Below, in pieces: positions 1 through 64,000 of a stretch of DNA of 64,000 nucleotides. Made by a program: the position numbers and the translations under genes. Source of the stretch: Nitrosospira sp. Nsp2 (GTDB lineage Bacteria > Pseudomonadota > Gammaproteobacteria > Burkholderiales > Nitrosomonadaceae). The stretch covers positions 372,001 through 436,000 of the forward strand of contig NZ_QAOU01000002.1 in NCBI RefSeq assembly GCF_003050965.1, read 5' to 3'. Every line of letters begins with the position of its first letter. The stretch's first letter is position 1. The notes under the pieces were generated by a model. The model made no database searches. It was not told the origin of the DNA and saw nothing but the letters and a program-made list of their open reading frames with translations.

Positions 1-1
1 C

Positions 2-556
2 GCCGGGGTTGCCCTGCTGGGCCTGGGCGCATATATCTATTCCGGTCACTACAACATTGCCGCCGACCAGCCTCACTGGTTTGCCACGACAAAGATCATA
101 ACGTCGCTGCGCGATCGTTCTATCGAACGCCGCACGCGAGATATCGTGATTCCCGATCTGGAGGATCCCGGCTTGACCCTCAAGGGAGCGGGTCAGTATG
201 ACGCAATGTGCGCGGGCTGCCATCTTGCCCCCGGCCTCGGCAATTCGGAGATAAGGCGCGGTCTTTATCCCGAGCCACCCGACCTGTCCCGAACGCGCAT
301 CGATCCGGCAAACGCTTTCTGGGTCATCAAGCACGGCATCAAGATGACCGGCATGCCCGCATGGGGGCGCACCCACGACGACATCACTCTGTGGAGCATC
401 GTTGCCTTCATCAACAAGTTGCCTGGGATGACGTCGGAGGCATACAGGGAGATTGTAAGAGAAGCTAACGCAGAGGTAGACATGGGATCCGGGCACGGAA
501 CAGGGGGGCATGGCGCTCACCAGCATGGACATGCCCAGGGTGAATCCGGGCACTGA
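2..556 (+). CDS. membrane-anchored c-type cytochrome, 5' end cut by window
   Basis: The reading frame is open from base 2, so the gene starts before the window; the first in-frame start inside is GTG at 146, which I do not take as the true start. The visible protein begins with a hydrophobic stretch (ALLGLGAYIY), consistent with an N-terminal membrane anchor. It has one haem c site, CAGCH, near the middle and a downstream Met (KMTGMPAW) that suits a sixth axial ligand. The C-terminus is His/Gly rich (GHGTGGHGAHQHGHAQ), which suggests metal binding, possibly copper. Role inferred: periplasm-facing electron carrier. The partner oxidase or reductase is not visible. Confidence 0.85.
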   Translation, partial: AGVALLGLGAYIYSGHYNIAADQPHWFATTKIITSLRDRSIERRTRDIVIPDLEDPGLTLKGAGQYDAMCAGCHLAPGLGNSEIRRGLYPEPPDLSRTRIDPANAFWVIKHGIKMTGMPAWGRTHDDITLWSIVAFINKLPGMTSEAYREIVREANAEVDMGSGHGTGGHGAHQHGHAQGESGH

Positions 557-1533
557 TTCCAATCCCGCATTTGCGCTGGCACGGTATTCCGTCTCTCTGT
601 TGATACAGATAGCGCATTGCCGCCGCGCAACCGCCGATCAGTGGTCCGGGAACCCGTAATAGTAGCCGCATAAGAAGCCGGACTTCCTGGCCGGCCACCG
701 TAGCGGATTTTGATATGCCTTGGGCCGTCCCGGCAATAGCCAGCCGGCCACGCCAAAGCTCCACCCCAACCTTAGCCACAATCCCCTGGTTATGCATCTG
801 TCCATAGCTCGCATTTCGCGTAAAGCATGTTGTCATAACAAGATTCGCTTTGTCTTCCCAAAATGCATATAACATCTCAAATTATGATGTTCCACGTTTA
901 CTAGATACATTATAAATGTATCTCAAGTTACTATTTTCTAATTATATATAATGGAAATTATCCAATCCAACGGCGGCCACCCCGATCCGCTCCTGGTGAA
1001 TATAAAGAACAGACGCCAGGATGAAATAGATTTTTTGTTTTATTACAGCTGCCCATTGCGCTGGCGGGTCCAAGCGCAGGATGCGCGGCGTTAACGAGAC
1101 TCGTGCGGGGCCTCACCGTTGATAAGAGATGGTTTACGCTATCGGTAGGAGTTCTTGCGTTCCTGCTGCGGCACGCCCTGCGAGGCTGGTGCCCGCCGCT
1201 CCCGCTATTGCGTCCCCTCGGTATAAGGACGCGCGGCGAAATCGACCGCAAAAAATTTGGGGCGAAAGCCTTGGTGGACCGGAGCACAAATGCCGGATAG
1301 AAACCGTTGCGACCAGATCGCGAAGAAACACGAAATAACGCTTTGCAGTGGGACTACAAAAGAGACCCCCCTAATAGCCGGGGCGCCATAAAGATCGCAA
1401 CAGGAGAGCAGCCCTGATACGCATTATTGCCGGGAACATTATGGGCTCGCAGGATGGGCGGCACTGCTTGATCCATGAACGTGATCCATAGGATCAACGT
1501 TGGATGAAGAATTCAAACATTCGGGGCACGATG
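557..1533. other. 977-base stretch without a supported gene
   Basis: Several open frames exist here, but none has a convincing start, ribosome site or recognisable protein. Positions 880-960 are very AT rich. Positions 1469-1497 hold an inverted repeat, TTGATCC ... GGATCAA, just downstream of the response-regulator stop codon on the minus strand; it may be a weak terminator, but no T run follows it. Confidence 0.5.
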
Positions 1534-2190
1534 CTATTGCCCTTCCGAGACCCAGAGAGCCGCATACCGTACCAAATCAGCCGCATCTTTCAAATTCAGT
1601 TTGATACGCATGTTGTAACGATGCGTTTCAATTGTTTTAATGCTGCGATTAAGCAGGTCGGCAATTTGCTGGCTGCTATGTCCGGCTCCAATCAGATGCA
1701 GTACCTCAAACTCGGTGGGGGTCAGGGTGCTGATCAGCGGTTCGGAATTTGAATTTCCGTTCGCGATGCGCTTCAACAATCTGTCCTGTATCGGCTCGCT
1801 CAAATATAAGTTTCCTTTCAATACTTCGCGAATAGCATTCACAAGTACCTTGCCCGGCTCCTGCTTCATCACATAACCTTTCGCTCCGACCCGCAAAGCT
1901 CGTTCGGCATACACTGCCCCGTCGTGCATGGACACCACCAGCACGGGCATTTCAGGCATTACGCTATGCACCTTCTTTATTAGCTCGAATCCGGAATGGG
2001 TTTTTAGAGACACGTCCATCAAAATAATATCAGGCTGATGGCCCGCCTTGAGGATGGCCAGCGCTTCCTCGGCATCACCAGCCTCGGCAAACACCTCAAT
2101 ATCGGGCTCGCGATTGATAAGCATCTCCATGCCATGCCGAAACATGGCGTGATCGTCGACCAGCATTACTCGCGCTTTCGACGTTTCCAT
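1534..2190 (-). CDS. NarL/FixJ-type response regulator
   Basis: 218 residues, the usual length for the family. The N-terminal receiver domain has the acidic pair in LVDDHA (residues 11-13), the phospho-acceptor Asp in ILMD (about residue 59) and the conserved Lys in KGYVMKQ. A C-terminal LuxR-type helix-turn-helix covers about residues 150-200 (LTPTEFEVLHLIGAGHSSQQIA). It lies two bases downstream of the sensor kinase on the same strand, so the two form a two-component operon. It should be a DNA-binding transcription regulator activated by the kinase; the stimulus is unknown. A decayed copy of this gene lies at 5648-5942. Confidence 0.93.
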   Translation of the reverse strand: METSKARVMLVDDHAMFRHGMEMLINREPDIEVFAEAGDAEEALAILKAGHQPDIILMDVSLKTHSGFELIKKVHSVMPEMPVLVVSMHDGAVYAERALRVGAKGYVMKQEPGKVLVNAIREVLKGNLYLSEPIQDRLLKRIANGNSNSEPLISTLTPTEFEVLHLIGAGHSSQQIADLLNRSIKTIETHRYNMRIKLNLKDAADLVRYAALWVSEGQ

Positions 2191-2192
2191 GC

Positions 2193-4334
2193 TTATGTTT
2201 CCTGAACCATTCGCATCTCTAACCGCACTTCGGTGCCCCCTTCGGGGCGGGACAGGAATCTCAGGGCAGCACCCAACTGGCGGGCACGGTAATGCATGAT
2301 TTTAATTCCCACTCCCGTGCTGGAGCCATGCTCGGTATCAATATTGGAAATCCCGCTGCCATCGTCGCATATCGACAGGTAGAGCATTCCGCTGCCGGAG
2401 CCCAGCGAAATGACGATATGATGCGCACCCCCATGACGTATCGCATTGCTGACTGCTTCCTGTGCAGTCCGATAAAAATTAAGCGCAATCTCGTTATCGT
2501 TGATGGCAACATCATTCGCCTGGATGAATTCACAGCTGATCTTATAGGCGTCAGCAACCCTGTTTGAGAGTGCTTGCAGCGATTTCACCAAGCCATGGGT
2601 TTCCAATTCAAATGGAAGCAGGCCTTGGGCCAGTTCCTTGCATCGCCCGACCGCGCCCTGCGCTTGCCTGGCGATGGACGCAGCAATTTTCGCGGCCTTC
2701 GCGTTACCGGAAGTCGACATGTCTTGTTCCAGGGCCTCGGCCTGGTAACCGAGCGCTGCAATCTCCTGCCCAAGATTATCGTGTAATTCCCGCCCGATCG
2801 TATGCTGATATTGTTCCGCAATGGAAACCAGGGTTTGTTCCTGGCGCTTGCCCTCCAGCCATCGCTCCAGGTCGCGGGCGACGGCGTCGATTAATCTCTG
2901 CTCTTCCGGTAACAGGAAGGGGTTGTCTTCAGGGTAGAACACCCGCAACTGCCCGCACAGCCTCTTGTTCGCTGTAATGTTCGATCGCAGTTCGTGCGTA
3001 AGAACATGGGCTTGATTCTCCGAGCTGTAGCGCCTGTCGTCGAGTTCGATCATGGCGATAGCCATTTCCGGGAATCGCATTGCCGCAACCAGGTGCCTGA
3101 CGATATGGTGGCAGGCGTTATCGAGCGATGATTCTCGCCCCAAGGTCCGGCGTATCTCGTAGAGGCAGGTAATTTCCTCCAGGCGCTTGCGCAACGTTTC
3201 ATTGATTTTTTTGGCCTCGAGCCATTTCCCCAATTCAGCGGCAAGGGCGTCTATTAGTCTTTGTTCCTCCGGCATCAGGAAGGGCTTGTCCAGGGGATAG
3301 AATAGGCGTAACTGCCCAGGTGATGTGTTATCCGCATTAATCTTCGCGTGTAGCTCGTGCGTAAGACCCTGCTCGTGACTCGGAGTAGCAAATCGCCTGT
3401 CGTCGAGTTCAATCACAACGGTCGCCGATTCCGGGAATTCCAGAGCCGGTATCAGGTGCTTCAAAATTTCCTGGCAGACATCGTCCAGCGACAATTGCAG
3501 CCCTGCACCGCGGCGGATCTCATAAAGGCAGTTAACTTCCTTAAGCCATCGTTCCAGCTCGCGCGCGAGTGCGTCGATGAGTTTTTGCTCGTCCGGTAGC
3601 AGGAATGGCGTATCTTCAGGATAGAGAACGCCCAAATGCCCGTACAGTCTATTATTCACCGTAATGTTCGATCGCAGCTGGTGCGTCGTTCCCTGCTCAC
3701 CTAACTTGTTGGCCGCACTAATCTTCGAGTGTAGCTCGTGTGTAAACCCCTGCTTTTGCCTCGCGGCAGCAAATCGCCTTTCTTCGAGTTCGATGACGAC
3801 GGCAGCGGATTCTGGGAATTGCAGCACCGGTATCAGGTTTTCCAACATTTTCTGGCAGACATCCTCCAACGGCAATTCCAGACCTGATCCGCGTCGAATC
3901 TCATACAGGCACTCAATTTCCTTAAGCCATCTCTCAAGGTCGCAGGCGATTGCGTCGACGAGCTCCTGTTCTTCCGGCAGCAGGAATGACGTATTGTCAG
4001 GATAAAACACGCGCAAGTGCCCGCACAGCCTGTCGAGCACTGCAATGTTCGATTGCAGCTCGTGCATACTACCGTCGCGATAGTTCCCTGACGTGAAACA
4101 CCTGCCGTCAAGTTCGATCATGGCGCTCGCCATTACCGGGAAGTGCATTGCCGGTATCAAATGGTCAAAAATCTGCCGGCAAATATCGTCCAGGGGTAAT
4201 TCGGGCCCCATCCGACGGCGGCTTTCGTAGAGAGCGGTGATCTCCTTGAACCGCTCCCGCAGCGCCTTTCCCACGCTTGCGGGCTCTTCTGTCTGCCCGT
4301 TGGTTACAGCAGTCGCGACGTTTTTGCTGATCAT
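2193..4334 (-). CDS. NarX/DegS-type sensor histidine kinase with four tandem sensor modules
   Basis: 713 residues with no obvious membrane segment, so probably cytoplasmic. Residues ~31-139, 139-268, 268-373 and 387-495 are four copies of one module, each opening with a LYEIRR-like segment followed by LPLDDVC, carrying an IELDDRRF-like strand and closing with PFLLPEEQ-LIDA-LERWL. Fold looks GAF-like but I could not confirm this. The second copy has an extra partial repeat (THQLRSNITVNNRLYGHL). A HisKA_3 domain follows with the phospho-acceptor His518 in GRELHDNLGQE, then an HATPase domain (NFYRTAQEAVSNAIRHGG, DDGSGI, GVGIKIM). The start has a strong GGGGGAG ribosome site. Partner is the response regulator just downstream. 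Confidence 0.93.
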   Translation of the reverse strand: MISKNVATAVTNGQTEEPASVGKALRERFKEITALYESRRRMGPELPLDDICRQIFDHLIPAMHFPVMASAMIELDGRCFTSGNYRDGSMHELQSNIAVLDRLCGHLRVFYPDNTSFLLPEEQELVDAIACDLERWLKEIECLYEIRRGSGLELPLEDVCQKMLENLIPVLQFPESAAVVIELEERRFAAARQKQGFTHELHSKISAANKLGEQGTTHQLRSNITVNNRLYGHLGVLYPEDTPFLLPDEQKLIDALARELERWLKEVNCLYEIRRGAGLQLSLDDVCQEILKHLIPALEFPESATVVIELDDRRFATPSHEQGLTHELHAKINADNTSPGQLRLFYPLDKPFLMPEEQRLIDALAAELGKWLEAKKINETLRKRLEEITCLYEIRRTLGRESSLDNACHHIVRHLVAAMRFPEMAIAMIELDDRRYSSENQAHVLTHELRSNITANKRLCGQLRVFYPEDNPFLLPEEQRLIDAVARDLERWLEGKRQEQTLVSIAEQYQHTIGRELHDNLGQEIAALGYQAEALEQDMSTSGNAKAAKIAASIARQAQGAVGRCKELAQGLLPFELETHGLVKSLQALSNRVADAYKISCEFIQANDVAINDNEIALNFYRTAQEAVSNAIRHGGAHHIVISLGSGSGMLYLSICDDGSGISNIDTEHGSSTGVGIKIMHYRARQLGAALRFLSRPEGGTEVRLEMRMVQET

Positions 4335-5131
4335 GAGGACTCCCCCTCTTTTATTATCCGATGTTTTTTGCCGTTTTTATTCGGACTTTCCTAGTTCTGT
4401 ATAGCACTAACGATAGCGATAGCGCTAAAAAATAGACCGTATGGACTATTACCGGGGATGGGGGCGCGCCTTACCACATTCTTGAATTAAGCCGCGCGAC
4501 CGATGTCTGGAACCGGGTCGCCTTGGCTTGCCGCGTGAGAATAACAACCTTCAGCCTATTGTCAGCGCCGGGTGAGACCGTTTGCGCGGGCGGTGGAGAA
4601 CCAATCTGAGAGGCGGGTAGAAAAGGTGGCGGATCGGAGCTATTCGTCCCACCGGTAGAAATCGGAACACAAGGTAGACGTATGTGCCGAAATCGGAACT
4701 CGGTAGTCGCAGGGGTGGAACCACGGTCGCTCAGGAATGGAAAAGAGCGAACTGTCAGATGCTCGGGCTTGGCAAACCATGCCACTGAGCCAGTGGCCTT
4801 TTCTATAGACGAGGCTAAAGCACCAGGTACCCTTCCCGCGTTGAAAAGACGGCAATGCAGGCTATCCATCGTGCACGCCTCCCGGGCTGACGCGCTCATT
4901 GGTGATCATAAGCCTCCCACGAACGCTCATTCGTGCATCGCTTAGGGGTTTACCCAATGAACATCGCTAAGGGTTTCACTGATTTTTTCTTAAGGGTTCA
5001 CCTAGGGTTGCTCAAGGTTTCGCCTAGCTTAAAACCAGAGTTTCCCCAATATACCGATGATATCGACTGGAATAGGATGAAACTGCTGTCACTTCATTCA
5101 CTTCATACCACTCTATTGGAGGCAACTTATC
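4335..5131. other. 797-base region upstream of kinase and lipoprotein; no supported gene
   Basis: Positions 4400-4425 carry overlapping short dyads (AGCGATAGCGCT) in the likely promoter region of the kinase. From about 4953 the sequence is the left arm of a long direct repeat that recurs from 6663 and includes the upstream region of the two lipoprotein genes. In it, short phrases resembling TAAGGGTTT/TAAGGGTTC recur (4943-5015). Open frames at 4471-4945 lack ribosome sites and recognisable products. Confidence 0.45.
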
Positions 5132-5760
5132 ATGAAAACAGAAATAAGGAACGTTGTAGCCGCTATAGCCACGCTGGGCCTGCTGGCATCTTGCGCCCAG
5201 ACCGATTTTCTTAAAGGGCAGAGGGACAGTACCAGCGCGGCTTCACCAAATACCGGGGTTTTGGGCAACCATGACGTTATTGCAAGGCGGTATGAAAATG
5301 CGGCGAAGGAACTTCTGGTAAAGGCAGAACAACGCGAGAAAATGCTCCAGCACTACGAGGACAATAGACACCTTTACGGGAGGAACGGGCAGGATTTCCA
5401 GGCACAGGCCGTGGCGATGGCCCGGAAATACAACCTGGCCGCAGAGAAAGCCGCTGCCCACGGTGCTTTTCACCGCAGGATGTCCGAACCTACAGAGCCT
5501 GATTATATCGGTGCCGGGGAGCCCGTGCATCAGGCAAGCAAACGTTAAAACAAAGCCTAGGACCGGATCGGATTCTACACCCGACTGCGAGTAACAGCGA
5601 TGAGCTTCAAGAGCGTGATGATTCCAGGTACTAAAACTATATTAGCTTCGAAAGCACAAGTTTTGCTGGTGGACGATCATGCCGTGTTGCGGGCGGCGGG
5701 GCATGGCCATGCGCATCAACCTCGAACCCGATATGGAGGTGTTTGCCGAGGCCAGTAATA
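4953..5760 (+). repeat. left copy of ~0.8 kb direct duplication
   Basis: This segment holds a leader, a lipoprotein gene and the first part of a response-regulator copy. It recurs as a diverged copy at 6663-7475 with the same order and orientation. Similarity by eye is high in the leader (for example the shared GGGTTGCTCAAGGTTT at ~5004 and ~6711) and in the lipoprotein, and falls off in the regulator remnant. Outer limits are approximate. Confidence 0.8.
5132..5548 (+). CDS. small outer-membrane-type lipoprotein, copy 1
   Basis: 138 residues. It starts with a lipoprotein signal (MKTEIRN..., lipobox LLASC, Cys at about residue 21) and continues as a hydrophilic, helix-forming, Lys/Glu/Ala-rich chain, so it is probably a lipid-anchored periplasmic helical protein. 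A GGAGGCAACTTATC ribosome site precedes the ATG. It is about 80 percent alike by eye to the copy at 6837 and a more distant paralogue of 12547-12903, sharing the YG-R-QDFQ/YG-R-QTED region and the HRRM motif near the end. I do not recognise the family and assign no function. Confidence 0.8.
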   Translation: MKTEIRNVVAAIATLGLLASCAQTDFLKGQRDSTSAASPNTGVLGNHDVIARRYENAAKELLVKAEQREKMLQHYEDNRHLYGRNGQDFQAQAVAMARKYNLAAEKAAAHGAFHRRMSEPTEPDYIGAGEPVHQASKR

Positions 5761-5942
5761 GCACGGAGGCGCTGGAGGAAACAGTGTACGCTGAACGCGT
5801 TTTACGGGCCGACGCGCAAGGCTATGTGATGAAGCAGGAGCCGGGCAAGGTGCTTGCGAACGCTATTTGCGAAGTATTGAAAGGGAATTTATATCTAAGC
5901 AGGCAAATACAGGCAGGATTGTTGACGCGGCTCGCGACTTGA
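5648..5942 (+). pseudogene. decayed response-regulator copy 1, receiver core deleted
   Basis: Translation gives SKAQVLLVDDHAVLR, then after a frame disturbance a part alike to residues 20-43 of the regulator at 1534-2190 (EPDMEVFAEA), then a jump to VYAERVLRADAQGYVMKQEPGKVLANAI and on to a stop. Compared with the intact gene, the segment that carries the phospho-acceptor Asp is missing, and the helix-turn-helix is lost. It lies on the strand opposite to the intact gene. It follows the lipoprotein by about 100 bases. Confidence 0.8.
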
Positions 5943-5967
5943 AGTTCGGAGTCGAAACCGCGTCATC

Positions 5968-6545
5968 GTCGACCAGCCCCACTTGTGCTTTCGAGGTTCC
6001 CATGCTTGCGGTTCCTTCACCATTCGCCTTTCTAGCCGCTTCTTGCGCCCCTTAGGGGGAAAGGAATTTGAGCGTGGTGCCAAGCTGATGGGCACGGCAA
6101 TGCATCATTTTAATTCTCATATCCCCGCGGAGCCATGCTCCGGGTCAATACCGGCAATCCCGCTGGCATCGTCGCACATCAACAGGTCAGGCTCTGGGCT
6201 AGTGCCTTGCATCGCCCACTACGTGACGCGCTTGAGTAGCGATGGACCGGGCAACTTGCGTATGCGCTACCTTAAAGGCGACATGTTCAGCTTCCGGGTC
6301 TCCGCCTGAAAGCCGATCGACCCATCTGCTGTGCAAGATTGTCGTACAGTTCCTGCCCCATCGTATGCTGATATGTTTCCGTAATGGAAACCAGCATTTA
6401 CTCTAGGTCGTTGCCCTCGCCATCTCTCCAGGTAGGTTTGCGACGGCGCCGATGAGTTTCTGTTCCTGCGGAAGCAGGAATGGCTTGTCCGCAGGGCGGG
6501 GCAAGAACCCGCGCCCGCCCCATCTGGCGATCCTGCGAGAACAAA
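5968..6545 (-). pseudogene. decayed kinase/regulator junction copy
   Basis: The plus-strand text at 5968-6010 matches the region around the start of the intact regulator (positions ~2157-2200), and 6055-6190 and 6320-6520 match the HATPase end and the HisKA/last sensor module of the kinase (about 2245-2390 and 2770-2950). Frames are broken and blocks are missing between these matches. With the plus-strand regulator remnant next to it, this makes an inverted, shattered copy of the two-component operon. Confidence 0.75.
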
Positions 6546-6836
6546 TCATGCTAAATAAAGCGCAGGAACCGCTGACGGGCAGAACCCCGTGGAATCCTGT
6601 CCTCGAGGACGTATTCGCTATATAGCGTTGGTGCGGATAATCAAGGCTCGCGCGGAGCTTCTCATGCATCGCTAAGGGTTTCACTGTATTTTTCTTAAGG
6701 GTTCACCTAGGGTTGCTCAAGGTTTTGCCTAGCTTAAAACCAGAGTTTCCCCAATATACCAATGGTATGGACTGGATTAGGATGAAACTGCTGTCACTTC
6801 ATTCATTTCATAACACTCTATTGGAGACAACCCATC

Positions 6837-7253
6837 ATGAAAACAGAGATAAGGAACTTTGTTGCCGCCGTCGCCACCCTGGGCCTGCTGGCTTCCTGCG
6901 CCCAGACCGATTTTCTCAAAGGGCAGAGCGACAGTACCAGCGCGGCTTTACAAAATACCAGAGTTTTGAGCGACCACGACATTATTGCAAAGCGGTATGA
7001 AAATACCGCTAAGGAACTACTGGTAAAGGCGGAGGAACGCGAGAAATTGCTCCAGCATTACGAGGACAAAAGCTACCTCTTCGGGAGGCGCGGGCAGGAT
7101 TTCCAGGCGCAGGCCATAGCTATGGCGCGAAAATACAACCTGGACGCAAAGAAAGCCGCTGCCCAAGGTGCTTTTCACCGCAGGATGTCGGAATTTGCGA
7201 AAGGTAATAATGCCGCCGCCGGGGAACCGCTGCGCCAGGTAAGCAGCAGATAA
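6837..7253 (+). CDS. small lipoprotein, copy 2
   Basis: 138 residues, same length as its duplicate at 5132. The lipobox LLASC and the helical, charged body are kept (RYENTAKELLVKAEEREKLL region), and the ribosome site GGAGACAACCCATC is kept as well. Changes between the copies are scattered amino-acid substitutions, with the last ~25 residues most different. The frame is intact despite the decay of the DNA on both sides, which suggests that the protein is still under selection. Function unknown. Confidence 0.8.
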   Translation: MKTEIRNFVAAVATLGLLASCAQTDFLKGQSDSTSAALQNTRVLSDHDIIAKRYENTAKELLVKAEEREKLLQHYEDKSYLFGRRGQDFQAQAIAMARKYNLDAKKAAAQGAFHRRMSEFAKGNNAAAGEPLRQVSSR

Positions 7254-7360
7254 ACAATGCTAGGACGCGGATCAGATTTTAGCAACCGGACTGAAAAGTA
7301 ACAGAACTGCCCACTAAGAGAGCGCAATGATTCCAGGAACTGACATATGCCAGCCTCGGA

Positions 7361-7470
7361 AGCACAAGGGATGCCGGTGGACGATCACGCCAGATTGCGA
7401 TAGGGCATGGCGATCCTCCTCAATCTTGAGCCAGATATCCAGATGTTTTCCGAGGCCAGCCGATCTATAA
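7361..7470 (+). pseudogene. decayed response-regulator copy 2, receiver start only
   Basis: Plus-strand sequence resembles 5651-5757 and the first ~40 codons of the intact regulator (VDDHA, EPDIQMFSEAS), but with an in-frame stop right after the VDDHARLR equivalent and no further homology past ~7470. This is the most decayed of the three copies in this window. Confidence 0.7.
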
Positions 7471-7626
7471 GGATGCGGGGAGCGCTAATCCCCCGCGATG
7501 TCAGCTGGATAGGGGATAGGAATTGAATTCACACCGCCGCCGCTGGGCCTAGCCAATTTAAGAGCGCGGGGCCAGGCGAGCCCCTCCCTTTACCGTATTA
7601 CCTGCTTGCGCTTGCAAGATGGGAGA

Positions 7627-8007
7627 TCATCGGAAATGTAGCGTGCGCCCCTTGCGGTAACGTTTAGCGACTGCGTGCGTCTCGTCAATGACGGCATCCA
7701 CGAGGGTGGAGCGCTCCGCAGCACCGAGCCGCATAAATGCGGGTATCGACGTTGCCACACCCAAAACCGTGAGCTGCACAAAACGCTCTGGCGACGGCAG
7801 GTGAATATCGAGCGACTGGGGAGTAATCTGTATGTGTTGAAAGCCTGCATCACCTAGTAGCGTTCGCAGCTCATCGGCATCCGATAACGAAAACGACAAT
7901 TCCACGGCGGCGATGGCAGCGCCGAGTTGTCGTGCTGTCGCTTCCAGCAGCGCCTCATACACTGGATGGCGCTGAACGTTTCGGCAGGGCTCGGACTTCG
8001 CTGACAC
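7627..8007 (-). pseudogene. C-terminal half of a SAM-dependent methyltransferase
   Basis: The 126-residue frame resembles the last half of class I (UbiE/ArsM-like) methyltransferases: RHPVYEALLEATARQLG, then ELRTLLGDAGFQHIQI and a helical tail. The SAM-binding first half with its glycine motif is absent, and the sequence upstream (8008-8190) does not encode it. I read it as a 5'-truncated remnant. A short stand-alone protein cannot be ruled out, but no good ribosome site precedes it. Confidence 0.6.
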
Positions 8008-8193
8008 CTCACCGACTCTCCATTATCTAGGTTGGTTATCTTTAGTTCAGTGAAGCAAAAACTGGCCTAGTATAAATTAAGTACTTGGCAGGCCCCGCGG
8101 CAATCTCGTCAACTTCTCACCCCGTGAAGCTTCGAAGGGCTCAAGGGAAGCTATTCATGGGGGAAAATCGGCAGTGCAGACCAGGAGTGGAAA

Positions 8194-10470
8194 ATGAGTC
8201 AAGATTCGAGTCATTCCTCGCATACTCCTTATGCTCATCAGCACGCCGGTCACAGGGGGGCCGCTGAATCTGCACCTGCGCATGAGCATGCCGGGCATAA
8301 GCAGGGCGCTACCTTCGCCACAAGAACAGGGACAACGGCAACGGGGGCACGATGGACGTGCCCGATGCACCCCGAGGTCGTCCAGGATAGGCCGGGCGAT
8401 TGCCCCATCTGCGGCATGACGCTGGTGCCCATCGCGGGCGCAAACCTGGGCGAAGTCGAACCTGATGATTCCGAAGCTCGTGATCTCGCCCGCCGTCTGC
8501 GGGTTGGCGTCGCCCTATCGATTCCATTGGTCGTGCTCGCGATGGCGCCCATGGCTGGCATCCATGAGCCGTTCGGACTGCAGCCACGCTCCCGCGGGTG
8601 GATTGAACTGCTGCTGGGTACGCCCGTTGTGCTCTGGGTTGGCGGACCGATCCTGCGTAAATTCTGGTTTTCGCTGGTGCATCGGGCGCTCAATATGTAC
8701 ACCCTCATTGGCTTGGGCGTGGGTTTTGCGTACCTCTACAGTCTGGCTGCCGTGCTGATGCCGGGCTGGTTTCCGCAGGAGTTTCGCGAACACGACGGCT
8801 CGGTGGGTACTTATTTCGAGGCCGCGGCTGTCATCGTAACGCTGGTGATGCTCGGCGACCTCCTGCAAATGCGGGCAATGCGACAGACCAGCCGCGCCAT
8901 ACAGCAGTTGCTGAAGCTTGCCCCCAACCAGGCCTGGCGCGTGAGCGACGACGGGACCGAAGAACAGGTGCCCCTCGACACGGTGGCCGTGGGCGACCGG
9001 CTGCGCGTGAAGCCGGGAGAGAAAATGCCGGTGGATGGCGTTGTGCTTGAGGGCGCGACACGGGTGGATGAATCGATGATCACCGGGGAGCCTATGCCGG
9101 TAGCCAAAGCCGAGGGCGACAAGGTAACCGCCGGAACCGTGAACGGCAACGGTTCGATCATCATTCGCGCCGAGCGTGTCGGCTCCGAAACCCTGCTGGC
9201 ACGCATCGTTCACATGGTTGGGCAGGCGCAACGCACACGCGCATCCATCCAACGGCTCGCCGACGTCATTGCCGCCTATTTTGTCCAAGCCGTCATCGCC
9301 CTTGCTATCGTCACGGCGCTTGCGTGGTGGTTTCTCGGTCCCGAGCCGAAGTTCGCCTATGCTTTCATCAATGCCATTTCCGTGCTCATCATAGCCTGTC
9401 CCTGCGCGCTCGGCCTCGCCACGCCCATTTCCATGACGGTCGCGATGGGGCAGGGTGCACGCATGGGCGTCCTGTTCCGCAACGCCGAAGCGATCGAGCG
9501 CATGCGCGATATCGATACCGTAGTGGTGGATAAAACCGGCACGCTCACGCTGGGGCGGCCCGCCATGACCGATTTTGAGGTGGAAGGCATCCCCGAGGAG
9601 GAAGCACTTGCGCTGGTAGCAGCCGTGGAGCAGCTTTCAGAACATCCGATCGCGCACGCAATTGTCGAAGCCGCGAAAAATCGCGGCATAAAGCCCGGCC
9701 CCGCGACGGCGCGCGATTTCCATGCGCTCAAGGGCCTTGGCGTCCAGGCGGTAATCGAGGGCAAGCGCGTGCTGGTTGGCAGCCGCACTTTTCTAGCGCA
9801 GCAGGGTATCGACACGCAGCATTGGGAAGAGCAGGCCGACGCGTGGCGGACAGAAGCCAAAACCGTGGTCTACTTTGCCGTGGATGACATCGCGGCCGGG
9901 CTCGCCGCGGTGGCCGACCCCATCAAGGAAAGCACGCCCGAAGCGATTGCGGGACTACGGAGGCTGGGCGTCAATATTATCATGCTCACGGGAGACTCCC
10001 GGCGCACCGCCGATGCGGTCGCCCGGCAACTGGGCATCGACCACACCTTGGCCGAGGTGCTGCCTGAGGATAAGGCCGACCATATCAAGCTGCTGCAGGG
10101 CGAGGGACGCAAGGTGGCGATGGCGGGAGACGGAATTAACGATGCGCCGGCACTGGCGCAAGCCGATGTGGGCATCGCGATGGGCACCGGCACCGATGTA
10201 GCGATGGAAAGCGCAAGCGTAACCCTGGTCAAAGGCGATCTGCGCGGGATCGAGCGCGCGATCGTACTGTCACGCGCCACCATGCGCAACATCCGTCAGA
10301 ACCTGGTTTTCGCGTTTGGCTATAACGCGCTCGGCATCCCGGTCGCAGCCGGGGTGCTTTACCCGTTTTTCGGGCTGCTTTTATCGCCTATGTTTGCCGG
10401 CGCGGCCATGGCGATGAGCTCAATATCGGTTGTGACCAACGCGCTGCGGCTCAACCGCATCAGGCTATGA
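8194..10470 (+). CDS. copA: copper-type P1B ATPase
   Basis: 758 residues. A His-rich N-terminus ([13 protein letters not shown]) leads into a heavy-metal-binding domain with CPMHP and CPICGM (residues ~55-75) in place of the classic CxxC ferredoxin-like domain. The ATPase core has eight predicted membrane helices, the transport motif CPC (residues ~402-404), the phosphorylation site DKTGTLT (~446), the P1B signature SEHPIAHAI and the [10 protein letters not shown] hinge (~645). These features mark a Cu(I)/Ag(I) exporter in the inner membrane. AGGAG precedes the ATG by 8 bases. No CueR-type regulator is adjacent. Confidence 0.95.
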
Positions 10471-10552
10471 GGCCGCCGGATCAAAGCACACAAAAGCCGG
10501 TAACGCCGGTCGATACACAAAGCGAGCGCGGATGCCCAAACGCCCAAACCGC

Positions 10553-11824
10553 TCAGACGCTAGAACGTTGGGAACGCCGCCTTGCAATCGAGCCGAGAAG
10601 GACGAGTCCGGCAATATACAACGCCCAGGTTTCCGGCTCGGGAATAGGCCCCGCCTGGATCCTGCCAAAAAGCCCCTCGGTTTCATCGCGCGGTCCAGCG
10701 GCGAAATACATCGCATCCGCCATGCCGAGGCTGGCACCATTGCCGAATTGCAATCCCCACAGGCCCTCGATCGATATGGGGTGACCTTGAGCGTCCCGCA
10801 CGTAGTCGATGGCAGTATGGGTGGCAGGGTCGAACGCGACAATGGTACCGTCGCCAAAATTACCTACGAGCAGGTTCCCGCTGTAGTCGCCAAAGCCATC
10901 CGGAGCAAAAGCCACACCCCATGGCGCATTCAACAGGCCTCGATCATCCCAGGTATGAATCAAGGCGCCAGATGCATCAAACTGTGCCAGCCGCCCCAGT
11001 CCGGCGCCGGCGACTTCTTCACCTCCGAGAATATGTCCGGGTCGCGCCGGGTCCGCCTGCGTCTTGGCGTAGGGCACAAACAGGCTGTTTCCATCCGGAC
11101 CGGTGAGCGTCTGAATGTTGAATGGCGCATAATCGCCGGGCTTGGGGGTCGTGGAAGTGGAGAAAGGATTGGCAAATGCCCCCGGCGTGCTCACCTCCGC
11201 GAAACTGCTGTTGAAACTCTGGATACCCGCGTTGGGGCCAAAATCGGCTACGTGGATGCGGTCATTGTTAGGCGCCATCGCCAGGCCGAAGTAATGCGAA
11301 CCCGCAGACGACCGGTCCACCATGAGCTTGGCGAAAGCGGGGCGATCAAAACTGCCGTCCGGATTCTTGTGTTCAGTCCAGGCCGAAATGGTTCCGCTAT
11401 CCGTCACAAAGAGAAATTTCGCGGGCTCGGTAATCGAGCCTTGAGTAATGGTGAACTGCGCGCCGGGGTTGAATACGACCCCGGTCGGTGTGCCCTGCGT
11501 AACAACCTGTCCTGTGGAAGGCCCTGGAACCGTCACCAGCCGGAGGTCGTCCGTGTACAGCCGCCGGCCCCCAACATCGCCTACAAACTGGTTCGACGTT
11601 CCCGCGCCGTTGCTTTCCACCCAAAAATGCCCGCCGAATCCGGCCGGACGAATTGCGATTCCCCACGCATTGATGAGGCTCGGGTCGACGATGCCGGCTC
11701 CGTAGGTATCGTTGCTCGCGACAAGGTTGGTCTGGACGTATGCAGTCGCATGGGCTGCTCCGGCAACTGCAAGCATTCCCGACAATAACCATGCCGGGGC
11801 CTTATTTGGTTTGAATATGTTCAT
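10553..11824 (-). CDS. PEP-CTERM protein of the TIGR03118 type
   Basis: 423 residues. The N-terminus carries a signal peptide (LLSGMLAVAGAAHA). The body is rich in Gly/Asn and NHL/beta-propeller-like phrases (WGIAIRPAGFGGHFWV, PWGVAFAPDGFGDYSGNLLVGNFGDGTI). The C-terminus is a full PEP-CTERM sorting signal: PIPEPETWALYIAGLVLLG followed by ARRR. Such proteins are exported, handled by an exosortase and placed at the surface or in extracellular matrix. No exosortase gene lies in the window. It is convergent with copA, with an 82-base gap. Confidence 0.9.
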   Translation of the reverse strand: MNIFKPNKAPAWLLSGMLAVAGAAHATAYVQTNLVASNDTYGAGIVDPSLINAWGIAIRPAGFGGHFWVESNGAGTSNQFVGDVGGRRLYTDDLRLVTVPGPSTGQVVTQGTPTGVVFNPGAQFTITQGSITEPAKFLFVTDSGTISAWTEHKNPDGSFDRPAFAKLMVDRSSAGSHYFGLAMAPNNDRIHVADFGPNAGIQSFNSSFAEVSTPGAFANPFSTSTTPKPGDYAPFNIQTLTGPDGNSLFVPYAKTQADPARPGHILGGEEVAGAGLGRLAQFDASGALIHTWDDRGLLNAPWGVAFAPDGFGDYSGNLLVGNFGDGTIVAFDPATHTAIDYVRDAQGHPISIEGLWGLQFGNGASLGMADAMYFAAGPRDETEGLFGRIQAGPIPEPETWALYIAGLVLLGSIARRRSQRSSV

Positions 11825-12546
11825 TTTCTCCTCCCAAGGGGTAAATGAAAGAACTGATGAAAAACGAGCTTTGGTTTCATAACGCCTTTAATCCCATCTC
11901 CCATTCGCCGGTTAAGCCTTCCGCAACCGCAGTTGCGAAGAAAAGCTGATACCGTAGGCAGGGAGGGGCGTTCCGGCGGGAATATCACCAAACCCGGAGC
12001 AAGCTGCGTGACGGCAAGTACCGTGCAGAGCCGCGGACTTTGACCCTGCACTGGCCTGCCACCGCCGCACCGAGGCACAGGTTGAGCGATTCCAGCGGAT
12101 GACATGTGCGAAGCAGTGCCAGAAAAAATGGAGACGGTTGCACAGCCATACCTCGCAAATTAAGAAAAAATCGGCTGGCTTACCTCGATAGGGCGTGCTG
12201 GCTGAAACACCGCTGACATACCATAACCCAGCGGTGACAAATCAACTGCTCTGTAACGTTTGTGATTTTTTTGTGAATCTAGACAGAAATGATTCGTATT
12301 AAAATAATAGACAATTTTGAGTGGAAGAAAAGAATTTATGACTTCATTTATGACTTCTTATGCGGGCAAATAAATATCCTGGCCTGCCGCTTCTGGTTTA
12401 AACGGTAAGATTTCGCAACGATATTGTTGCGGTTGTCTATACTTTCCCTAGGGCGGAATGCATTAAAACCGTTTATATGAAATACTCTTACCTCCAGTAG
12501 TGTTATTATCATTTTTTCTATTCAAATCAACAGGGGAGACAAAAAA
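11825..12546. other. 722-base intergenic region
   Basis: It separates the divergent PEP-CTERM gene and lipoprotein gene and must hold both promoters. Positions 12230-12540 are AT rich. No coding frame is convincing. The lipoprotein start has a clear AGGGGAGAC ribosome site at 12531-12539. Confidence 0.5.
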
Positions 12547-12903
12547 ATGAAATCCCGTACTGTTTTCGCCATCTTGGGTGCCCTCGCCTTAGTCGCCTCG
12601 TGCGCGCACACCGACCCACGCCCAGCGGATATGACCCCCGCTGAGAAAAGCGCAAAAACCAGGGCAGATCACATCGCGCTGGCCAACCAGTATGACGAAG
12701 TGGCGAAAGCGCTGCAGGCAAAGGCTGAAGCGGAAAAAGGGGAGTTGGGCGAGTATATAGAGCACGCAGCCTACTATGGCAGGCAAACAGAAGACCTGAA
12801 AGAACATTCCCAGGCGCTGATTCGTGACTATGAGGAAGCCGCCGAGAAAAACAGGCGGATGGCAAACGCTCATCGGCGCATGGCGGAGCAGGCGAGACAG
12901 TAA
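12547..12903 (+). CDS. small lipoprotein, third paralogue
   Basis: 118 residues with a lipoprotein signal (lipobox LVASC, Cys at about residue 20) and a highly charged helical body (KAKAEAEKGELGEYIE region) that ends in AHRRMAEQARQ. The pattern of lipobox, a Tyr-Asp/Tyr-Glu segment, QAKAE, YGRQ and HRRM is shared with the lipoproteins at 5132 and 6837, so all three are one family. No decayed regulator copy follows this one. Function unknown; likely a lipid-anchored periplasmic protein. Confidence 0.82.
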   Translation: MKSRTVFAILGALALVASCAHTDPRPADMTPAEKSAKTRADHIALANQYDEVAKALQAKAEAEKGELGEYIEHAAYYGRQTEDLKEHSQALIRDYEEAAEKNRRMANAHRRMAEQARQ

Positions 12904-13107
12904 GATCCAAAAATTTGGCGCAACAAATAGCGGACCGATAAAAAGCGAGGGTTCTCGACCGCCGACACAGCTTTAGCTGTCCAGCTTTCGAGAATCAATT
13001 TCGCCTGTTGGTAGTCGCGAATTAATGGGGGAGGGGGTTACTGGTAGATTCGTGGGTTCGCACTGCTCTGTACCAACGGATCGCCATAAGGGTGAGCGCA
13101 CCCGCCC

Positions 13108-14877
13108 CTACGTTACCTTCCGAATACTTGTAATCAAGGTAGATTCGTTGTACGCATATGTTAAGTGAATTTGCGTCTTTGCGCGTGTGACACCGACGTA
13201 AAAAAGCCGCACTGCTTCTTCTAGTTGCTCTTCGTTTTTATAGTCAAAGGGATTTGGGAAAGCACTGTCTTCTAGGCCGATCATGATGACAGCCTCGAAC
13301 TCCAATCCCTTAGAACTGTGCAGTGTCATTAGGTTTATTTGATCGGGGCTTTTACCATGATTCCCAAAAATCTCAACGGTAAACGCCTCTAAGGCCCCGC
13401 CCTTTGCAGAAGCCGTAATAAGAGCAGCCAAGTTGTCTTTTTCGTCCGCGAGCCAAGGCTCTTCACTTAAGGCCTCATTGAGCACGCTATCGCGCAGGAC
13501 TACGAGCCAGTGATAAAGGGTAATGGAACTGTCCCGATGAGCAAACAAAATGGAGATCAGTTCTGTTCGCTCGGCCAACGCGTCTCTCTCTCTGATCAAC
13601 GACCGGCGCATTAGCCGCCACGCTTTGAGCAATTGTGAGAGGGTCACGGTCCCCGTTTCCCACCCCCCTGAGCACCATTTGGCGGCGTCAATTAGCCACT
13701 CGTTTAAGCGGGATCGTTTGATAGGTGATCCGTTGTCAAGACGGAAATAATTTAAACCCAACGCGTCGGCAACCTTAGCAATGGGAGTACCCTCATTCAG
13801 GGTCCGATAAAGCAACGCGATGTCGCCCGGCTTCCACGTCGGGTTCGCTTCCAGCATCGCCGGTACGACGGTTCCCAATACATAGTTTGCTTGATGATTA
13901 ATATCGCACTCGAGACGGTGGATGCATATCTCACCTGGCCGCCCATCATGGGACTGCGATTCCGCAGGACTTACTAAAAGCGTCTTGGACGCAGCAATGA
14001 TTTGGTCTGCACATCGGTAATTCAGCTTGAGGCGTATAGACTCGACATTTGGCAGTTCCCCCAAGGCTCGTAGCAGGCTAGGCTTTGCCCCGGTAAATCC
14101 GTAAATAGATTGGTCTGGATCGCCGACAGCTATAATCCGTACCGCGGCTGCATTCATCAACGCCATCACCATGCGGTGGAGTGGCAGGCCAAGGTCTTGG
14201 TACTCATCGATAACGATAATAGGGTACTTAGCTTGGATAGAGCGTCGTATCCATTGATGATTCTCGACTAGCTTTAGACCAGCTAAGACGAGTCCGTCAA
14301 AGTCGACAAAACCATGAGCGAGAAGGAGTGCTTCATACGCTTCCACGACGGCCGTTTCCCGCCGGCTCCAATTTCGCCATTCAATGCTCTCTTGATCAAG
14401 AATGGTTCGCCTCAACCTATCGCAAGCCGTGCGAAACCAAGTGGGAGCATCACTTCCAAGTACCTGGGAATACGCTTGGCAAAATAATTTCCTTGATTGA
14501 GCTGGCGATGCCACTACAAGTGGATCAGGTATCGCGATGCCAGCCAATGCAGCATAGGGCAACACTAGTTCGCTAAGGCAAAAGGAATGTACCGTCGAGA
14601 GGAGAAGCCGGTCTCCATCTTCGATATCCAGTTTTCTCAAGCGTATCCTTAGCTCATCAACACAGGCGTTGCTAAAGGTAATACATGCAAGCCGACGCGG
14701 TCGTCGTAAATCCTCATGAAGAATCCTCGCAATCTTTATCGTGATGGTTTTAGTCTTGCCGCTACCCGGCCCCGCGAGGATGACACAATTCCCATCCGTC
14801 GAATAAGCGCTCCATTGATCACAATTTCCCCGAAGCTCCTCAGCGGCCTGAAGATATGAAGACGAAGCAATCTTCAT
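13108..14877 (-). CDS. gajB: UvrD/Rep-type helicase, Gabija GajB-like
   Basis: 589 residues from the ATG at 14877, whose ATGA overlaps the stop of the upstream nuclease gene, so the two are translationally coupled. Superfamily 1A helicase motifs are in order: Walker A AGPGSGKT (~35-42), Walker B region VIDEYQD, motif III VGDPDQSIYGFTGA, LNYRC, TLHSSKGLEF and FYVGVTRAK near the end. In Gabija, GajB binds the GajA nuclease complex. It is about 100 residues longer than the best known GajB. The tie to defence rests on the pairing rather than on the helicase alone. Confidence 0.85.
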   Translation of the reverse strand: MKIASSSYLQAAEELRGNCDQWSAYSTDGNCVILAGPGSGKTKTITIKIARILHEDLRRPRRLACITFSNACVDELRIRLRKLDIEDGDRLLLSTVHSFCLSELVLPYAALAGIAIPDPLVVASPAQSRKLFCQAYSQVLGSDAPTWFRTACDRLRRTILDQESIEWRNWSRRETAVVEAYEALLLAHGFVDFDGLVLAGLKLVENHQWIRRSIQAKYPIIVIDEYQDLGLPLHRMVMALMNAAAVRIIAVGDPDQSIYGFTGAKPSLLRALGELPNVESIRLKLNYRCADQIIAASKTLLVSPAESQSHDGRPGEICIHRLECDINHQANYVLGTVVPAMLEANPTWKPGDIALLYRTLNEGTPIAKVADALGLNYFRLDNGSPIKRSRLNEWLIDAAKWCSGGWETGTVTLSQLLKAWRLMRRSLIRERDALAERTELISILFAHRDSSITLYHWLVVLRDSVLNEALSEEPWLADEKDNLAALITASAKGGALEAFTVEIFGNHGKSPDQINLMTLHSSKGLEFEAVIMIGLEDSAFPNPFDYKNEEQLEEAVRLFYVGVTRAKTQIHLTYAYNESTLITSIRKVT

Positions 14878-16715
14878 GTTAGTTTTGCTTTCAGGTAGGC
14901 TAGCGCCAGTTGGATATACGGTGGACAAACATCCACATTATTGGCGATAAGGACAGATGCTAAGCGCTGCGCGACGCGACCTTTTCCCAGCGAATCGATA
15001 TCCTTTAGAAATTGTTTTGGGTTGAGCGTACCTGGGTCGGCGGATAGAGCGTCGAATCGCGCCTTCATTTTCTTGTTGCTCGTCAGTTCCTTAATAGCTT
15101 CTGCAAACTCATTTGCAGCCCCAGCCCTGAAGAGATCAATCTCAAATGTGAAATCATTCAGGAAAATTCCATAGCCCTTGGCCGTTTCTAGTATCTCTGT
15201 GGACGACATGTTTTGCCGGTCATCGTTTGGGATCAAGTGATTTATTATCTGGTTTACGATCCGGCGCTCGCCGTAACTGTCACCCACAGCATCGTCATCT
15301 GGGTCCGCATCCTCTTGGCTAACATCCTCTACTTTCGGGTCAAAATCGGTGAGTACGACGAAAGGAATGTCCAGCGCGTTCGGCCCAAGCAACCGGATGT
15401 AAGGAGAGAAATTGGTTCCCGCGATCGAACAGACAGTAATACCCATCGCGTCGAAGTCCAGGGTCTCGTCGTGCAACCTGGCAAGCGTAGGCAACAGGAA
15501 TTTTTCGGCATCACCTTCCACGAGAATCACAGCCTTAGAAAAGAACAGTTCACCTCGCGTCACATCAATGTAGCGCTCCAGGTCATCGCGTTCGTTATCC
15601 TCCAACTCGACGCCTTGCAACGAGCGCCCTATGGTATGCCCTAGCTGAGTAAGATGACGCAATACGACGACATTGGAAAGCGGCGCCACGCTGGCAATGT
15701 TCGGGGAATGAGTGGTCAGCAAGATGCTGCGGGGTTCAGGATCGCTGCAAGCATCGCCTTTGGCCTGTAGGTAGTTCCGGTAAATGAGTCGCTGCAAGTG
15801 CGGATGCAGATGAGCCTCGGGTTCTTCGATAGCTAGAAAGGTATGTTGACGTTCTCCCTCTTCTACCAAATACTGATGTTCCAAGTGCTTAAGTGCAAGA
15901 TAAAGCACATTAGCCGAACCTAGGCTCGCTTCTGCCACACCCCGTCTCCCACCGTCGATCATCATCTGTAGAGCCCTGAGCAAGCGATCTGGCTCAGTTG
16001 GCGCGAAGCCGAGTGCCGTTTCAAGTCCGTGCTTGTCACCTACCATTGTGGTGACCTGTGTGTTGACCTTACCAATGATTGTAGCGAGTTCGGGTAAAGC
16101 GGCAATTTTCGAAGTCGTCTCATGAACCTCGCTAGCGATCGTCTTCAAGGTGACTGGGTCTACCGACTTTGCCGCCCGGTCGAGCAATGGGCGCAGTGGT
16201 GAACGCGACCACCGAGCCAGATCGGATTCGGCGTCACGCAAGGCGGGAAAGAGGTCTAGCGGCATCCAGCGACGTAAATCGTACCCGATGGCGTTTTCGG
16301 GTCGGTCGCCACCGAACAGAAGAAACTCGTAGTCGGCTTCGCTTCTTGGCCCGCTTTCAAGCCCAGGAATTGGCTGAAAGCGATAGGTAATCCGCGCCAC
16401 CATTGGAACCGGCTGCACAAGGTGATCGGCCAGTATCGCCAAGAGATTTTCGTTGTGCTCGAACTCGCGGAACTCAACCCCGATCTCAATCCTATCCGTA
16501 GGAGTTAATGGCCGCGGTAACCCATCCCAAAAATCATCAATCCGGAGGCGGCGCATAGAGTCTGGCAGCGATGGATCAAGTAACAGACGGAGGGCGAACA
16601 GCAGGTTTGTCTTTCCCACCTTATTTTCGCCGAGCACTACAGCATGCTGTCCGAGCTGCACATCGAGTAATTTAAAGTTACGAAAGTTATTGATAATGAT
16701 TCTGCTAAGTCGCAT
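14874..16715 (-). CDS. gajA: OLD-family ATPase with TOPRIM nuclease, Gabija GajA-like
   Basis: 613 residues. An ABC-type ATPase domain has Walker A GENKVGKT (29-36), a signature-like LGSANVLYLAL, Walker B FLAIEEPE (Glu297/298) and a switch His in LLTTHSP. A C-terminal TOPRIM domain has the catalytic Glu in ILVEGDAEK (~400) and the D-x-D in LTDFDP (457-459). All catalytic motifs are present. OLD proteins encoded next to a UvrD-like helicase are class 2 OLD, the Gabija type, which nicks or cuts invading DNA when nucleotide pools drop. The pair forms a two-gene operon with no other defence gene beside it. Confidence 0.9.
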   Translation of the reverse strand: MRLSRIIINNFRNFKLLDVQLGQHAVVLGENKVGKTNLLFALRLLLDPSLPDSMRRLRIDDFWDGLPRPLTPTDRIEIGVEFREFEHNENLLAILADHLVQPVPMVARITYRFQPIPGLESGPRSEADYEFLLFGGDRPENAIGYDLRRWMPLDLFPALRDAESDLARWSRSPLRPLLDRAAKSVDPVTLKTIASEVHETTSKIAALPELATIIGKVNTQVTTMVGDKHGLETALGFAPTEPDRLLRALQMMIDGGRRGVAEASLGSANVLYLALKHLEHQYLVEEGERQHTFLAIEEPEAHLHPHLQRLIYRNYLQAKGDACSDPEPRSILLTTHSPNIASVAPLSNVVVLRHLTQLGHTIGRSLQGVELEDNERDDLERYIDVTRGELFFSKAVILVEGDAEKFLLPTLARLHDETLDFDAMGITVCSIAGTNFSPYIRLLGPNALDIPFVVLTDFDPKVEDVSQEDADPDDDAVGDSYGERRIVNQIINHLIPNDDRQNMSSTEILETAKGYGIFLNDFTFEIDLFRAGAANEFAEAIKELTSNKKMKARFDALSADPGTLNPKQFLKDIDSLGKGRVAQRLASVLIANNVDVCPPYIQLALAYLKAKLT

Positions 16716-16812
16716 GATATTTTTATTTATTTACGTGTCAGTGCCACACCGCGGAAAATACATACGGCCGTATCCTACTTCCCCCAAAAACTCGTCCGAT
16801 TACAGTTTAATC

Positions 16813-16962
16813 ATGAGCTCTACAGATCAGTACGTGGTCAATCCGCGCGGTAATCATCATGGTAATCTTATGAGCTTTGACTGCTTTAACCCATTGGACC
16901 AAGGTACAGTCCGGCTTAATGATATGGTAGCGCTTCAGGAAGAGTTTATCCAATACGGCTGA
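16813..16962 (+). CDS. possible 49-residue protein beside the Gabija operon
   Basis: An open frame of 49 residues starts with ATG at 16813 (MSSTDQYVVNPRGNHHGN) and ends at TGA 16960-16962. It is divergent from gajA, with about 100 bases between the starts. Composition is protein-like and it contains several aromatic residues, but no clear ribosome site is visible and I do not recognise it. It may be a remnant of a gene at the island edge. Confidence 0.3.
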   Translation: MSSTDQYVVNPRGNHHGNLMSFDCFNPLDQGTVRLNDMVALQEEFIQYG

Positions 16963-17160
16963 GAAAACATCTTTCTCATCGGGATTAACGGCGCGTCCCC
17001 TGAAATTCCAGAGGTAATGAAGTTGATTTTACTAATAGGAAGGGAAGAACAAACAAGCAGTACATAACTGAACATATGTAACTCGTGGCATCGTGCCACC
17101 GGGCTTCGAAAAGATAGTATTCACATGCCTTGAGGCGCTCGACTCGGTTGGGCCCGCGCC

Positions 17161-17901
17161 TCAACCCGCATACCATAACACCGCGAAGTAATGGCACGTG
17201 GTGCCGGCTATCACGAAGAGATGCCAGATAAAGTGGCCGTAACGCAGTCGCGAATCGCTAGCGAAAAAGGCTACACCTGCCGTATACGACAGACCTCCCG
17301 CAAACAGCAGGAGCATACCCGGCGCAGGGACCCTCGCAAACAGCGGGCCAATAGCGATCACAGCCAGCCACCCCATAAGAAGATAAAGACCGGTGGAGAG
17401 CATCGGACGGGTTTTCTTTCCGAAGACCTCCACGACCACGCCGGTTAACGCAAGACCCCACACCATCCCGAGAAGGGTCCAGCCCCAGACCCCCTTGAGC
17501 ACGCCCAGTGAAAATGGCGCGTACGTGCCGGCGATGAGCAGAAAAATGGCGCAATGCTCGAAGACCCGAAAAAGACGCTTTGCCTCGCCTATGCGCAGCC
17601 CATGATAGAGCGTAGAGGAGAGGTAGAGGATGATCATTGTTGCGGAAAAGAGATACACGCCGACAACGAATCCGGCATCCCCATGGCTTGTTGCGTGGAT
17701 GATGAGAAAAGGCGTCCCCGCAAGTGCGGCAACCAGAGCGATGCCGTGGCTGATGCTGTTTGCAATTTCCTCCCCCCGGGACTGATCACGCTCGGGGCCG
17801 GTGAACCACCCGCGCAGTCCAGTTTTGGGGGCTGAACGGTTGCTTTCGGACTGCTGCGTCCGGACTGTTTCAGGAAGGCGGAATTTCATCATGGAATGCA
17901 A
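17161..17901 (-). CDS. TrhA/hemolysin III family membrane protein
   Basis: 246 residues with about seven membrane helices. Family marks are visible: EEIANSISHGIAL near the start, the SSTLYHGL motif in the middle and the C-terminal RLRYGHFIWHLFVIAGTTCHY with the conserved His residues of the PAQR/hemolysin III fold, which bind metal in homologues. Members work in membrane energetics and lipid balance, and the hemolysin name is historical. The N-terminus is some 25 residues longer than usual; a start at the Met of MKFRLPE is equally possible. Confidence 0.9.
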   Translation of the reverse strand: MHSMMKFRLPETVRTQQSESNRSAPKTGLRGWFTGPERDQSRGEEIANSISHGIALVAALAGTPFLIIHATSHGDAGFVVGVYLFSATMIILYLSSTLYHGLRIGEAKRLFRVFEHCAIFLLIAGTYAPFSLGVLKGVWGWTLLGMVWGLALTGVVVEVFGKKTRPMLSTGLYLLMGWLAVIAIGPLFARVPAPGMLLLFAGGLSYTAGVAFFASDSRLRYGHFIWHLFVIAGTTCHYFAVLWYAG

Positions 17902-18119
17902 TCATCGTTGTGACATAATTGTGGTGATAGGCACGCTCGCCCTGATACTTTGGCTCTGTCAGGCGCTGGCTCATTCACTGGCTGGTTCACTTGCCCTCGG
18001 CTCCCTGGATAAAATCGTCACACGCAATTTGGGTTTAAACCATCCGGTTCTGATTTTCAAGCTGACCGCGCAAGTGGCAGGGACGGCCAGTTCAAGGAGA
18101 CCAGCATGGCGAGGCCATC

Positions 18120-19130
18120 ATGAAAGTAGCTGTTTGCAGCGCTCAGTCGTACGACCGTGAGTTTTTGCTGGCGGCCAATCGCGACTTCGAGCATGAACTG
18201 GTATTTTTTGATTCGCGCCTGAGCGGAGAGACGCGGCAGATCGTCGCTGGCTTTCCTGCCGTGTGCGTATTCGTGAATGACACGCTCGACGCCGCGGTGC
18301 TGGAAGCCCTGGCGGCGCAGGGTACGCGACTGATCGCCTTGCGCTGCGCAGGATTCAACAACGTGGATATTCACGCGGCGATCAGGCTTGGGCTTCGCGT
18401 AGCACGGGTTCCCGCCTACTCGCCGTACTCAGTAGCCGAGCATGGCGTCGGCCTGATGCTGTCACTTGACCGGCATCTTCACCAGGCTTATAACCGGGTG
18501 CGCAACGGCAATTTCGCTTTGCACGGGTTGCTCGGCTTTGAACTGCGCGGCAGGACGGTAGGTATTGTCGGCACGGGGCGCATCGGTACCGCAGTCGCCC
18601 GCATATTGCACGGTTTCGGTTGCCGCCTCATCGCCTGTGATCCGCAGCAAAGCGACGAATGCCTGCGCCTGGGCGTCGAATATGTCCCGCTGGAAAAACT
18701 CTACGCAGATAGCGATATTGTCACCTTGCATTGCCCCCTGAATCCTCAAACGCATCATCTGATCGACACGGAGGCAATCAGGCGCATGAAGCCCCGCGTA
18801 ATGCTGATTAATACCAGCCGGGGCGGGGTGATCGATACGGAAGCGTTAATTGAGGGGCTGAAATCTTCGAAAATCGGCTGTGTGGGACTGGATGTGTATG
18901 AACAGGAAGGCGACCTGTTTTTCCAGGATTTATCGGATCAGGTAATACAGGACGATGTGTTTGAGCGTTTGCTGACCTTTCCAAACGTGCTGATTACCGG
19001 CCACCAGGGGTTTTTCACTGCTGAAGCGCTCTCCAGCATTGCGCAAACTACCCTGCAAAACATCACCGCATTCGAGCGCGACGGATTATGCGAGAATGAA
19101 GTAACGCTCGAATTGCTGCAGGGAGGCTAG
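18120..19130 (+). CDS. ldhA: NAD-dependent D-lactate dehydrogenase
   Basis: 336 residues, close to E. coli LdhA in length and along its whole sequence (opening [16 protein letters not shown], the phrase [10 protein letters not shown], and [11 protein letters not shown]). The nucleotide site is GIVGTGRIG (~148-156), the substrate-binding Arg lies in NTSRGG, and the active-site His in ITGHQGF. It interconverts pyruvate and D-lactate with NADH, and would be a fermentative or redox-balancing outlet in an aerobic lithotroph. It stands alone between TrhA and a PEP-CTERM gene. Confidence 0.93.
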
Positions 19131-19323
19131 TGCATAAGCCGCAACAGTCGCTGGACGTTTTCACCTCGCTCCCGAGACGCTCCGGTCGGGTTTGGTGTCT
19201 TTGGTTTATCGTTCCAGGATATGCCCTGGCCGCAATAAATTACGGTTCCGTGTTGCATCGAACAGACCGGCTCGCGTGCCGGCATCAAGCTTGATTGGTT
19301 TAAACATAAATCGGTAAAGGGCC

Positions 19324-20289
19324 ATGAATCGACAAGGTAAACTCCTGTTCGCAACGCTGTTGATCGCGCTCGCCAGCACAGCTCATGCAATTGCCGTTGA
19401 CCCGGATGGCGCCGGGCTTGATCCTGCCATGGATATAAAAGGCCTGCATTGGGCGCCGGGCAGTACCTTGATAACGCCCGTCGGTCGCGCATCAATATTT
19501 GCCCACCCCCTGGGTGACGTGTTCCAGCGTTACACCCACGCATCGCTAAGCGGGTTCGAGGATAGTCAGGGGACCAGCATCGGAAGTTCGGGGGCCGGCC
19601 GGTGGGCATTCATCGCAGGCTATCGTGAACAGGTAGTATCAACTGTCGGTAACAACGTTGTGCTGGCCACTGTTGGGGGGGGCGATAACTTCTTCAGGCT
19701 TTATTTCGATCCAACGCCGAATGCCAATTCGGGTAATGGGACGGGATATGGACCTGATGCCACAAATCCGGATGCGGTGCCAGTACTGTCAGGCGCGATT
19801 GACGCTTCCATAGGGCAAACGGCGATCTCTGCTCTCAGGGTGCCGCCAGGCAGTCTTGACACTTCAGGCAGCGATAATTACCCCAACGTGGACAGCATCG
19901 CAGCGATGGGGAAGGGCACGCTCGCAGTAATTATCGATCGTTTTGATATCAGCTATTTTCCCGAGGGATTCAGCCCGGGGCTGGGCCTTAATTTCCAGAC
20001 CATGCTTGACCTGCCATTTTCTCAAACTGATCCATCGTCCTGCTTTAAAAACGGGACGGGCATGCTGATTAATGGAGGGGGTCCAAATACCCTGAGCGGA
20101 CTGGAATGCGACATCAATACATTAGGAAACATCAACGGTATTGACGGAACAAACCTGATGCTCATGGCCGATTCATCTTCCTCTTTCACGCAGGTTGCGC
20201 CACTGCCGGAGCCTGCAACCCTTGCATTGTTAGGCGTGGGCCTGGTTGGCATGATACCGACGAGACGACAGCGCAGAGCGCGGCATTAG
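19324..20289 (+). CDS. PEP-CTERM exported protein of unknown function
   Basis: 321 residues. A signal peptide (LLFATLLIALASTAHA) is followed by a Gly/Ser/Asn-rich body without Cys except near the end (SSCFKNG, LECDINT), and a C-terminal sorting signal LPEPATLALLGVGLVGM with a basic RRQRRAR tail. The body has no family I recognise. Like the protein at 10553, it would depend on an exosortase encoded elsewhere. The N-terminal part is Asp-Pro-Asp-Gly rich (DPDGAGLDPAMD). Confidence 0.85.
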   Translation: MNRQGKLLFATLLIALASTAHAIAVDPDGAGLDPAMDIKGLHWAPGSTLITPVGRASIFAHPLGDVFQRYTHASLSGFEDSQGTSIGSSGAGRWAFIAGYREQVVSTVGNNVVLATVGGGDNFFRLYFDPTPNANSGNGTGYGPDATNPDAVPVLSGAIDASIGQTAISALRVPPGSLDTSGSDNYPNVDSIAAMGKGTLAVIIDRFDISYFPEGFSPGLGLNFQTMLDLPFSQTDPSSCFKNGTGMLINGGGPNTLSGLECDINTLGNINGIDGTNLMLMADSSSSFTQVAPLPEPATLALLGVGLVGMIPTRRQRRARH

Positions 20290-20364
20290 TCCTGGCTCGG
20301 CATTAGTCCTTGAAGCTGGAATTCCCGCAACTGGCTGGCTTTTGCTGTCTGATTTCCCCCCAGT

Positions 20365-21471
20365 TCAATATTGCTGATTCTCCTGAAGTCGGGCTTCCCG
20401 CCGCAGCGAATCATCCAGCATTAAGCCCATGTCGTCATCGAGCATGCCTTGAAAGCGTTCGCGCCGAAGCAGATCATCGATGGTGAGGCCGACTGGCAGA
20501 AAGCCGTCAAATACCGTACCCACCCGCTTTGTCTTGAAGATTTCCAGACTCTTGCTATACGCTCGGGGAGGCAAGGGGATATACCGGACCTCTCTCACCG
20601 CGGCAGATGCGTTCTTCATATAGAACCCGACAAACTCCTTGACCTCCGGTTTCTCCGCGGCCTTCATACTCACATAAATGAAAATGGGGCGGGACAAAGG
20701 CTGATAGGTCCCATCCTCCACTGTTTCCGCAGAGGGAAGCACCCCTTCGCCTGTTCCATTGTCGATCGCGACCGCCCTGATCTTGTCCTCGTTCTGCTTG
20801 TAATTTCCAAAGCCAAAGAAGCCCAGCCCGTTTTTATCACCCGCTACCCCTTGCGCCAGCATCTTGTCATCCTCCGATGCCATGAAATCGCGACGGCTCG
20901 ATTTTGCCTTGCCGACAATGGCTCGGGTAAAGTAGTCGAAGGTGCCGGAATCGGCACCAGACCCGTAGAGCCTGAACGGCTCATTGGGCCATGCCGGATT
21001 GACCTGGCTCCACCGGGTTATTTTACCTTCGGCCGAAGGCTCCCAGATTTTCTTGAGTTCGGCCACCGTCATGGTTTTAGCCCAGCTATTCTGTGGATTC
21101 ACTACGACCGTGACCGGATCAAACGCAACCGGCAGTTCGACGTACTCGATGCGCGCCTTATCGCACGCCTTTATCTCTCTTCGCTGTATGGGGCGGGACG
21201 CGTTGACGATATCGATTTCGCCCGCGCAGAATTTAGCGAGCCCGCCGCCCGTGCCGGAAATGCCAACCGTTACCTCGACAGCGCCCTTCTTCTCTTTCCG
21301 GAAATTTTCTGCTACCGCTTCCGTGATCGGATGCATGGTGCTGGAGCCATCAATTTTTATGATCGTCTCAGCGTATGCAATGCTAAAGACGCTGCCAGCG
21401 CCATCGCCTCCCATAAGCCCAACAAGTAGTGCCGCCGCGCCCTGCCATTTAAAGTTATGTGTTTTTAGCAT
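20365..21471 (-). CDS. pstS: PstS-type phosphate-binding protein
   Basis: 368 residues from the ATG at 21471, which has GAGGAAG just upstream. The frame is open for 59 more codons upstream, but those have no signal-like content. After the signal peptide come IKIDGSSTMHPITEAVAENF, GISGTGGG and RPIQRREIKACDKA, all marks of PstS. YGSGADSGTFDYF is the ligand loop. The role is periplasmic phosphate capture for a Pst ABC transporter, but no pstCAB genes are near. The tail after KRVGTVFDGFLP adds about 45 residues with two similar LLRRE/SLRRE segments, which is unusual and may be a separate interaction piece. Confidence 0.9.
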   Translation of the reverse strand: MLKTHNFKWQGAAALLVGLMGGDGAGSVFSIAYAETIIKIDGSSTMHPITEAVAENFRKEKKGAVEVTVGISGTGGGLAKFCAGEIDIVNASRPIQRREIKACDKARIEYVELPVAFDPVTVVVNPQNSWAKTMTVAELKKIWEPSAEGKITRWSQVNPAWPNEPFRLYGSGADSGTFDYFTRAIVGKAKSSRRDFMASEDDKMLAQGVAGDKNGLGFFGFGNYKQNEDKIRAVAIDNGTGEGVLPSAETVEDGTYQPLSRPIFIYVSMKAAEKPEVKEFVGFYMKNASAAVREVRYIPLPPRAYSKSLEIFKTKRVGTVFDGFLPVGLTIDDLLRRERFQGMLDDDMGLMLDDSLRREARLQENQQY

Positions 21472-21981
21472 TTCTTCCTCAAGTCGATCAATCTGACAGC
21501 CATCCCCAGTGCGGATCAATTTGCAAACCCCTGATATCGGATTGTGGACTTTTCCTGTTACAGTTTCATGTAACGAAGAAATTATTATGCCAGCCTGGCG
21601 ATGTCCTCCTGCTGACGAATCGGATGGAAGCCATGAGTGATACAGCAACTGAAGAAGTATGGAAAAGTATTTCTACTACTATTGAAATGGAAATGGCGGA
21701 AGTTTCAGGACCGACCGGTTGGCATGGCGCGCAATGGACAAATGAAGGCAGCGAAGGAAGCATGAAGCAGGCAGGAAGACCGGGAGGCGCCGCACATCCC
21801 GATTCGTGTATCTCAAGATCCAACGTGCGGCAATTCCGGGCCTCCGGAAGCACGCGGCGGGCCCAACACCTTCCGCAGAATGATGCGATTTTGTATCCGG
21901 CTTTGACGGCCCCCTACTCAGCAGAGGGCTGTCAAAGGGGTTCTAGATTACAGCCGTAACCCGCACGATGCCGCGCAATTA
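21472..21981. other. 510-base region upstream of pstS; no supported gene
   Basis: It contains the 5' region of pstS. A plus-strand frame covers 21459-21959 with an inner start at about 21633 (MSDTATEEVWKSIST), but it lacks a ribosome site and ends in low-quality sequence. I recognised no pho box with confidence. A stem-loop at 21901-21938 is listed separately. Confidence 0.4.
21901..21938 (-). terminator. stem-loop downstream of the 21982-22560 gene
   Basis: CTTTGAC-GGCCC-CCT pairs with AG-A-GGGCT-GTCAAAG across a short loop with a G-T-type mismatch. It lies 44 bases past the stop codon of the minus-strand gene. No clear T run follows, so this is a terminator or RNA-protecting hairpin by position only. 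Confidence 0.45.
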
Positions 21982-22560
21982 TCAGTCCCTCGAGGCCCGC
22001 CACTGCCGAACCCGCTTCGACTGCGTGATTTTGTACGCCAGCAGACTCAGCAGCATCAATGCGATGAGCGGACCGATTGCGGATCGGAACATTTTCGCGT
22101 AATTAATCATTTCCACCCGCAACGAGTACTCGTAACGCACAGGCGGCACGGAATCACCCGTGATGAAAACCGTGTAAAGACCCTTATCCAGGCTGGTCTC
22201 GCCTTTGATCACGCCGTCCGGATGATGGCTCGGGCGCAAATATGTGACGGTCTCGTCTTCTGTTTCGTTGGTACCCCTGACCACCCGCACCCCGATGGGT
22301 ATGTCGCGTAATGCCGGGTCGACGAGGTCCACAACCAGGTAAGTATTGCCTTCCTTGGGTATTTCCGTACAGTACTGATCAGCAGGCTCGAATTGAGGCT
22401 GATAGGCGCTTAAATGCACCAGGCTGTTGTCCCCAAGACGGCGCACGCACGTGTCTTCCTCCATGGATACTTTGCCGTGTGCCGCCACTCCGCCACTGTA
22501 AAGCGCCGAGACAAGGACAAGAGCCAATGCGCCGGCCTGTATCGCTTGCTTGATTACCAT
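21982..22560 (-). CDS. periplasmic protein with C-terminal membrane anchor, unknown
   Basis: 192 residues. Signal peptide (AIQAGALALVLVSALYSGGVAAHG), then a beta-rich domain with two Cys that could pair (EEDTCVRRLG and DQYCTEIP), then a C-terminal helix (SAIGPLIALMLLSLLAYKI) and a basic tail. The layout resembles small periplasmic anchored proteins often found beside copper and ammonia/methane oxidation genes, but I cannot name a family. It has its own promoter region, shared head to head with the HxlR gene. Confidence 0.75.
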   Translation of the reverse strand: MVIKQAIQAGALALVLVSALYSGGVAAHGKVSMEEDTCVRRLGDNSLVHLSAYQPQFEPADQYCTEIPKEGNTYLVVDLVDPALRDIPIGVRVVRGTNETEDETVTYLRPSHHPDGVIKGETSLDKGLYTVFITGDSVPPVRYEYSLRVEMINYAKMFRSAIGPLIALMLLSLLAYKITQSKRVRQWRASRD

Positions 22561-22861
22561 TCGTTTACTCCTCTCGATTGATTTTCCTTAACGCCGTGCC
22601 TCGAACTCATGCTTTAACTATGCTCCATGAGGAGTCGCTGGTGATGGAACGAACTGCGAACTTTAACACCAGCAGTGCCATAACGTCTCCTCAATAAAGA
22701 CACGGGTAAAGAGAAATGTGGGATGAATTTTCTACACCACTGACCGCTTCGCGTTTCCTCCATGGAAGCTGCAGCGAAAATGCTCTGTGTGAAAACAACG
22801 CTGTGTGAAAATAACCTTGAGCAACAGGTGAGGGCGAAGAGTTTACTCTCCTCGTTTATCG

Positions 22862-22901
22862 TTGCATAATGCAAGTATAATCTATTAATTGCACGTTGCA
22901 A
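22862..22901 (+). promoter_or_regulatory. HxlR promoter with twin TTGCA-N3-TGCAA operators around the -10 box
   Basis: TTGCATAATGCAA at 22862-22874 and TTGCACGTTGCAA at 22889-22901 share the pattern TTGCA-N3-TGCAA, 27 bases apart start to start. Between them is a perfect TATAAT at 22876-22881. Both lie just upstream of the GTG start at 22925. Winged-helix regulators of the HxlR family bind such dyads, so repression of its own promoter is the likely arrangement (inference). Confidence 0.75.
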
Positions 22902-22924
22902 CCAAAATAATACGCCGGGGTAAA

Positions 22925-23299
22925 GTGGCTAAACCAGACCAGACCAAGCGCTCCTCCTGCCCCGTTAGCTGCGCGCTCGATATATTGGGCGACAAGTGGA
23001 CGCTGCTTGTCATCCGGGACATCCTGTTCATGCGAAAGCAATACTTCCAGGATTTCCTGGAGTCGCCGGAGAAGATCGCATCCAATATACTTTCGGACCG
23101 GTTGAAGAAACTGGAAGAGTGCAAAATCGTTTTGCGGCAGCGCGATCCGGGCAACGCACGCAGGATCATTTATACCCTGACCGACAAGGGGTTGGATCTG
23201 TCGCCGGCAATTCTGGAGTTGTTACGCTGGGGCGCCAAGCATGACCCGGAGAGCAACGTGAGCGACTGCTTGATACAGAGCCCGAACAATGTTATCTAA
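22925..23299 (+). CDS. HxlR-family winged-helix regulator
   Basis: 124 residues from a GTG at 22925, preceded by CGGGG at a fitting distance. The open frame extends 12 codons upstream, but those overlap an operator and the leader. Family marks: an N-terminal Cys in SSCPVSCALDILGDKWTLLVIRDI, then FLESPEKIASNILSDRLKKLEE and a wing IIYTLTDKGLDL. HxlR members sense electrophiles or redox state through such Cys. Targets are unknown; the convergent neighbour is the CRISPR mini-array and csy operon. Confidence 0.9.
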   Translation: MAKPDQTKRSSCPVSCALDILGDKWTLLVIRDILFMRKQYFQDFLESPEKIASNILSDRLKKLEECKIVLRQRDPGNARRIIYTLTDKGLDLSPAILELLRWGAKHDPESNVSDCLIQSPNNVI

Positions 23300-23392
23300 C
23301 TCGTTGATTACCATCTAATAATATATCAGATGGGAATAAGATGGAGTCAATGCGTACTTTTCGGTTCAAAAGTGCTGATTTCTCGAAATGAT

Positions 23393-23478
23393 TGACTGGG
23401 CTGCCTTTCCGGCAGTGAACGAGTGTCCAGCTTGTCATCAATTTCCTTAATTTCTGAACTGCCTCTCCGGCAGTGATT
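23393..23478 (-). CRISPR. type I-F mini-array: two repeats, one spacer
   Basis: Two 28-base units, 23393-23420 and 23451-23478, flank a 30-base spacer (23421-23450). Read on the minus strand, as the csy genes are, each repeat has the I-F hairpin: CTGCC, a loop of GGAGA or GGAAA, then GGCAG. The first (csy-proximal) repeat ends in the standard AGAAA but begins AATCACTGCC. The second begins with the standard GTTCACTGCC but has a diverged end (CCCAGTCA), as terminal repeats do. The unit length is 58, against 60 in most I-F arrays. Only 97 bases separate it from csy4, so it may be read through from the operon. Confidence 0.88.
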
Positions 23479-23575
23479 CACGCCATGCACCCATCGGTTT
23501 GCCAGCGATTGCTGGCTGCTTGATCGCACATCTGCCGACACCGAAGCGATGCCGATTCCTCTCCCTGTCGTTGTA

Positions 23576-24139
23576 CTAGAACCAGGGCACGGTCGCTGTC
23601 GGGCTAAGTCCATAAGTGCCAAATCGCCCCTCCACAGCGTGTTCCTGCAGCGGCAGATGTTCAACGAAGAGCCGAAACTTTTGCCCTGTACTCCGGCTGG
23701 TCAGGACAAGATAAGGCAAGCTTAGCCGTTTTGCGGCGCTGTCGGGAATAATCTGTCGTGCGGCCTCGGCGCTGATATTTTTTCGAAGCATCAATCTCCG
23801 GCGCTCACGTTCAGGACTGCTTTTTGCTTGAACCCGACGCACCACGCGGTGCCCGGCATGAGTTGGCACCTGCGCGATCTCACCGAACGTCGCGTGATCC
23901 TGCAACCCGGCCACCCAGCCCGGCTGTATTATTTTTTCCAGATCGCCACCTTTGCCGTGCAGGCGCAACCGCGCCCCAAGCGTAACCCCATTCTGTTCCC
24001 AGTCCGGAAAACTGATCCCGATATTTTCAGCGCCATGCGCTGCGAGCGCCTGATGTACTCTGTTGAAGATTGAATTCATCAATATGGTTGATGAAAAATC
24101 CGGGTCAGGCAACAGCCGTATATCAAAATAGGTATTCAT
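23576..24139 (-). CDS. csy4: Cas6f/Csy4 crRNA endonuclease
   Basis: 187 residues, the same length as Pseudomonas aeruginosa Csy4 and alike end to end. The catalytic His29 is kept (FNRVHQAL), as is the active-site Ser in [10 protein letters not shown]. The arginine helix that reads the repeat hairpin, [16 protein letters not shown], is kept too. The protein ends [11 protein letters not shown]. It should cut the repeat RNA at the base of the hairpin and stay bound to the crRNA 3' end. Its start overlaps the csy3 stop by 4 bases. Confidence 0.96.
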
Positions 24140-25170
24140 GAATCCTTTTCGCCAAACACGCCGCCCCGGATAAGCATCGCCATTACAAAATGCTGGTTTT
24201 CCTCGCTAGGCGGCCGCCCGTTCAGCACCCACTCGCTCAACAAGGTGTAGAAATCGGCTTTCATTCGCGGTTGCCGATATGCCTTCCCCTGAGTGGTAAC
24301 CGAGCCGTAAGGCTCGATAGCGATGGGACCCATCGGAGAGGCGCCATCGTCGGGATACCAGGTATCGATAGTACGCAGCGCGTTGCCGATTTTCTGGCTG
24401 TGGAGAGCAGCCACCGATCCCAGGGAATAAAGCGTTTTACTTTTCCGGCCCTTCTTATTCCCGCGATCGAGGATTAACTCCTGCGACGGATAAACTTCCT
24501 GGCCGTCACCAACACGGGCGTAGGCAATCACCTCGAGCAGTACAGCGCTGCCGGAAAGCCCCTGCTCGATCACATGTGCCAGTTCTTGCAGCGCGGGTGC
24601 CGCCGGCGCAGGCTCATCAAAATTTCTCAGGGAGAAATGATGGCTGTTAAATGTCCAGCACGGGCTCGCCTTGTCGTCTTGGATCAAGTACCGGGCACGT
24701 ACCTCCACCTGTTCAGCTCCCACCCGGTTGCGCCATAGGAAACGCCCATTTGCAAGGTTATGCGCATAGCGTCGGGCGAGTGCGGCAAAACCCACTTTGC
24801 TCGCATAATGCTCGACGATAGCGTTGAGCCTCGCCTGATAATCAACACTGTTGCAGGCGGCTGGAACGCCCGCTCCATCAAGAACGCGCAGTGTGAAGCG
24901 CACTCGCAACGTATCGTGCACATTGGGCAGGGTGGCGACATCCACCGCCTGGAGGTTGGGAGATTGAATCGAGTCATCCAGCTTTGCCGGGTCCTGATCC
25001 TTTGCGGAAAATCGATGGGAAATGGTGCCGCGAACGGATTTTTCTCGGACTATCACAGCGGGCCATGACTCGCCGTGGTCCCGGTCGCTCCACTGTCCGG
25101 AGGAAAATAGCGCGTCGGAAGGGTCCAGTTTGCGTTCGAAAGCCAGTACGGAGGCGGTTTTCAGCGCCAT
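24136..25170 (-). CDS. csy3: Cas7f/Csy3 backbone subunit
   Basis: 344 residues. It closely follows Pseudomonas Csy3: [18 protein letters not shown] at the start, [13 protein letters not shown], the web and palm phrases [20 protein letters not shown], and near the end [14 protein letters not shown] and LIRGGVFGE. Six copies form the spine that holds the crRNA spacer in the surveillance complex. Its start overlaps csy2 by 10 bases. Nothing suggests inactivation. Confidence 0.97.
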
Positions 25171-26189
25171 TTATTCGCCCCTTTGTCCATCTGCGTGTCG
25201 AGATAGCTGGAATAACGATTAATGCAGCAATAAATTCCATTTTCTGGTTGGGATTCGGTGTACCAGAGCAGTTGATCCAGATTCTCCACTCGATTCGGGC
25301 TGATCCATTCGCCCAGCGAATAAAGGCTTTCCGCGAAGCCGAATGGTGTGGTTCGGTCCCGGGTGTTTTGCACTTCCCCGCCAGAATAAAGAGAGGACAA
25401 AACGCTGTAGCCAATAGGCAGGGGAACCAGCCATCCAGGTTTTCTGTGTACGTCCCACCGCACCTCATCGGGGGAATCGGAGCGGGGCAGGCCGGGTTCA
25501 ATATTCAGGCGCGAGAAATCAAGTAACGCGTCGAGCATATTGGGCACCGCTCCGCTCCCGTTCTGCCGGGCTCTCATTTCAGTCAGATGGTCGATCAGCA
25601 AATCGTTGCGTTGCACCAGGGCGAAGCCGGGGATCAGTTTGCGGCGCAGGTCACGCATCACTTCGAGCTGTCCTTCCGGGCCTTCTCCAAGCGGCCACCA
25701 TCGCTGCACGGCCGGCCGCTCGGCGATCCGCGGCGGCAACAGGCTACCCCCGGCAATGCGCATGCCCTGCGCCATGCCAAAAATATCCTCGGCGAATCTC
25801 TCCCCCTCGCTGGATGAGAGCGCGTCCTTCACCGCGATAACCAGACTGACCTCCATGTGGGCACGACCTTCCTCCACCATGGCGGGTGCGCGACCGTCTT
25901 TTTCCCCCGGGTTGCGCGTAAGGTGAAACACATGCGCACGGTCCCCGGACGACCAGGACACTTGAGGCTGAAAATCGTGACAAACGATCCCAACCCCCCC
26001 AAATCCGTTTTGGAAAGAGGGGGACAACCCCCGCTCCATCGCTTTCCGCTGCAACCCATGAACGAAGCCGGTAAAGGCGGTGGGAGACGGGAAGCCCCAG
26101 CTGAGCGGGCCGGAAATGGCATTCGCATTCTGCACGCAAAGATTCGGCAAAAGCACGAGGGCAGCGGCCTTCTTCACAAGGTTAGTCAT
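25161..26189 (-). CDS. csy2: Cas5f/Csy2 subunit
   Basis: 342 residues. Recognised by [20 protein letters not shown] near the N-terminus, then [19 protein letters not shown]..., [19 protein letters not shown] and [12 protein letters not shown]. It forms, with Csy1, the foot that binds the crRNA 5' handle. It is a separate gene here, not fused to cas8f, which sets it apart from the Cas8/5 fusion of Tn7-like I-F3 systems. Its start overlaps the csy1 stop by 8 bases. Confidence 0.95.
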
Positions 26190-27576
26190 GGCAGCTCAGT
26201 TCGATGCGAGTCATATGCAATTCCTTATCAAGGAAAGAAGCCCAATGCGCGGCTTCTGTCTGATTTCGAAGTGCGGCGGGTTTACCAAGACGAGCATTCA
26301 GCCAATTCGCGTATCGGGCGCATATGGCGTCCTGCCACCCGTTGGCACGGCACAAGGCGGCAAAGCTTTCGTCTTGCGCCGCCCGCCGCGGGTCCAGCCA
26401 GCACTGCTCCTCGGAATTCAGCCGACAGTCGGGGTCCAGGGTCCAGCCCGCCTTCAACTCGTGCAATTCCGCCGCAAATTGCAACAGTTCATCGCGCAAC
26501 TCCCGCGCGACTCCAATTCTTATGTGTCCGGCCGGGCCGCTGTCAGCAGCGACGCCTCCATCTCCAAGCTGATGTATTGCCCTTAACGCCCGGCGCACCC
26601 GGTTTCGATTGCCAAACAAATGGTCGAATATGCTATTCACATGCAAGGGAGGGTGCGCGCGCTCGGAACGCCACGTTGGCGGTAAAGACGGGAGAAGATA
26701 GTTTTTGCCATTACGCTCCAGATTGAGCTGACCGGCATTCTGCGGATTCGCACCGCCCACCCGTTGTATCGCAAGGTCAGGGTAAGTCCGATAACCGTGA
26801 GGATAGGCCGCTCCCGCTCTTCGCGCGGCGCGAGCATTTTGCGCGTCAACCGAGAAACGATCCTCTTCTATTATTTTCCACACATAATGGGCAATCGAAG
26901 TGGAAAATAGCGGTGCTAAAAGGTGGTATTTCGCTTTGCTGCCTTCCGTGACCGGCCAATAAACCTGTTTGGCGAACTTATGGGATGCAAGTGGGCCTCT
27001 CGGTTGTGCCAATCGGCCAAAGGCCTCCATCCACTTTTCCGCCTGTCGCCTGTCTTCACAAAACGCAGCGGCTAAAGCCGGGTCTTGGCTGTTCGCATAA
27101 TCCAGAAGCGACTTGCCATCGACGCGCAGGCGCAAAAATGCGGCGACATCAAGCGCCGCCGCGTCACCGATCACATCGAGCCTGAGGTCATCCCTTCCAA
27201 TAGTGTGGGTGCCGACATAGGTTTCGCCGATGGCCTTGTTACCCATGGCCAGCAAATTCGAGCCTTTCGCCTGGGGGTGCGTCAACTTCAGTATGTGTGT
27301 CGCCTGCTCGATTCGCGATGCCCGCCGGGCAGCATCGGCGATCCATTCTTCCAACTGATGTCGTGCTATCTCTTTTTTGCGCTTGTGCTCGATCTCGCGT
27401 ACTTTATCCGCCTGACTATCCTTGAGTTTGGCCCGTTGTTTCTGAAGAACGTCCAGTTTTAATTGAAGGCGTTTGTGCAGGAACCCACGAATGGCAGCTT
27501 CGAAACGTGCGCTGCGCGCGTCTGTCGGAACGACGCTACTCTTTGCAAGCACCGAGTCTTTAACCGGCTGTATCAT
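26182..27576 (-). CDS. csy1: Cas8f/Csy1 large subunit
   Basis: 464 residues, in the size range of full Csy1 (434 in P. aeruginosa), so not a shortened variant. It opens with a charged coiled-coil-like part (RLQLKLDVLQKQRAKLKD). Phrases of the family follow: THPQAKGSNLLA, YVGTHTIGRDDLRLDVIGDAAALDVA, TEGSKAKYHLLAPLFSTSIAH and, further on, KNYLLPSLPPTW. Cas8f reads the CC PAM and carries the helical bundle that calls in Cas2-3. First gene of the operon, with ACAGGAGAACC before its ATG. Upstream, where cas1 and cas2-3 normally lie, there is none. Confidence 0.95.
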   Translation of the reverse strand: MIQPVKDSVLAKSSVVPTDARSARFEAAIRGFLHKRLQLKLDVLQKQRAKLKDSQADKVREIEHKRKKEIARHQLEEWIADAARRASRIEQATHILKLTHPQAKGSNLLAMGNKAIGETYVGTHTIGRDDLRLDVIGDAAALDVAAFLRLRVDGKSLLDYANSQDPALAAAFCEDRRQAEKWMEAFGRLAQPRGPLASHKFAKQVYWPVTEGSKAKYHLLAPLFSTSIAHYVWKIIEEDRFSVDAQNARAARRAGAAYPHGYRTYPDLAIQRVGGANPQNAGQLNLERNGKNYLLPSLPPTWRSERAHPPLHVNSIFDHLFGNRNRVRRALRAIHQLGDGGVAADSGPAGHIRIGVARELRDELLQFAAELHELKAGWTLDPDCRLNSEEQCWLDPRRAAQDESFAALCRANGWQDAICARYANWLNARLGKPAALRNQTEAAHWASFLDKELHMTRIELSCHD

Positions 27577-27899
27577 GGTTCTCCTGTGTCAATCGCTGGA
27601 CCGTCCGCGCAATGCTATCCGGGTGAAATGAACGACGGCATGCAGAATAGAAGACGGAATACGCCTCTATTATTCGCAATGAAACACGGGGTTTTCTGCA
27701 AGGCTGGTGCATTCGGGCGCGAACCGCGCTGAGCGGGACCCGGGATGAGCCCTGAGTGCTATCTTACGGATTGCGGCAGCTTTGAAAATTGGACCAAGAT
27801 ACAGGCTCTCACGACTCTGGTTATTTTTCATGAACTTGGCATTGATTTTGTGCGCAGGCAAGCCGGTTGCGGGATACGCTTGCGTTGGCCGCATATCCA
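27577..27899. other. 323-base divergent promoter region of the csy operon
   Basis: It lies between the csy1 start (minus) and the DUF3293 gene start (plus). I see no remnant of cas1 or cas2-3 in either strand, and no clear inverted repeat or attachment site. The csy promoter must be here unless the operon is silent. Confidence 0.5.
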
Positions 27900-28364
27900 A
27901 TGTCTGAGCAATGCCTGAGGTATAACTTGCCGCAATCCCCAATTTCTGACCAGGTCATCGCTGCCTATCGTTCCGCCAACTACCGGGTGGAAAGCAGTGG
28001 CAAGCCCTTCGTCTTGCGCATTGACCGGTATTCTGAACCGCTATCGCGGCTTTTTGCCTCTTCAGGTCACCAATGCGCTGCGTTTGTCACCGCTTTCAAC
28101 CCTTGGGGAGAGCCTCAAGGCTCTGATGCAAATCTGGCGGCCAGCGCGTGCCTTTTAGACCGGCTACGGCAAGTGCCCGGCGGCGAAGACCGGGTTATTG
28201 CTGGAATGGGGTGCGACCCGCGTGGAATATGGACTGAGGAGAAGAGTTTCCTCGTGCTCGGGCTCGAACTCGATGCATCGAAAATGCTGGGCCGGGAGTT
28301 TGACCAGAATGCAGTCGTATGGGCGGGCACTGACGCCATACCCAGACTGATTCTGCTCCGCTGA
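27900..28364 (+). CDS. DUF3293 family protein
   Basis: 154 residues from ATG 27900; an upstream in-frame start at 27867 is possible. The pattern fits the family: an N-terminal AAYRSANYRVES, the centre CAAFVTAFNPWGEP, DRVIAGMGCDPRGIWTEEKSFLVLG and the closing FDQNAVVWAGTDAIPRLILLR. Members are small soluble proteins of unknown role. It is divergent from csy1, with no known link to CRISPR function. Confidence 0.8.
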   Translation: MSEQCLRYNLPQSPISDQVIAAYRSANYRVESSGKPFVLRIDRYSEPLSRLFASSGHQCAAFVTAFNPWGEPQGSDANLAASACLLDRLRQVPGGEDRVIAGMGCDPRGIWTEEKSFLVLGLELDASKMLGREFDQNAVVWAGTDAIPRLILLR

Positions 28365-28488
28365 ACGAACCAGCTGCCTGCCTTGGCCCCGAGCTTTTCC
28401 GCGGGCAATATGGCATGCTATGATGATTTACAGGCGATTTACAGGCGATTTAGGTATCAGGATCAGGAAAGAACTCGGACAGAAAAAT

Positions 28489-29430
28489 ATGAACATTGAA
28501 CAGTTAAACAGCGATTTTGGCATTGCTGAGCACATCAAATTTATCGCAGGCGCGGGTGGGTTTCCCTTTATCAGGGTTGATAATGAAAGGGCCAGTGCCG
28601 TGATCTCGGTATATGGAGGCCAAATTTTGTCCTATCACCCGGCGAATGAGCCGCATAACCTGATGTTTCTCAGCGAGGCGGCCTATTATCAGTCGGGAAA
28701 AGGAATTAAGGGAGGTGCGCCGATCTGCTGGCCGTGGTTTGGGCCGGACCCTGAACGGCGCGGCCGGCCAGCACATGGGTTTGTCCGCACCCGTTTCTGG
28801 AATGTCACGAAAACCGGGATAAATCCGGATGGCGACTGCCAGGTTACGCTGGGTCTGACCGAATCCCCTGAGACAAGCGCAATATGGCCGCATTTATTCG
28901 ACCTCTCGTTGGAAATAACCGTCGGGGAGTCGCTGAACCTGGAACTGGTCACGCGTAACAGAACGGCACAGGCGGTTACCATTACACAGGCGTTGCACAC
29001 TTATTTCAAGGTCGGCGATATAAGCCAGATAGCGATATTCGGCATGCAAGGGGCCGAGTACGTCGATAAAACCGACAACGGGATCGTAAAAGCCCAGGCG
29101 GGCGCGATAACGATCGATCGGGAAGTCGACCGCATCTATCGCAACGTACAGCGCGAGCAGGTCATCGAGGATGCTGTCCTTAACCGGCGTATTCGCATTA
29201 CCGCGCGAGGCAGCAAAACCGCGGTGGTGTGGAACCCGTGGGTGAAAATCTCCGCGGAAATGGGCGATCTGGAGGATGACGACTACAAACGCTTTGTTTG
29301 CGTTGAAACCGCCAACGCCGACGTGGATGCGGTAGAGGTACCCGCTGCGGGCGAATCCCGGCTGGTGGCCAACTATCGTATAGAACGCGACATGGCGGAA
29401 GTGTTGAAAGAGATCAAGTCCCTGCAATAA
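28489..29430 (+). CDS. D-hexose-6-phosphate mutarotase (YeaD type)
   Basis: 313 residues from ATG 28489 (MNIEQLNSDFG). The aldose-epimerase fold is visible: YGGQILSYHP, GGAPICWPWFGP, AHGFVRTRFW with the catalytic His, and a later ITQALHTYFKVGD with the second His. The catalytic Glu is likely in CVETANAD. It interconverts alpha and beta forms of glucose-6-phosphate. The upstream repeat of CAGGCGATTTA (at 28429-28453) lies in the leader. Convergent with hrpA, with a 19-base gap. Confidence 0.9.
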   Translation: MNIEQLNSDFGIAEHIKFIAGAGGFPFIRVDNERASAVISVYGGQILSYHPANEPHNLMFLSEAAYYQSGKGIKGGAPICWPWFGPDPERRGRPAHGFVRTRFWNVTKTGINPDGDCQVTLGLTESPETSAIWPHLFDLSLEITVGESLNLELVTRNRTAQAVTITQALHTYFKVGDISQIAIFGMQGAEYVDKTDNGIVKAQAGAITIDREVDRIYRNVQREQVIEDAVLNRRIRITARGSKTAVVWNPWVKISAEMGDLEDDDYKRFVCVETANADVDAVEVPAAGESRLVANYRIERDMAEVLKEIKSLQ

Positions 29431-29449
29431 GCGGAGATTATGTATCCGA

Positions 29450-33355
<3,906 letters not shown>

Positions 33356-33825
33356 CGTCCAGCTGTAACAAAAGGGGCACATATTCTAATCGAGAAGAAT
33401 GGCCCGCAATAATATGGGCATAAAAGTGCTGGGGAACCTTCACCGGAAAACGGAGGTTCGCACCGACGCAATACACCTTCACGCTTGACATCCCATGCTC
33501 ATCAGCTATCTTTATGGAACACGGGCGAGACGATGTTTTCCCGCGCCCTTGCCACTCGGGGCACCCGGGGGACTCGGGGCGCCTGTCTTTCAAGAGCGAA
33601 ACGACACAAGGAATTCCATTGGCACATGGTTAAGGGAGTCAAGGGTGCCGGTTCTGCTGGACTCGCCGCGACTCCCGAGTTCTTCAACTGGATGAGAGGG
33701 AAATGAAAACAGGCGGATTTTTGCGCGGAAAAATGCTCGCTCAGCCCACTATGCTGTATTGTATCGGATGGGTAACACCTCAAGAAACTCATGATTTATC
33801 CGAACAGTAACAAGGGAAGCGCAAG
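33356..33825. other. 470-base gap with no supported gene
   Basis: Open frames at 33485-33706 and 33502-33792 have no ribosome site and skewed composition. The 33540-33600 stretch is rich in GGGG-x-CTCGGGG phrases. The promoter of the gene at 33826 should be near 33740-33800. Confidence 0.45.
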
Positions 33826-35256
33826 ATGAGAGCCACCATTCAATTCATCAACCCGGACGGGAAACTCGCCCTTGCAACGCGACTGCCGAACATCATCAAG
33901 GGCATTAAAAATCTCCGGCAGCACATTCTAGCGCATGGAATATTGCTTGAAAGACTGAGCCCGGACGATGTGGCGGCGCTACAGGAAATGCTGTCGAGAG
34001 AGAGCGGGTTCACTTACCTTACCTCGGAAAGTACTATCCGTGTTCGCGTTACCGATGGCGATCTTCGCGCGCTCCTAGGACTTGGGCTTGTGGTGCCCCT
34101 TCCGCATCGGCACAATCAGTTCGCGGATATCTTCTGGGAACGGGGGTTCACGATCGAAAAACTTGAGCAGCGCCAGGCTGACGACCTCAGGAATCAGATC
34201 GAAGCCATCGCGACCGTGACGCTTACCGCCGATGTTGCCCAGACACATTTTTGTACCGTCAGCGGCCAGGTTTTTCACACGGATGGCGTTCCGCTAAGCA
34301 CTCGCGGCTTCACCGTTCGCGCCTTTGATTCCGTCGCAGCAGGTTTGCCGACACCCAGGCTGGTTCCCTGCGGCACTACCGCTACGCTCCAGGCTAACGC
34401 CAACTATCTCATCGACTATGCCTGGCAGCCCGATGGAAGAAAAGGCCCAAATCTGATCGTGCGCGTATTCGACCAGCAGGGTAGCGTCGTCGCAGAAGTG
34501 GAAAAACGTTCGGCCGCGATTCAGGAATACCTCGACATCACTGCTGAAGGCCTGGGCATCGTGCGCGGGATCGTCCATGGATGGGATAACACGCGGGCTG
34601 CTGGCGTGACCGTGCTCGCTTTTGACCGGAACTTGCGGGAAGAAACGCTACTCGGGTCAACTGTCACGGATGTGGATGGGTTTTACGAGATTACCTATAG
34701 TAACGCGCAGTTTCGCCTTAAAAAGGCCCAGCCTGATCTGATCATTCGCGTCTTCGCAAGCGCCTCGGGAGTTGGGAATGCCGCAGAGACCGGGGACGAG
34801 CTGGCTGTTTCCGCCATTGTGTTCAATGCGCCCCACCTGTACACCCTTGATCTTGAGGTTAGGTCACGGAATGATCCCTCCGAATACGAGCGTCATCTCG
34901 CCGAGTTGCAGCCTCTCATAGAAGGCGAGGCGGTCCAGTTATTGACCGATGAGGACTTGCGCTTTCTCAGTGGCAAGACGGATATCCCGTTCGACCAGCT
35001 TAATTACCTGCGCCTGGATGCGCAATGGACGTTCCAGTACGCTTTGGAGCCGGCCATGGCTTACGGCCTCTTCCGTCAAGAGCTTCCAACCAATCTAGCC
35101 CGTTTGCTGGCGGAGAAACCGGCGCGCTTGCGGGAGGCGCTCAAGACGTCAGTGGCGCGCAATGTTGTCCCGGCCTCCATTGGTGACCCGGCTATCGAGC
35201 AACTTCTCGCCCTGGCCGATTCCCCGGCTTCCAAGTCGTACGCTCGAACCCCATAA
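33826..35256 (+). CDS. N-terminal part of a Tc-toxin/neuraminidase-like giant protein
   Basis: 476 residues. Two carboxypeptidase-regulatory-like beta sandwiches are visible: FCTVSGQVFHTDGVPLSTRG with TVRAFD, and IVRGIVHGWDNTRAAGVTV with VLAFDRNLREETLLGSTVTD and GFYEITY. Then comes the phrase PDLIIRVF, and an alpha region (LTDEDLRFLSGKTDIPFDQLNYLRLDAQWTF). This arrangement is how TcA-like and neuraminidase-domain insecticidal-type proteins of 1500-3000 residues begin. Here the frame stops after the alpha start, and no continuation follows. It is either a truncated relic or a short stand-alone form. Confidence 0.65.
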   Translation: MRATIQFINPDGKLALATRLPNIIKGIKNLRQHILAHGILLERLSPDDVAALQEMLSRESGFTYLTSESTIRVRVTDGDLRALLGLGLVVPLPHRHNQFADIFWERGFTIEKLEQRQADDLRNQIEAIATVTLTADVAQTHFCTVSGQVFHTDGVPLSTRGFTVRAFDSVAAGLPTPRLVPCGTTATLQANANYLIDYAWQPDGRKGPNLIVRVFDQQGSVVAEVEKRSAAIQEYLDITAEGLGIVRGIVHGWDNTRAAGVTVLAFDRNLREETLLGSTVTDVDGFYEITYSNAQFRLKKAQPDLIIRVFASASGVGNAAETGDELAVSAIVFNAPHLYTLDLEVRSRNDPSEYERHLAELQPLIEGEAVQLLTDEDLRFLSGKTDIPFDQLNYLRLDAQWTFQYALEPAMAYGLFRQELPTNLARLLAEKPARLREALKTSVARNVVPASIGDPAIEQLLALADSPASKSYARTP

Positions 35257-35459
35257 AGCAAAGACTGCAACTCTTATCCAATCCTTATCCAACCCTTACC
35301 GAAAACGCTGCCGTCTGCCCAGGAAATCCGGACAGGAAATTCAAACAGGCGGCAACTCTACTTCATCCGCGGCGTGATCAGTTCATTCACTTCCCTGGTT
35401 TTTTCCCCGGCGAAGACTATAGTGAATATTGTCTTGTTCCCTAAAAGCTGCTGCAGGCC

Positions 35460-35624
35460 ATGATCAGGAACCCCCGCACTAAACGGATTCTTTCTATTTC
35501 GCTGCTCATACTTGGCGGCATGCTGATGTTTTTCGCGCCGGAAAATATCTGGATCGGGGCGATACTTTTCACTCTCGGTGTCGGGGTAGAGATCGTCGGC
35601 CTCGTGCTCGCCCATCGCAAATAG
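35460..35624 (+). CDS. 54-residue two-helix membrane protein
   Basis: ATG at 35460, TAG at 35622-35624. The protein begins MIRNPRTKRILSIS, with a first helix (LLILGGMLMFFAP) and a second one (WIGAILFTLGVGVEIVGLVL), ending AHRK. Basic start, two hydrophobic helices and a short turn make a convincing inner-membrane microprotein. I see no strong ribosome site, and no named family fits. Confidence 0.6.
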   Translation: MIRNPRTKRILSISLLILGGMLMFFAPENIWIGAILFTLGVGVEIVGLVLAHRK

Positions 35625-35740
35625 CCCAAATGGGGCAAATAGCCCAGATAGTACATCGGCTGAGCACAGACGTGGAAACGCGCCTGTTTTCTCCTGGCGT
35701 TTCGTCCGACAGCGGAGCCGGGGAGGCGGAATAGCGGCGA

Positions 35741-35774
35741 TAAAAAACCCGAAGACGCGCGAGCGCTTCGGGTT
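35741..35774 (-). terminator. hairpin with T run, rho-independent type
   Basis: AACCCGAAG (35746-35754) pairs perfectly with CTTCGGGTT (35766-35774). On the minus strand the stem is followed by TTTTTT. It could end minus-strand RNA from a transcript I do not see, or act on both strands at the end of the 35460 gene. Confidence 0.55.
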
Positions 35775-36417
35775 CAAGTTTCCACTTACAAAGGAGGGAT
35801 CACTCTTCCAACATGGACATAATAAGACTGCCAGAAATAAAGTCAAGCAAGTTCAGCCGTATCGCGAAAAATAAACCAGGCAGTAACGGTTTCCGCTGCG
35901 CATGAACTTGAAAAATGCTCAAAACCGGCCACTAAAGCGCGTCCCCATCACCGCACTAAAGGCGGGAACCAGATTAATCGTCCGCGCAAATGTTCATGTT
36001 TGCGCCCATCCATTGCGCGGCCAGCGCGATGAAGAAAATGCTGGTACGATGCCGGCAGTTGAAGAAACCCATTATGTCCCCAGCATGAGCTAGAAGTGCT
36101 CTAAAGGTTCCCTGGATTTCTGACGTTGTACGTAAGGTTGGAGTTATTACAGCGTCCTAATAGAGCAGAGGACAGTCCGCTTCCCGCGGATTGCTGAAAA
36201 CGCCATTTTTCCGTTAGCGCCTGCCAATCGCCAAAGTCCTGGGTAGGCATGGAGCGTGCTTCCTCCCGTTCTTTCGCTGGTGGCAACCTGGATCCGGGGC
36301 AGCGCTAACGACTTGACAGAAAGACATGGAACAGGTCGCGACAAGCCGGACGCGTGAAACCAATGCGCGGTGAATGCAGTCGAAGCTCTTATCCCCTCAA
36401 ACGTGAGGAGGTTCTCG
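35775..36417. other. 643-base gap upstream of msrB
   Basis: A very strong ribosome site AAAGGAGGGATC (35788-35799) precedes ATG 35814, which opens a frame of only 30 codons (MDIIRLPEIKSSKF...). It may be a leader peptide or chance. A longer frame at 35902-36093 lacks supporting signals. Nothing else is clear. Confidence 0.4.
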
Positions 36418-36942
36418 ATGAACCGACGCACTGTACTGCAAAGTCTGCCCGCGCTTGCGGCGCTGTCGCTACTTTCGGCATGCTCGCGAAACAAGGCAGC
36501 GGAAAATATTCCTGCGAAAGCGACGGTCCGGGCGCTGAACAAGCCAGCTGAAGAATGGCGCGCGTTGGTGTCCCCCGCGGCCTATAAGGTATTGTTCAAG
36601 GAACAGACGGAACCCCCGGGCAGCAGCGCGCTCAATCGCGAGGACCGCCCCGGCACTTATCTTTGCGCCGCATGTTATTTACCGCTGTTCGATAGCGCCA
36701 ATAAATATGAAAGCGGCACAGGTTGGCCAAGCTTTACTCAACCCATCGAAGGCCATATGGGGACAAAGCGGGATTACAAGATGGTCCTTCCCCGGACGGA
36801 GTATCATTGCGCCCGATGCGGAGGCCACCAGGGCCATGTGTTTAATGACGGGCCGCTTCCACGAGGCGAACGGTGGTGCAACAATGGCGTGGCGCTCCGG
36901 TTTGTATTGCGCAATGAACCTCTACCTCCGCTCAGGAGTTGA
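36418..36942 (+). CDS. msrB: exported peptide-methionine (R)-S-oxide reductase
   Basis: 174 residues from ATG 36418, with GTGAGGAGG upstream. The N-terminus MNRRTVLQSLPALAALSLLSAC has a lipobox, so it is a periplasmic lipoprotein rather than the usual cytosolic enzyme. The zinc Cys pairs are CAAC and CARCGG; the catalytic Cys is in RWCNNGVALRF. KYESGTGWPSF is the substrate loop. It reduces R-methionine sulfoxide in oxidised envelope proteins. It ends 12 bases before msrA starts. Confidence 0.93.
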   Translation: MNRRTVLQSLPALAALSLLSACSRNKAAENIPAKATVRALNKPAEEWRALVSPAAYKVLFKEQTEPPGSSALNREDRPGTYLCAACYLPLFDSANKYESGTGWPSFTQPIEGHMGTKRDYKMVLPRTEYHCARCGGHQGHVFNDGPLPRGERWCNNGVALRFVLRNEPLPPLRS

Positions 36943-36953
36943 GCGAGTCGAAC

Positions 36954-37685
36954 ATGCCTGGATTTTGTGTAAGCGGGAAAACCCTGCATCTCCCTGACGC
37001 GCGAGATATTGGAGGGCCTGTTGGAGGCCGCCCGAGGGCGCTTCTGGGTGGCCTGTTACTAGGACTAGGCATCTTGCTGAGCGCGTGCGAACAGCCGGGG
37101 GACGGCAGCCAGCCTATTGCTGCTGGCCCCGCTGGCCCGTCCGGTGCTGCTTCCTCTACAAATGTCGCAATCTTCGCCGGGGGATGTTTCTGGTGCACCG
37201 AAGCCGATTTTGACAAGGTTCCGGGCGTGATTTCGACCACCTCGGGGTATATTGGCGGTACCGTGCCCAACCCCACCTATAAACAGGTCTCCGCCGGGAA
37301 AACGGGGCACATTGAAGCAGTGCAGGTGCGGTTCGATCCTGCAAAAACCAGTTTCATTAAACTACTGGCCGCGTTCTGGCCGACTATCGATCCGCTGACA
37401 CCAAATCGGCAGTTTTGCGATAGCGGTTCGCAATATCGTAGCGCAATCTTCTACTACAACGAGGACCAGAAACGGCAGGCTGAGGGGTCCAAGGCCGAAC
37501 TCCAGTCTTCCGGGCGCTTTTCCCAGCCCATCGTCACCGACATTCTCCCCGCCACCGAGTTTTATCCCGCGGAGGATTACCATCAGGATTATTACAAAAA
37601 AAATCCCATCCGCTATTCATATTACCGCAGCAATTGCGGCCGCGACGCGCGCCTGGCGGAAGTGTGGGGGCTCTCGAAGAAGTAG
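36954..37685 (+). CDS. msrA: exported peptide-methionine (S)-S-oxide reductase
   Basis: 243 residues from ATG 36954; a TTG at 36939 overlapping the msrB stop is a second choice. The N-terminal region ends in a lipobox-like LGILLSAC at about residue 45, after a long n-region, so export as lipoprotein is likely. The active site is GCFWC; EVQVRFDP-type and YHQDYYKKNP phrases follow. It acts on the S isomer, completing the pair with MsrB for repair of envelope proteins under oxidative stress. Confidence 0.93.
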   Translation: MPGFCVSGKTLHLPDARDIGGPVGGRPRALLGGLLLGLGILLSACEQPGDGSQPIAAGPAGPSGAASSTNVAIFAGGCFWCTEADFDKVPGVISTTSGYIGGTVPNPTYKQVSAGKTGHIEAVQVRFDPAKTSFIKLLAAFWPTIDPLTPNRQFCDSGSQYRSAIFYYNEDQKRQAEGSKAELQSSGRFSQPIVTDILPATEFYPAEDYHQDYYKKNPIRYSYYRSNCGRDARLAEVWGLSKK

Positions 37686-38000
37686 CGCCAGAGCCTCCCC
37701 AGGACCCGCTGTAATATCCGCTCCAGAATCGCGCCAGAGCCCAGCCTGTCAGCCTCAATGACCGCGCCCGGCCCTGGTTTTGCACCTGTCACAGGTCTCG
37801 GCAAGCCGCCGCGTCAGGGCAGCAGACAATCCCGGCAACATCTTCGATGCCGGTCATATGGGTGAGTCAACGCTCCCGGGAGATCCGGCTTGCCGTACGG
37901 AGGAGGGGCCTTCAGTCTGTAGGGGCTACGGCCGGTTCAATCAGGTTCGCGGATGTTTAACGGATGCTTAGCGGATGATCAGCAAATGCTTAGTGGACGC
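37686..38000. other. 315-base gap with short degenerate repeats
   Basis: Between convergent msrA and the 38001 gene. Positions ~37950-38005 hold about five loose copies of a 11-12-base unit resembling GCGGATG-TTA (CGGATGTTTAA, CGGATGCTTAG, CGGATGATCAG, ...AATGCTTAG). They may have arisen by slippage. No gene seen. Confidence 0.5.
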
Positions 38001-38726
38001 TTATTGGACATTATGCAAGGTTGGGCCCGCAGTGGAACCTGAGGCCGGTTTTGCGCTTGAGCCCGGATCTGTCGCCTTAAGGTCCCGCCGGCTTTCGATT
38101 TCCGTGGCCGTATCCTTTCCTTCCTTTGCGGGATCCTTCGGCTTGGTTGGCTTGGCTTTTGTCGGCTTGGCCCTGGCGTCCTTCGCCTCTTTGGCTTCCT
38201 TGGCTGCTTTGGCGGAATCCACTTTGGTCTGCAACTCCTCCAGCTTATCGTATTTGGCTTTGAGGTTGCTGCTCAACGCAGCGTAGCTCCGATACTCGTT
38301 TTGCATCTGGGATTGCAACTGCGTATGCTGGACGCTGAAAGAGGCGCGCATATTTTCCAACTGCCGTAGTTTTTCCTCCAGCAGGCGCCTGTTGTGTGAG
38401 TTATTTTTTGCCTCGACGGTTTTGGCAGCCAGGGTAACCTCCTGGATTTTCTGGTTCAGTTGCTTGAATAGCTGAGCCATATTGTTCGCGGCGGCACTAT
38501 AGCGCCGGAGATGCAGTTCCATGGTCTCGTAATCCGTCAACCGCTCGCCGATCGGTCGCGAGGTCAACTCAGACACATCGGCAGCGGGCGCTGTCGCCTG
38601 TCCCATCGGTTCCGCTGGCTCCACCCTTTCCACCGGTTCCGCGAGCGCGCTGGATAAGCCCGTCACAAATACCAGAGCAATCAAAGCAGCGTTGCCTGCT
38701 AACGAACTTCCAACGTCCCGAATCAT
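38001..38726 (-). CDS. secreted coiled-coil protein with Lys/Ala/Thr-Pro low-complexity tail
   Basis: 241 residues. A signal peptide (ALIALVFVTGLSSALA) leads into a long helical region (~75-175) with heptad-like leucines (MAQLFKQLNQKIQEVT, EEKLRQLENMRASF). The tail is low complexity: AAKEAKEAKDARAKPTKAKP and a Pro/Ser/Gly end. It probably lies in the periplasm as an extended coiled coil. Family not recognised; the plan recalls envelope spacer or cell-wall-binding helpers. ATG at 38726 has AGGAGGATCATC before it. Confidence 0.75.
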   Translation of the reverse strand: MIRDVGSSLAGNAALIALVFVTGLSSALAEPVERVEPAEPMGQATAPAADVSELTSRPIGERLTDYETMELHLRRYSAAANNMAQLFKQLNQKIQEVTLAAKTVEAKNNSHNRRLLEEKLRQLENMRASFSVQHTQLQSQMQNEYRSYAALSSNLKAKYDKLEELQTKVDSAKAAKEAKEAKDARAKPTKAKPTKPKDPAKEGKDTATEIESRRDLKATDPGSSAKPASGSTAGPTLHNVQ

Positions 38727-38917
38727 TGATGATCCTCCTGAATTATTTATTATATAGAGGTGGCGGTTAACTGAATCTTTCCGAATGGTATACCCGCAGG
38801 CAACTGCTGAACAGTCCCATCCGGCATGCGGCTGATCGCATCCGGGCTATTGCCGGGCGCAAGTATAGGCTAAACTGGGCAGATGCAAATATGGGGCGGG
38901 TTTCCGCCGATCGGGAA

Positions 38918-39577
38918 ATGACGGCTTCGAAAACCATTACTGGAAAATTCATCACCCTGGAAGGGATAGACGGCGCTGGCAAAAGCACCCACCTGCACTG
39001 GTTCGAAAAGGTATTGCGCGACAAAGGTAAAACCGTGGTGGTAACCCGTGAGCCTGGTGGGACGCGGCTGGGCGAGGCCTTGCGCCAGCTTCTGCTTGAC
39101 ACCGGGCAGGCCATGCACGCCGAAACCGAGGCGCTGCTCATGTTCGCGGCCCGGCGGGAACACCTGGATAAAGTCATCATGCCTGGGCTCGAGCGGGGCG
39201 ATTGGGTGATTTCCGATCGTTTCACCGATGCCAGCTTTGCATACCAGGGTGGCGGAAGAGGGCTCGCAGCGACGAAACTGGCCGAGCTCGAGCACTGGGT
39301 ACAGGGAGAGTTTCAACCTGACCTCACCTTTTATTTCGACGTCGCGGTAGAGGTAGGCAGGCAACGAACCAGCGCCATCAAATTAGCCGACCGGTTCGAA
39401 AAAGAAACCGATACTTTTTTTAACCGCGTGCGGGAAGCGTATCTGGAAAGGGCACGGCAATTTCCCCAGCGCATACGCGTCATTGATGCCAACCTGTCCC
39501 TCGTGGAAGTTCATAAACAACTTGATGAAGTATTATTAAAGCTTTGTGATGATTACGATTTATCCATGGCAAACTGA
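38918..39577 (+). CDS. tmk: thymidylate kinase
   Basis: 219 residues from ATG 38918 ([16 protein letters not shown]); a start at 38891 is possible. P-loop GIDGAGKST, the DRX motif in [15 protein letters not shown], and the LID region RQRTSAI. It phosphorylates dTMP to dTDP. The order tmk-holB-tatD is a common conserved bacterial cluster and supports the calls. Overlaps holB by about 30 bases. Confidence 0.95.
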
Positions 39578-40661
39578 GCTCTGGCGCAAGCTCGCAGCTG
39601 GTTCGCCGCCGGCTCACGCCCTGCTGCTTCGGGGTCGTAAGGGGCTGGGCAAGCTTGCTTTTGCCACTTATTTAGCCAAATCGAGATTGTGCGAGCACCC
39701 CTCGGCTACGGGTGATGCATGCGGGAACTGCCCGAGTTGCCGCTGGTTTGATCAAGGCAGCCATCCCGATTTCCGCTTGGTCGAGCCTGAAGCCATCTCC
39801 AAGAAGCCGCAAAGGCTTGAGTCGGGAGAGGGCAACCCGGACGGCGGCGGGGATCCCAAGGGCGCCGCGGTTTATGAAAACGATTCGGCGATGGAAGAAA
39901 CGGGAGCTGAATCCAGCGGGGCGAAATCCAAAAAAAAACCCAGCAAACAAATTGGTGTCGAGCAAATACGCGATCAAAGTGATTTTATCAACACATCCAG
40001 CCACCAGAATGGTTACAAAATTATCGTAATTCATCCGGCCGAAGCAATGAACCCTTCCGCGGCAAATGCCCTGCTCAAAAACCTGGAAGAACCGCCGGCG
40101 CGCACCCTGTTCATTCTCGTGACGCATCACTCGCAACATCTGCTGCCCACGATACGCAGCCGTTGCCGTCAAATCGGAATGCCCGCGCCTACGCCCGCTG
40201 CCGCTATTGAGTGGCTCAAACAGCAGCGGGTCGGAGATGCCGAAACCTGTCTAGCTTCCGCCGGTTTCGCACCATTGGGGGCACTTGAGTTCAACGACGA
40301 CAAATACCTACAGCAGCACCAGGCATTCATCAGGCAAATCAGCACGCCGGAAAATCTGGACATTATTGCGTTGGCGGATGTTATGCAGAAAGCCGACCTG
40401 CCCACGGTGGTCAACTGGCTGCAAAAATGGTGCTATGATCTAATGAGTTTCCGCACTGCCGGGAAAATCCGATATCACCTGGATATGCTTGCCACAGTAA
40501 AATCACTGGCGTCGAGCATCGAACCTCGCTCGCTCGCGACTTACTCGCGCCGCCTGGCTGAAACACATCAGCTGGCAGGTCATACGCTAAATTCCCGGTT
40601 ATTCCTGGAAGAGATGCTTCTTTCCTACGTCAAAGCGCTATCGCCCGCACGTCGCGCCTGA
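39546..40661 (+). CDS. holB: DNA polymerase III delta prime subunit
   Basis: About 371 residues (start GTG 39546 or ATG 39549). AAA+ fold with a modified P-loop [12 protein letters not shown], the four-Cys zinc region ([17 protein letters not shown]), the sensor phrase [23 protein letters not shown] and TIRSRCRQ. It is part of the clamp loader. Between the zinc module and the core lies an insert of about 45 residues, acidic then Lys-rich (KSKKKPSKQ), longer than in most homologues. Confidence 0.92.
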
Positions 40662-40719
40662 CGCGTATCGTCTGAGAGTGGATTCTCCTGTTTCTTTAAT
40701 TTCTGCGCGTGGTTCAGTC

Positions 40720-41490
40720 ATGTTTATCGACTCTCATTGTCATCTTGATTTTCCCGATCTTTCCAGCAACCTTGACGAGGTTCTGGGGAAAATGCGCGAG
40801 AACCAGGTCAGCCACGCACTCTGCATAAGCGTCAACCTGGAAGATTTTCCGCGCGTGCGCGCGCTGGCCGAAGCCCATCCTAATTTGTTTGCCTCTGTTG
40901 GAGTTCATCCGGATTACGAAAACCTGACCGAGCCGCAGGCTGCGCATCTGGCCTCCCTGGCTGATCATCCCAAGGTCATCGCGATTGGCGAAACCGGGTT
41001 GGATTACTTTCGCCTCAAAGGCGATCTGGAGTGGCAGCGGGAGCGTTTCCGCCAGCACATCCGTGCAGCCCGGCAGTGCGGCAAGCCGCTTATTGTCCAT
41101 ACGCGCGCAGCTGCCGAGGATACGCTGCGTATCATGGCCGAGGAGGGCGCGGATAAGGTCGGCGGGGTCATGCATTGCTTTACAGAAAGCTGGGACGTCG
41201 CCCAACGGGCGATCGAAATGAATTTTTATATTTCGTTTTCCGGTATCGTTACCTTCAAAAATGCGGTGGCGCTGAAGGACGTGGCAACGCGAATCGAACT
41301 GGGAAAAGCGCTGATCGAGACCGATTCTCCATACCTTGCGCCGGTGCCACATCGCGGCAAGACCAACCAGCCTGCGTTTGTCCGGTATGTCGCGGAAGAA
41401 ATAGCGACACTGCGCGGCATCGCCGTGCATGAAGTTGCTGAAGCCACCAGCACCAATTTCTTTAATTTGTTCAAGGCAGCGAAAATATGA
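40720..41490 (+). CDS. tatD: TatD-family metal-dependent deoxyribonuclease
   Basis: 256 residues from ATG 40720 (MFIDSHCHLDFPD). Metal ligands are visible: HCH, the Glu in IGETGLDYF, His in VHTRAA, His in MHCFTES and Asp in ETDSPYLAP. The fold is a TIM-barrel hydrolase that trims DNA ends. Located directly after holB. Its stop overlaps the start of the ankyrin gene (ATGA), so the two are coupled. Confidence 0.93.
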   Translation: MFIDSHCHLDFPDLSSNLDEVLGKMRENQVSHALCISVNLEDFPRVRALAEAHPNLFASVGVHPDYENLTEPQAAHLASLADHPKVIAIGETGLDYFRLKGDLEWQRERFRQHIRAARQCGKPLIVHTRAAAEDTLRIMAEEGADKVGGVMHCFTESWDVAQRAIEMNFYISFSGIVTFKNAVALKDVATRIELGKALIETDSPYLAPVPHRGKTNQPAFVRYVAEEIATLRGIAVHEVAEATSTNFFNLFKAAKI

Positions 41491-42137
41491 ACCCACCAAG
41501 AAAATCGTTTTCACTTGCGGGTCTGGCGCTCGTTGCCAGTCTGAGCCAGCCGCCGGTTGCCGTGGGCGGGGTCTACGAAGATCTGCGGGGAGCGGCCGAA
41601 CAAAATCATACGAGCGACATCGCAAAACTGCTCGCAAAGGGCGCTGATCCCAACACCCCGGACGAAAGCGGCAATACGCTGCTGATGATCGCCGTCCGGA
41701 ATAACAACGCCGAACTGGTTGACCTGCTGGTGAATGCGGGCGCCAAGCTCAACCTGCGCAACAGGCACGGGGAGACCGCCATTATGCTTGCCAGTTACAG
41801 GGGTCTCGGGAATATTGTGGAAACCTTGTATATCAATGGCGCGGAAATCAATCACAAGGGCTGGAACCCTTTGCTTTACGCAGCCAGCGGCGGCCATGCG
41901 AGGATTATTGAGTTGCTGCTCGAAGGTGGCGTGCCGGTTAATGCAACCTCGGACAATGGAACCACCCCCCTCATGATGGCGGCGCGCGGCAACCATGTGG
42001 CAGCCACCAAGGTTCTGCTGAAGAACGGCGCGAACCCAAACCTGAGGAACGAATGGGGCAAAAGTGCATTGGACTGGGCTTTGAGTAAAAAAAATACCGA
42101 CCTCGCGGAGTTATTGAAAAGCAACGGTGCCCAGTAA
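41487..42137 (+). CDS. exported ankyrin-repeat protein
   Basis: 216 residues: a signal peptide (SLAGLALVASLSQPPVAVGG) and about five ankyrin repeats (for example DESGNTLLMIAVRNNNAELVDLL, NGTTPLMMAARGNHVAATKVLL). One repeat (NHKGWNPLLYAASGGHARII) is shortened by a residue. Ankyrin stacks bind proteins; here it would do so in the periplasm. Ankyrin genes after tatD are frequent in betaproteobacteria. Coupled to tatD by a 4-base overlap. Confidence 0.92.
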   Translation: MNPPRKSFSLAGLALVASLSQPPVAVGGVYEDLRGAAEQNHTSDIAKLLAKGADPNTPDESGNTLLMIAVRNNNAELVDLLVNAGAKLNLRNRHGETAIMLASYRGLGNIVETLYINGAEINHKGWNPLLYAASGGHARIIELLLEGGVPVNATSDNGTTPLMMAARGNHVAATKVLLKNGANPNLRNEWGKSALDWALSKKNTDLAELLKSNGAQ

Positions 42138-42215
42138 CAGTCGCGTACGATCCGGGGCGGTTATTGTCGGGTCGTCAGGTTGTTTCAGGATGGCGATCAA
42201 TTATTGGGAATGCGC

Positions 42216-42611
42216 ATGAGCGTTATTGGCCTCAATCACTATAATTTGCGCACGCCGCGCCAGTTGATGGAAAAACTGAAAGAGTTTTATTGCGGCGTTC
42301 TCGGCCTTGTGCAAGGCCCGCGGCCATCGCTCGGAAGCTTCGGGTATTGGCTTTACGCCGGGAGCGAATGCGTTCTGCACCTGAGCGAGACGGCCCCTGA
42401 TGAGCTCCGTCCCACGCACACGGCAACCACTCTCGACCATGTTGCCTTTACATGTACGGATCGACCGGAAATGGAGGCGCGTTTGAAACTGAACGATATC
42501 GAGTTCCGTACGGGTGCGGTGCCTGCGCTGGGGATTACCCAGCTATTCCTGCAAGACCCGGCGGGAAATGGTATCGAGTTGAGCTTCAAGGAGCCTGTGA
42601 ACAAGCCGTAA
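42216..42611 (+). CDS. VOC-family (glyoxalase fold) protein
   Basis: 131 residues from ATG 42216 (MSVIGLNHYN); the frame opens at 42180. Two beta-alpha-beta-beta-beta halves with likely metal ligands His in LNHYNLRT, His in LDHVAFTC and Glu in NGIELSF. The substrate cannot be told from sequence; glyoxalase, dioxygenase and resistance proteins share the fold. Confidence 0.85.
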   Translation: MSVIGLNHYNLRTPRQLMEKLKEFYCGVLGLVQGPRPSLGSFGYWLYAGSECVLHLSETAPDELRPTHTATTLDHVAFTCTDRPEMEARLKLNDIEFRTGAVPALGITQLFLQDPAGNGIELSFKEPVNKP

Positions 42612-42638
42612 GACCTGTTCCGGATACCGTAACGAATA

Positions 42639-42815
42639 ATGGAACTGATATTCAGCACTGAAGCACTTTTCTTCGTGGCTGCTACTGCTACTATCGCTAC
42701 GGAGGTACTCAGGAGCGCGACGGCTTTGGAAATTGCCCGTTCCCGAGGCCGGCACATCGCCGAGATTGCGAAGAAGCTTGTACTGGCGCCAGTTCATGCT
42801 GAAACCGTCGTTTAA
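42639..42815 (+). CDS. possible 58-residue protein
   Basis: ATG 42639 to TAA 42813-42815 encodes MELIFSTEALFFVAATATIATEV... with a hydrophobic first half and a basic second half (EIARSRGRHIAEIAKKL). It sits in the gap between the VOC and SDR genes on the same strand. No ribosome site is clear. A small membrane-associated protein is possible; chance is not excluded. Confidence 0.35.
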   Translation: MELIFSTEALFFVAATATIATEVLRSATALEIARSRGRHIAEIAKKLVLAPVHAETVV

Positions 42816-42830
42816 AAAACGAGCCCTGCT

Positions 42831-43589
42831 ATGCCGAGCCCTGCAATGATGAAAGCGCTCAGGAATAAGGTCGCCATTGTCACCGGCTCCTCCCGGGGAA
42901 TCGGCGCTGAAATAGCCCACACTCTGGCGGGGGCGGGCGCGAAAGTCGTCGTGAATTACACGGTCAATCGGAAAGCAGCCGAAGCGGTCTGCGCCGCAAT
43001 TAACCAGGCAGGCGGCGAATCGCTGGCGGTAAGAGCCGATGTCAGTCACTCCGTGGAAGCTCGCATACTGTTTGATGCCGCTATCGGGCGCTTCAATCGC
43101 GTGGATATCCTTGTCAATAACGCGGGCGTGCTTCTTTCCCGCAGGATTGCCGATATCACCGATGAAGAATTCGATCGGGTGCTGAGCGTAAATACGAAAG
43201 GTGTTTTTTATACCCTGCGGGAGGCCGCTACCCGGCTCGCAGATGGGGGGCGCGTGGTCAGCATGTCCAGTACCGTTACCCGGCTGATGCTAGCGAATTA
43301 TGGCGCTTATGCCGCAAGCAAGGGAGCCGTCGAGCAACTCACGCGCGTCTTCGCAAAGGAAGTTGGGAAACGTGGCATCACTGCCAATATCGTTTCGCCG
43401 GGGCCAGTCAATACCGAAATGTTCCTTAACGGAAAGAGCGAGGAAACGATCAAACGTATGGCAAACATGTCGTTTCAGGGACGCGTCGCCGAGCCGGAGG
43501 ATATCGCCCGCGTGGTGCTCTTTCTGGTGAGCGACGAGTCTGGCTGGGTAACCGGGCAAAACATCAGTGCCAGCGGCGGCGCTGCCTGA
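42831..43589 (+). CDS. short-chain dehydrogenase/reductase
   Basis: 252 residues. Classical SDR marks: TGSSRGIGAEIA (cofactor loop), NNAG, the catalytic Ser in SMSSTV, and YGAYAASKGAVEQL with the Tyr-x3-Lys pair. Closing phrases SPGPVNTEMF and GWVTGQNISASGG are typical of the 3-ketoacyl/glucose dehydrogenase-like group. The Arg after TGSS suggests NADP. Substrate unknown. The start may lie at the Met of MMKALRNK. Confidence 0.92.
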   Translation: MPSPAMMKALRNKVAIVTGSSRGIGAEIAHTLAGAGAKVVVNYTVNRKAAEAVCAAINQAGGESLAVRADVSHSVEARILFDAAIGRFNRVDILVNNAGVLLSRRIADITDEEFDRVLSVNTKGVFYTLREAATRLADGGRVVSMSSTVTRLMLANYGAYAASKGAVEQLTRVFAKEVGKRGITANIVSPGPVNTEMFLNGKSEETIKRMANMSFQGRVAEPEDIARVVLFLVSDESGWVTGQNISASGGAA

Positions 43590-43676
43590 GATGACCTGAA
43601 GCGAGGCGGGCTGCGACTAGCGACTGGGCCGAAGCGCAAATTTCCGAAGCATCCCATCCCCGGCGCGGTAGTGAGA

Positions 43677-43976
43677 TTACCGATGAAGCAGTGTAACCTG
43701 TGCAGTCGTCTCAACCATGACCCGGCTCGCTCCAGGTCTCGCGGGTGTTTCCACCCCTCGTATTCCCTCGGATTTCACCTGATCCATCGCCATGCAGAAG
43801 TCTCTCATCTGCATGCAATCCCGCGTCCACTCTCCCGGTTCCGATTCGTTTATCGCGTTTTCCAGCGTCGCGGCGGCGGCGGCCCAATACCCGTGTGCCA
43901 TCTCCACCATGGCGATTTTGCATCGGGTAACTTGGGCGGGTGGCGCCGCCATCAAAATTTCATGCATCGTTTTCAT
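43677..43976 (-). CDS. hypothetical 99-residue protein
   Basis: The start is well supported: CAGGAGAATCATC precedes ATG 43976. The product (MKTMHEILMAAPPAQVTRC..., MAHGYWAAAAATLENAINE, EWTRDCMQMRDFCMAMDQ) is Met- and Ala-rich and probably all helical, with four Cys. I do not recognise the family. A metal- or haem-related role is only a guess from Met/Cys/His content, so I give no function. Confidence 0.65.
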   Translation of the reverse strand: MKTMHEILMAAPPAQVTRCKIAMVEMAHGYWAAAAATLENAINESEPGEWTRDCMQMRDFCMAMDQVKSEGIRGVETPARPGASRVMVETTAQVTLLHR

Positions 43977-44551
43977 GATGATTCTCCTGACTCAGACCAA
44001 GCTGCTCAAATGCCAATACCAGCGTGCTCTATATTACTTTGACTACAATTCGCCGATTCGGTGCCACAATTATCCAGTATTTCGACGTTTAGACCGTGCC
44101 TGAGCATCCAGGCGCTTGTCGGGGAGGCGACAAGCTAAATTTTTTATTTTCAATTAGTTAAATATATATCTTCATCTTTCACATTAATATTAGCGCTCTA
44201 TCGCCAACTGAAAAAAAATTTTGAAGTAAAAAATAGTTAAGGTCGCTGCGACAGCACTCCCGACAATTGATCAACGATCATCTCCTTGCCGGGAATCAGC
44301 TTGAGGCTATATCAGATATAGAGCCATAGCCCAGACAAGATAACCATGGATTTGAGATTGCTGTACAAGTTATGGTTACCCTGGCTGGAATATTCAGATA
44401 AGGTGCCGGATAGAATGTATCGCGCCGTACGGTACCGGTCTCCAGCAACACTGTATATCGGTCCAGCTCGACGGGCGACGATGGAAATCAAATGTTCGGC
44501 GCGTAACCGTTCACGTAGCGATCTCAACCGTTATTCATCCAGGAAAAAATC
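43977..44551. other. 575-base AT-rich gap
   Basis: Positions 44140-44240 are strongly AT rich. It holds the promoter of the minus-strand gene at 43976. Frames at 44312-44561 look accidental. No RNA gene or repeat seen. Confidence 0.45.
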
Positions 44552-44959
44552 ATGGAAATGAATCCTTACCTGATCTTCAACGGCCGATGCGAGGCAGCCT
44601 TCAAGTTCGATGAGCAGAGCCTGGGCGGTAAAATAGAAATGATGATGACGCATGGCCAATCCCATGGCGGAAGAATCCTCGCCCGAGTCGCGCGGTAAAA
44701 TCATGCACGCGTGTATTAAAGTGGGCAATAACCTGCTGATGGGCTCGGATGGACCGGCCGGGTGCAACGAGGAAGCCAAGGGCTTCTACATTTCGCTGGG
44801 AATAGAAGATCCGACGCAGCGGAGCGGCTGTTCCACGTGTTGTCGCAGAATGGGACAGTGCACATGCCGATGCAGGAAACCTTCTGGGCCGTCCGTTTCG
44901 GCATGCTCGTCGATCAATTTGGCACTCCCTGGATGGTGAACTGCGAGAAACAGAAATAA
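44552..44959 (+). pseudogene. PhnB-like VOC gene broken by frameshifts
   Basis: Frame 1 from ATG 44552 reads MEMNPYLIFNGRCEAAFKF and stops at ~44697. Frame 2 carries on with GKIMHACIKVGNNLLMGSD and EEAKGFYISLGIEDPTQ. A third frame then ends AERLFHVLSQNGTVHMPMQETFWAVRFGMLVDQFGTPWMVN. Put together they give a full PhnB/3-demethylubiquinone-like protein. At least two single-base changes are needed, so the gene is dead or the assembly has errors here. Confidence 0.85.
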
Positions 44960-45043
44960 CGCAGGTGTACGCTTGCAGGAAACGGATCTCAAGGATCCGA
45001 CAACACGGGCATGCTGCGGAACTGCCGCAGGGTCACCATCGGT

Positions 45044-46240
45044 TCAGGTCAACTCCAGATCCCGCGTATCCGCCAGCGGCACACGCGCTGGCAGCGCATC
45101 CGCCAGATGGGCCATGACCCGTTCCGCTGTCAGCCTGTAAGTCGTCAGTTTGCCGCCGTAAACAGTAAGCAAACGGGTCGTGCCGGATTGCTCCCGCCGG
45201 TGGAGATACAGGACTGTTTCGCGCGAACGGGCATGCAGGGTGCCGGCCTCGCCCTCGGTTCCATTCCTGCCCGATGGCAGTACCCGCAAACCGGCGATGG
45301 CGTCGCGGATGGGCACTCCGGTTCGATAGCGCGGGAAATAGCGGCAAAGGGTTTCCATCAGGTAGGCAATCTCACTCGGAAGCGGCGCGACATCCCCCGG
45401 ATTGCCCTGGAAAATTAATTCAGTTGTCCCCACCAATGTATTTCCTTTCCAGGGCATCACAAACACCACGCGCCTGTCCTCTGCTTCCACATAATAAATT
45501 CCTTGTGTGAGCTTGCCGGGCAGGAGAAGATGGGTTCCCTGCACCAGCTCGATCTCGAGCTGTGGCGGTGCGGGTGTAATCCGGCTTAATACTTCCTGTG
45601 CCCACGGTCCGGCTGCATTAATCAATACTGCGGCCCCACAGGTTTCGGTTTTTCCGTTATGGCGGTATTCGATAGCGTTGGTGGGTTCATCGAGCAGCGC
45701 GCCGGTGAATGTGGCTGGTATCTTGAGTTGCGCCCCCAGTCGCTGGGCCGAACGCATCACCGCGTTCGTCAGCGCTGCATCGTCGGTTTGAGCGTCGTAA
45801 TACTGAAACACGGCTTCAAGGTCCGTCATCTCCAGTCCATCGAGATTTTTCCATTGGCTTTGCGGAATGCGGCGGAAGCGCATTGCTGGGCCGCCGCCAC
45901 CTAGCAGCCGGTAAAAACTCAACCCCACGTACAGCATCCACGGCCGCCGCGCAGTATCCCGGTACACGGGAATATAAAATGGCCGGAGCTCGACCAGGCC
46001 GGGCGCCAGTTTCAAGAGGAGCGAACGTTCCTGCAGGCATTCGCGCACAAGGGAAAACTGGCGGCTTTCCAGATAACGCAGGCCGCCGTGGATAAGCTTG
46101 CTGGAGCGGCTGGAAGTGCCGCTCGCAATTGCCGTCTGCTCGAGCACCATGACCGATAATCCCCGCGCCGCGGCCGCCTGCGCGATACCGGCGCCGTGGA
46201 TACCACCGCCGATCACTACCACATCGAAGGTTTCTGCCAT
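45044..46240 (-). CDS. FAD-dependent glycerol-3-phosphate dehydrogenase-like protein, short form
   Basis: 398 residues from ATG 46240; the frame opens at a TTG 27 bases upstream. FAD site VVVIGGGIHGAG, SSRSSKLIHGGLRYLE, LINAAGPWA and GTHLLLPG are the marks of GlpD/DAO oxidoreductases. It ends at KLTTYRLTAERVMAHLADAL, so the C-terminal ~100-residue domain of full GlpD (501 residues in E. coli) is absent. It would pass electrons from glycerol-3-phosphate to quinone. Confidence 0.85.
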   Translation of the reverse strand: MAETFDVVVIGGGIHGAGIAQAAAARGLSVMVLEQTAIASGTSSRSSKLIHGGLRYLESRQFSLVRECLQERSLLLKLAPGLVELRPFYIPVYRDTARRPWMLYVGLSFYRLLGGGGPAMRFRRIPQSQWKNLDGLEMTDLEAVFQYYDAQTDDAALTNAVMRSAQRLGAQLKIPATFTGALLDEPTNAIEYRHNGKTETCGAAVLINAAGPWAQEVLSRITPAPPQLEIELVQGTHLLLPGKLTQGIYYVEAEDRRVVFVMPWKGNTLVGTTELIFQGNPGDVAPLPSEIAYLMETLCRYFPRYRTGVPIRDAIAGLRVLPSGRNGTEGEAGTLHARSRETVLYLHRREQSGTTRLLTVYGGKLTTYRLTAERVMAHLADALPARVPLADTRDLELT

Positions 46241-46413
46241 TCCTGCGACCCTTGGAGTGTCTTTCAATCATTCCAGAGCCTACCTGTATCCTCAACACGC
46301 CGCAATGCTCTGCGCCTGACCACAAAGATGTAAGCCGATTTTTTTCATACTGTTGACACATACGGAGGCTATAACAGCAACTTGATGTTATTGTTGATAT
46401 GAGGACTTCCAAA

Positions 46414-46590
46414 ATGAATTTCATTCAAGAAACCTCCGTTGCCGTGCTCGGCATCTTCAACCACGCGCAACTTGCGCTGCTCGCCGCTTTGCAGGTCAAT
46501 CCTGCGCCTGAACCTGAAACGAAGGGAATGCTGGTCGCCGCTCTGGCGCTGGTATGTGCAATTGTTCGCCGCGGGAAAGGCGCAAATTGA
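46414..46590 (+). CDS. microprotein made almost only of a PEP-CTERM signal
   Basis: 58 residues from ATG 46414, with GAGGA 8 bases upstream (46402-46406). The sequence runs MNFIQETSVAVLGIF..., an Ala/Leu segment, then VNPAPEPETKGMLVAALALVCAIVRRGKG. The second half fits the PEP-CTERM plan of Pro-Glu-Pro, hydrophobic helix and basic tail. There is no clear cleavable signal peptide and almost no mature domain. It could be a relic of a longer gene or a real small envelope protein. Confidence 0.6.
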   Translation: MNFIQETSVAVLGIFNHAQLALLAALQVNPAPEPETKGMLVAALALVCAIVRRGKGAN

Positions 46591-46632
46591 TTAAATCCAG
46601 TAGCAATTGCGTCCTGGTGGGTTGAAGCAGGG

Positions 46633-47670
46633 TTAAAAATCGCTATCCTCGCCCAGGGCCGGGGTGGTCAGAACAATTTTTCCGATATGTACGCCTGACT
46701 CCAACAGCGCGTGCGCCTTGGACGCGTCCTCCAGCCGAAAAGTCCGGAAAATTTTAGGCCTCAGTTTTCCCTGCCGCAGCAGCGGCCACACCTGCTGCTC
46801 CAGTTCCTGAGCAATCTGGGCTTTTTCCACCACACTGCGGGGCCGCATCAGCGACCCGGTATGCGTAAGCCGTTTGCTCAGCATCGTCATCAGGTCAAGC
46901 TCCCTGGCAGGTCCATTCTGCACGCCGATCTGGATAATGCGGCCATTCAGCGCGGCCGCCTGGTAGTTTCTGGCAACGTAATCTCCCGCGACAATATCCA
47001 CTATGACATCCACCCCTTTGCCACCGGTAAATTTTTTGACTTCCTCGACAAAATCCTGAGTTCGGTAATTGATGGCCAGGCTGGCTCCCAGGGCAAGGCA
47101 CGCCTTCCCCTTCTCCTCCGAACCGACGGTGACGGCCACGGTGGCGCCGAAGACCTTAGACAGCATCGTGGCGGTGGTGCCAATACCGGAGGCGCCGCCA
47201 TGAATCAGTACCGTTTCCCCTGCTTGGAGCTTGCCGCGTTGAAAGAGATTGGCCCAGACCGTGAAGAAGGTCTCCGGCAGCGCCGCCGCCTCCACCAGAC
47301 TCACTGCGCCGGGAACTGGCAGGGCGTTACTTTCATGCGCGACGCAGTACTCCGCATAGCCGCCGCCGGGAACCAGCGCGCAAACCTTGTCGCCCAAATG
47401 GAAGCGTACGGTTCCATCGCCCAGTGCCGCGACTTCACCGGCGATTTCGAGTCCTGGAATTGTGGAGGCGCCCCGGGGGGGCCGATATAACGCGCGCCTT
47501 TGCAACACATCCGGACGGTTAATCCCGGCCGCCGCAATTTTTACCAGGATTTCGCCGCTCGCTGGGCGGGGTAGTGGGTGTGATGCAGGGACCAGCACCT
47601 CGGGACCGCCGGGACGGGCGATGTCGATCGCCTGCATCGTTGCCTGATGGACATCCGATTTGTAAGCCAT
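46633..47670 (-). CDS. NAD(P)H quinone oxidoreductase, MDR family
   Basis: 345 residues. Medium-chain reductase of the zinc-free quinone reductase group (PIG3/Qor-like): ITNRPDVLQRRALYRPP-type N-terminal phrase (INRPDVLQRRALY), PGLEIAGEV, and the cofactor site VLIHGGASGIGTTATML. Zinc ligands of alcohol dehydrogenases are absent. It reduces quinones with NADPH. A ribosome site (CAGGAATAGGC) supports the ATG at 47670. Confidence 0.9.
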   Translation of the reverse strand: MAYKSDVHQATMQAIDIARPGGPEVLVPASHPLPRPASGEILVKIAAAGINRPDVLQRRALYRPPRGASTIPGLEIAGEVAALGDGTVRFHLGDKVCALVPGGGYAEYCVAHESNALPVPGAVSLVEAAALPETFFTVWANLFQRGKLQAGETVLIHGGASGIGTTATMLSKVFGATVAVTVGSEEKGKACLALGASLAINYRTQDFVEEVKKFTGGKGVDVIVDIVAGDYVARNYQAAALNGRIIQIGVQNGPARELDLMTMLSKRLTHTGSLMRPRSVVEKAQIAQELEQQVWPLLRQGKLRPKIFRTFRLEDASKAHALLESGVHIGKIVLTTPALGEDSDF

Positions 47671-47911
47671 GCCTATTCCTGCTATAGGTTAACTAGTGGT
47701 GGTGGAGAAAGCAGTAACATCGGCCGCAAAGTTCGGGCGGGACCACTAGACCGCCACCACCACCCACTGTGGCGCCACGTCCTCCCCCAAAAAGAGTGGC
47801 CAGGTTTCCAGCCGATTAACCACAGAGGGACCGCGGGTGGGAGTCATACTGACGTATAGGGGTTAACCACGGGTTCAAAAATATTGTCGGTTCCAAATAT
47901 CGAGGTGCGCT
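47671..47911. repeat. spacer with nested inverted repeats
   Basis: TAGTGGTGGTGG at 47693-47704 can pair with CCACCACCACC at ~47754-47764 or, in another register, with CCACTA at 47742-47747. Further along, GATTAACCACAG (47815) and GGTTAACCACGG (47861) repeat each other and resemble GGTTAACTAGTGG at 47686. It lies between the divergent quinone reductase and DJ-1-like genes. Confidence 0.45.
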
Positions 47912-48595
47912 ATGAAAATTCTCATTGTTCTGACGTCTCACGACCAACTCGGCAACACCGGAAAAAAAACCGGCTTCTGGCTGGAAGAATTCACCACGCC
48001 CTATTACATATTGAAGGATGCAGGAGCGGAGGTCGCGCTGGCCTCGCCTAAGGGCGGTGAGCCGCCCATTGACCCGATAAGCGACCTGCCCGAAAATCTT
48101 ACCCTTTCAACAAAACGCTTTCACGCCGATACTGCTGCACAGGCTGAACTCGCCAACACCAAAGCGCTGGCTCAGGTTTCGGCAGAAGACTTCGATGCGG
48201 TGTTTTATCCGGGAGGGCACGGCCCGATGTGGGACATGCCCGACAACACGGTCTCCATTGCGTTGATTGAAGCTTTCGACAAAGCCGGCAAACCCATCGT
48301 GGCAGTTTGTCATGGCCCGACCGCTCTCGTCAACGTGCGGGGGAAAGAGTGCGATTATATGATTAGAGGAAAGCACGTCACGGGCTTTTCCAACGAGGAA
48401 GAAGATGACGTGGGCTGCAGCGAAATCGTTCCCTTTTTGCTGGAAGACGGATTAAAGGAAAGGGGAGCCGTTTTTAGCAAGAGTGACAACTGGGCTCCTT
48501 ACGTCCAGGTGAATGGCCAGCTGATAACCGGACAGAACCCGGCCTCTGCTGGCCCGGCAGCGGAAGCGCTGCTGCAGTTGCTGCATGCCGCCTGA
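47912..48595 (+). CDS. DJ-1/PfpI-family protein (type 1 glutamine amidotransferase fold)
   Basis: 227 residues. The nucleophile Cys lies in AVCHGPTAL and the pocket phrase is FYPGGHGPMWDMPD; a long insertion NTGKKTGFWLEEFTTPYY near the start is that of the HchA/Hsp31-like and YDR533-like branch. Members act as glyoxalase III or protein chaperones. Exact activity cannot be told here. Confidence 0.9.
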   Translation: MKILIVLTSHDQLGNTGKKTGFWLEEFTTPYYILKDAGAEVALASPKGGEPPIDPISDLPENLTLSTKRFHADTAAQAELANTKALAQVSAEDFDAVFYPGGHGPMWDMPDNTVSIALIEAFDKAGKPIVAVCHGPTALVNVRGKECDYMIRGKHVTGFSNEEEDDVGCSEIVPFLLEDGLKERGAVFSKSDNWAPYVQVNGQLITGQNPASAGPAAEALLQLLHAA

Positions 48596-48764
48596 AGTGC
48601 TGCACCGAAGGATCGTGTGTAACCGGACATCCCTGCCATGTGGAGCATATGGAGCATAAGGAGCTAACAGGCGAGGGGGAGGGGGAGGCGCCGTTACGTG
48701 CTGACGACTGCCTCTCCTGAAGAGCTTGGCACTGGGAAGCACCCCAAAAACCGGGAGGTTCAGC

Positions 48765-48983
48765 GTGGATAGCGGCGAATGGTATTTTAATGTGGGCTAC
48801 GTAGAGCTGGGGTATGCGGCGTTGGTGGTCGGCATTTACGTTGCCTTGCATTTTTTCGCCCGGCTCAAGCGTGTTTTCGACCTTTCGTCCCACGCGACCG
48901 ACGAGAAAGGCATATTGCTGGGCCTGCTAGGGTTAGCCATCGTACTTTTCATCATAAACCGGGTACTGGGCGATCTCTGGTAG
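48765..48983 (+). CDS. 72-residue two-helix membrane protein
   Basis: GTG 48765 follows GGGAGGTTCAGC, a strong ribosome site, so I prefer it to the ATG at 48726. One helix is YAALVVGIYVALHFFA, then the polar KRVFDLSSHATDEKG, then the helix LLGLLGLAIVLFIINRVL. No named family known to me. Confidence 0.7.
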   Translation: MDSGEWYFNVGYVELGYAALVVGIYVALHFFARLKRVFDLSSHATDEKGILLGLLGLAIVLFIINRVLGDLW

Positions 48984-49112
48984 TGCCAGAACACCTGCTA
49001 AATAAGCCCACCGAATAAACCCACCCATCAGCCCTCCCGAATAAGCCCATGGGGAGGACGGGGGAGGCGAACTTGAATTACCATGTGCCAGAATTTCTAG
49101 GTGCTCCAATTT

Positions 49113-49616
49113 CTAGGTCCCCGATCCAGTACGATGGTAGTTGGCAGTCATGAACTGGTGCCACGTTCCGTCATCGCCCAGCATGTGTGACGTCAGCACC
49201 CGATGATCATCGCTTTTAAATTCGATCACATCCTTGTATTTCCCGAGCTTCCCTTCCGCGGTGAAGCTAGGACCCTCGGCATTGAGCGTGAGCACTTTCT
49301 CCGACGCATCCAGGGATCCATCGTATATCCAAAGGTGAGACATCATGGAGCCAATCCAGGTGCCAACGACCCGTCGTTTCTGCGGGTCGTACCCAAGCGT
49401 CATCACCGTAACCGCGGTGCCCCCTGTGTCGCCAGCGTCGCACATCTGGCCGCGTCCCTCGCACTGCACCCAGAAGCCGCCTATCGACCGCACGCTTTCC
49501 GATCCGGTAAACTTTTCCGCTGGCTTATCGGGCCCCATTATTGCCTCTACCTCGTAAGTCCATTCGCCGACAAGTTTTTGCAGCCATTGGTGTTCTTTCT
49601 CGGGCTTGAACTGCAT
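49113..49616 (-). CDS. DUF1579 family protein
   Basis: 167 residues from ATG 49616, with AGGAG 6 bases upstream. Family phrases: HQWLQKLVGEWTYEVEA, SVRSIGGFWVQCEGRGQM, MTLGYDPQKRRVVGTWIGSM, HQFMTANYHRT. A lipocalin-like beta barrel of unknown ligand; probably cytoplasmic as no signal peptide is present. Confidence 0.85.
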   Translation of the reverse strand: MQFKPEKEHQWLQKLVGEWTYEVEAIMGPDKPAEKFTGSESVRSIGGFWVQCEGRGQMCDAGDTGGTAVTVMTLGYDPQKRRVVGTWIGSMMSHLWIYDGSLDASEKVLTLNAEGPSFTAEGKLGKYKDVIEFKSDDHRVLTSHMLGDDGTWHQFMTANYHRTGSGT

Positions 49617-49702
49617 GAGCATCTCCTGTTTGTGCTAAGAACTGAAATTGTAACGTCTTCGGCTGGAATGGAAAACCCGCCCCCACGCAAAGTGCCATGC
49701 CG

Positions 49703-51190
49703 CTAACAGATGAAATAGTCGTCAAACCGCGGCCTTTCAAGCTCTCGCATATATTGGAACGAGAACCCCGGATAAATGCCGATGATTTTCCCCGACTCGG
49801 TTTTGTACCAGCTTCTGCAATCGGCAGCCCATACCGATTTCCGTAGTATCTTCTGTAATTCCTGGTTATACCGGTCCATGGCCGCGGGCTTCACGACAAG
49901 ATAGCGTTTCCCCTGCGTCCCGAGTTCCTGGATGCATCGCAGCGTATAGTTCACCTGCGCTTCTATAAAAAGGATTGCGGAGGTGTGCCCTTGTCCGGTG
50001 TTCGGACCAAGAAGCATAAAAAAATTGGGGAAACCTGCGACCGTTACCCCGCGATACGCTTCCGGCTCACCTGCCCAGGCTTGCTCCAGCAGGCATCCGT
50101 CCAGCCCTTCTATTCTCATCGATGTCAGCACATGTCTCACGTCGAACCCGGTCGCGCAGACAATCGCATCCACGTCACGCCTGCCCTCGTCGATGGTGAC
50201 GATGCCGGTTTGATCGATATGATCAATCGGTGTAGTAATCAACTCCACGTTGGAGCGGGTTAGGGCAGGGTAGTAGTCATTGGAAAGCAGGACCCGCTTG
50301 CACCCGAAGGGATAGCCGGGCCGCAGGGCATCGCGCAATTTTTTGTGGGGCACCTGACGGCGCAGGTGAATCTCGGCCAGCGCACGCCCCACCCTCGCCA
50401 TCAAACTTCCCGAATTGAAGGACAGCCGGTTCAGCTCATGGAACCAGTAGAGAAACGACCGGTGGGCCCGCGCAATGGGCCCTATCCGAAACAGCGCCTT
50501 TTCCCAGGGTGCATATTTATGGCTCAGCCTGGGGATGATCCAATTGGGAGAGCGCTGGCAAACATAAAGCTTGGCAACCATGAGGGCGAGGCGAGGGATA
50601 ATCTGCAGCGCGCTGGCTGCGGTACCGATCACCGCAACGCGCTTGCCCTCGAAGCAGTAGTCATGATCCCAGCGAGCAGAATGGAACAGGCGGCCCTTAT
50701 ATTTATCCAACCCGGGAATAGCCGGGTGACGCGGCTCGCTCAGTGGTCCTGCACTGCATACGAAAAAGTTGGCTGTCAGTTGATGGCCATTTTCAAGTTG
50801 CAACAACCACAGTCCGCGTTGAGCATCGAATCGCGCCGCGGTCAACGTAGTGTTCAATCGAATGTGCGAGAGAACGTCGAACTTTGCCGCAAATCGTGCC
50901 AGGTATTGGTGTATTTCACGTTGCGGCGCGTACGCCTGTGACCAGTCGGGATTGAGATTGAATGAGTACGAGTAGAGATGGGAGCGAACATCGCACTCTG
51001 CCCCCGGATACGTACTATCCCACCAGGTGCCGCCAATCCCCGCGGACTTTTCGACAATGACGAACGACGTTATTCCTGCCCTGCGCAGCGCGCTGCCCAT
51101 GCAAAGGCCCGAGACGCCGGCCCCAAGGATTACGACATGGTACGAACTGCTTGCTTGCCGGTCATTATCGATATTTGCGCTGGATTGCAT
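49703..51190 (-). CDS. flavin-containing monooxygenase of Baeyer-Villiger type
   Basis: 495 residues. FAD site VILGAGVSGLCMG, the central fingerprint YKGRLFHSARWD (pattern Y/F-x-G-x3-H-x3-W-D), and the NADPH site VAVIGTAASALQII. VDAIVCATGFD closes the core. That fingerprint assigns it to Baeyer-Villiger-type monooxygenases rather than N-oxidising FMOs, which inserts oxygen beside ketones. Substrate unknown. Confidence 0.9.
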   Translation of the reverse strand: MQSSANIDNDRQASSSYHVVILGAGVSGLCMGSALRRAGITSFVIVEKSAGIGGTWWDSTYPGAECDVRSHLYSYSFNLNPDWSQAYAPQREIHQYLARFAAKFDVLSHIRLNTTLTAARFDAQRGLWLLQLENGHQLTANFFVCSAGPLSEPRHPAIPGLDKYKGRLFHSARWDHDYCFEGKRVAVIGTAASALQIIPRLALMVAKLYVCQRSPNWIIPRLSHKYAPWEKALFRIGPIARAHRSFLYWFHELNRLSFNSGSLMARVGRALAEIHLRRQVPHKKLRDALRPGYPFGCKRVLLSNDYYPALTRSNVELITTPIDHIDQTGIVTIDEGRRDVDAIVCATGFDVRHVLTSMRIEGLDGCLLEQAWAGEPEAYRGVTVAGFPNFFMLLGPNTGQGHTSAILFIEAQVNYTLRCIQELGTQGKRYLVVKPAAMDRYNQELQKILRKSVWAADCRSWYKTESGKIIGIYPGFSFQYMRELERPRFDDYFIC

Positions 51191-51788
51191 GAGTTTGGCT
51201 TATTTCCTCCAGTTTTAAAAAAGGTCGGTGGTTTGGCGCATTTTAACCCTTGCACCGCCGATTGTTCTCCGCTGACCGGGGTTATGGCGTTAAGTTTCCC
51301 TCCCTTTTTTCTCAGGCATTCGGAAAGGACGCATCAAGCAGTAGGAATTCACCGCTTAAGACCGCACTCGTAATCGATGGTCTTTGCGATTACGCAAAAT
51401 ATCGACGTGGTGAATGAAAGCAGAACCGGAAAGGGTGGCGCAGGAGGAGGTGGCGGCTGGCGGCCCGCTGCCTCCAATACCATCTGAGGAGTATTGCGCG
51501 CAGGAGGTGGCGGCGGGACCAGAGATATCAATACGAGTGAAGTGCTCGATTCATTCCTGCGCATGGAGCGTTAGCCATCGGCCATCACGCAGCGGCGGGA
51601 TAATAAAACCAACGGCGGCCCATCGCCCGATCTCAACCAGCCTGAAAAAGAAGGAGGGAATAGGGCGTTCTTTCATCCCTCCTCAAAAGGAAGCTCGAGG
51701 TGTGAACTGACATTAACCGCACTTATGCTGCATACTTTACAAGTAACCCACTCGACGGATTGGTAGCAACTCGAGCATCTTTGATTTA
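51191..51788. other. 598-base gap
   Basis: Contains a GC-rich direct repeat: GCGCAGGAGGAGGTGGCGGC at ~51438 and GCGCAGGAGGTGGCGGC at ~51498. A 98-codon frame across it (51414-51710) lacks a ribosome site and family. Nothing else seen. Confidence 0.4.
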
Positions 51789-52328
51789 TTATTTGCCGGG
51801 ATCGCGCATCTCATCAACTACTGGCTGAATCTTTTCGGCATGTTCGAGATGTGAAGCAACTGCAGCACGCACCTTGACCAGCAAGGCCTGCAATTCTTCG
51901 TTTTTTGCGCTGGGTAATAATTTCTCGTCTATCAAGTTCAGTACTTGCTTGTGAAACACAATCTCGTCCTGGATATAAGCCTTGTTGAAGAGCTTGCCAT
52001 CCAGCTTGCTGAGTCGGTCCAGATTCTTTTGGCCATCTGATCTAACACTCTTGCTCACGACATTTTCCTCTGGCGTAACCTTCAGCTTCGTGACAAGTGC
52101 CGTTGCCTCCTTGATAACACCGGAGTGATCGGCAATCATGCGGTGGGCGAATGCTTTGACTTCCCGATTGGATGATTTCGATTCCGCCAGCTTGGCGGCG
52201 TTGATATCGACCTCATTAGCAGCCACCGCAATAGCGGCAATTTGCGCGTCGTCTAGCGTAGCCGGGGCGGCAGCCACTTCAAATGTTGAAATAAATAAAG
52301 CGATAGCGAGAATAAATGAATTTTTCAT
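51789..52328 (-). CDS. DUF4142 exported protein
   Basis: 179 residues. Signal peptide (ILAIALFISTFEVAAA), then a four-helix, ferritin-like chain typical of DUF4142: ANEVDINAAKLAESKSSN, VKAFAHRMIADHSGV, LDRLSKLDGKLFNKAYIQDEIVFHKQVL. Periplasmic; members are linked to stress and biofilm traits. AAGAGG stands before the ATG. Confidence 0.9.
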   Translation of the reverse strand: MKNSFILAIALFISTFEVAAAPATLDDAQIAAIAVAANEVDINAAKLAESKSSNREVKAFAHRMIADHSGVIKEATALVTKLKVTPEENVVSKSVRSDGQKNLDRLSKLDGKLFNKAYIQDEIVFHKQVLNLIDEKLLPSAKNEELQALLVKVRAAVASHLEHAEKIQPVVDEMRDPGK

Positions 52329-52473
52329 TGGAAACCTCTTAAAGTTAATTGGAATTCGCCTCCCGAAAAGTGGCGAGCCACCCCGCCCTTATCCGTCAGC
52401 CACAGGGTTAGTGAAAGAACGCAGGTAACTCAGCCACTAATTCAATGTTCGACCAAGGATTCTCGCTCAGCTC

Positions 52474-52986
52474 TCACGCTTTACCCTTCATGCCGCTATT
52501 TCGTCGACTCAGTTTTTCCCATGCTTGCGCAAGTATGATATCTGCACTCGTTTGCCGCGCCAGCTTTGTCACTCCGTGGCGCCTCAGCAATTGATAAACC
52601 GTGGATGTCGAAACCGGCCTGCCTATGCATTGTTCAAGTTCGGCCTTCAATTCTGCAATAGACAAGGTACCGGGATCTTTTGCCTGGGCGACGAAACGCG
52701 CCAGGAACTTCACCTCTTCAGCCAGGCTCATCCGTGCATGATTTCGCAACTCCTTTTTGCTTCTGATCTGTAACGCACCAGTTTCTATTCGCTGAAACTG
52801 TGTCCTGAGCTTTCCCGTACGGCTCTTGGATAATCCAATAACCGTAGCCGTCTCTTCAAGCGATAGCCCAAACTCCAGGGGAAGGAGCAGTGCCTGTGCA
52901 GCACGCAGGGCATCCACAGTTTTGGCTGATGCGATTCTCTCCTTTGCAGCTTTTATGAACTCTCGTCCCGTAGGAGGTCTAGCCAT
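52474..52986 (-). CDS. stand-alone IS630-type helix-turn-helix protein
   Basis: 170 residues. Two helix-turn-helix units are visible: LSLEETATVIGLSKSRTGKL and, after a linker, GRPVSTSTVYQLLRRHGVTK, the layout of the N-terminal DNA-binding half of IS630-family transposases. No DDE catalytic domain follows, and no inverted ends were seen. It may be a relic of an element or a domesticated regulator. It lies upstream of DUF4142 on the same strand, downstream of sbtB. Confidence 0.75.
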   Translation of the reverse strand: MARPPTGREFIKAAKERIASAKTVDALRAAQALLLPLEFGLSLEETATVIGLSKSRTGKLRTQFQRIETGALQIRSKKELRNHARMSLAEEVKFLARFVAQAKDPGTLSIAELKAELEQCIGRPVSTSTVYQLLRRHGVTKLARQTSADIILAQAWEKLSRRNSGMKGKA

Positions 52987-53091
52987 TTTTCACGCCCAAT
53001 CAAGTTAAGATTATGAATCGCAGCCGGTCTCCCCGGAATTCAGTTTGATCCCAAAATTGATTTCCGCGGACCGCATCTGCTCAACTCCAGC

Positions 53092-53421
53092 TCAGTATGA
53101 ACGCTCGGGCCCTGTAACCCACTGACAATCCGAGACGATGCACATTCCTCCGAAGTCTCTTAATCTGGGGTGAAGCATATTGACGATTTTCTCCGCCTGG
53201 GCTTCTTCACAGGCTATTACCATCACCGCGTTTTCATCCTCAAAAACGTAGTCATCCGGATCTCGCTCCCCCCGCGAGCCAAGCCCGCCGGCCTTTTTGA
53301 TGACTGTGTAGCCACGCACGTTGGCTTCCCGAAGCAGTTTGATCACTTCTCTTAACGATTCTTCGTCAATGACAATTTCGATCCGTTTCATCGATATTAA
53401 AATTTCTGGTCTTAATGCCAT
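53092..53421 (-). CDS. sbtB: PII-like regulator SbtB
   Basis: 109 residues from ATG 53421, preceded by GGGGGAAG; the Met of MKRIEIVID (53391) is a second choice. The ferredoxin-like PII fold is visible: MKRIEIVIDEESLREVIKLL, then RGYTVIKKAGGLGSRGERDP, VFEDENAVMVIACEE and the end FGGMCIVSDCQWV. Short and without the Tyr-uridylylation loop of GlnB. In cyanobacteria SbtB binds cAMP/AMP-type nucleotides and gates SbtA. It lies directly downstream of sbtA. Confidence 0.85.
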   Translation of the reverse strand: MALRPEILISMKRIEIVIDEESLREVIKLLREANVRGYTVIKKAGGLGSRGERDPDDYVFEDENAVMVIACEEAQAEKIVNMLHPRLRDFGGMCIVSDCQWVTGPERSY

Positions 53422-53560
53422 GATTTCTTCCCCCAATGTTTACATGATGGTCTGGATTTGAGATCACTCTGGTAAGTATCGGAGACTTCTCCGGAGAATC
53501 CCAACGAGTGGCGCATTCAATTGAACTGGCTTTGCCTTATCGCCGCTTTTCCCGGCGCCT

Positions 53561-53586
53561 GGCGGCGGTTTTTTACAACCGCCGCC
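53561..53586. promoter_or_regulatory. perfect 10-bp stem-loop between sbtA and sbtB
   Basis: GGCGGCGGTT (53561-53570) and AACCGCCGCC (53577-53586) form a perfect stem with a 6-base loop, 21 bases past the sbtA stop. No T run follows on the minus strand. It may lower read-through into sbtB or shield the sbtA mRNA end. Confidence 0.65.
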
Positions 53587-53606
53587 ATTATTCTCCGATT
53601 TCCCGT

Positions 53607-54587
53607 TTAGGCCCCCGCCAGATACTGGGCAGCAGCGTAATAGGATGGAATGCCAACGACTACATTGAACGGGAAAGTACACCCGAGCGATAGAGTCAGG
53701 TAAAACGAGGGATTAGCCTCGGGTATCGCAAGTCGCATCGCGGGGGGGACTGCGATATAGGAACAGCTTGCCGCCAGCACCGTCACCAGGGTCACGCCAC
53801 CTACCGAGTAGTGGAGATAGTAATGACCTAACAGAAGTCCGAAAAAAGCACCGATCAGTGGCATCCCTATCCCGAATCCGACCAGGAAGACACCAACCTG
53901 CTTGAACTCAGACAGTCTTTTCCCGGCTTCCATCCCCATGTCGCAGAGGAATATGCATAGCGCGCCCATGAAAATCAGTTCAAAGAACGGTTCGATCTTC
54001 TTGTAGCTGGTATCGGACACAGCGGCGCCAATCGCCATGGACCCAAACAGCAGCAGGATACTGCCATTGGTAAAGGCCTCTATGATCAGGTGCTTGTACA
54101 TGCCTTTGTCCTGCTTTGTCGCCCCTCCCATAACCTTGCGAGAGTAACCGGCTAGTACCAGGCCAATCATGATCGCGGGAGACTCCATGATTGCCAGCAT
54201 GATTACGGGGTAAGCTTCGTAGGTAACGCCGATGCCGCCAAGAAACGCGACCGCCGTCATGTACGTGCCCGCGCTCACGGAACCATAATGCGCCGAGATG
54301 GCCGCAGCGTTGAGCGGATCGATCTTGCCCAGGGCTCGCAGGATAATGTACGCAATGATAGGCAGTCCGACACCAAACGCGAGCGCTGCCCAGACTGCGG
54401 GAAGGGCATCACCCATATTGGAGCTGGCGAGCGCTTTGCCGCCATGAAGTCCGATTCCGATCAGCAGATAGATCACGATCATCTTGTGCATGTCAGGCGG
54501 AAATTTCAGATCCGACTTGATTATGCACGCGAACATGCCGAGGGCAAAAAAGAGTATCGCTGGTACGAGAAGACTGGAGATTGACAT
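53607..54587 (-). CDS. sbtA: SbtA-type sodium-dependent bicarbonate transporter
   Basis: 326 residues with about ten membrane helices in two inverted halves. Recognised by FPPDMHKMIVIYLLIGIGLHGG near the start, AISAHYGSVSAGTYMTAVAFL, ESPAIMIGLVLA, and in the second half DMGMEAGKRL and ASCSYIAVPPAMRLAIPEANP, all typical of SbtA (DUF897). Three points place it in carbon uptake: the family, the sbtB gene beside it, and the cbb operon that follows upstream. AGAGGGG precedes the ATG. Confidence 0.92.
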   Translation of the reverse strand: MSISSLLVPAILFFALGMFACIIKSDLKFPPDMHKMIVIYLLIGIGLHGGKALASSNMGDALPAVWAALAFGVGLPIIAYIILRALGKIDPLNAAAISAHYGSVSAGTYMTAVAFLGGIGVTYEAYPVIMLAIMESPAIMIGLVLAGYSRKVMGGATKQDKGMYKHLIIEAFTNGSILLLFGSMAIGAAVSDTSYKKIEPFFELIFMGALCIFLCDMGMEAGKRLSEFKQVGVFLVGFGIGMPLIGAFFGLLLGHYYLHYSVGGVTLVTVLAASCSYIAVPPAMRLAIPEANPSFYLTLSLGCTFPFNVVVGIPSYYAAAQYLAGA

Positions 54588-55405
54588 GGTTATACCCCTC
54601 TTTTAATAAAAGTGGCTGCCTGGACCCCATCATTTCCCATCCATGACAAAGTCATGGCAGGTAACGCTGGAACCAGTAAAGCCGGACGTGAATTACGCTG
54701 ACGGGAAAGTTAACATACCGTCCGTCAAGGAAAGATTTTGTATCTGTGATCAATTTGTGAATGTTCAAACTGTTAAAAGTATTTAAAGTTGGCCATAAAC
54801 CCAGCCTTCCAATTACGCTATTTCGTGCGTCGTCTTTTAACCAACAGGCGAATAAGATTCAGTTGGCATATTACCGGTTCAGCTCCCGCCTATTAGTAGA
54901 AAGGGGATGCGACGGACTAATCAGTGATGAGTTTTTGCCTTGGTAGAATTCCAAAGCGGTTGGGAGTTTTTTTAGCTGGCTTTAACTGGAAAACAGGGTC
55001 CGACCCTTATTATTTTTAAAAAAAAAATTTAATTTTGGGACAGAAATTGCAATGGGGAGGGATCAATGGGGGAGGGAAAGACCACGGGTTGTTGAACATG
55101 ATCTCAGGATGAAACGGGAGCAGAGTGAGCTACCACGTCTTTTCCGGGAACGTAGAAGGTAGGCGATGTAAATGGCGATGCAAAGGGAAAGGAACAGAGA
55201 CAAGCAGAACGGGAGTACCGGGGGACAGTTCAGGAAGCAGAAGCAGGATAAATCGCTATTTCCATGTCTCTTATAGTCGAGACTAAGCCCGGACTCATCC
55301 GGGCGTCAGTGCTCTTCCTTCAGTTCTTCGCCCTCACGGGGGGCGAATGGTAATCCCTTACCTTACCTGCTTCGAGGAAAGGACCAGAGGGAAAGGGGCC
55401 AGAGG
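54588..55405. other. 818-base gap between sbtA and cbbX
   Basis: The sbtA promoter region is at 54588-54780. AGGGT-CCG-ACCCT (54996-55008) followed by TTATTATTTTT resembles a short terminator. Two more hairpins lie at 55288-55305 (GCCCGGA-x6-TCCGGGC) and 55328-55348 (TTCGCCC ... GGGCGAA), downstream of cbbX. A 61-codon frame at 54761-54946 has no supporting signal. Confidence 0.5.
54641..54657. promoter_or_regulatory. palindrome upstream of sbtA
   Basis: CCATGACAAAGTCATGG is a perfect 7-bp inverted repeat with a 3-base centre, 54 bases before the sbtA start. It could be an operator or leader hairpin. It differs from the TTATxA-type dyads at cbbR. Confidence 0.55.
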
Positions 55406-56380
55406 CTAAGAAGCAGCCCTTGCAGGCGGCTGATCCGCGGCGACGTAATTCGCACCTTCGTCCCCATCCAGATCAATCGCTCCCTCCTTGAACACGCGAC
55501 TGGCGCGAATATCCTCTTGCTCGATAGTCATCAGGTCGATCTTCGACAGGTTTTTCTTCGCTCCTTCAAATAACCGATTGGCTTGACGCAATCGCGATCG
55601 ATCAAGGGCATTGCGAATAGAGCGCGCGTTGGCGAAATGCTCCAGCTTCATGCGTAGCCGGATATACTCGCCGAAGGCTTTTTCCCCCTCCGGGCTGAAG
55701 CGGTAATTCTGTCCCGCCAGCATGAGCTTTGCGATTGCAAGCAACTCATCAGCGCTATAGTCGGGGAAATCAATATGATGAGCAATCCGTGAACGCATGC
55801 CGGGATTGCTGTGGAAGAACTTGTCCATCCGGTCTTTGTAACCGGCCAGAATTACCACCAGGTCTTCCCGATTATTCTCCATTGCCTGCAAAAGGATTTC
55901 TATCGATTCCGCGCCGTAATCGCGTTCATTCTCGGGCTTGTAAAGATAATAAGCCTCGTCGATAAAAAGGACCCCGCCCATCGCTTTCTTCAATACTTCC
56001 TTGGTTTTGGGGGCGGTGTGGCCAATATACTGGCCAACGAGATCATCGCGTGTAACAGAGACAAGATGTCCTTCGCGAACATAACCGAGTCGGTGCAATA
56101 TTTCCGACATGCGAAGCGCTACCGTTGTTTTACCGGTACCGGGGTTGCCGGTAAAAGACATATGCAGGCTGGGCGCGCCGGCTGTCATATTCAGTTTCTT
56201 GCGCACGCGATCAACGAGCAATAGCGCGGCAGTCTCGCGAATGCGGGTTTTGACCGGTTTCAAGCCGATCAATTCGCGATCGAGCTTATCCAGCACTTCC
56301 TTGATATTGGAAGCACGAAATTCGGCGTCCAGATCAACTGTATTATCGGAGGGGATAAGGTCTTCAGAGTCTGTTGTCAT
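55406..56380 (-). CDS. cbbX: red-type RuBisCO activase CbbX
   Basis: 324 residues. AAA+ protein: P-loop [14 protein letters not shown], the pore-loop phrase [13 protein letters not shown], Walker [12 protein letters not shown] and sensor/arginine-finger area [17 protein letters not shown]. CbbX hexamers pull on the large-subunit C-terminus to free inhibited red-type RuBisCO. It follows cbbS on the same strand, as in other form IC operons. Confidence 0.96.
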
Positions 56381-56546
56381 GTTTGATCCCCAACAAGTAA
56401 CTAAGGGTATGTAATGCTTCGGTCTGTATTTTTTTAACTTACTTAATACAAAGGAGCTTATATAAAAGGGGGTCTGTAGCGCATTCGGCTTTTTTCAGGA
56501 AGCCGGTGGCAAGGGTGTTCAAATCGTTACCTGCGCTCCAGACCAA

Positions 56547-56574
56547 CGCCCTTCCCCCAAAAAAGGGAAGGGCG
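56547..56574 (-). promoter_or_regulatory. perfect 10-bp hairpin right after cbbS
   Basis: CGCCCTTCCC (56547-56556) pairs with GGGAAGGGCG (56565-56574), 9 bases past the cbbS stop. On the minus strand the loop is TTTTTTGG. Such a structure is expected to hold back part of the transcripts or protect the cbbLS mRNA, so that cbbX is made at a lower level. A second, weaker hairpin lies at 56487-56506. Confidence 0.75.
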
Positions 56575-56583
56575 CTTCCTTCG

Positions 56584-57018
56584 TTAGTACCGTTCGGCTT
56601 CGGGTTTATCCGTTGCGTAGGAATGAATCGTGTAACGAATGGCACGGCCATCCACTTCCTGGCGCACCACCCTAAAGCCCGGTTCGTTCTTCGGACGATT
56701 GACGATATAAGACATGGTGGGGCTTTCAACTCCCCGTGTCGAGTCAAACGCGGTTACCCGGATATAATGATTCGGGTACGTTTTGCGGCAATCGTTGATC
56801 TCAGCCAGGATACCGGCAGGATCCTTCAAATCGAACATCGGGTTGCCGAACATTTCCCAATAAGTGTTGCGGGGATGGGGATCGTCAGTGTACTCGATAC
56901 CGACTGCCCAATTGTTTTTCAGCGCGTATTTGATTTGCGCGGAGATTTGAACGTCTGTCAACGGGGGCAGGAATGAGAACTGCCCCTGCGTGACACGGTT
57001 TTGAAAATTGGTCATCAT
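56584..57018 (-). CDS. cbbS: RuBisCO small subunit, form IC
   Basis: 144 residues from ATG 57018 (MMTNFQNRVTQGQFSFLPPLTD), with AGGAGA upstream. The red-type length, ~20 residues longer at the C-terminus than green types, is evident, as are NNWAVGIEYTDDPHPRNTYWEMFG and YIVNRPKNEPGFRVVRQE. Lies 23 bases downstream of cbbL. Confidence 0.96.
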   Translation of the reverse strand: MMTNFQNRVTQGQFSFLPPLTDVQISAQIKYALKNNWAVGIEYTDDPHPRNTYWEMFGNPMFDLKDPAGILAEINDCRKTYPNHYIRVTAFDSTRGVESPTMSYIVNRPKNEPGFRVVRQEVDGRAIRYTIHSYATDKPEAERY

Positions 57019-57041
57019 GATTCTGTTTCTCCTAGGTACGA

Positions 57042-58607
<1,566 letters not shown>

Positions 58608-58615
58608 CCTTTACC

Positions 58616-58631
58616 TTATGAACATTCATAA
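58616..58631. promoter_or_regulatory. second dyad next to the cbbR start
   Basis: TTATGAACATTCATAA: 7-bp arms around CA, sharing the TTATGA half-site with the long dyad. It lies 18 bases before the cbbR start, so it may serve autoregulation. Confidence 0.65.
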
Positions 58632-58649
58632 TCGATCGCCTCGGAAGCC

Positions 58650-59573
58650 ATGCTCCACGTTACGCTAAGGCAACTCAAAGTATTCGAATCGGTTGCCCGC
58701 CACTTGAGCTTCTCGCGCGCGGCGGAGGAGCTCTTTCTGACTCAACCCGCCGTTTCGATGCAAATCAAGCAACTGGAGGACAACGTCGGTTTGCCCCTGT
58801 TTGAACAGATGGGCAAGAAAATCTACCTGACGGATGCCGGAAACGAACTTTACCACTACAGCCGTGCCATCTCCCAGCAACTGGCTGACATGGAGCTCGC
58901 CCTTGACGAACTGAAGGGGCTGGAACGGGGAAAGCTCAATATCTCCGTGGTCAGCACTGCCAATTACTTTGCGCCGCATCTGCTGGCAAAGTTCTGTCAG
59001 CGCTACAGTGGCGTCACGGTAAGTCTTCACGTTTCGAACCGCGAAACCGTGCTGAAGCAACTGGCCGACAATCTGACCGATCTCGCGATCATGGGTCGCC
59101 CCCCGGGTCATCTTGACATCGCGACCCAATCGTTCATGGAGAACCCCCTCGTGGTGGTCGCGCCGCCAGGTCATCCATTATGTTGCGCTCGCGAGATTCC
59201 GGTCAAAAGACTGGAGCAGGAAACTTTTCTGGTGCGGGAACCGGGTTCCGGCACGCGCAGCGCGATGGAGCGCTTTTTTACCGCACACCATATCAGCATC
59301 AACAGAGGCATGGAAACGGACACCAACGAAGCCATCAAGCAGGCGGTACAGGCGGGGATGGGACTTGCGATTATGTCGCTGCATACCGTCGAGCTGGAGC
59401 TTGAAACAAAACGGCTCAGGGTGCTTGAGGTGCAGGATTTTCCCATCATGCGTCATTGGCATGTGGTACACCGCAAAAACAAGAGGCTTTCAAGTGCCGC
59501 GCGGGCATTCAGGGAGTTTTTGCTGACGGAGGCACGTCAGTTAATGCCGGCGATAACGTCCGCAAAAAGCTGA
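58650..59573 (+). CDS. cbbR: LysR-type regulator of CO2 fixation
   Basis: 307 residues. N-terminal helix-turn-helix (TLRQLKVFESVARHLSFSRAAEELFLTQPAVSMQIKQLE), then the LysR substrate domain. Its divergent place against cbbL and its sequence type fit CbbR, which activates cbb genes in response to metabolites such as RuBP, PEP or NADPH. The C-terminal tail ends at EARQLMPAITSAKS. Confidence 0.93.
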   Translation: MLHVTLRQLKVFESVARHLSFSRAAEELFLTQPAVSMQIKQLEDNVGLPLFEQMGKKIYLTDAGNELYHYSRAISQQLADMELALDELKGLERGKLNISVVSTANYFAPHLLAKFCQRYSGVTVSLHVSNRETVLKQLADNLTDLAIMGRPPGHLDIATQSFMENPLVVVAPPGHPLCCAREIPVKRLEQETFLVREPGSGTRSAMERFFTAHHISINRGMETDTNEAIKQAVQAGMGLAIMSLHTVELELETKRLRVLEVQDFPIMRHWHVVHRKNKRLSSAARAFREFLLTEARQLMPAITSAKS

Positions 59574-59616
59574 AAAACGCCACACGGCGAATCCTCGATC
59601 GGGGCTTGCCATTTTC

Positions 59617-60900
59617 TTAATCGATACCTTCGTCCCCGGAAAATTTCTTCATGTATTTTTTAATGATCACCTTGGTTGGAATTTTGCCCGCCTGGTGGAA
59701 AACCAGGTAGTTGACCAGGCCGTGCACGGCAATCGCGGTCAGCAGACCCTCGAAGATGCCAACTTTGTATACCATCAGGCTGCAGGCAATAGCCAGGATC
59801 ATGGCGTATTGGCCATGGTAGGCAACGTTCCAAAGCCGGGAAATCATTTTCCAGCCGGTGAAAATCATGATGGCCGCGAGGGAAAACTTCGGCAGATACT
59901 CCAGGTACTGCGAGTTCATGACGAAGAACGCCACGACTATACCGATGACCAGGATGGAAAACTTGGTCATGGCGCCCGCCAGGGCATTGGAGGTGCTTTT
60001 CGCCAGCCCGTCCAGGTTGGTCATGCCCCCGAAGAAGCTTGAGCCGATGTTCGCAATCCAGATGGAGAACAGACTGTTGTTATTGCTGCAAGTGCGCCCC
60101 AGAGGATCGATTTTTTCGATCGCGGCATTGCTCATCACCTGTTCGATAACATTGACGGCGGTCAAAATAATGACAAACCCGATTACATAAACCCAGGTCA
60201 ATCCCTCGCTGAAATGCGGCATTGGGAGAACAAACCGAAGCTCCACGTCATCCACGTGCAGCATCGACACGGGCAGAAACTGCGCCAATACGATACTCGC
60301 ACCGATCAACAGGAAATAAGGCAGGGCCGGCTTTGTATCCTTGAAGATGGAGAACAGATATACAAACAATACAAGACCGGCCAGGGAGATCAGCACCATC
60401 CGGGCACGGGCCGCGTTCCAGAAAGTCTCCGGTGACTCCTGATCGGCCGGTATCTCATAGGTAAAAGCCAGGAACCGCACCGCGATGGTCATTCCTACTC
60501 CCGCCAGAAGTCCCTCAACGAGGTAGCCCGGCACCGCCCGCAAGATGTATTTCTGCCAGTTGAATTTCCATATCACCGCCTGCGAGATCCCCGTCAATAA
60601 GATGAGGAAAGGCATGTTTTCCATGCCGAACCGCTCGACACCCACCGCAAGCAAGGGGGCCAGCCCTGCCGCAATGCCGGGCACGCCGATGAAATTGCCG
60701 GGCCTGATAAACGCATTAACCCAGCCGATGAAGCATGCGAACACAACGGTCGCGAGGCCCACCTTGATAGGAAAGTCGGACATCAGCGCGATTCCCACGG
60801 ACAGGGGAATCGCCATTGCGCCGGTTATGACTCCAGCCTGGACGTCACGAGCGAGGTATTTACTCTGAAAGGCCGCCGATGTTGATCGGGAGATTGCCAA
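59617..60900 (-). CDS. SulP-family anion transporter without STAS domain
   Basis: 427 residues, probably from a TTG at 60900. About 12 to 14 membrane helices; SulP marks are GVITGAMAIPLSVGIALM, GVPGIAAGLAPLLAVG, and SNNNSLFSIWIANIGSSFFGGM. The cytosolic STAS domain that follows in most SulP proteins is missing: the protein ends IKKYMKKFSGDEGID. Next to cbbR it may carry bicarbonate, as BicA does, but sulfate cannot be excluded. Confidence 0.88.
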   Translation of the reverse strand: MAISRSTSAAFQSKYLARDVQAGVITGAMAIPLSVGIALMSDFPIKVGLATVVFACFIGWVNAFIRPGNFIGVPGIAAGLAPLLAVGVERFGMENMPFLILLTGISQAVIWKFNWQKYILRAVPGYLVEGLLAGVGMTIAVRFLAFTYEIPADQESPETFWNAARARMVLISLAGLVLFVYLFSIFKDTKPALPYFLLIGASIVLAQFLPVSMLHVDDVELRFVLPMPHFSEGLTWVYVIGFVIILTAVNVIEQVMSNAAIEKIDPLGRTCSNNNSLFSIWIANIGSSFFGGMTNLDGLAKSTSNALAGAMTKFSILVIGIVVAFFVMNSQYLEYLPKFSLAAIMIFTGWKMISRLWNVAYHGQYAMILAIACSLMVYKVGIFEGLLTAIAVHGLVNYLVFHQAGKIPTKVIIKKYMKKFSGDEGID

Positions 60901-61221
60901 GATGTGTGGTTTTCCGGTTGTACTCGCGAAAACTCAGTGGAGGTAGGGGGAGGGGTGTTTCACGCGGATAGCCGACATAACACGTTCTCCTGGTTAGCAC
61001 ATTGCGCAGCAGCTCATGACCGAGCCTTAACGGTAATGTTTACCCTCTGGTTTAAGATGGACCGAAGACTCAGGGAGCAAGTTTCGTATTGATCGGTGAT
61101 CGAGCGTCTGCCCAACTCGCCATCTCGTACTCCGCTACGCGGTGATTCAAGCTTTATCACACCTCGTCTTTGCGAATGCTTACAAATCGACGAGCGCAGG
61201 GGTCGTGTCGCGCTTTTGGTT
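60901..61221. other. 321-base gap
   Basis: Holds the 5' region of the SulP gene (minus). The open frames on both strands are short and without signals. No repeat seen. Confidence 0.4.
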
Positions 61222-61946
61222 TTAACGACGCCCATCATACCAGATCGGTAGCTGCTTCTTGTCGCGCAATGACCAGCGCGGGTTCAGAAGTACCCGAGAA
61301 AACTGGCCAAAAAGCTCACCGGCGGAGTAGAGCACTACCTTGCGAGGCGATGTTTCCAGCGGAAACCTTGTAAGGATGACGAACTCAAGGCCGCGTTGCC
61401 GCCCCCACTGTCTCAGTTTTCGGCTCAGTGTAATTTCGTCAGCAACGTAGAGTTCCTGGTTGAAGCCGCCGATCTCACGAAAGGCATCACTGCGGCACAC
61501 GACCAGGGCCCCCGCGGCCCAATGAAATACAACGGACGTCACGGTCCATAATTTTAGCGTCAAGTCCGCCCACCACGGCAATCCTTCCATACGCAGGTAC
61601 TGCCGCATCCCACGCTGTTGCCGTCTTCAATCAGGCGCAAAATCTCGGAAAGCAAACCGGGACTTAGAATACTGTCCGCATCGATAAACATCAGCCATTC
61701 GCCTTGTGCCTCAGCCGCGCCGGCGTTTCGCGCCCGCCCGATCTGGTTGATGGGCTCGAATACGACCCGCGCGCCTGCCGCCCTGGCCAGATGGGCGGTG
61801 CCGTCCGTGGAATTATTGTCTACTACAATGATTTCGGAAGTAAAACCGGGGTTGTGATTTGCATCCAGTGATATATAAATAGATTCCAGGCAGCGTACTA
61901 TCATACGTTCTTCGTTGAAGGCCGGGATAATAATCGAGAGATGCAT
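61222..61946 (-). pseudogene. family 2 glycosyltransferase with a single-base frameshift
   Basis: The first part, from ATG 61946, reads MHLSIIIPAFNEERMIVRCLE, with VDNNSTDGT and the DxD in FIDADSIL, and runs out of frame after GCGST. The second part picks up at about 61609 with RMEGLPWWADLTLKLW, then VCRSDAFREIGGFNQELYVADEITL and on to 61222. Loss of one G in the GST-V-RMEG region explains the break. Either a recent knock-out or a sequence error. Confidence 0.85.
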
Positions 61947-62104
61947 AAAAGAACGGCTTCCGCGCGGAATCGGAAACCGCCATTATCGCCAAAATGGATA
62001 GCTCAGGCAAAAGACAAACCGATACCTGGAGCGGAAATTACGGCAGCAGGCACTGTAATGTATAGTGGGCAACCGAGCGGAGCATTGCCGCTTGAGGAGG
62101 AAAT

Positions 62105-62311
62105 ATGGGTGAATTTGCGATACTGCAATGGCTGATAGCGTCAACCATCTTTTTCGTCGTGCCATTTTGGAGGATCTGCAAGCGGGCCGGTTTCAAGCCC
62201 GGCCTCTCGTTGCTCTCCCTGATTCCGGGAGGCATCCTGGTTCTCCTATGGATTATTGCCTTTGCAAAATGGCCATCCTCGCCCGGGGAGAAAAAGGCTA
62301 TTGGCAATTGA
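62105..62311 (+). CDS. 68-residue membrane protein
   Basis: ATG 62105 follows GAGGAGGAAAT, a near-perfect ribosome site. Two helices (ILQWLIASTIFFVVPFW; LSLLSLIPGGILVLLWIIAFA) with a basic loop (KRAGFKPG) and polar tail (KWPSSPGEKKAIGN). The plan is that of small DUF-type inner-membrane proteins; no name assigned. Confidence 0.75.
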   Translation: MGEFAILQWLIASTIFFVVPFWRICKRAGFKPGLSLLSLIPGGILVLLWIIAFAKWPSSPGEKKAIGN

Positions 62312-62726
62312 GGAAAAGCTGTTCAGCCACACGTGCAGCCGGCGCGATTTCGAGCCTGGAATAGGAAGCATGGTTGCGCCGCGTTTTCTCCAATCCTAAA
62401 TTAACATCTCTTTTACTGAGCCAAAAAAATCAAGTGCTGGATTCATTCGTCTACTTCGAAAGACCGTAGCCAGGCACATGCCGGATCCGTTATATGGCAT
62501 TTGCCGCTTTGATAAGTTTAGGGGAGGGTGATGAATCCCTGAAGGAGAGAGGCATCCTCTCGTTGCAAGTAAGCGCGATGCAGAAGCGTGAGGGCGCCTC
62601 GCAAGGCGAGAGCACACAACGCAAACGGACGTGCAGACGGAAAAACGGCCGCGATATGCCAGCGTGCACATGGGCCCGAGAGTGCACGCTGACCTGGGTT
62701 TATTTTATTTCTGACTTGCTTTTGTT
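62312..62726. other. 415-base gap
   Basis: No convincing gene. A 78-codon frame at 62494-62730 lacks a ribosome site. The 62600-62640 stretch has short GCAAGGCGAG-type direct phrases. The region lies past the 3' end of the RTX gene. Confidence 0.4.
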
Positions 62727-63530
62727 TTAAAGAACTACGTCTATCGAGGGCCCCGATAGATCGAGGGGAGGACTGCCATTCAACTGAATCTGAAGATCGC
62801 CCCCGGGACCGGATATATTTGCGGTCAGTACTCCCCCTGAGTAGGACAGCTGGCCGAGCGTAAACGCCTGGTTGCCCGCCATGCTGGCGTTGGCGTCAAC
62901 GCCTGAAAGGTCGATCATGTCGCCTACGTTGTTCCCACTGCCATCGAAGTCGACAATAATGTCGCGGCTGGAATTATTAGGGCTCTCGTTTTGGGAATCG
63001 TAGTCAAATTTATCCCAGCCCGGTCCACCTACCAGTATGTCCTTGCCGCCGCCGCCCTTAAAGTAGTCATCCCCCGCATCGCCAATCAAAACGTCATCGC
63101 CCGAATTACCGTTAAAATTATCGTTGCCACCCTCGCCTTCGAGGATATCGTTCCCGTTCCCGCCGTCGAGCGTGTCGTTCCCGGCGCCGCCAAACAGAAC
63201 GTCGTCATCATTCTCGCCGTAAAGCCTGTCATTGCCGTTCCCGCCATTAAGGTTGTCGTAACCGATCCCCCCATATAGATCGTCGTTGCCGGTGTCGCCG
63301 TTCAGGTTGTCATCGCCAGCGTTCCCGTACAGGTGATCGTTACCCACATCTCCCTTAAGCGTGTCCTTACCGGCGTCCCCGTATAACTTGTCGTCGCCAT
63401 TTCCGCCACTGATAAAATCATTGCCGCCGTTTCCCCGCAGGGTGTCGTTGCCGCCAAAGCCGAAGATTACATCTTTGGAGCCCGTGCCGGGATAAGTGTT
63501 GTTGCTTCCATTTCCGAAATAATTTGCCAT
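62727..63530 (-). CDS. RTX calcium-binding exoprotein
   Basis: 267 residues with AGAGGAAG before the ATG. Residues ~15-175 are some 17 tandem GGxGxDxLx nonapeptides (for example GGNGDDKLYGDAGKDTLKGD) that bind calcium and fold as a parallel beta roll. The end (VDFDGSGNNVGDMIDLSGVDAN, SGPSIDVVL) resembles the serralysin C-terminal domain, with a type I secretion signal. No catalytic domain precedes the repeats. No secretion genes are in the window. Confidence 0.92.
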   Translation of the reverse strand: MANYFGNGSNNTYPGTGSKDVIFGFGGNDTLRGNGGNDFISGGNGDDKLYGDAGKDTLKGDVGNDHLYGNAGDDNLNGDTGNDDLYGGIGYDNLNGGNGNDRLYGENDDDVLFGGAGNDTLDGGNGNDILEGEGGNDNFNGNSGDDVLIGDAGDDYFKGGGGKDILVGGPGWDKFDYDSQNESPNNSSRDIIVDFDGSGNNVGDMIDLSGVDANASMAGNQAFTLGQLSYSGGVLTANISGPGGDLQIQLNGSPPLDLSGPSIDVVL

Positions 63531-64000
63531 GGTTGTCTTCCTCTCTTCAGATTAAAGATTACATTACTTTTGTGTTTGCTCCCTCTCGTGACTTCCCTCT
63601 TGTGAAACTAGGGGTATGCAGGAATTATGCCTAGAAACAATATTCTGAAGAACAAACCGTTGATTGATGACAATGAGGCCGTTTTTAACGCAATCCATGT
63701 CGTCTTAGTACGACAGGATCAGATTCAGGCCGCGCCTTTGGTCATTGATTTCGACAACCTTTGCTTGTCTCCCAAGGGAGACCGACTTCTACTGCTTAAC
63801 GCCAGTATGGTCTTTCCGCAATGAAAGCCAAGCCTTAGTTTTGTCGTCAAATCGCGACGATTTTGACGAGCCTGAGATAGGCTTCCTTCAATTTTTTCCT
63901 GTTCCCGCTCAGGATCATGCATGACGGGAACAGGCGGAGATGGGACTGATTAGCGGAGAGCAGCAACTCCGCTGTAGGATGTTGCTCATTGTAGAGGTCG
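63531..64000. other. 470 bases to window end; no supported gene
   Basis: Upstream region of the RTX gene and beyond. Frames at 63627-63824 (plus) and 63725-63922 (minus) overlap each other and lack signals. A gene may enter from the right edge, but I cannot support it. Confidence 0.4.

Follow-up and report, generated by a model that had tools for sequence, protein, structure and literature searches.

An orphan type I-F Csy complex with one conserved guide in Nitrosospira sp. Nsp2 and its possible retention as an RNA-guided regulator

Why would a bacterium keep an intact type I-F surveillance complex and a single guide when the immune parts of the system are gone? The question is raised by a locus of Nitrosospira sp. 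Nsp2, a member of an ammonia-oxidising group, found in a window of 64,000 nt (NZ_QAOU01000002.1, 372,001 to 436,000, assembly GCF_003050965.1) whose numbering is used for all coordinates given here. The genome of this strain (G000; 3.46 Mb in 21 contigs, 99.96% complete) was compared with a conspecific genome in one contig (G105) and with that of a second species (G111). The locus comprises the following features.

22889-23299, plus strand: HxlR-family regulator (PF01638), a conserved flank also found in G105, G111 and Nitrosovibrio sp. Nv4
23393-23420, minus strand: repeat 2, predicted 3' hairpin of the crRNA (-8.6 kcal/mol)
23421-23450, minus strand: spacer, 30 nt; positions 1-25 identical at 24/25 in G111 and at all in G105
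23451-23478, minus strand: repeat 1, the 5' repeat; hairpin of -9.8 kcal/mol, 27/28 identical in G111
23576-24139, minus strand: csy4 (Cas6f), crRNA endonuclease, 187 aa (PF09618, E 1e-62)
24136-25170, minus strand: csy3 (Cas7f), 344 aa (PF09615, E 1e-134)
25161-26189, minus strand: csy2 (Cas5f), 342 aa (PF09614, E 3e-90)
26182-27576, minus strand: csy1 (Cas8f), 464 aa (PF09611, E 2e-112)
27867-28364, plus strand: DUF3293 gene (PF11697), a conserved flank

All four Csy proteins are full length in a profile search (Pfam matches with E from 1e-62 to 1e-134), their reading frames overlap one another, the alignment of Csy4 to that of P. aeruginosa spans the full length, and csy1 is single-copy in the genome. 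Separate Csy1, Csy2, Csy3 and Csy4 proteins are those expected of type I-F1; the cas1 and cas2-3 genes of that type are absent from G000, and in place of 28-nt repeats with spacers of about 32 nt there are two 28-nt repeats and one spacer of 30 nt, two nucleotides shorter than the spacers of the Nv4 array. The Cas8-Cas5 fusion of type I-F3 is also lacking, as the original prediction had stated, given that csy1 and csy2 are separate genes and that Cas8/5 models match Csy2 only weakly; its identification of both flanking genes was likewise correct. The two repeats are not identical to each other, both are predicted to fold into a CTGCC/GGCAG hairpin, and the core of repeat 2, TCACTGCCGGAAAGGCAG, is unchanged in G111. 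The 5' handle that a crRNA would receive from repeat 1 would be 8 nt long. In our alignment of Csy1 with the P. aeruginosa protein N250 is kept, N111 corresponds to D138, and K247, which we take to be a PAM contact, corresponds to N277; since D and N replace the PAM-contacting N111 and K247, the CC PAM is treated here as an assumption. A small ORF runs across the array (23347-23664, minus strand) and several of the changes between species are, by eye, synonymous or conservative in its frame, yet it was set aside because conservation stops at the repeats.

The orphan state first read from this stretch, with csy1-4 intact, a one-spacer array and neither Cas1 nor I-F Cas2-3, holds genome-wide. 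No match to Cas1 was found in the 99.96% complete genome with a model (PF01867) that detects the Nv4 Cas1 at E 2e-11, nor was there a match to I-F Cas2-3 (TIGR02562), so that no cas1/cas2-3 pair lies elsewhere in G000. A search with the repeat core, one mismatch allowed, returned no large or further I-F array, but only the two array copies without mismatch and one 1-mismatch copy 149 kb away. Likewise, no remnants of Cas1 or Cas2-3 were detected in the window, where the best tblastn match with the Nv4 proteins had E 1.6. The same orphan csy1-4 locus is present in G105 and G111, the mini-array is common to both species, and among 20 family genomes with Csy3 these three are the only ones in which a Cas2-3 match is absent. 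Nv4, in contrast, carries a complete I-F1 system at the same genomic site, with cas1 and cas2-3 between the DUF3293 counterpart and csy1. It shares with G000 the flanking genes, the repeat family and a Csy3 that is 78% identical, and differs in having cas1, cas2-3, 37 matched repeats and 32-nt spacers. In the Csy3 tree the order is ((G000,G105),G111),Nv4, with support of 100/98 or higher at each fork. Based on the orphan locus in both species and the complete system at the Nv4 site, the loss of the immune parts probably predates the separation of the species of G000 and G111.

What was left behind is under purifying selection between the two species. The dN/dS values of G000 versus G111 (NG86) are 0.12, 0.13, 0.10 and 0.12 for csy1, csy2, csy3 and csy4, respectively, and 0.08-0.17 by YN00, at dS of 0.81-1.02 and similar to those of neighboring genes. 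The earlier argument that the kept frames imply selection is therefore borne out, dN/dS of 0.10-0.13 being far from the value near 1 that would have spoken against it. The guide is conserved as well: the flanks of the spacer are identical at 46/102 and 32/52 aligned bases and the two species diverge downstream of repeat 2, against 24/25 for the spacer, with a nominal p of 7e-6 if neutral identity is 55% and of 3e-4 if it is 65%. Conservation of guide positions 10-25 has no explanation under a reading in which only the seed pairs.

We hypothesize, from sequence comparison and with a probability of about 0.58, that the nuclease-less Csy complex with its one guide has been kept as an RNA-guided DNA-binding regulator after the loss of the immune parts. 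On this view a type I-F1 system was stripped of cas1, cas2-3 and all but a small part of its array, and placing this event ahead of the split of the two Nitrosospira-group species is the simplest account. Csy4 would cut the two-repeat transcript into one crRNA, on which Csy1-3 would assemble, and the complex would bind chromosomal promoter regions at 5'-CC followed by a match to TTAAG-N-AAA, that is, to guide positions 1-5 and 7-9, position 6 being presumably flipped out. Bound there, it would modulate, and most likely repress, a regulon that serves mainly the cell surface and export and comprises RTX proteins, a type I secretion ABC transporter, a PEP-CTERM protein, polysaccharide enzymes and a CHASE2-cyclase. 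Expression of the locus, processing of the crRNA, binding and the direction of regulation are what we infer here. More tentatively, at slightly under even odds, the single fixed crRNA and the nuclease-less complex may act as a global regulator of some eight promoters or more, belonging mainly to surface and exported genes, through PAM and seed alone and under selection across species.

The pattern CCTTAAGNAAA (CC-TTAAG-N-AAA, the I-F PAM CC plus guide positions 1-5 and 7-9) occurs at 17, 16 and 12 sites in G000, G105 and G111, respectively, the three highest counts of 23 genomes; the 20 other genomes of the genus hold 68 sites in total (mean 3.4, maximum 10), with 10 in the non-orphan G115. 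The pattern read backwards gave 16, 17 and 8 sites in the orphan genomes and a mean of 10.2 in the others, and the ratio of pattern to control is 1.06, 0.94 and 1.5 versus 0.33, from which it follows that the excess holds relative to the genus and not relative to the control. Taken by species, a rank test gives only p 0.012 on two species, and the excess stems from one clade. The seed length of 9 was chosen after inspection of earlier pattern results, other patterns having failed; the first of those results gave 18, 18 and 20 sites against 12, 12 and 16 in the control, a moderate surplus only. The contrast in counts could be inflated if other genomes avoided the palindrome CTTAAG; a small sample of 20-kb stretches from four of them gave no sign of this, with 7 occurrences of the palindrome for 6.9 expected.

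With frames of at least 100 aa taken to define coding sequence, 13/17 sites in G000 and 10/12 in G111 are intergenic, G105 being left out because it belongs to the same species as G000, compared with 10/27 in non-orphan genomes (pooled Fisher p 0.002; 27 of the 68 sites, in 26 loci, classified). Sites of G000 and G111 with one mismatch in PAM or seed are intergenic in 4/20 cases (p 9e-5 versus perfect sites), the one-mismatch sites having been collected with a 13-base pattern in 3-kb loci and the perfect ones with an 11-base pattern in 6-kb loci; in the 13-base set alone perfect sites are intergenic in 8/10 and 7/8 cases. Furthermore, 8/12 sites of G111 are orthologous to sites of G000 and all eight are intergenic, against a background in which nearby masked 11-mers are conserved in 316/3,032 windows. 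Under a 70-aa rule three of these eight pairs (L270, L275, L287) fall in short frames, and one pair (L274/L285) lies within a 90% conserved stretch and is hence uninformative. The conserved sites precede RTX, type I secretion, PEP-CTERM, polysaccharide, cyclase and other genes, and a surface or export theme is common to most genes adjoining the sites. A conserved guide and conserved PAM-plus-seed sites before genes, as expected of a crRNA-guided regulator, are thus both present, and it is the guide together with these orthologous intergenic positions that supports gene control among the three uses originally proposed for the complex.

From position 10 onward a shuffled tail fits the sites as well as the guide does, so pairing amounts to 8 bases. 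The guide base at position 6, a G, is matched in 1/13 sites of G000 and 1/10 of G111, that position of the sites being mostly A or T (11/13 and 7/10, respectively) and identical in just 4/8 orthologous pairs. Searches for longer pairing returned no near-full-length chromosomal target (positions 1-23, at most 3 mismatches) shared between genomes, with 2, 1 and 1 scattered matches outside the array in G000, G105 and G111, respectively. PAM plus positions 1-9 and 13-16 gave one orthologous pair between G000 and G111 (L209/L152). A 13-base match at window position 3896, preceded by GC and not CC and located inside a long frame (a histidine kinase by eye), was rejected as coding chance. For three sites of G000 (L273, L276, L282) no counterpart could be placed in G105, a guess at that of L273 having failed, and DNA and protein comparisons of a multicopper-oxidase region (L281 versus L317) gave no correspondence. 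Two candidate targets lie in the window.

4985-4995, minus strand: PAM CC plus seed CCTTAAGAAAA, 136 bp before gene 5132-5548
6690-6700, minus strand: PAM CC plus seed CCTTAAGAAAA, 136 bp before gene 6837-7253

Both are present in G105, and no counterparts of either were found in G111. Gene 6837-7253 is lipoprotein-like by eye, and 5132-5548 is its paralogue.

The main rival explanation, which we consider unlikely, is that an ordinary transcription factor of the clade binds CCTTAAGNAAA, whose likeness to PAM and seed would then be coincidental. The shortness of the matches between sites and guide, the palindromic CTTAAG, which resembles many protein sites, the A or T at position 6 where the guide has G, and a sigma-54-like TTGGCATGGTAACTGCT seen by eye just downstream of one conserved pair would all fit such a factor. 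Nevertheless, the motif was not a de novo discovery but was set by the guide together with the known CC PAM, the genomes with the orphan complex are those with the highest counts, the site is missing in the sole non-orphan genome with a full-length CHASE2-cyclase gene, and a separate cause would be needed for the selection seen on csy1-4 and the guide. That same selection bears on the least likely of the alternatives, a decaying relic in which effector genes and two repeats await deletion: the loss of cas1 and cas2-3, the near-total loss of the array and the differences between the two repeats are in line with it, but the frames are open in three genomes, dN/dS near 0.1 at dS near 0.9 contradicts decay, and the guide is conserved far above its flanks.

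Retention of the complex would also be accounted for by an addiction module of the CreTA kind, in which the mini-array would be an antitoxin guide that keeps a nearby toxin promoter occupied by the Csy complex and thereby makes the complex indispensable. As reported for the type I-F CreTA of Acinetobacter WCHA45 (PMC10097628), CreA has two repeat-like sequences, a short spacer and a CC PAM, depends on the Csy complex and not on Cas1 or Cas3, and needs pairs 2-5 and 7-9. That module, however, is described within a complete cas operon and has one neighboring toxin target, in the same gap of about 400 bp, with which CreA pairs at 17/20 positions (PMC10097628), whereas G000 has many distant seed-only candidate sites and no toxin gene was recognised. 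Among the best sites listed near the array (the window plus 20 kb of G105 and G111), no CC-flanked one pairs the guide with a nearby toxin promoter in this way, and those flanked by CC pair at only four leading positions; a longer match, TTAAGGAAA at window position 22562, has CG instead of CC and is missing from the G111 sites listed, and the species diverge downstream of repeat 2. We regard addiction as very unlikely, and immune use, whether phage and plasmid blocking without cutting or action with a nuclease encoded elsewhere, as marginally less likely still. An intact complex could bind a protospacer, and G105 has a CC-flanked partial match with 3 mismatches in 22 counted bases. This match is absent from G000 and G111, and such matches occur once each in four other family genomes, the backwards control giving 8. 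The G105 match lies, by eye, about 0.7 kb upstream of an integrase-like gene. Matches to phages and plasmids were at chance level, E 0.2 or more among those listed (20/81 phage records); the sole exact viral match, in an AT-rich contig with GC rather than CC in front, was rejected. These results, and a single spacer retained over species divergence in the absence of the acquisition gene, which is unlike immune memory, go against the originally suggested exclusion by blocking, and the lack of a TIGR02562 match in G000 goes against the suggested borrowing of an I-F nuclease.

An RNA-guided regulator would have precedents. CreR of type I and V-A systems is reported as a crRNA-like guide that represses transcription with the native effector and without cutting (PMC12737573), but what it targets is the cas operon promoter of its own system; in G000 the immune parts are gone, and the best-scoring sites listed (window, G105 and G111) include no PAM plus seed ahead of csy1. 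In E. coli (type I-E), PAM and about 5 seed bases are reported as enough for Cascade binding in vivo, with position 6 mattering less; such binding is expected to be mainly intragenic and was inert (PMC5904413), unlike the candidate sites of G000 and G111, which are mostly intergenic and conserved between species. The pairing tests in the E. coli and CreA reports speak against a transcriptional effect of seed-only pairing: seed-only Cascade binding left local expression unchanged, promoter repression dropped with PAM-distal mismatches and off-target sites matched guide position 6 in 45% of cases, above chance (PMC5904413), and repression by type I-F CreA required pairs 13-17 besides the seed pairs (PMC10097628). 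The examples of crRNA-guided regulation that we came across, CreA and CreR, act in the service of immunity. If the regulator hypothesis is true, a type I effector standing alone, with one conserved guide and a regulon of several promoters, shows that CRISPR can be domesticated as an ordinary regulator and that seed-only binding, reported inert in E. coli, can come under selection.

A similar reduction is seen elsewhere. In a survey of 80 loci (the best 80 of 228), 8/80 had no cas1 or cas3 match; 7 of the 8 start at a contig end near csy1 or cas3 and were excluded from the orphans. Pararobbsia alpina LMG 28138 (L019) has csy1-4 and a one-spacer array with no cas1 or cas2-3 match in the 16 kb of the locus, 2.8 kb of it before csy1. 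Its spacer is different and of 31 nt, and it lies elsewhere in the Csy3 tree, at a weakly supported fork of its own; the same reduction to csy1-4 and one spacer may have occurred there as an independent event.

The four genes csy1-4 are all complete and overlap one another, a two-repeat array comes after them, and the original prediction of a Csy complex without cas1 and cas2-3 is borne out in the whole genome, where a single csy1 was found but neither Cas1, type I-F Cas2-3 nor another pair of repeats. Among 125 genomes of the family, Csy3 is present in 20 and Cas2-3 scores above the curated cut-off in 17, and Csy3 without a Cas2-3 match is confined to three: the genome studied here (G000), a second, single-contig one of the same species (G105) and one of another species of the genus (G111). 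The gene order DUF3293 - csy1-4 - array - HxlR is common to all of them. In Nitrosovibrio sp. Nv4 (G114/L142; L005 is the same contig), csy1 is separated from the counterpart of DUF3293 by cas1 (325 aa, PF01867 E 2e-11) and cas2-3 (1091 aa), and 37 matched repeats were counted in the array. In the Csy3 tree the orphan genomes form one clade adjoining Nv4, each fork having a support of at least 100/98, and the other csy carriers of the genus (G094, G102 and G115) belong to a distant I-F lineage. The simplest account is a single loss of the immune parts, earlier than the split between G000 and G111; two independent losses are possible.

If the loss was single, the whole divergence of csy1-4 between G000 and G111 (dS 0.81-1.02) dates from after it. 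The dN/dS comparison proposed with the original prediction gave NG86 values far below 1, namely 0.120 for csy1, 0.131 for csy2, 0.102 for csy3 and 0.124 for csy4 (YN00, 0.08-0.17), and eight neighbour genes gave 0.04-0.32. Between the two species 70 of 78 bases are the same from repeat 1 through the hairpin of repeat 2, including 24 of 25 at spacer positions 1-25; in the array flanks 46 of 102 aligned bases are the same on one side and 32 of 52 on the other. The conserved stretch approximates the extent of the mature crRNA, which we presume by analogy with known I-F processing. A repeat spacing of 58, corresponding to a 30-nt spacer, is kept in all three genomes. A 105-aa frame on the minus strand (window 23347-23664) covers the mini-array together with the end of csy4, and several of its between-species changes appear by eye to be synonymous or conservative.

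Near-complete matches to the guide were sought in the three orphan genomes and found in the array only; no convincing match was seen in the 125 family genomes or, among the matches listed, in phages, plasmids and viral contigs. A CC-flanked match that differs from the guide at 3 of 22 counted bases (G105:C1:1612078; L147/L168) lies roughly 0.7 kb ahead of an integrase-like gene, in G105 alone of the three, and may be due to chance or a mobile-element target. The type I-F PAM is given as CC in two sources (PMC4344526; PMC10097628). With CC and guide positions 1-5 and 7-11, one mismatch being allowed, 18, 18 and 20 sites were obtained in G000, G105 and G111, against 12, 12 and 16 for the same pattern read backwards, and a comparison of the sequence around the sites in G000 with that in G111 revealed intergenic ones at orthologous places. 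The stricter pattern CCTTAAGNAAA, in which the seed was fixed at positions 1-5 and 7-9 only once those alignments had been viewed, occurs 17, 16 and 12 times, respectively, and 0-10 times in each of 20 other genomes of the genus (total 68, mean 3.4; G115 is the runner-up with 10). Its backwards-read control occurs 16, 17 and 8 times against a mean of 10.2. Base composition alone therefore fails to account for the excess, which is over the rest of the genus and not over the backwards control.

A mechanical ORF rule that counts frames of at least 100 aa places 13 of the 17 candidate sites in G000 and 10 of the 12 in G111 in intergenic DNA. For the sites examined in the non-orphan genomes the figure is 10 of 27 (pooled Fisher p 0.0025), and for sites of G000 and G111 that have a single PAM or seed mismatch it is 4 of 20 (pooled p 9e-5; 0.028 and 0.003 separately). 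In column-by-column alignments, eight of the 12 G111 sites are orthologous to G000 sites (G000/G111 stretches L269/L289, L270/L291, L271/L292, L273/L288, L274/L285, L275/L287, L278/L293 and L280/L294), all of them intergenic by the 100-aa rule and thus making up 8 of the 10 intergenic sites of G111. Masked 11-mers no more than 200 bases away are conserved in 316 of 3,032 windows (10%), a rate that gives the sites a nominal binomial p of 5e-7. The L274/L285 pair lies inside a 90% conserved stretch, and without it the comparison is 7 of 9 versus 164 of 2,653 windows (nominal p 1e-7). Position 6, which type I complexes flip out (PMC5904413), is the same in 4 of 8 pairs, as are the two bases preceding the site, identity at the other ten positions being forced by the search pattern; between G000 and G105, position 6 differs in two common sites (L278/L303 and L281/L299). 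The genes beside the conserved sites are as follows.

Genes beside conserved candidate sites, with the site-to-start-codon distance in G000/G111
170-aa protein, no family match: 46/40 bp
CHASE2-cyclase: 33/34 bp
Protein with weak similarity to the polysaccharide deacetylase Agd3: 232/218 bp (G000 gene broken by contig end)
PEP-CTERM protein: 56/56 bp
Monothiol glutaredoxin: 65/64 bp
Glycosyltransferase-SIS protein: 158/72 bp (start uncertain)
RTX-repeat protein: 214/216 bp
Gap with a PrtD-type type I secretion ABC transporter on one side and an RTX protein on the other: about 0.4-0.5 kb

Two more candidate sites in the window, at 4985 and 6690, precede paralogous genes and occur also in G105; no counterpart was found in G111. 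Window 4960-7253 is a duplicated block, whose two paralogous genes at 5132 and 6837 look lipoprotein-like by eye and are preceded by nearly identical sequence.

The simplest reading is that the Csy complex and its guide would bind DNA at promoters, with a regulatory effect. The chief rival to a guide-seed origin of the sites is a transcription-factor motif. Among 23 genomes of the genus, only the three orphan genomes and G112 (60% identity) carry the CHASE2-cyclase gene, G103 giving a weak match (24%) to part of it; G112 has no Csy3, no site in the 450 bases preceding this gene and no CCTTAAGNAAA genome-wide, a control of one gene in one genome. Several points speak against regulation through the seed. 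In a study of E. coli type I-E, binding through the seed alone is inert, repression requires extended pairing, and position 6 is matched in 45% of off-target sites (PMC5904413), whereas the candidate sites match the guide there in only 1 of 13 (G000) and 1 of 10 (G111). A type I-F CreA, the guide of a CreTA module, is described as requiring pairs 13-17 in addition to 2-5 and 7-9 (PMC10097628). Pairing past position 9 at the candidate sites is no better than with a shuffled tail (5.08 versus 4.29, fraction 0.126, in G000; 4.80 versus 4.34, fraction 0.241, in G111). These sites therefore do not account for the conservation of guide positions 10-25, and a better, unseen target of the guide is possible.

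Csy1 (window 26182-27576) carries D138 and N277 where P. aeruginosa has N111 and K247, and keeps N250; in 82 aligned sequences, N occupies the former position in 72 and K the latter in 72. These two rare residues occur in all three orphan genomes; Csy1 of Pararobbsia and four other aligned loci share D138. K247 of the P. aeruginosa protein has a role in PAM contact. N111 and N250 are reported as PAM-recognising (PMC7797054). The PAM of the orphan complex may be shifted or relaxed.

The nearest precedents are CreR and CreTA, crRNA-like guides used with the native effector for repression (PMC12737573, PMC10097628, PMC9458426, PMC8501985); for the type I-E system of E. coli, endogenous regulation was claimed on computational grounds (PMC6413058). 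Neither a description of a stand-alone Csy regulator nor work combining CRISPR, Nitrosospira and type I-F was found in literature covering few subscription journals. In Pararobbsia alpina LMG 28138 (L019, 2811-6960), another csy1-4 operon is accompanied by an array that has a single 31-nt spacer; no cas1 or cas2-3 match was found in the 16 kb around it, including 2.8 kb preceding csy1, and it may be an orphan. In nine genomes of the family genus g3 (L123-L131), all without a Csy3 match, frames of 437-1068 aa align with the I-F Cas2-3 model over its first 97-144 positions, and we take these loci to be possibly type I-F2 systems; L123 has a Cas1 gene (PF01867 E 2e-14) ahead of the Cas2-3-like frame.
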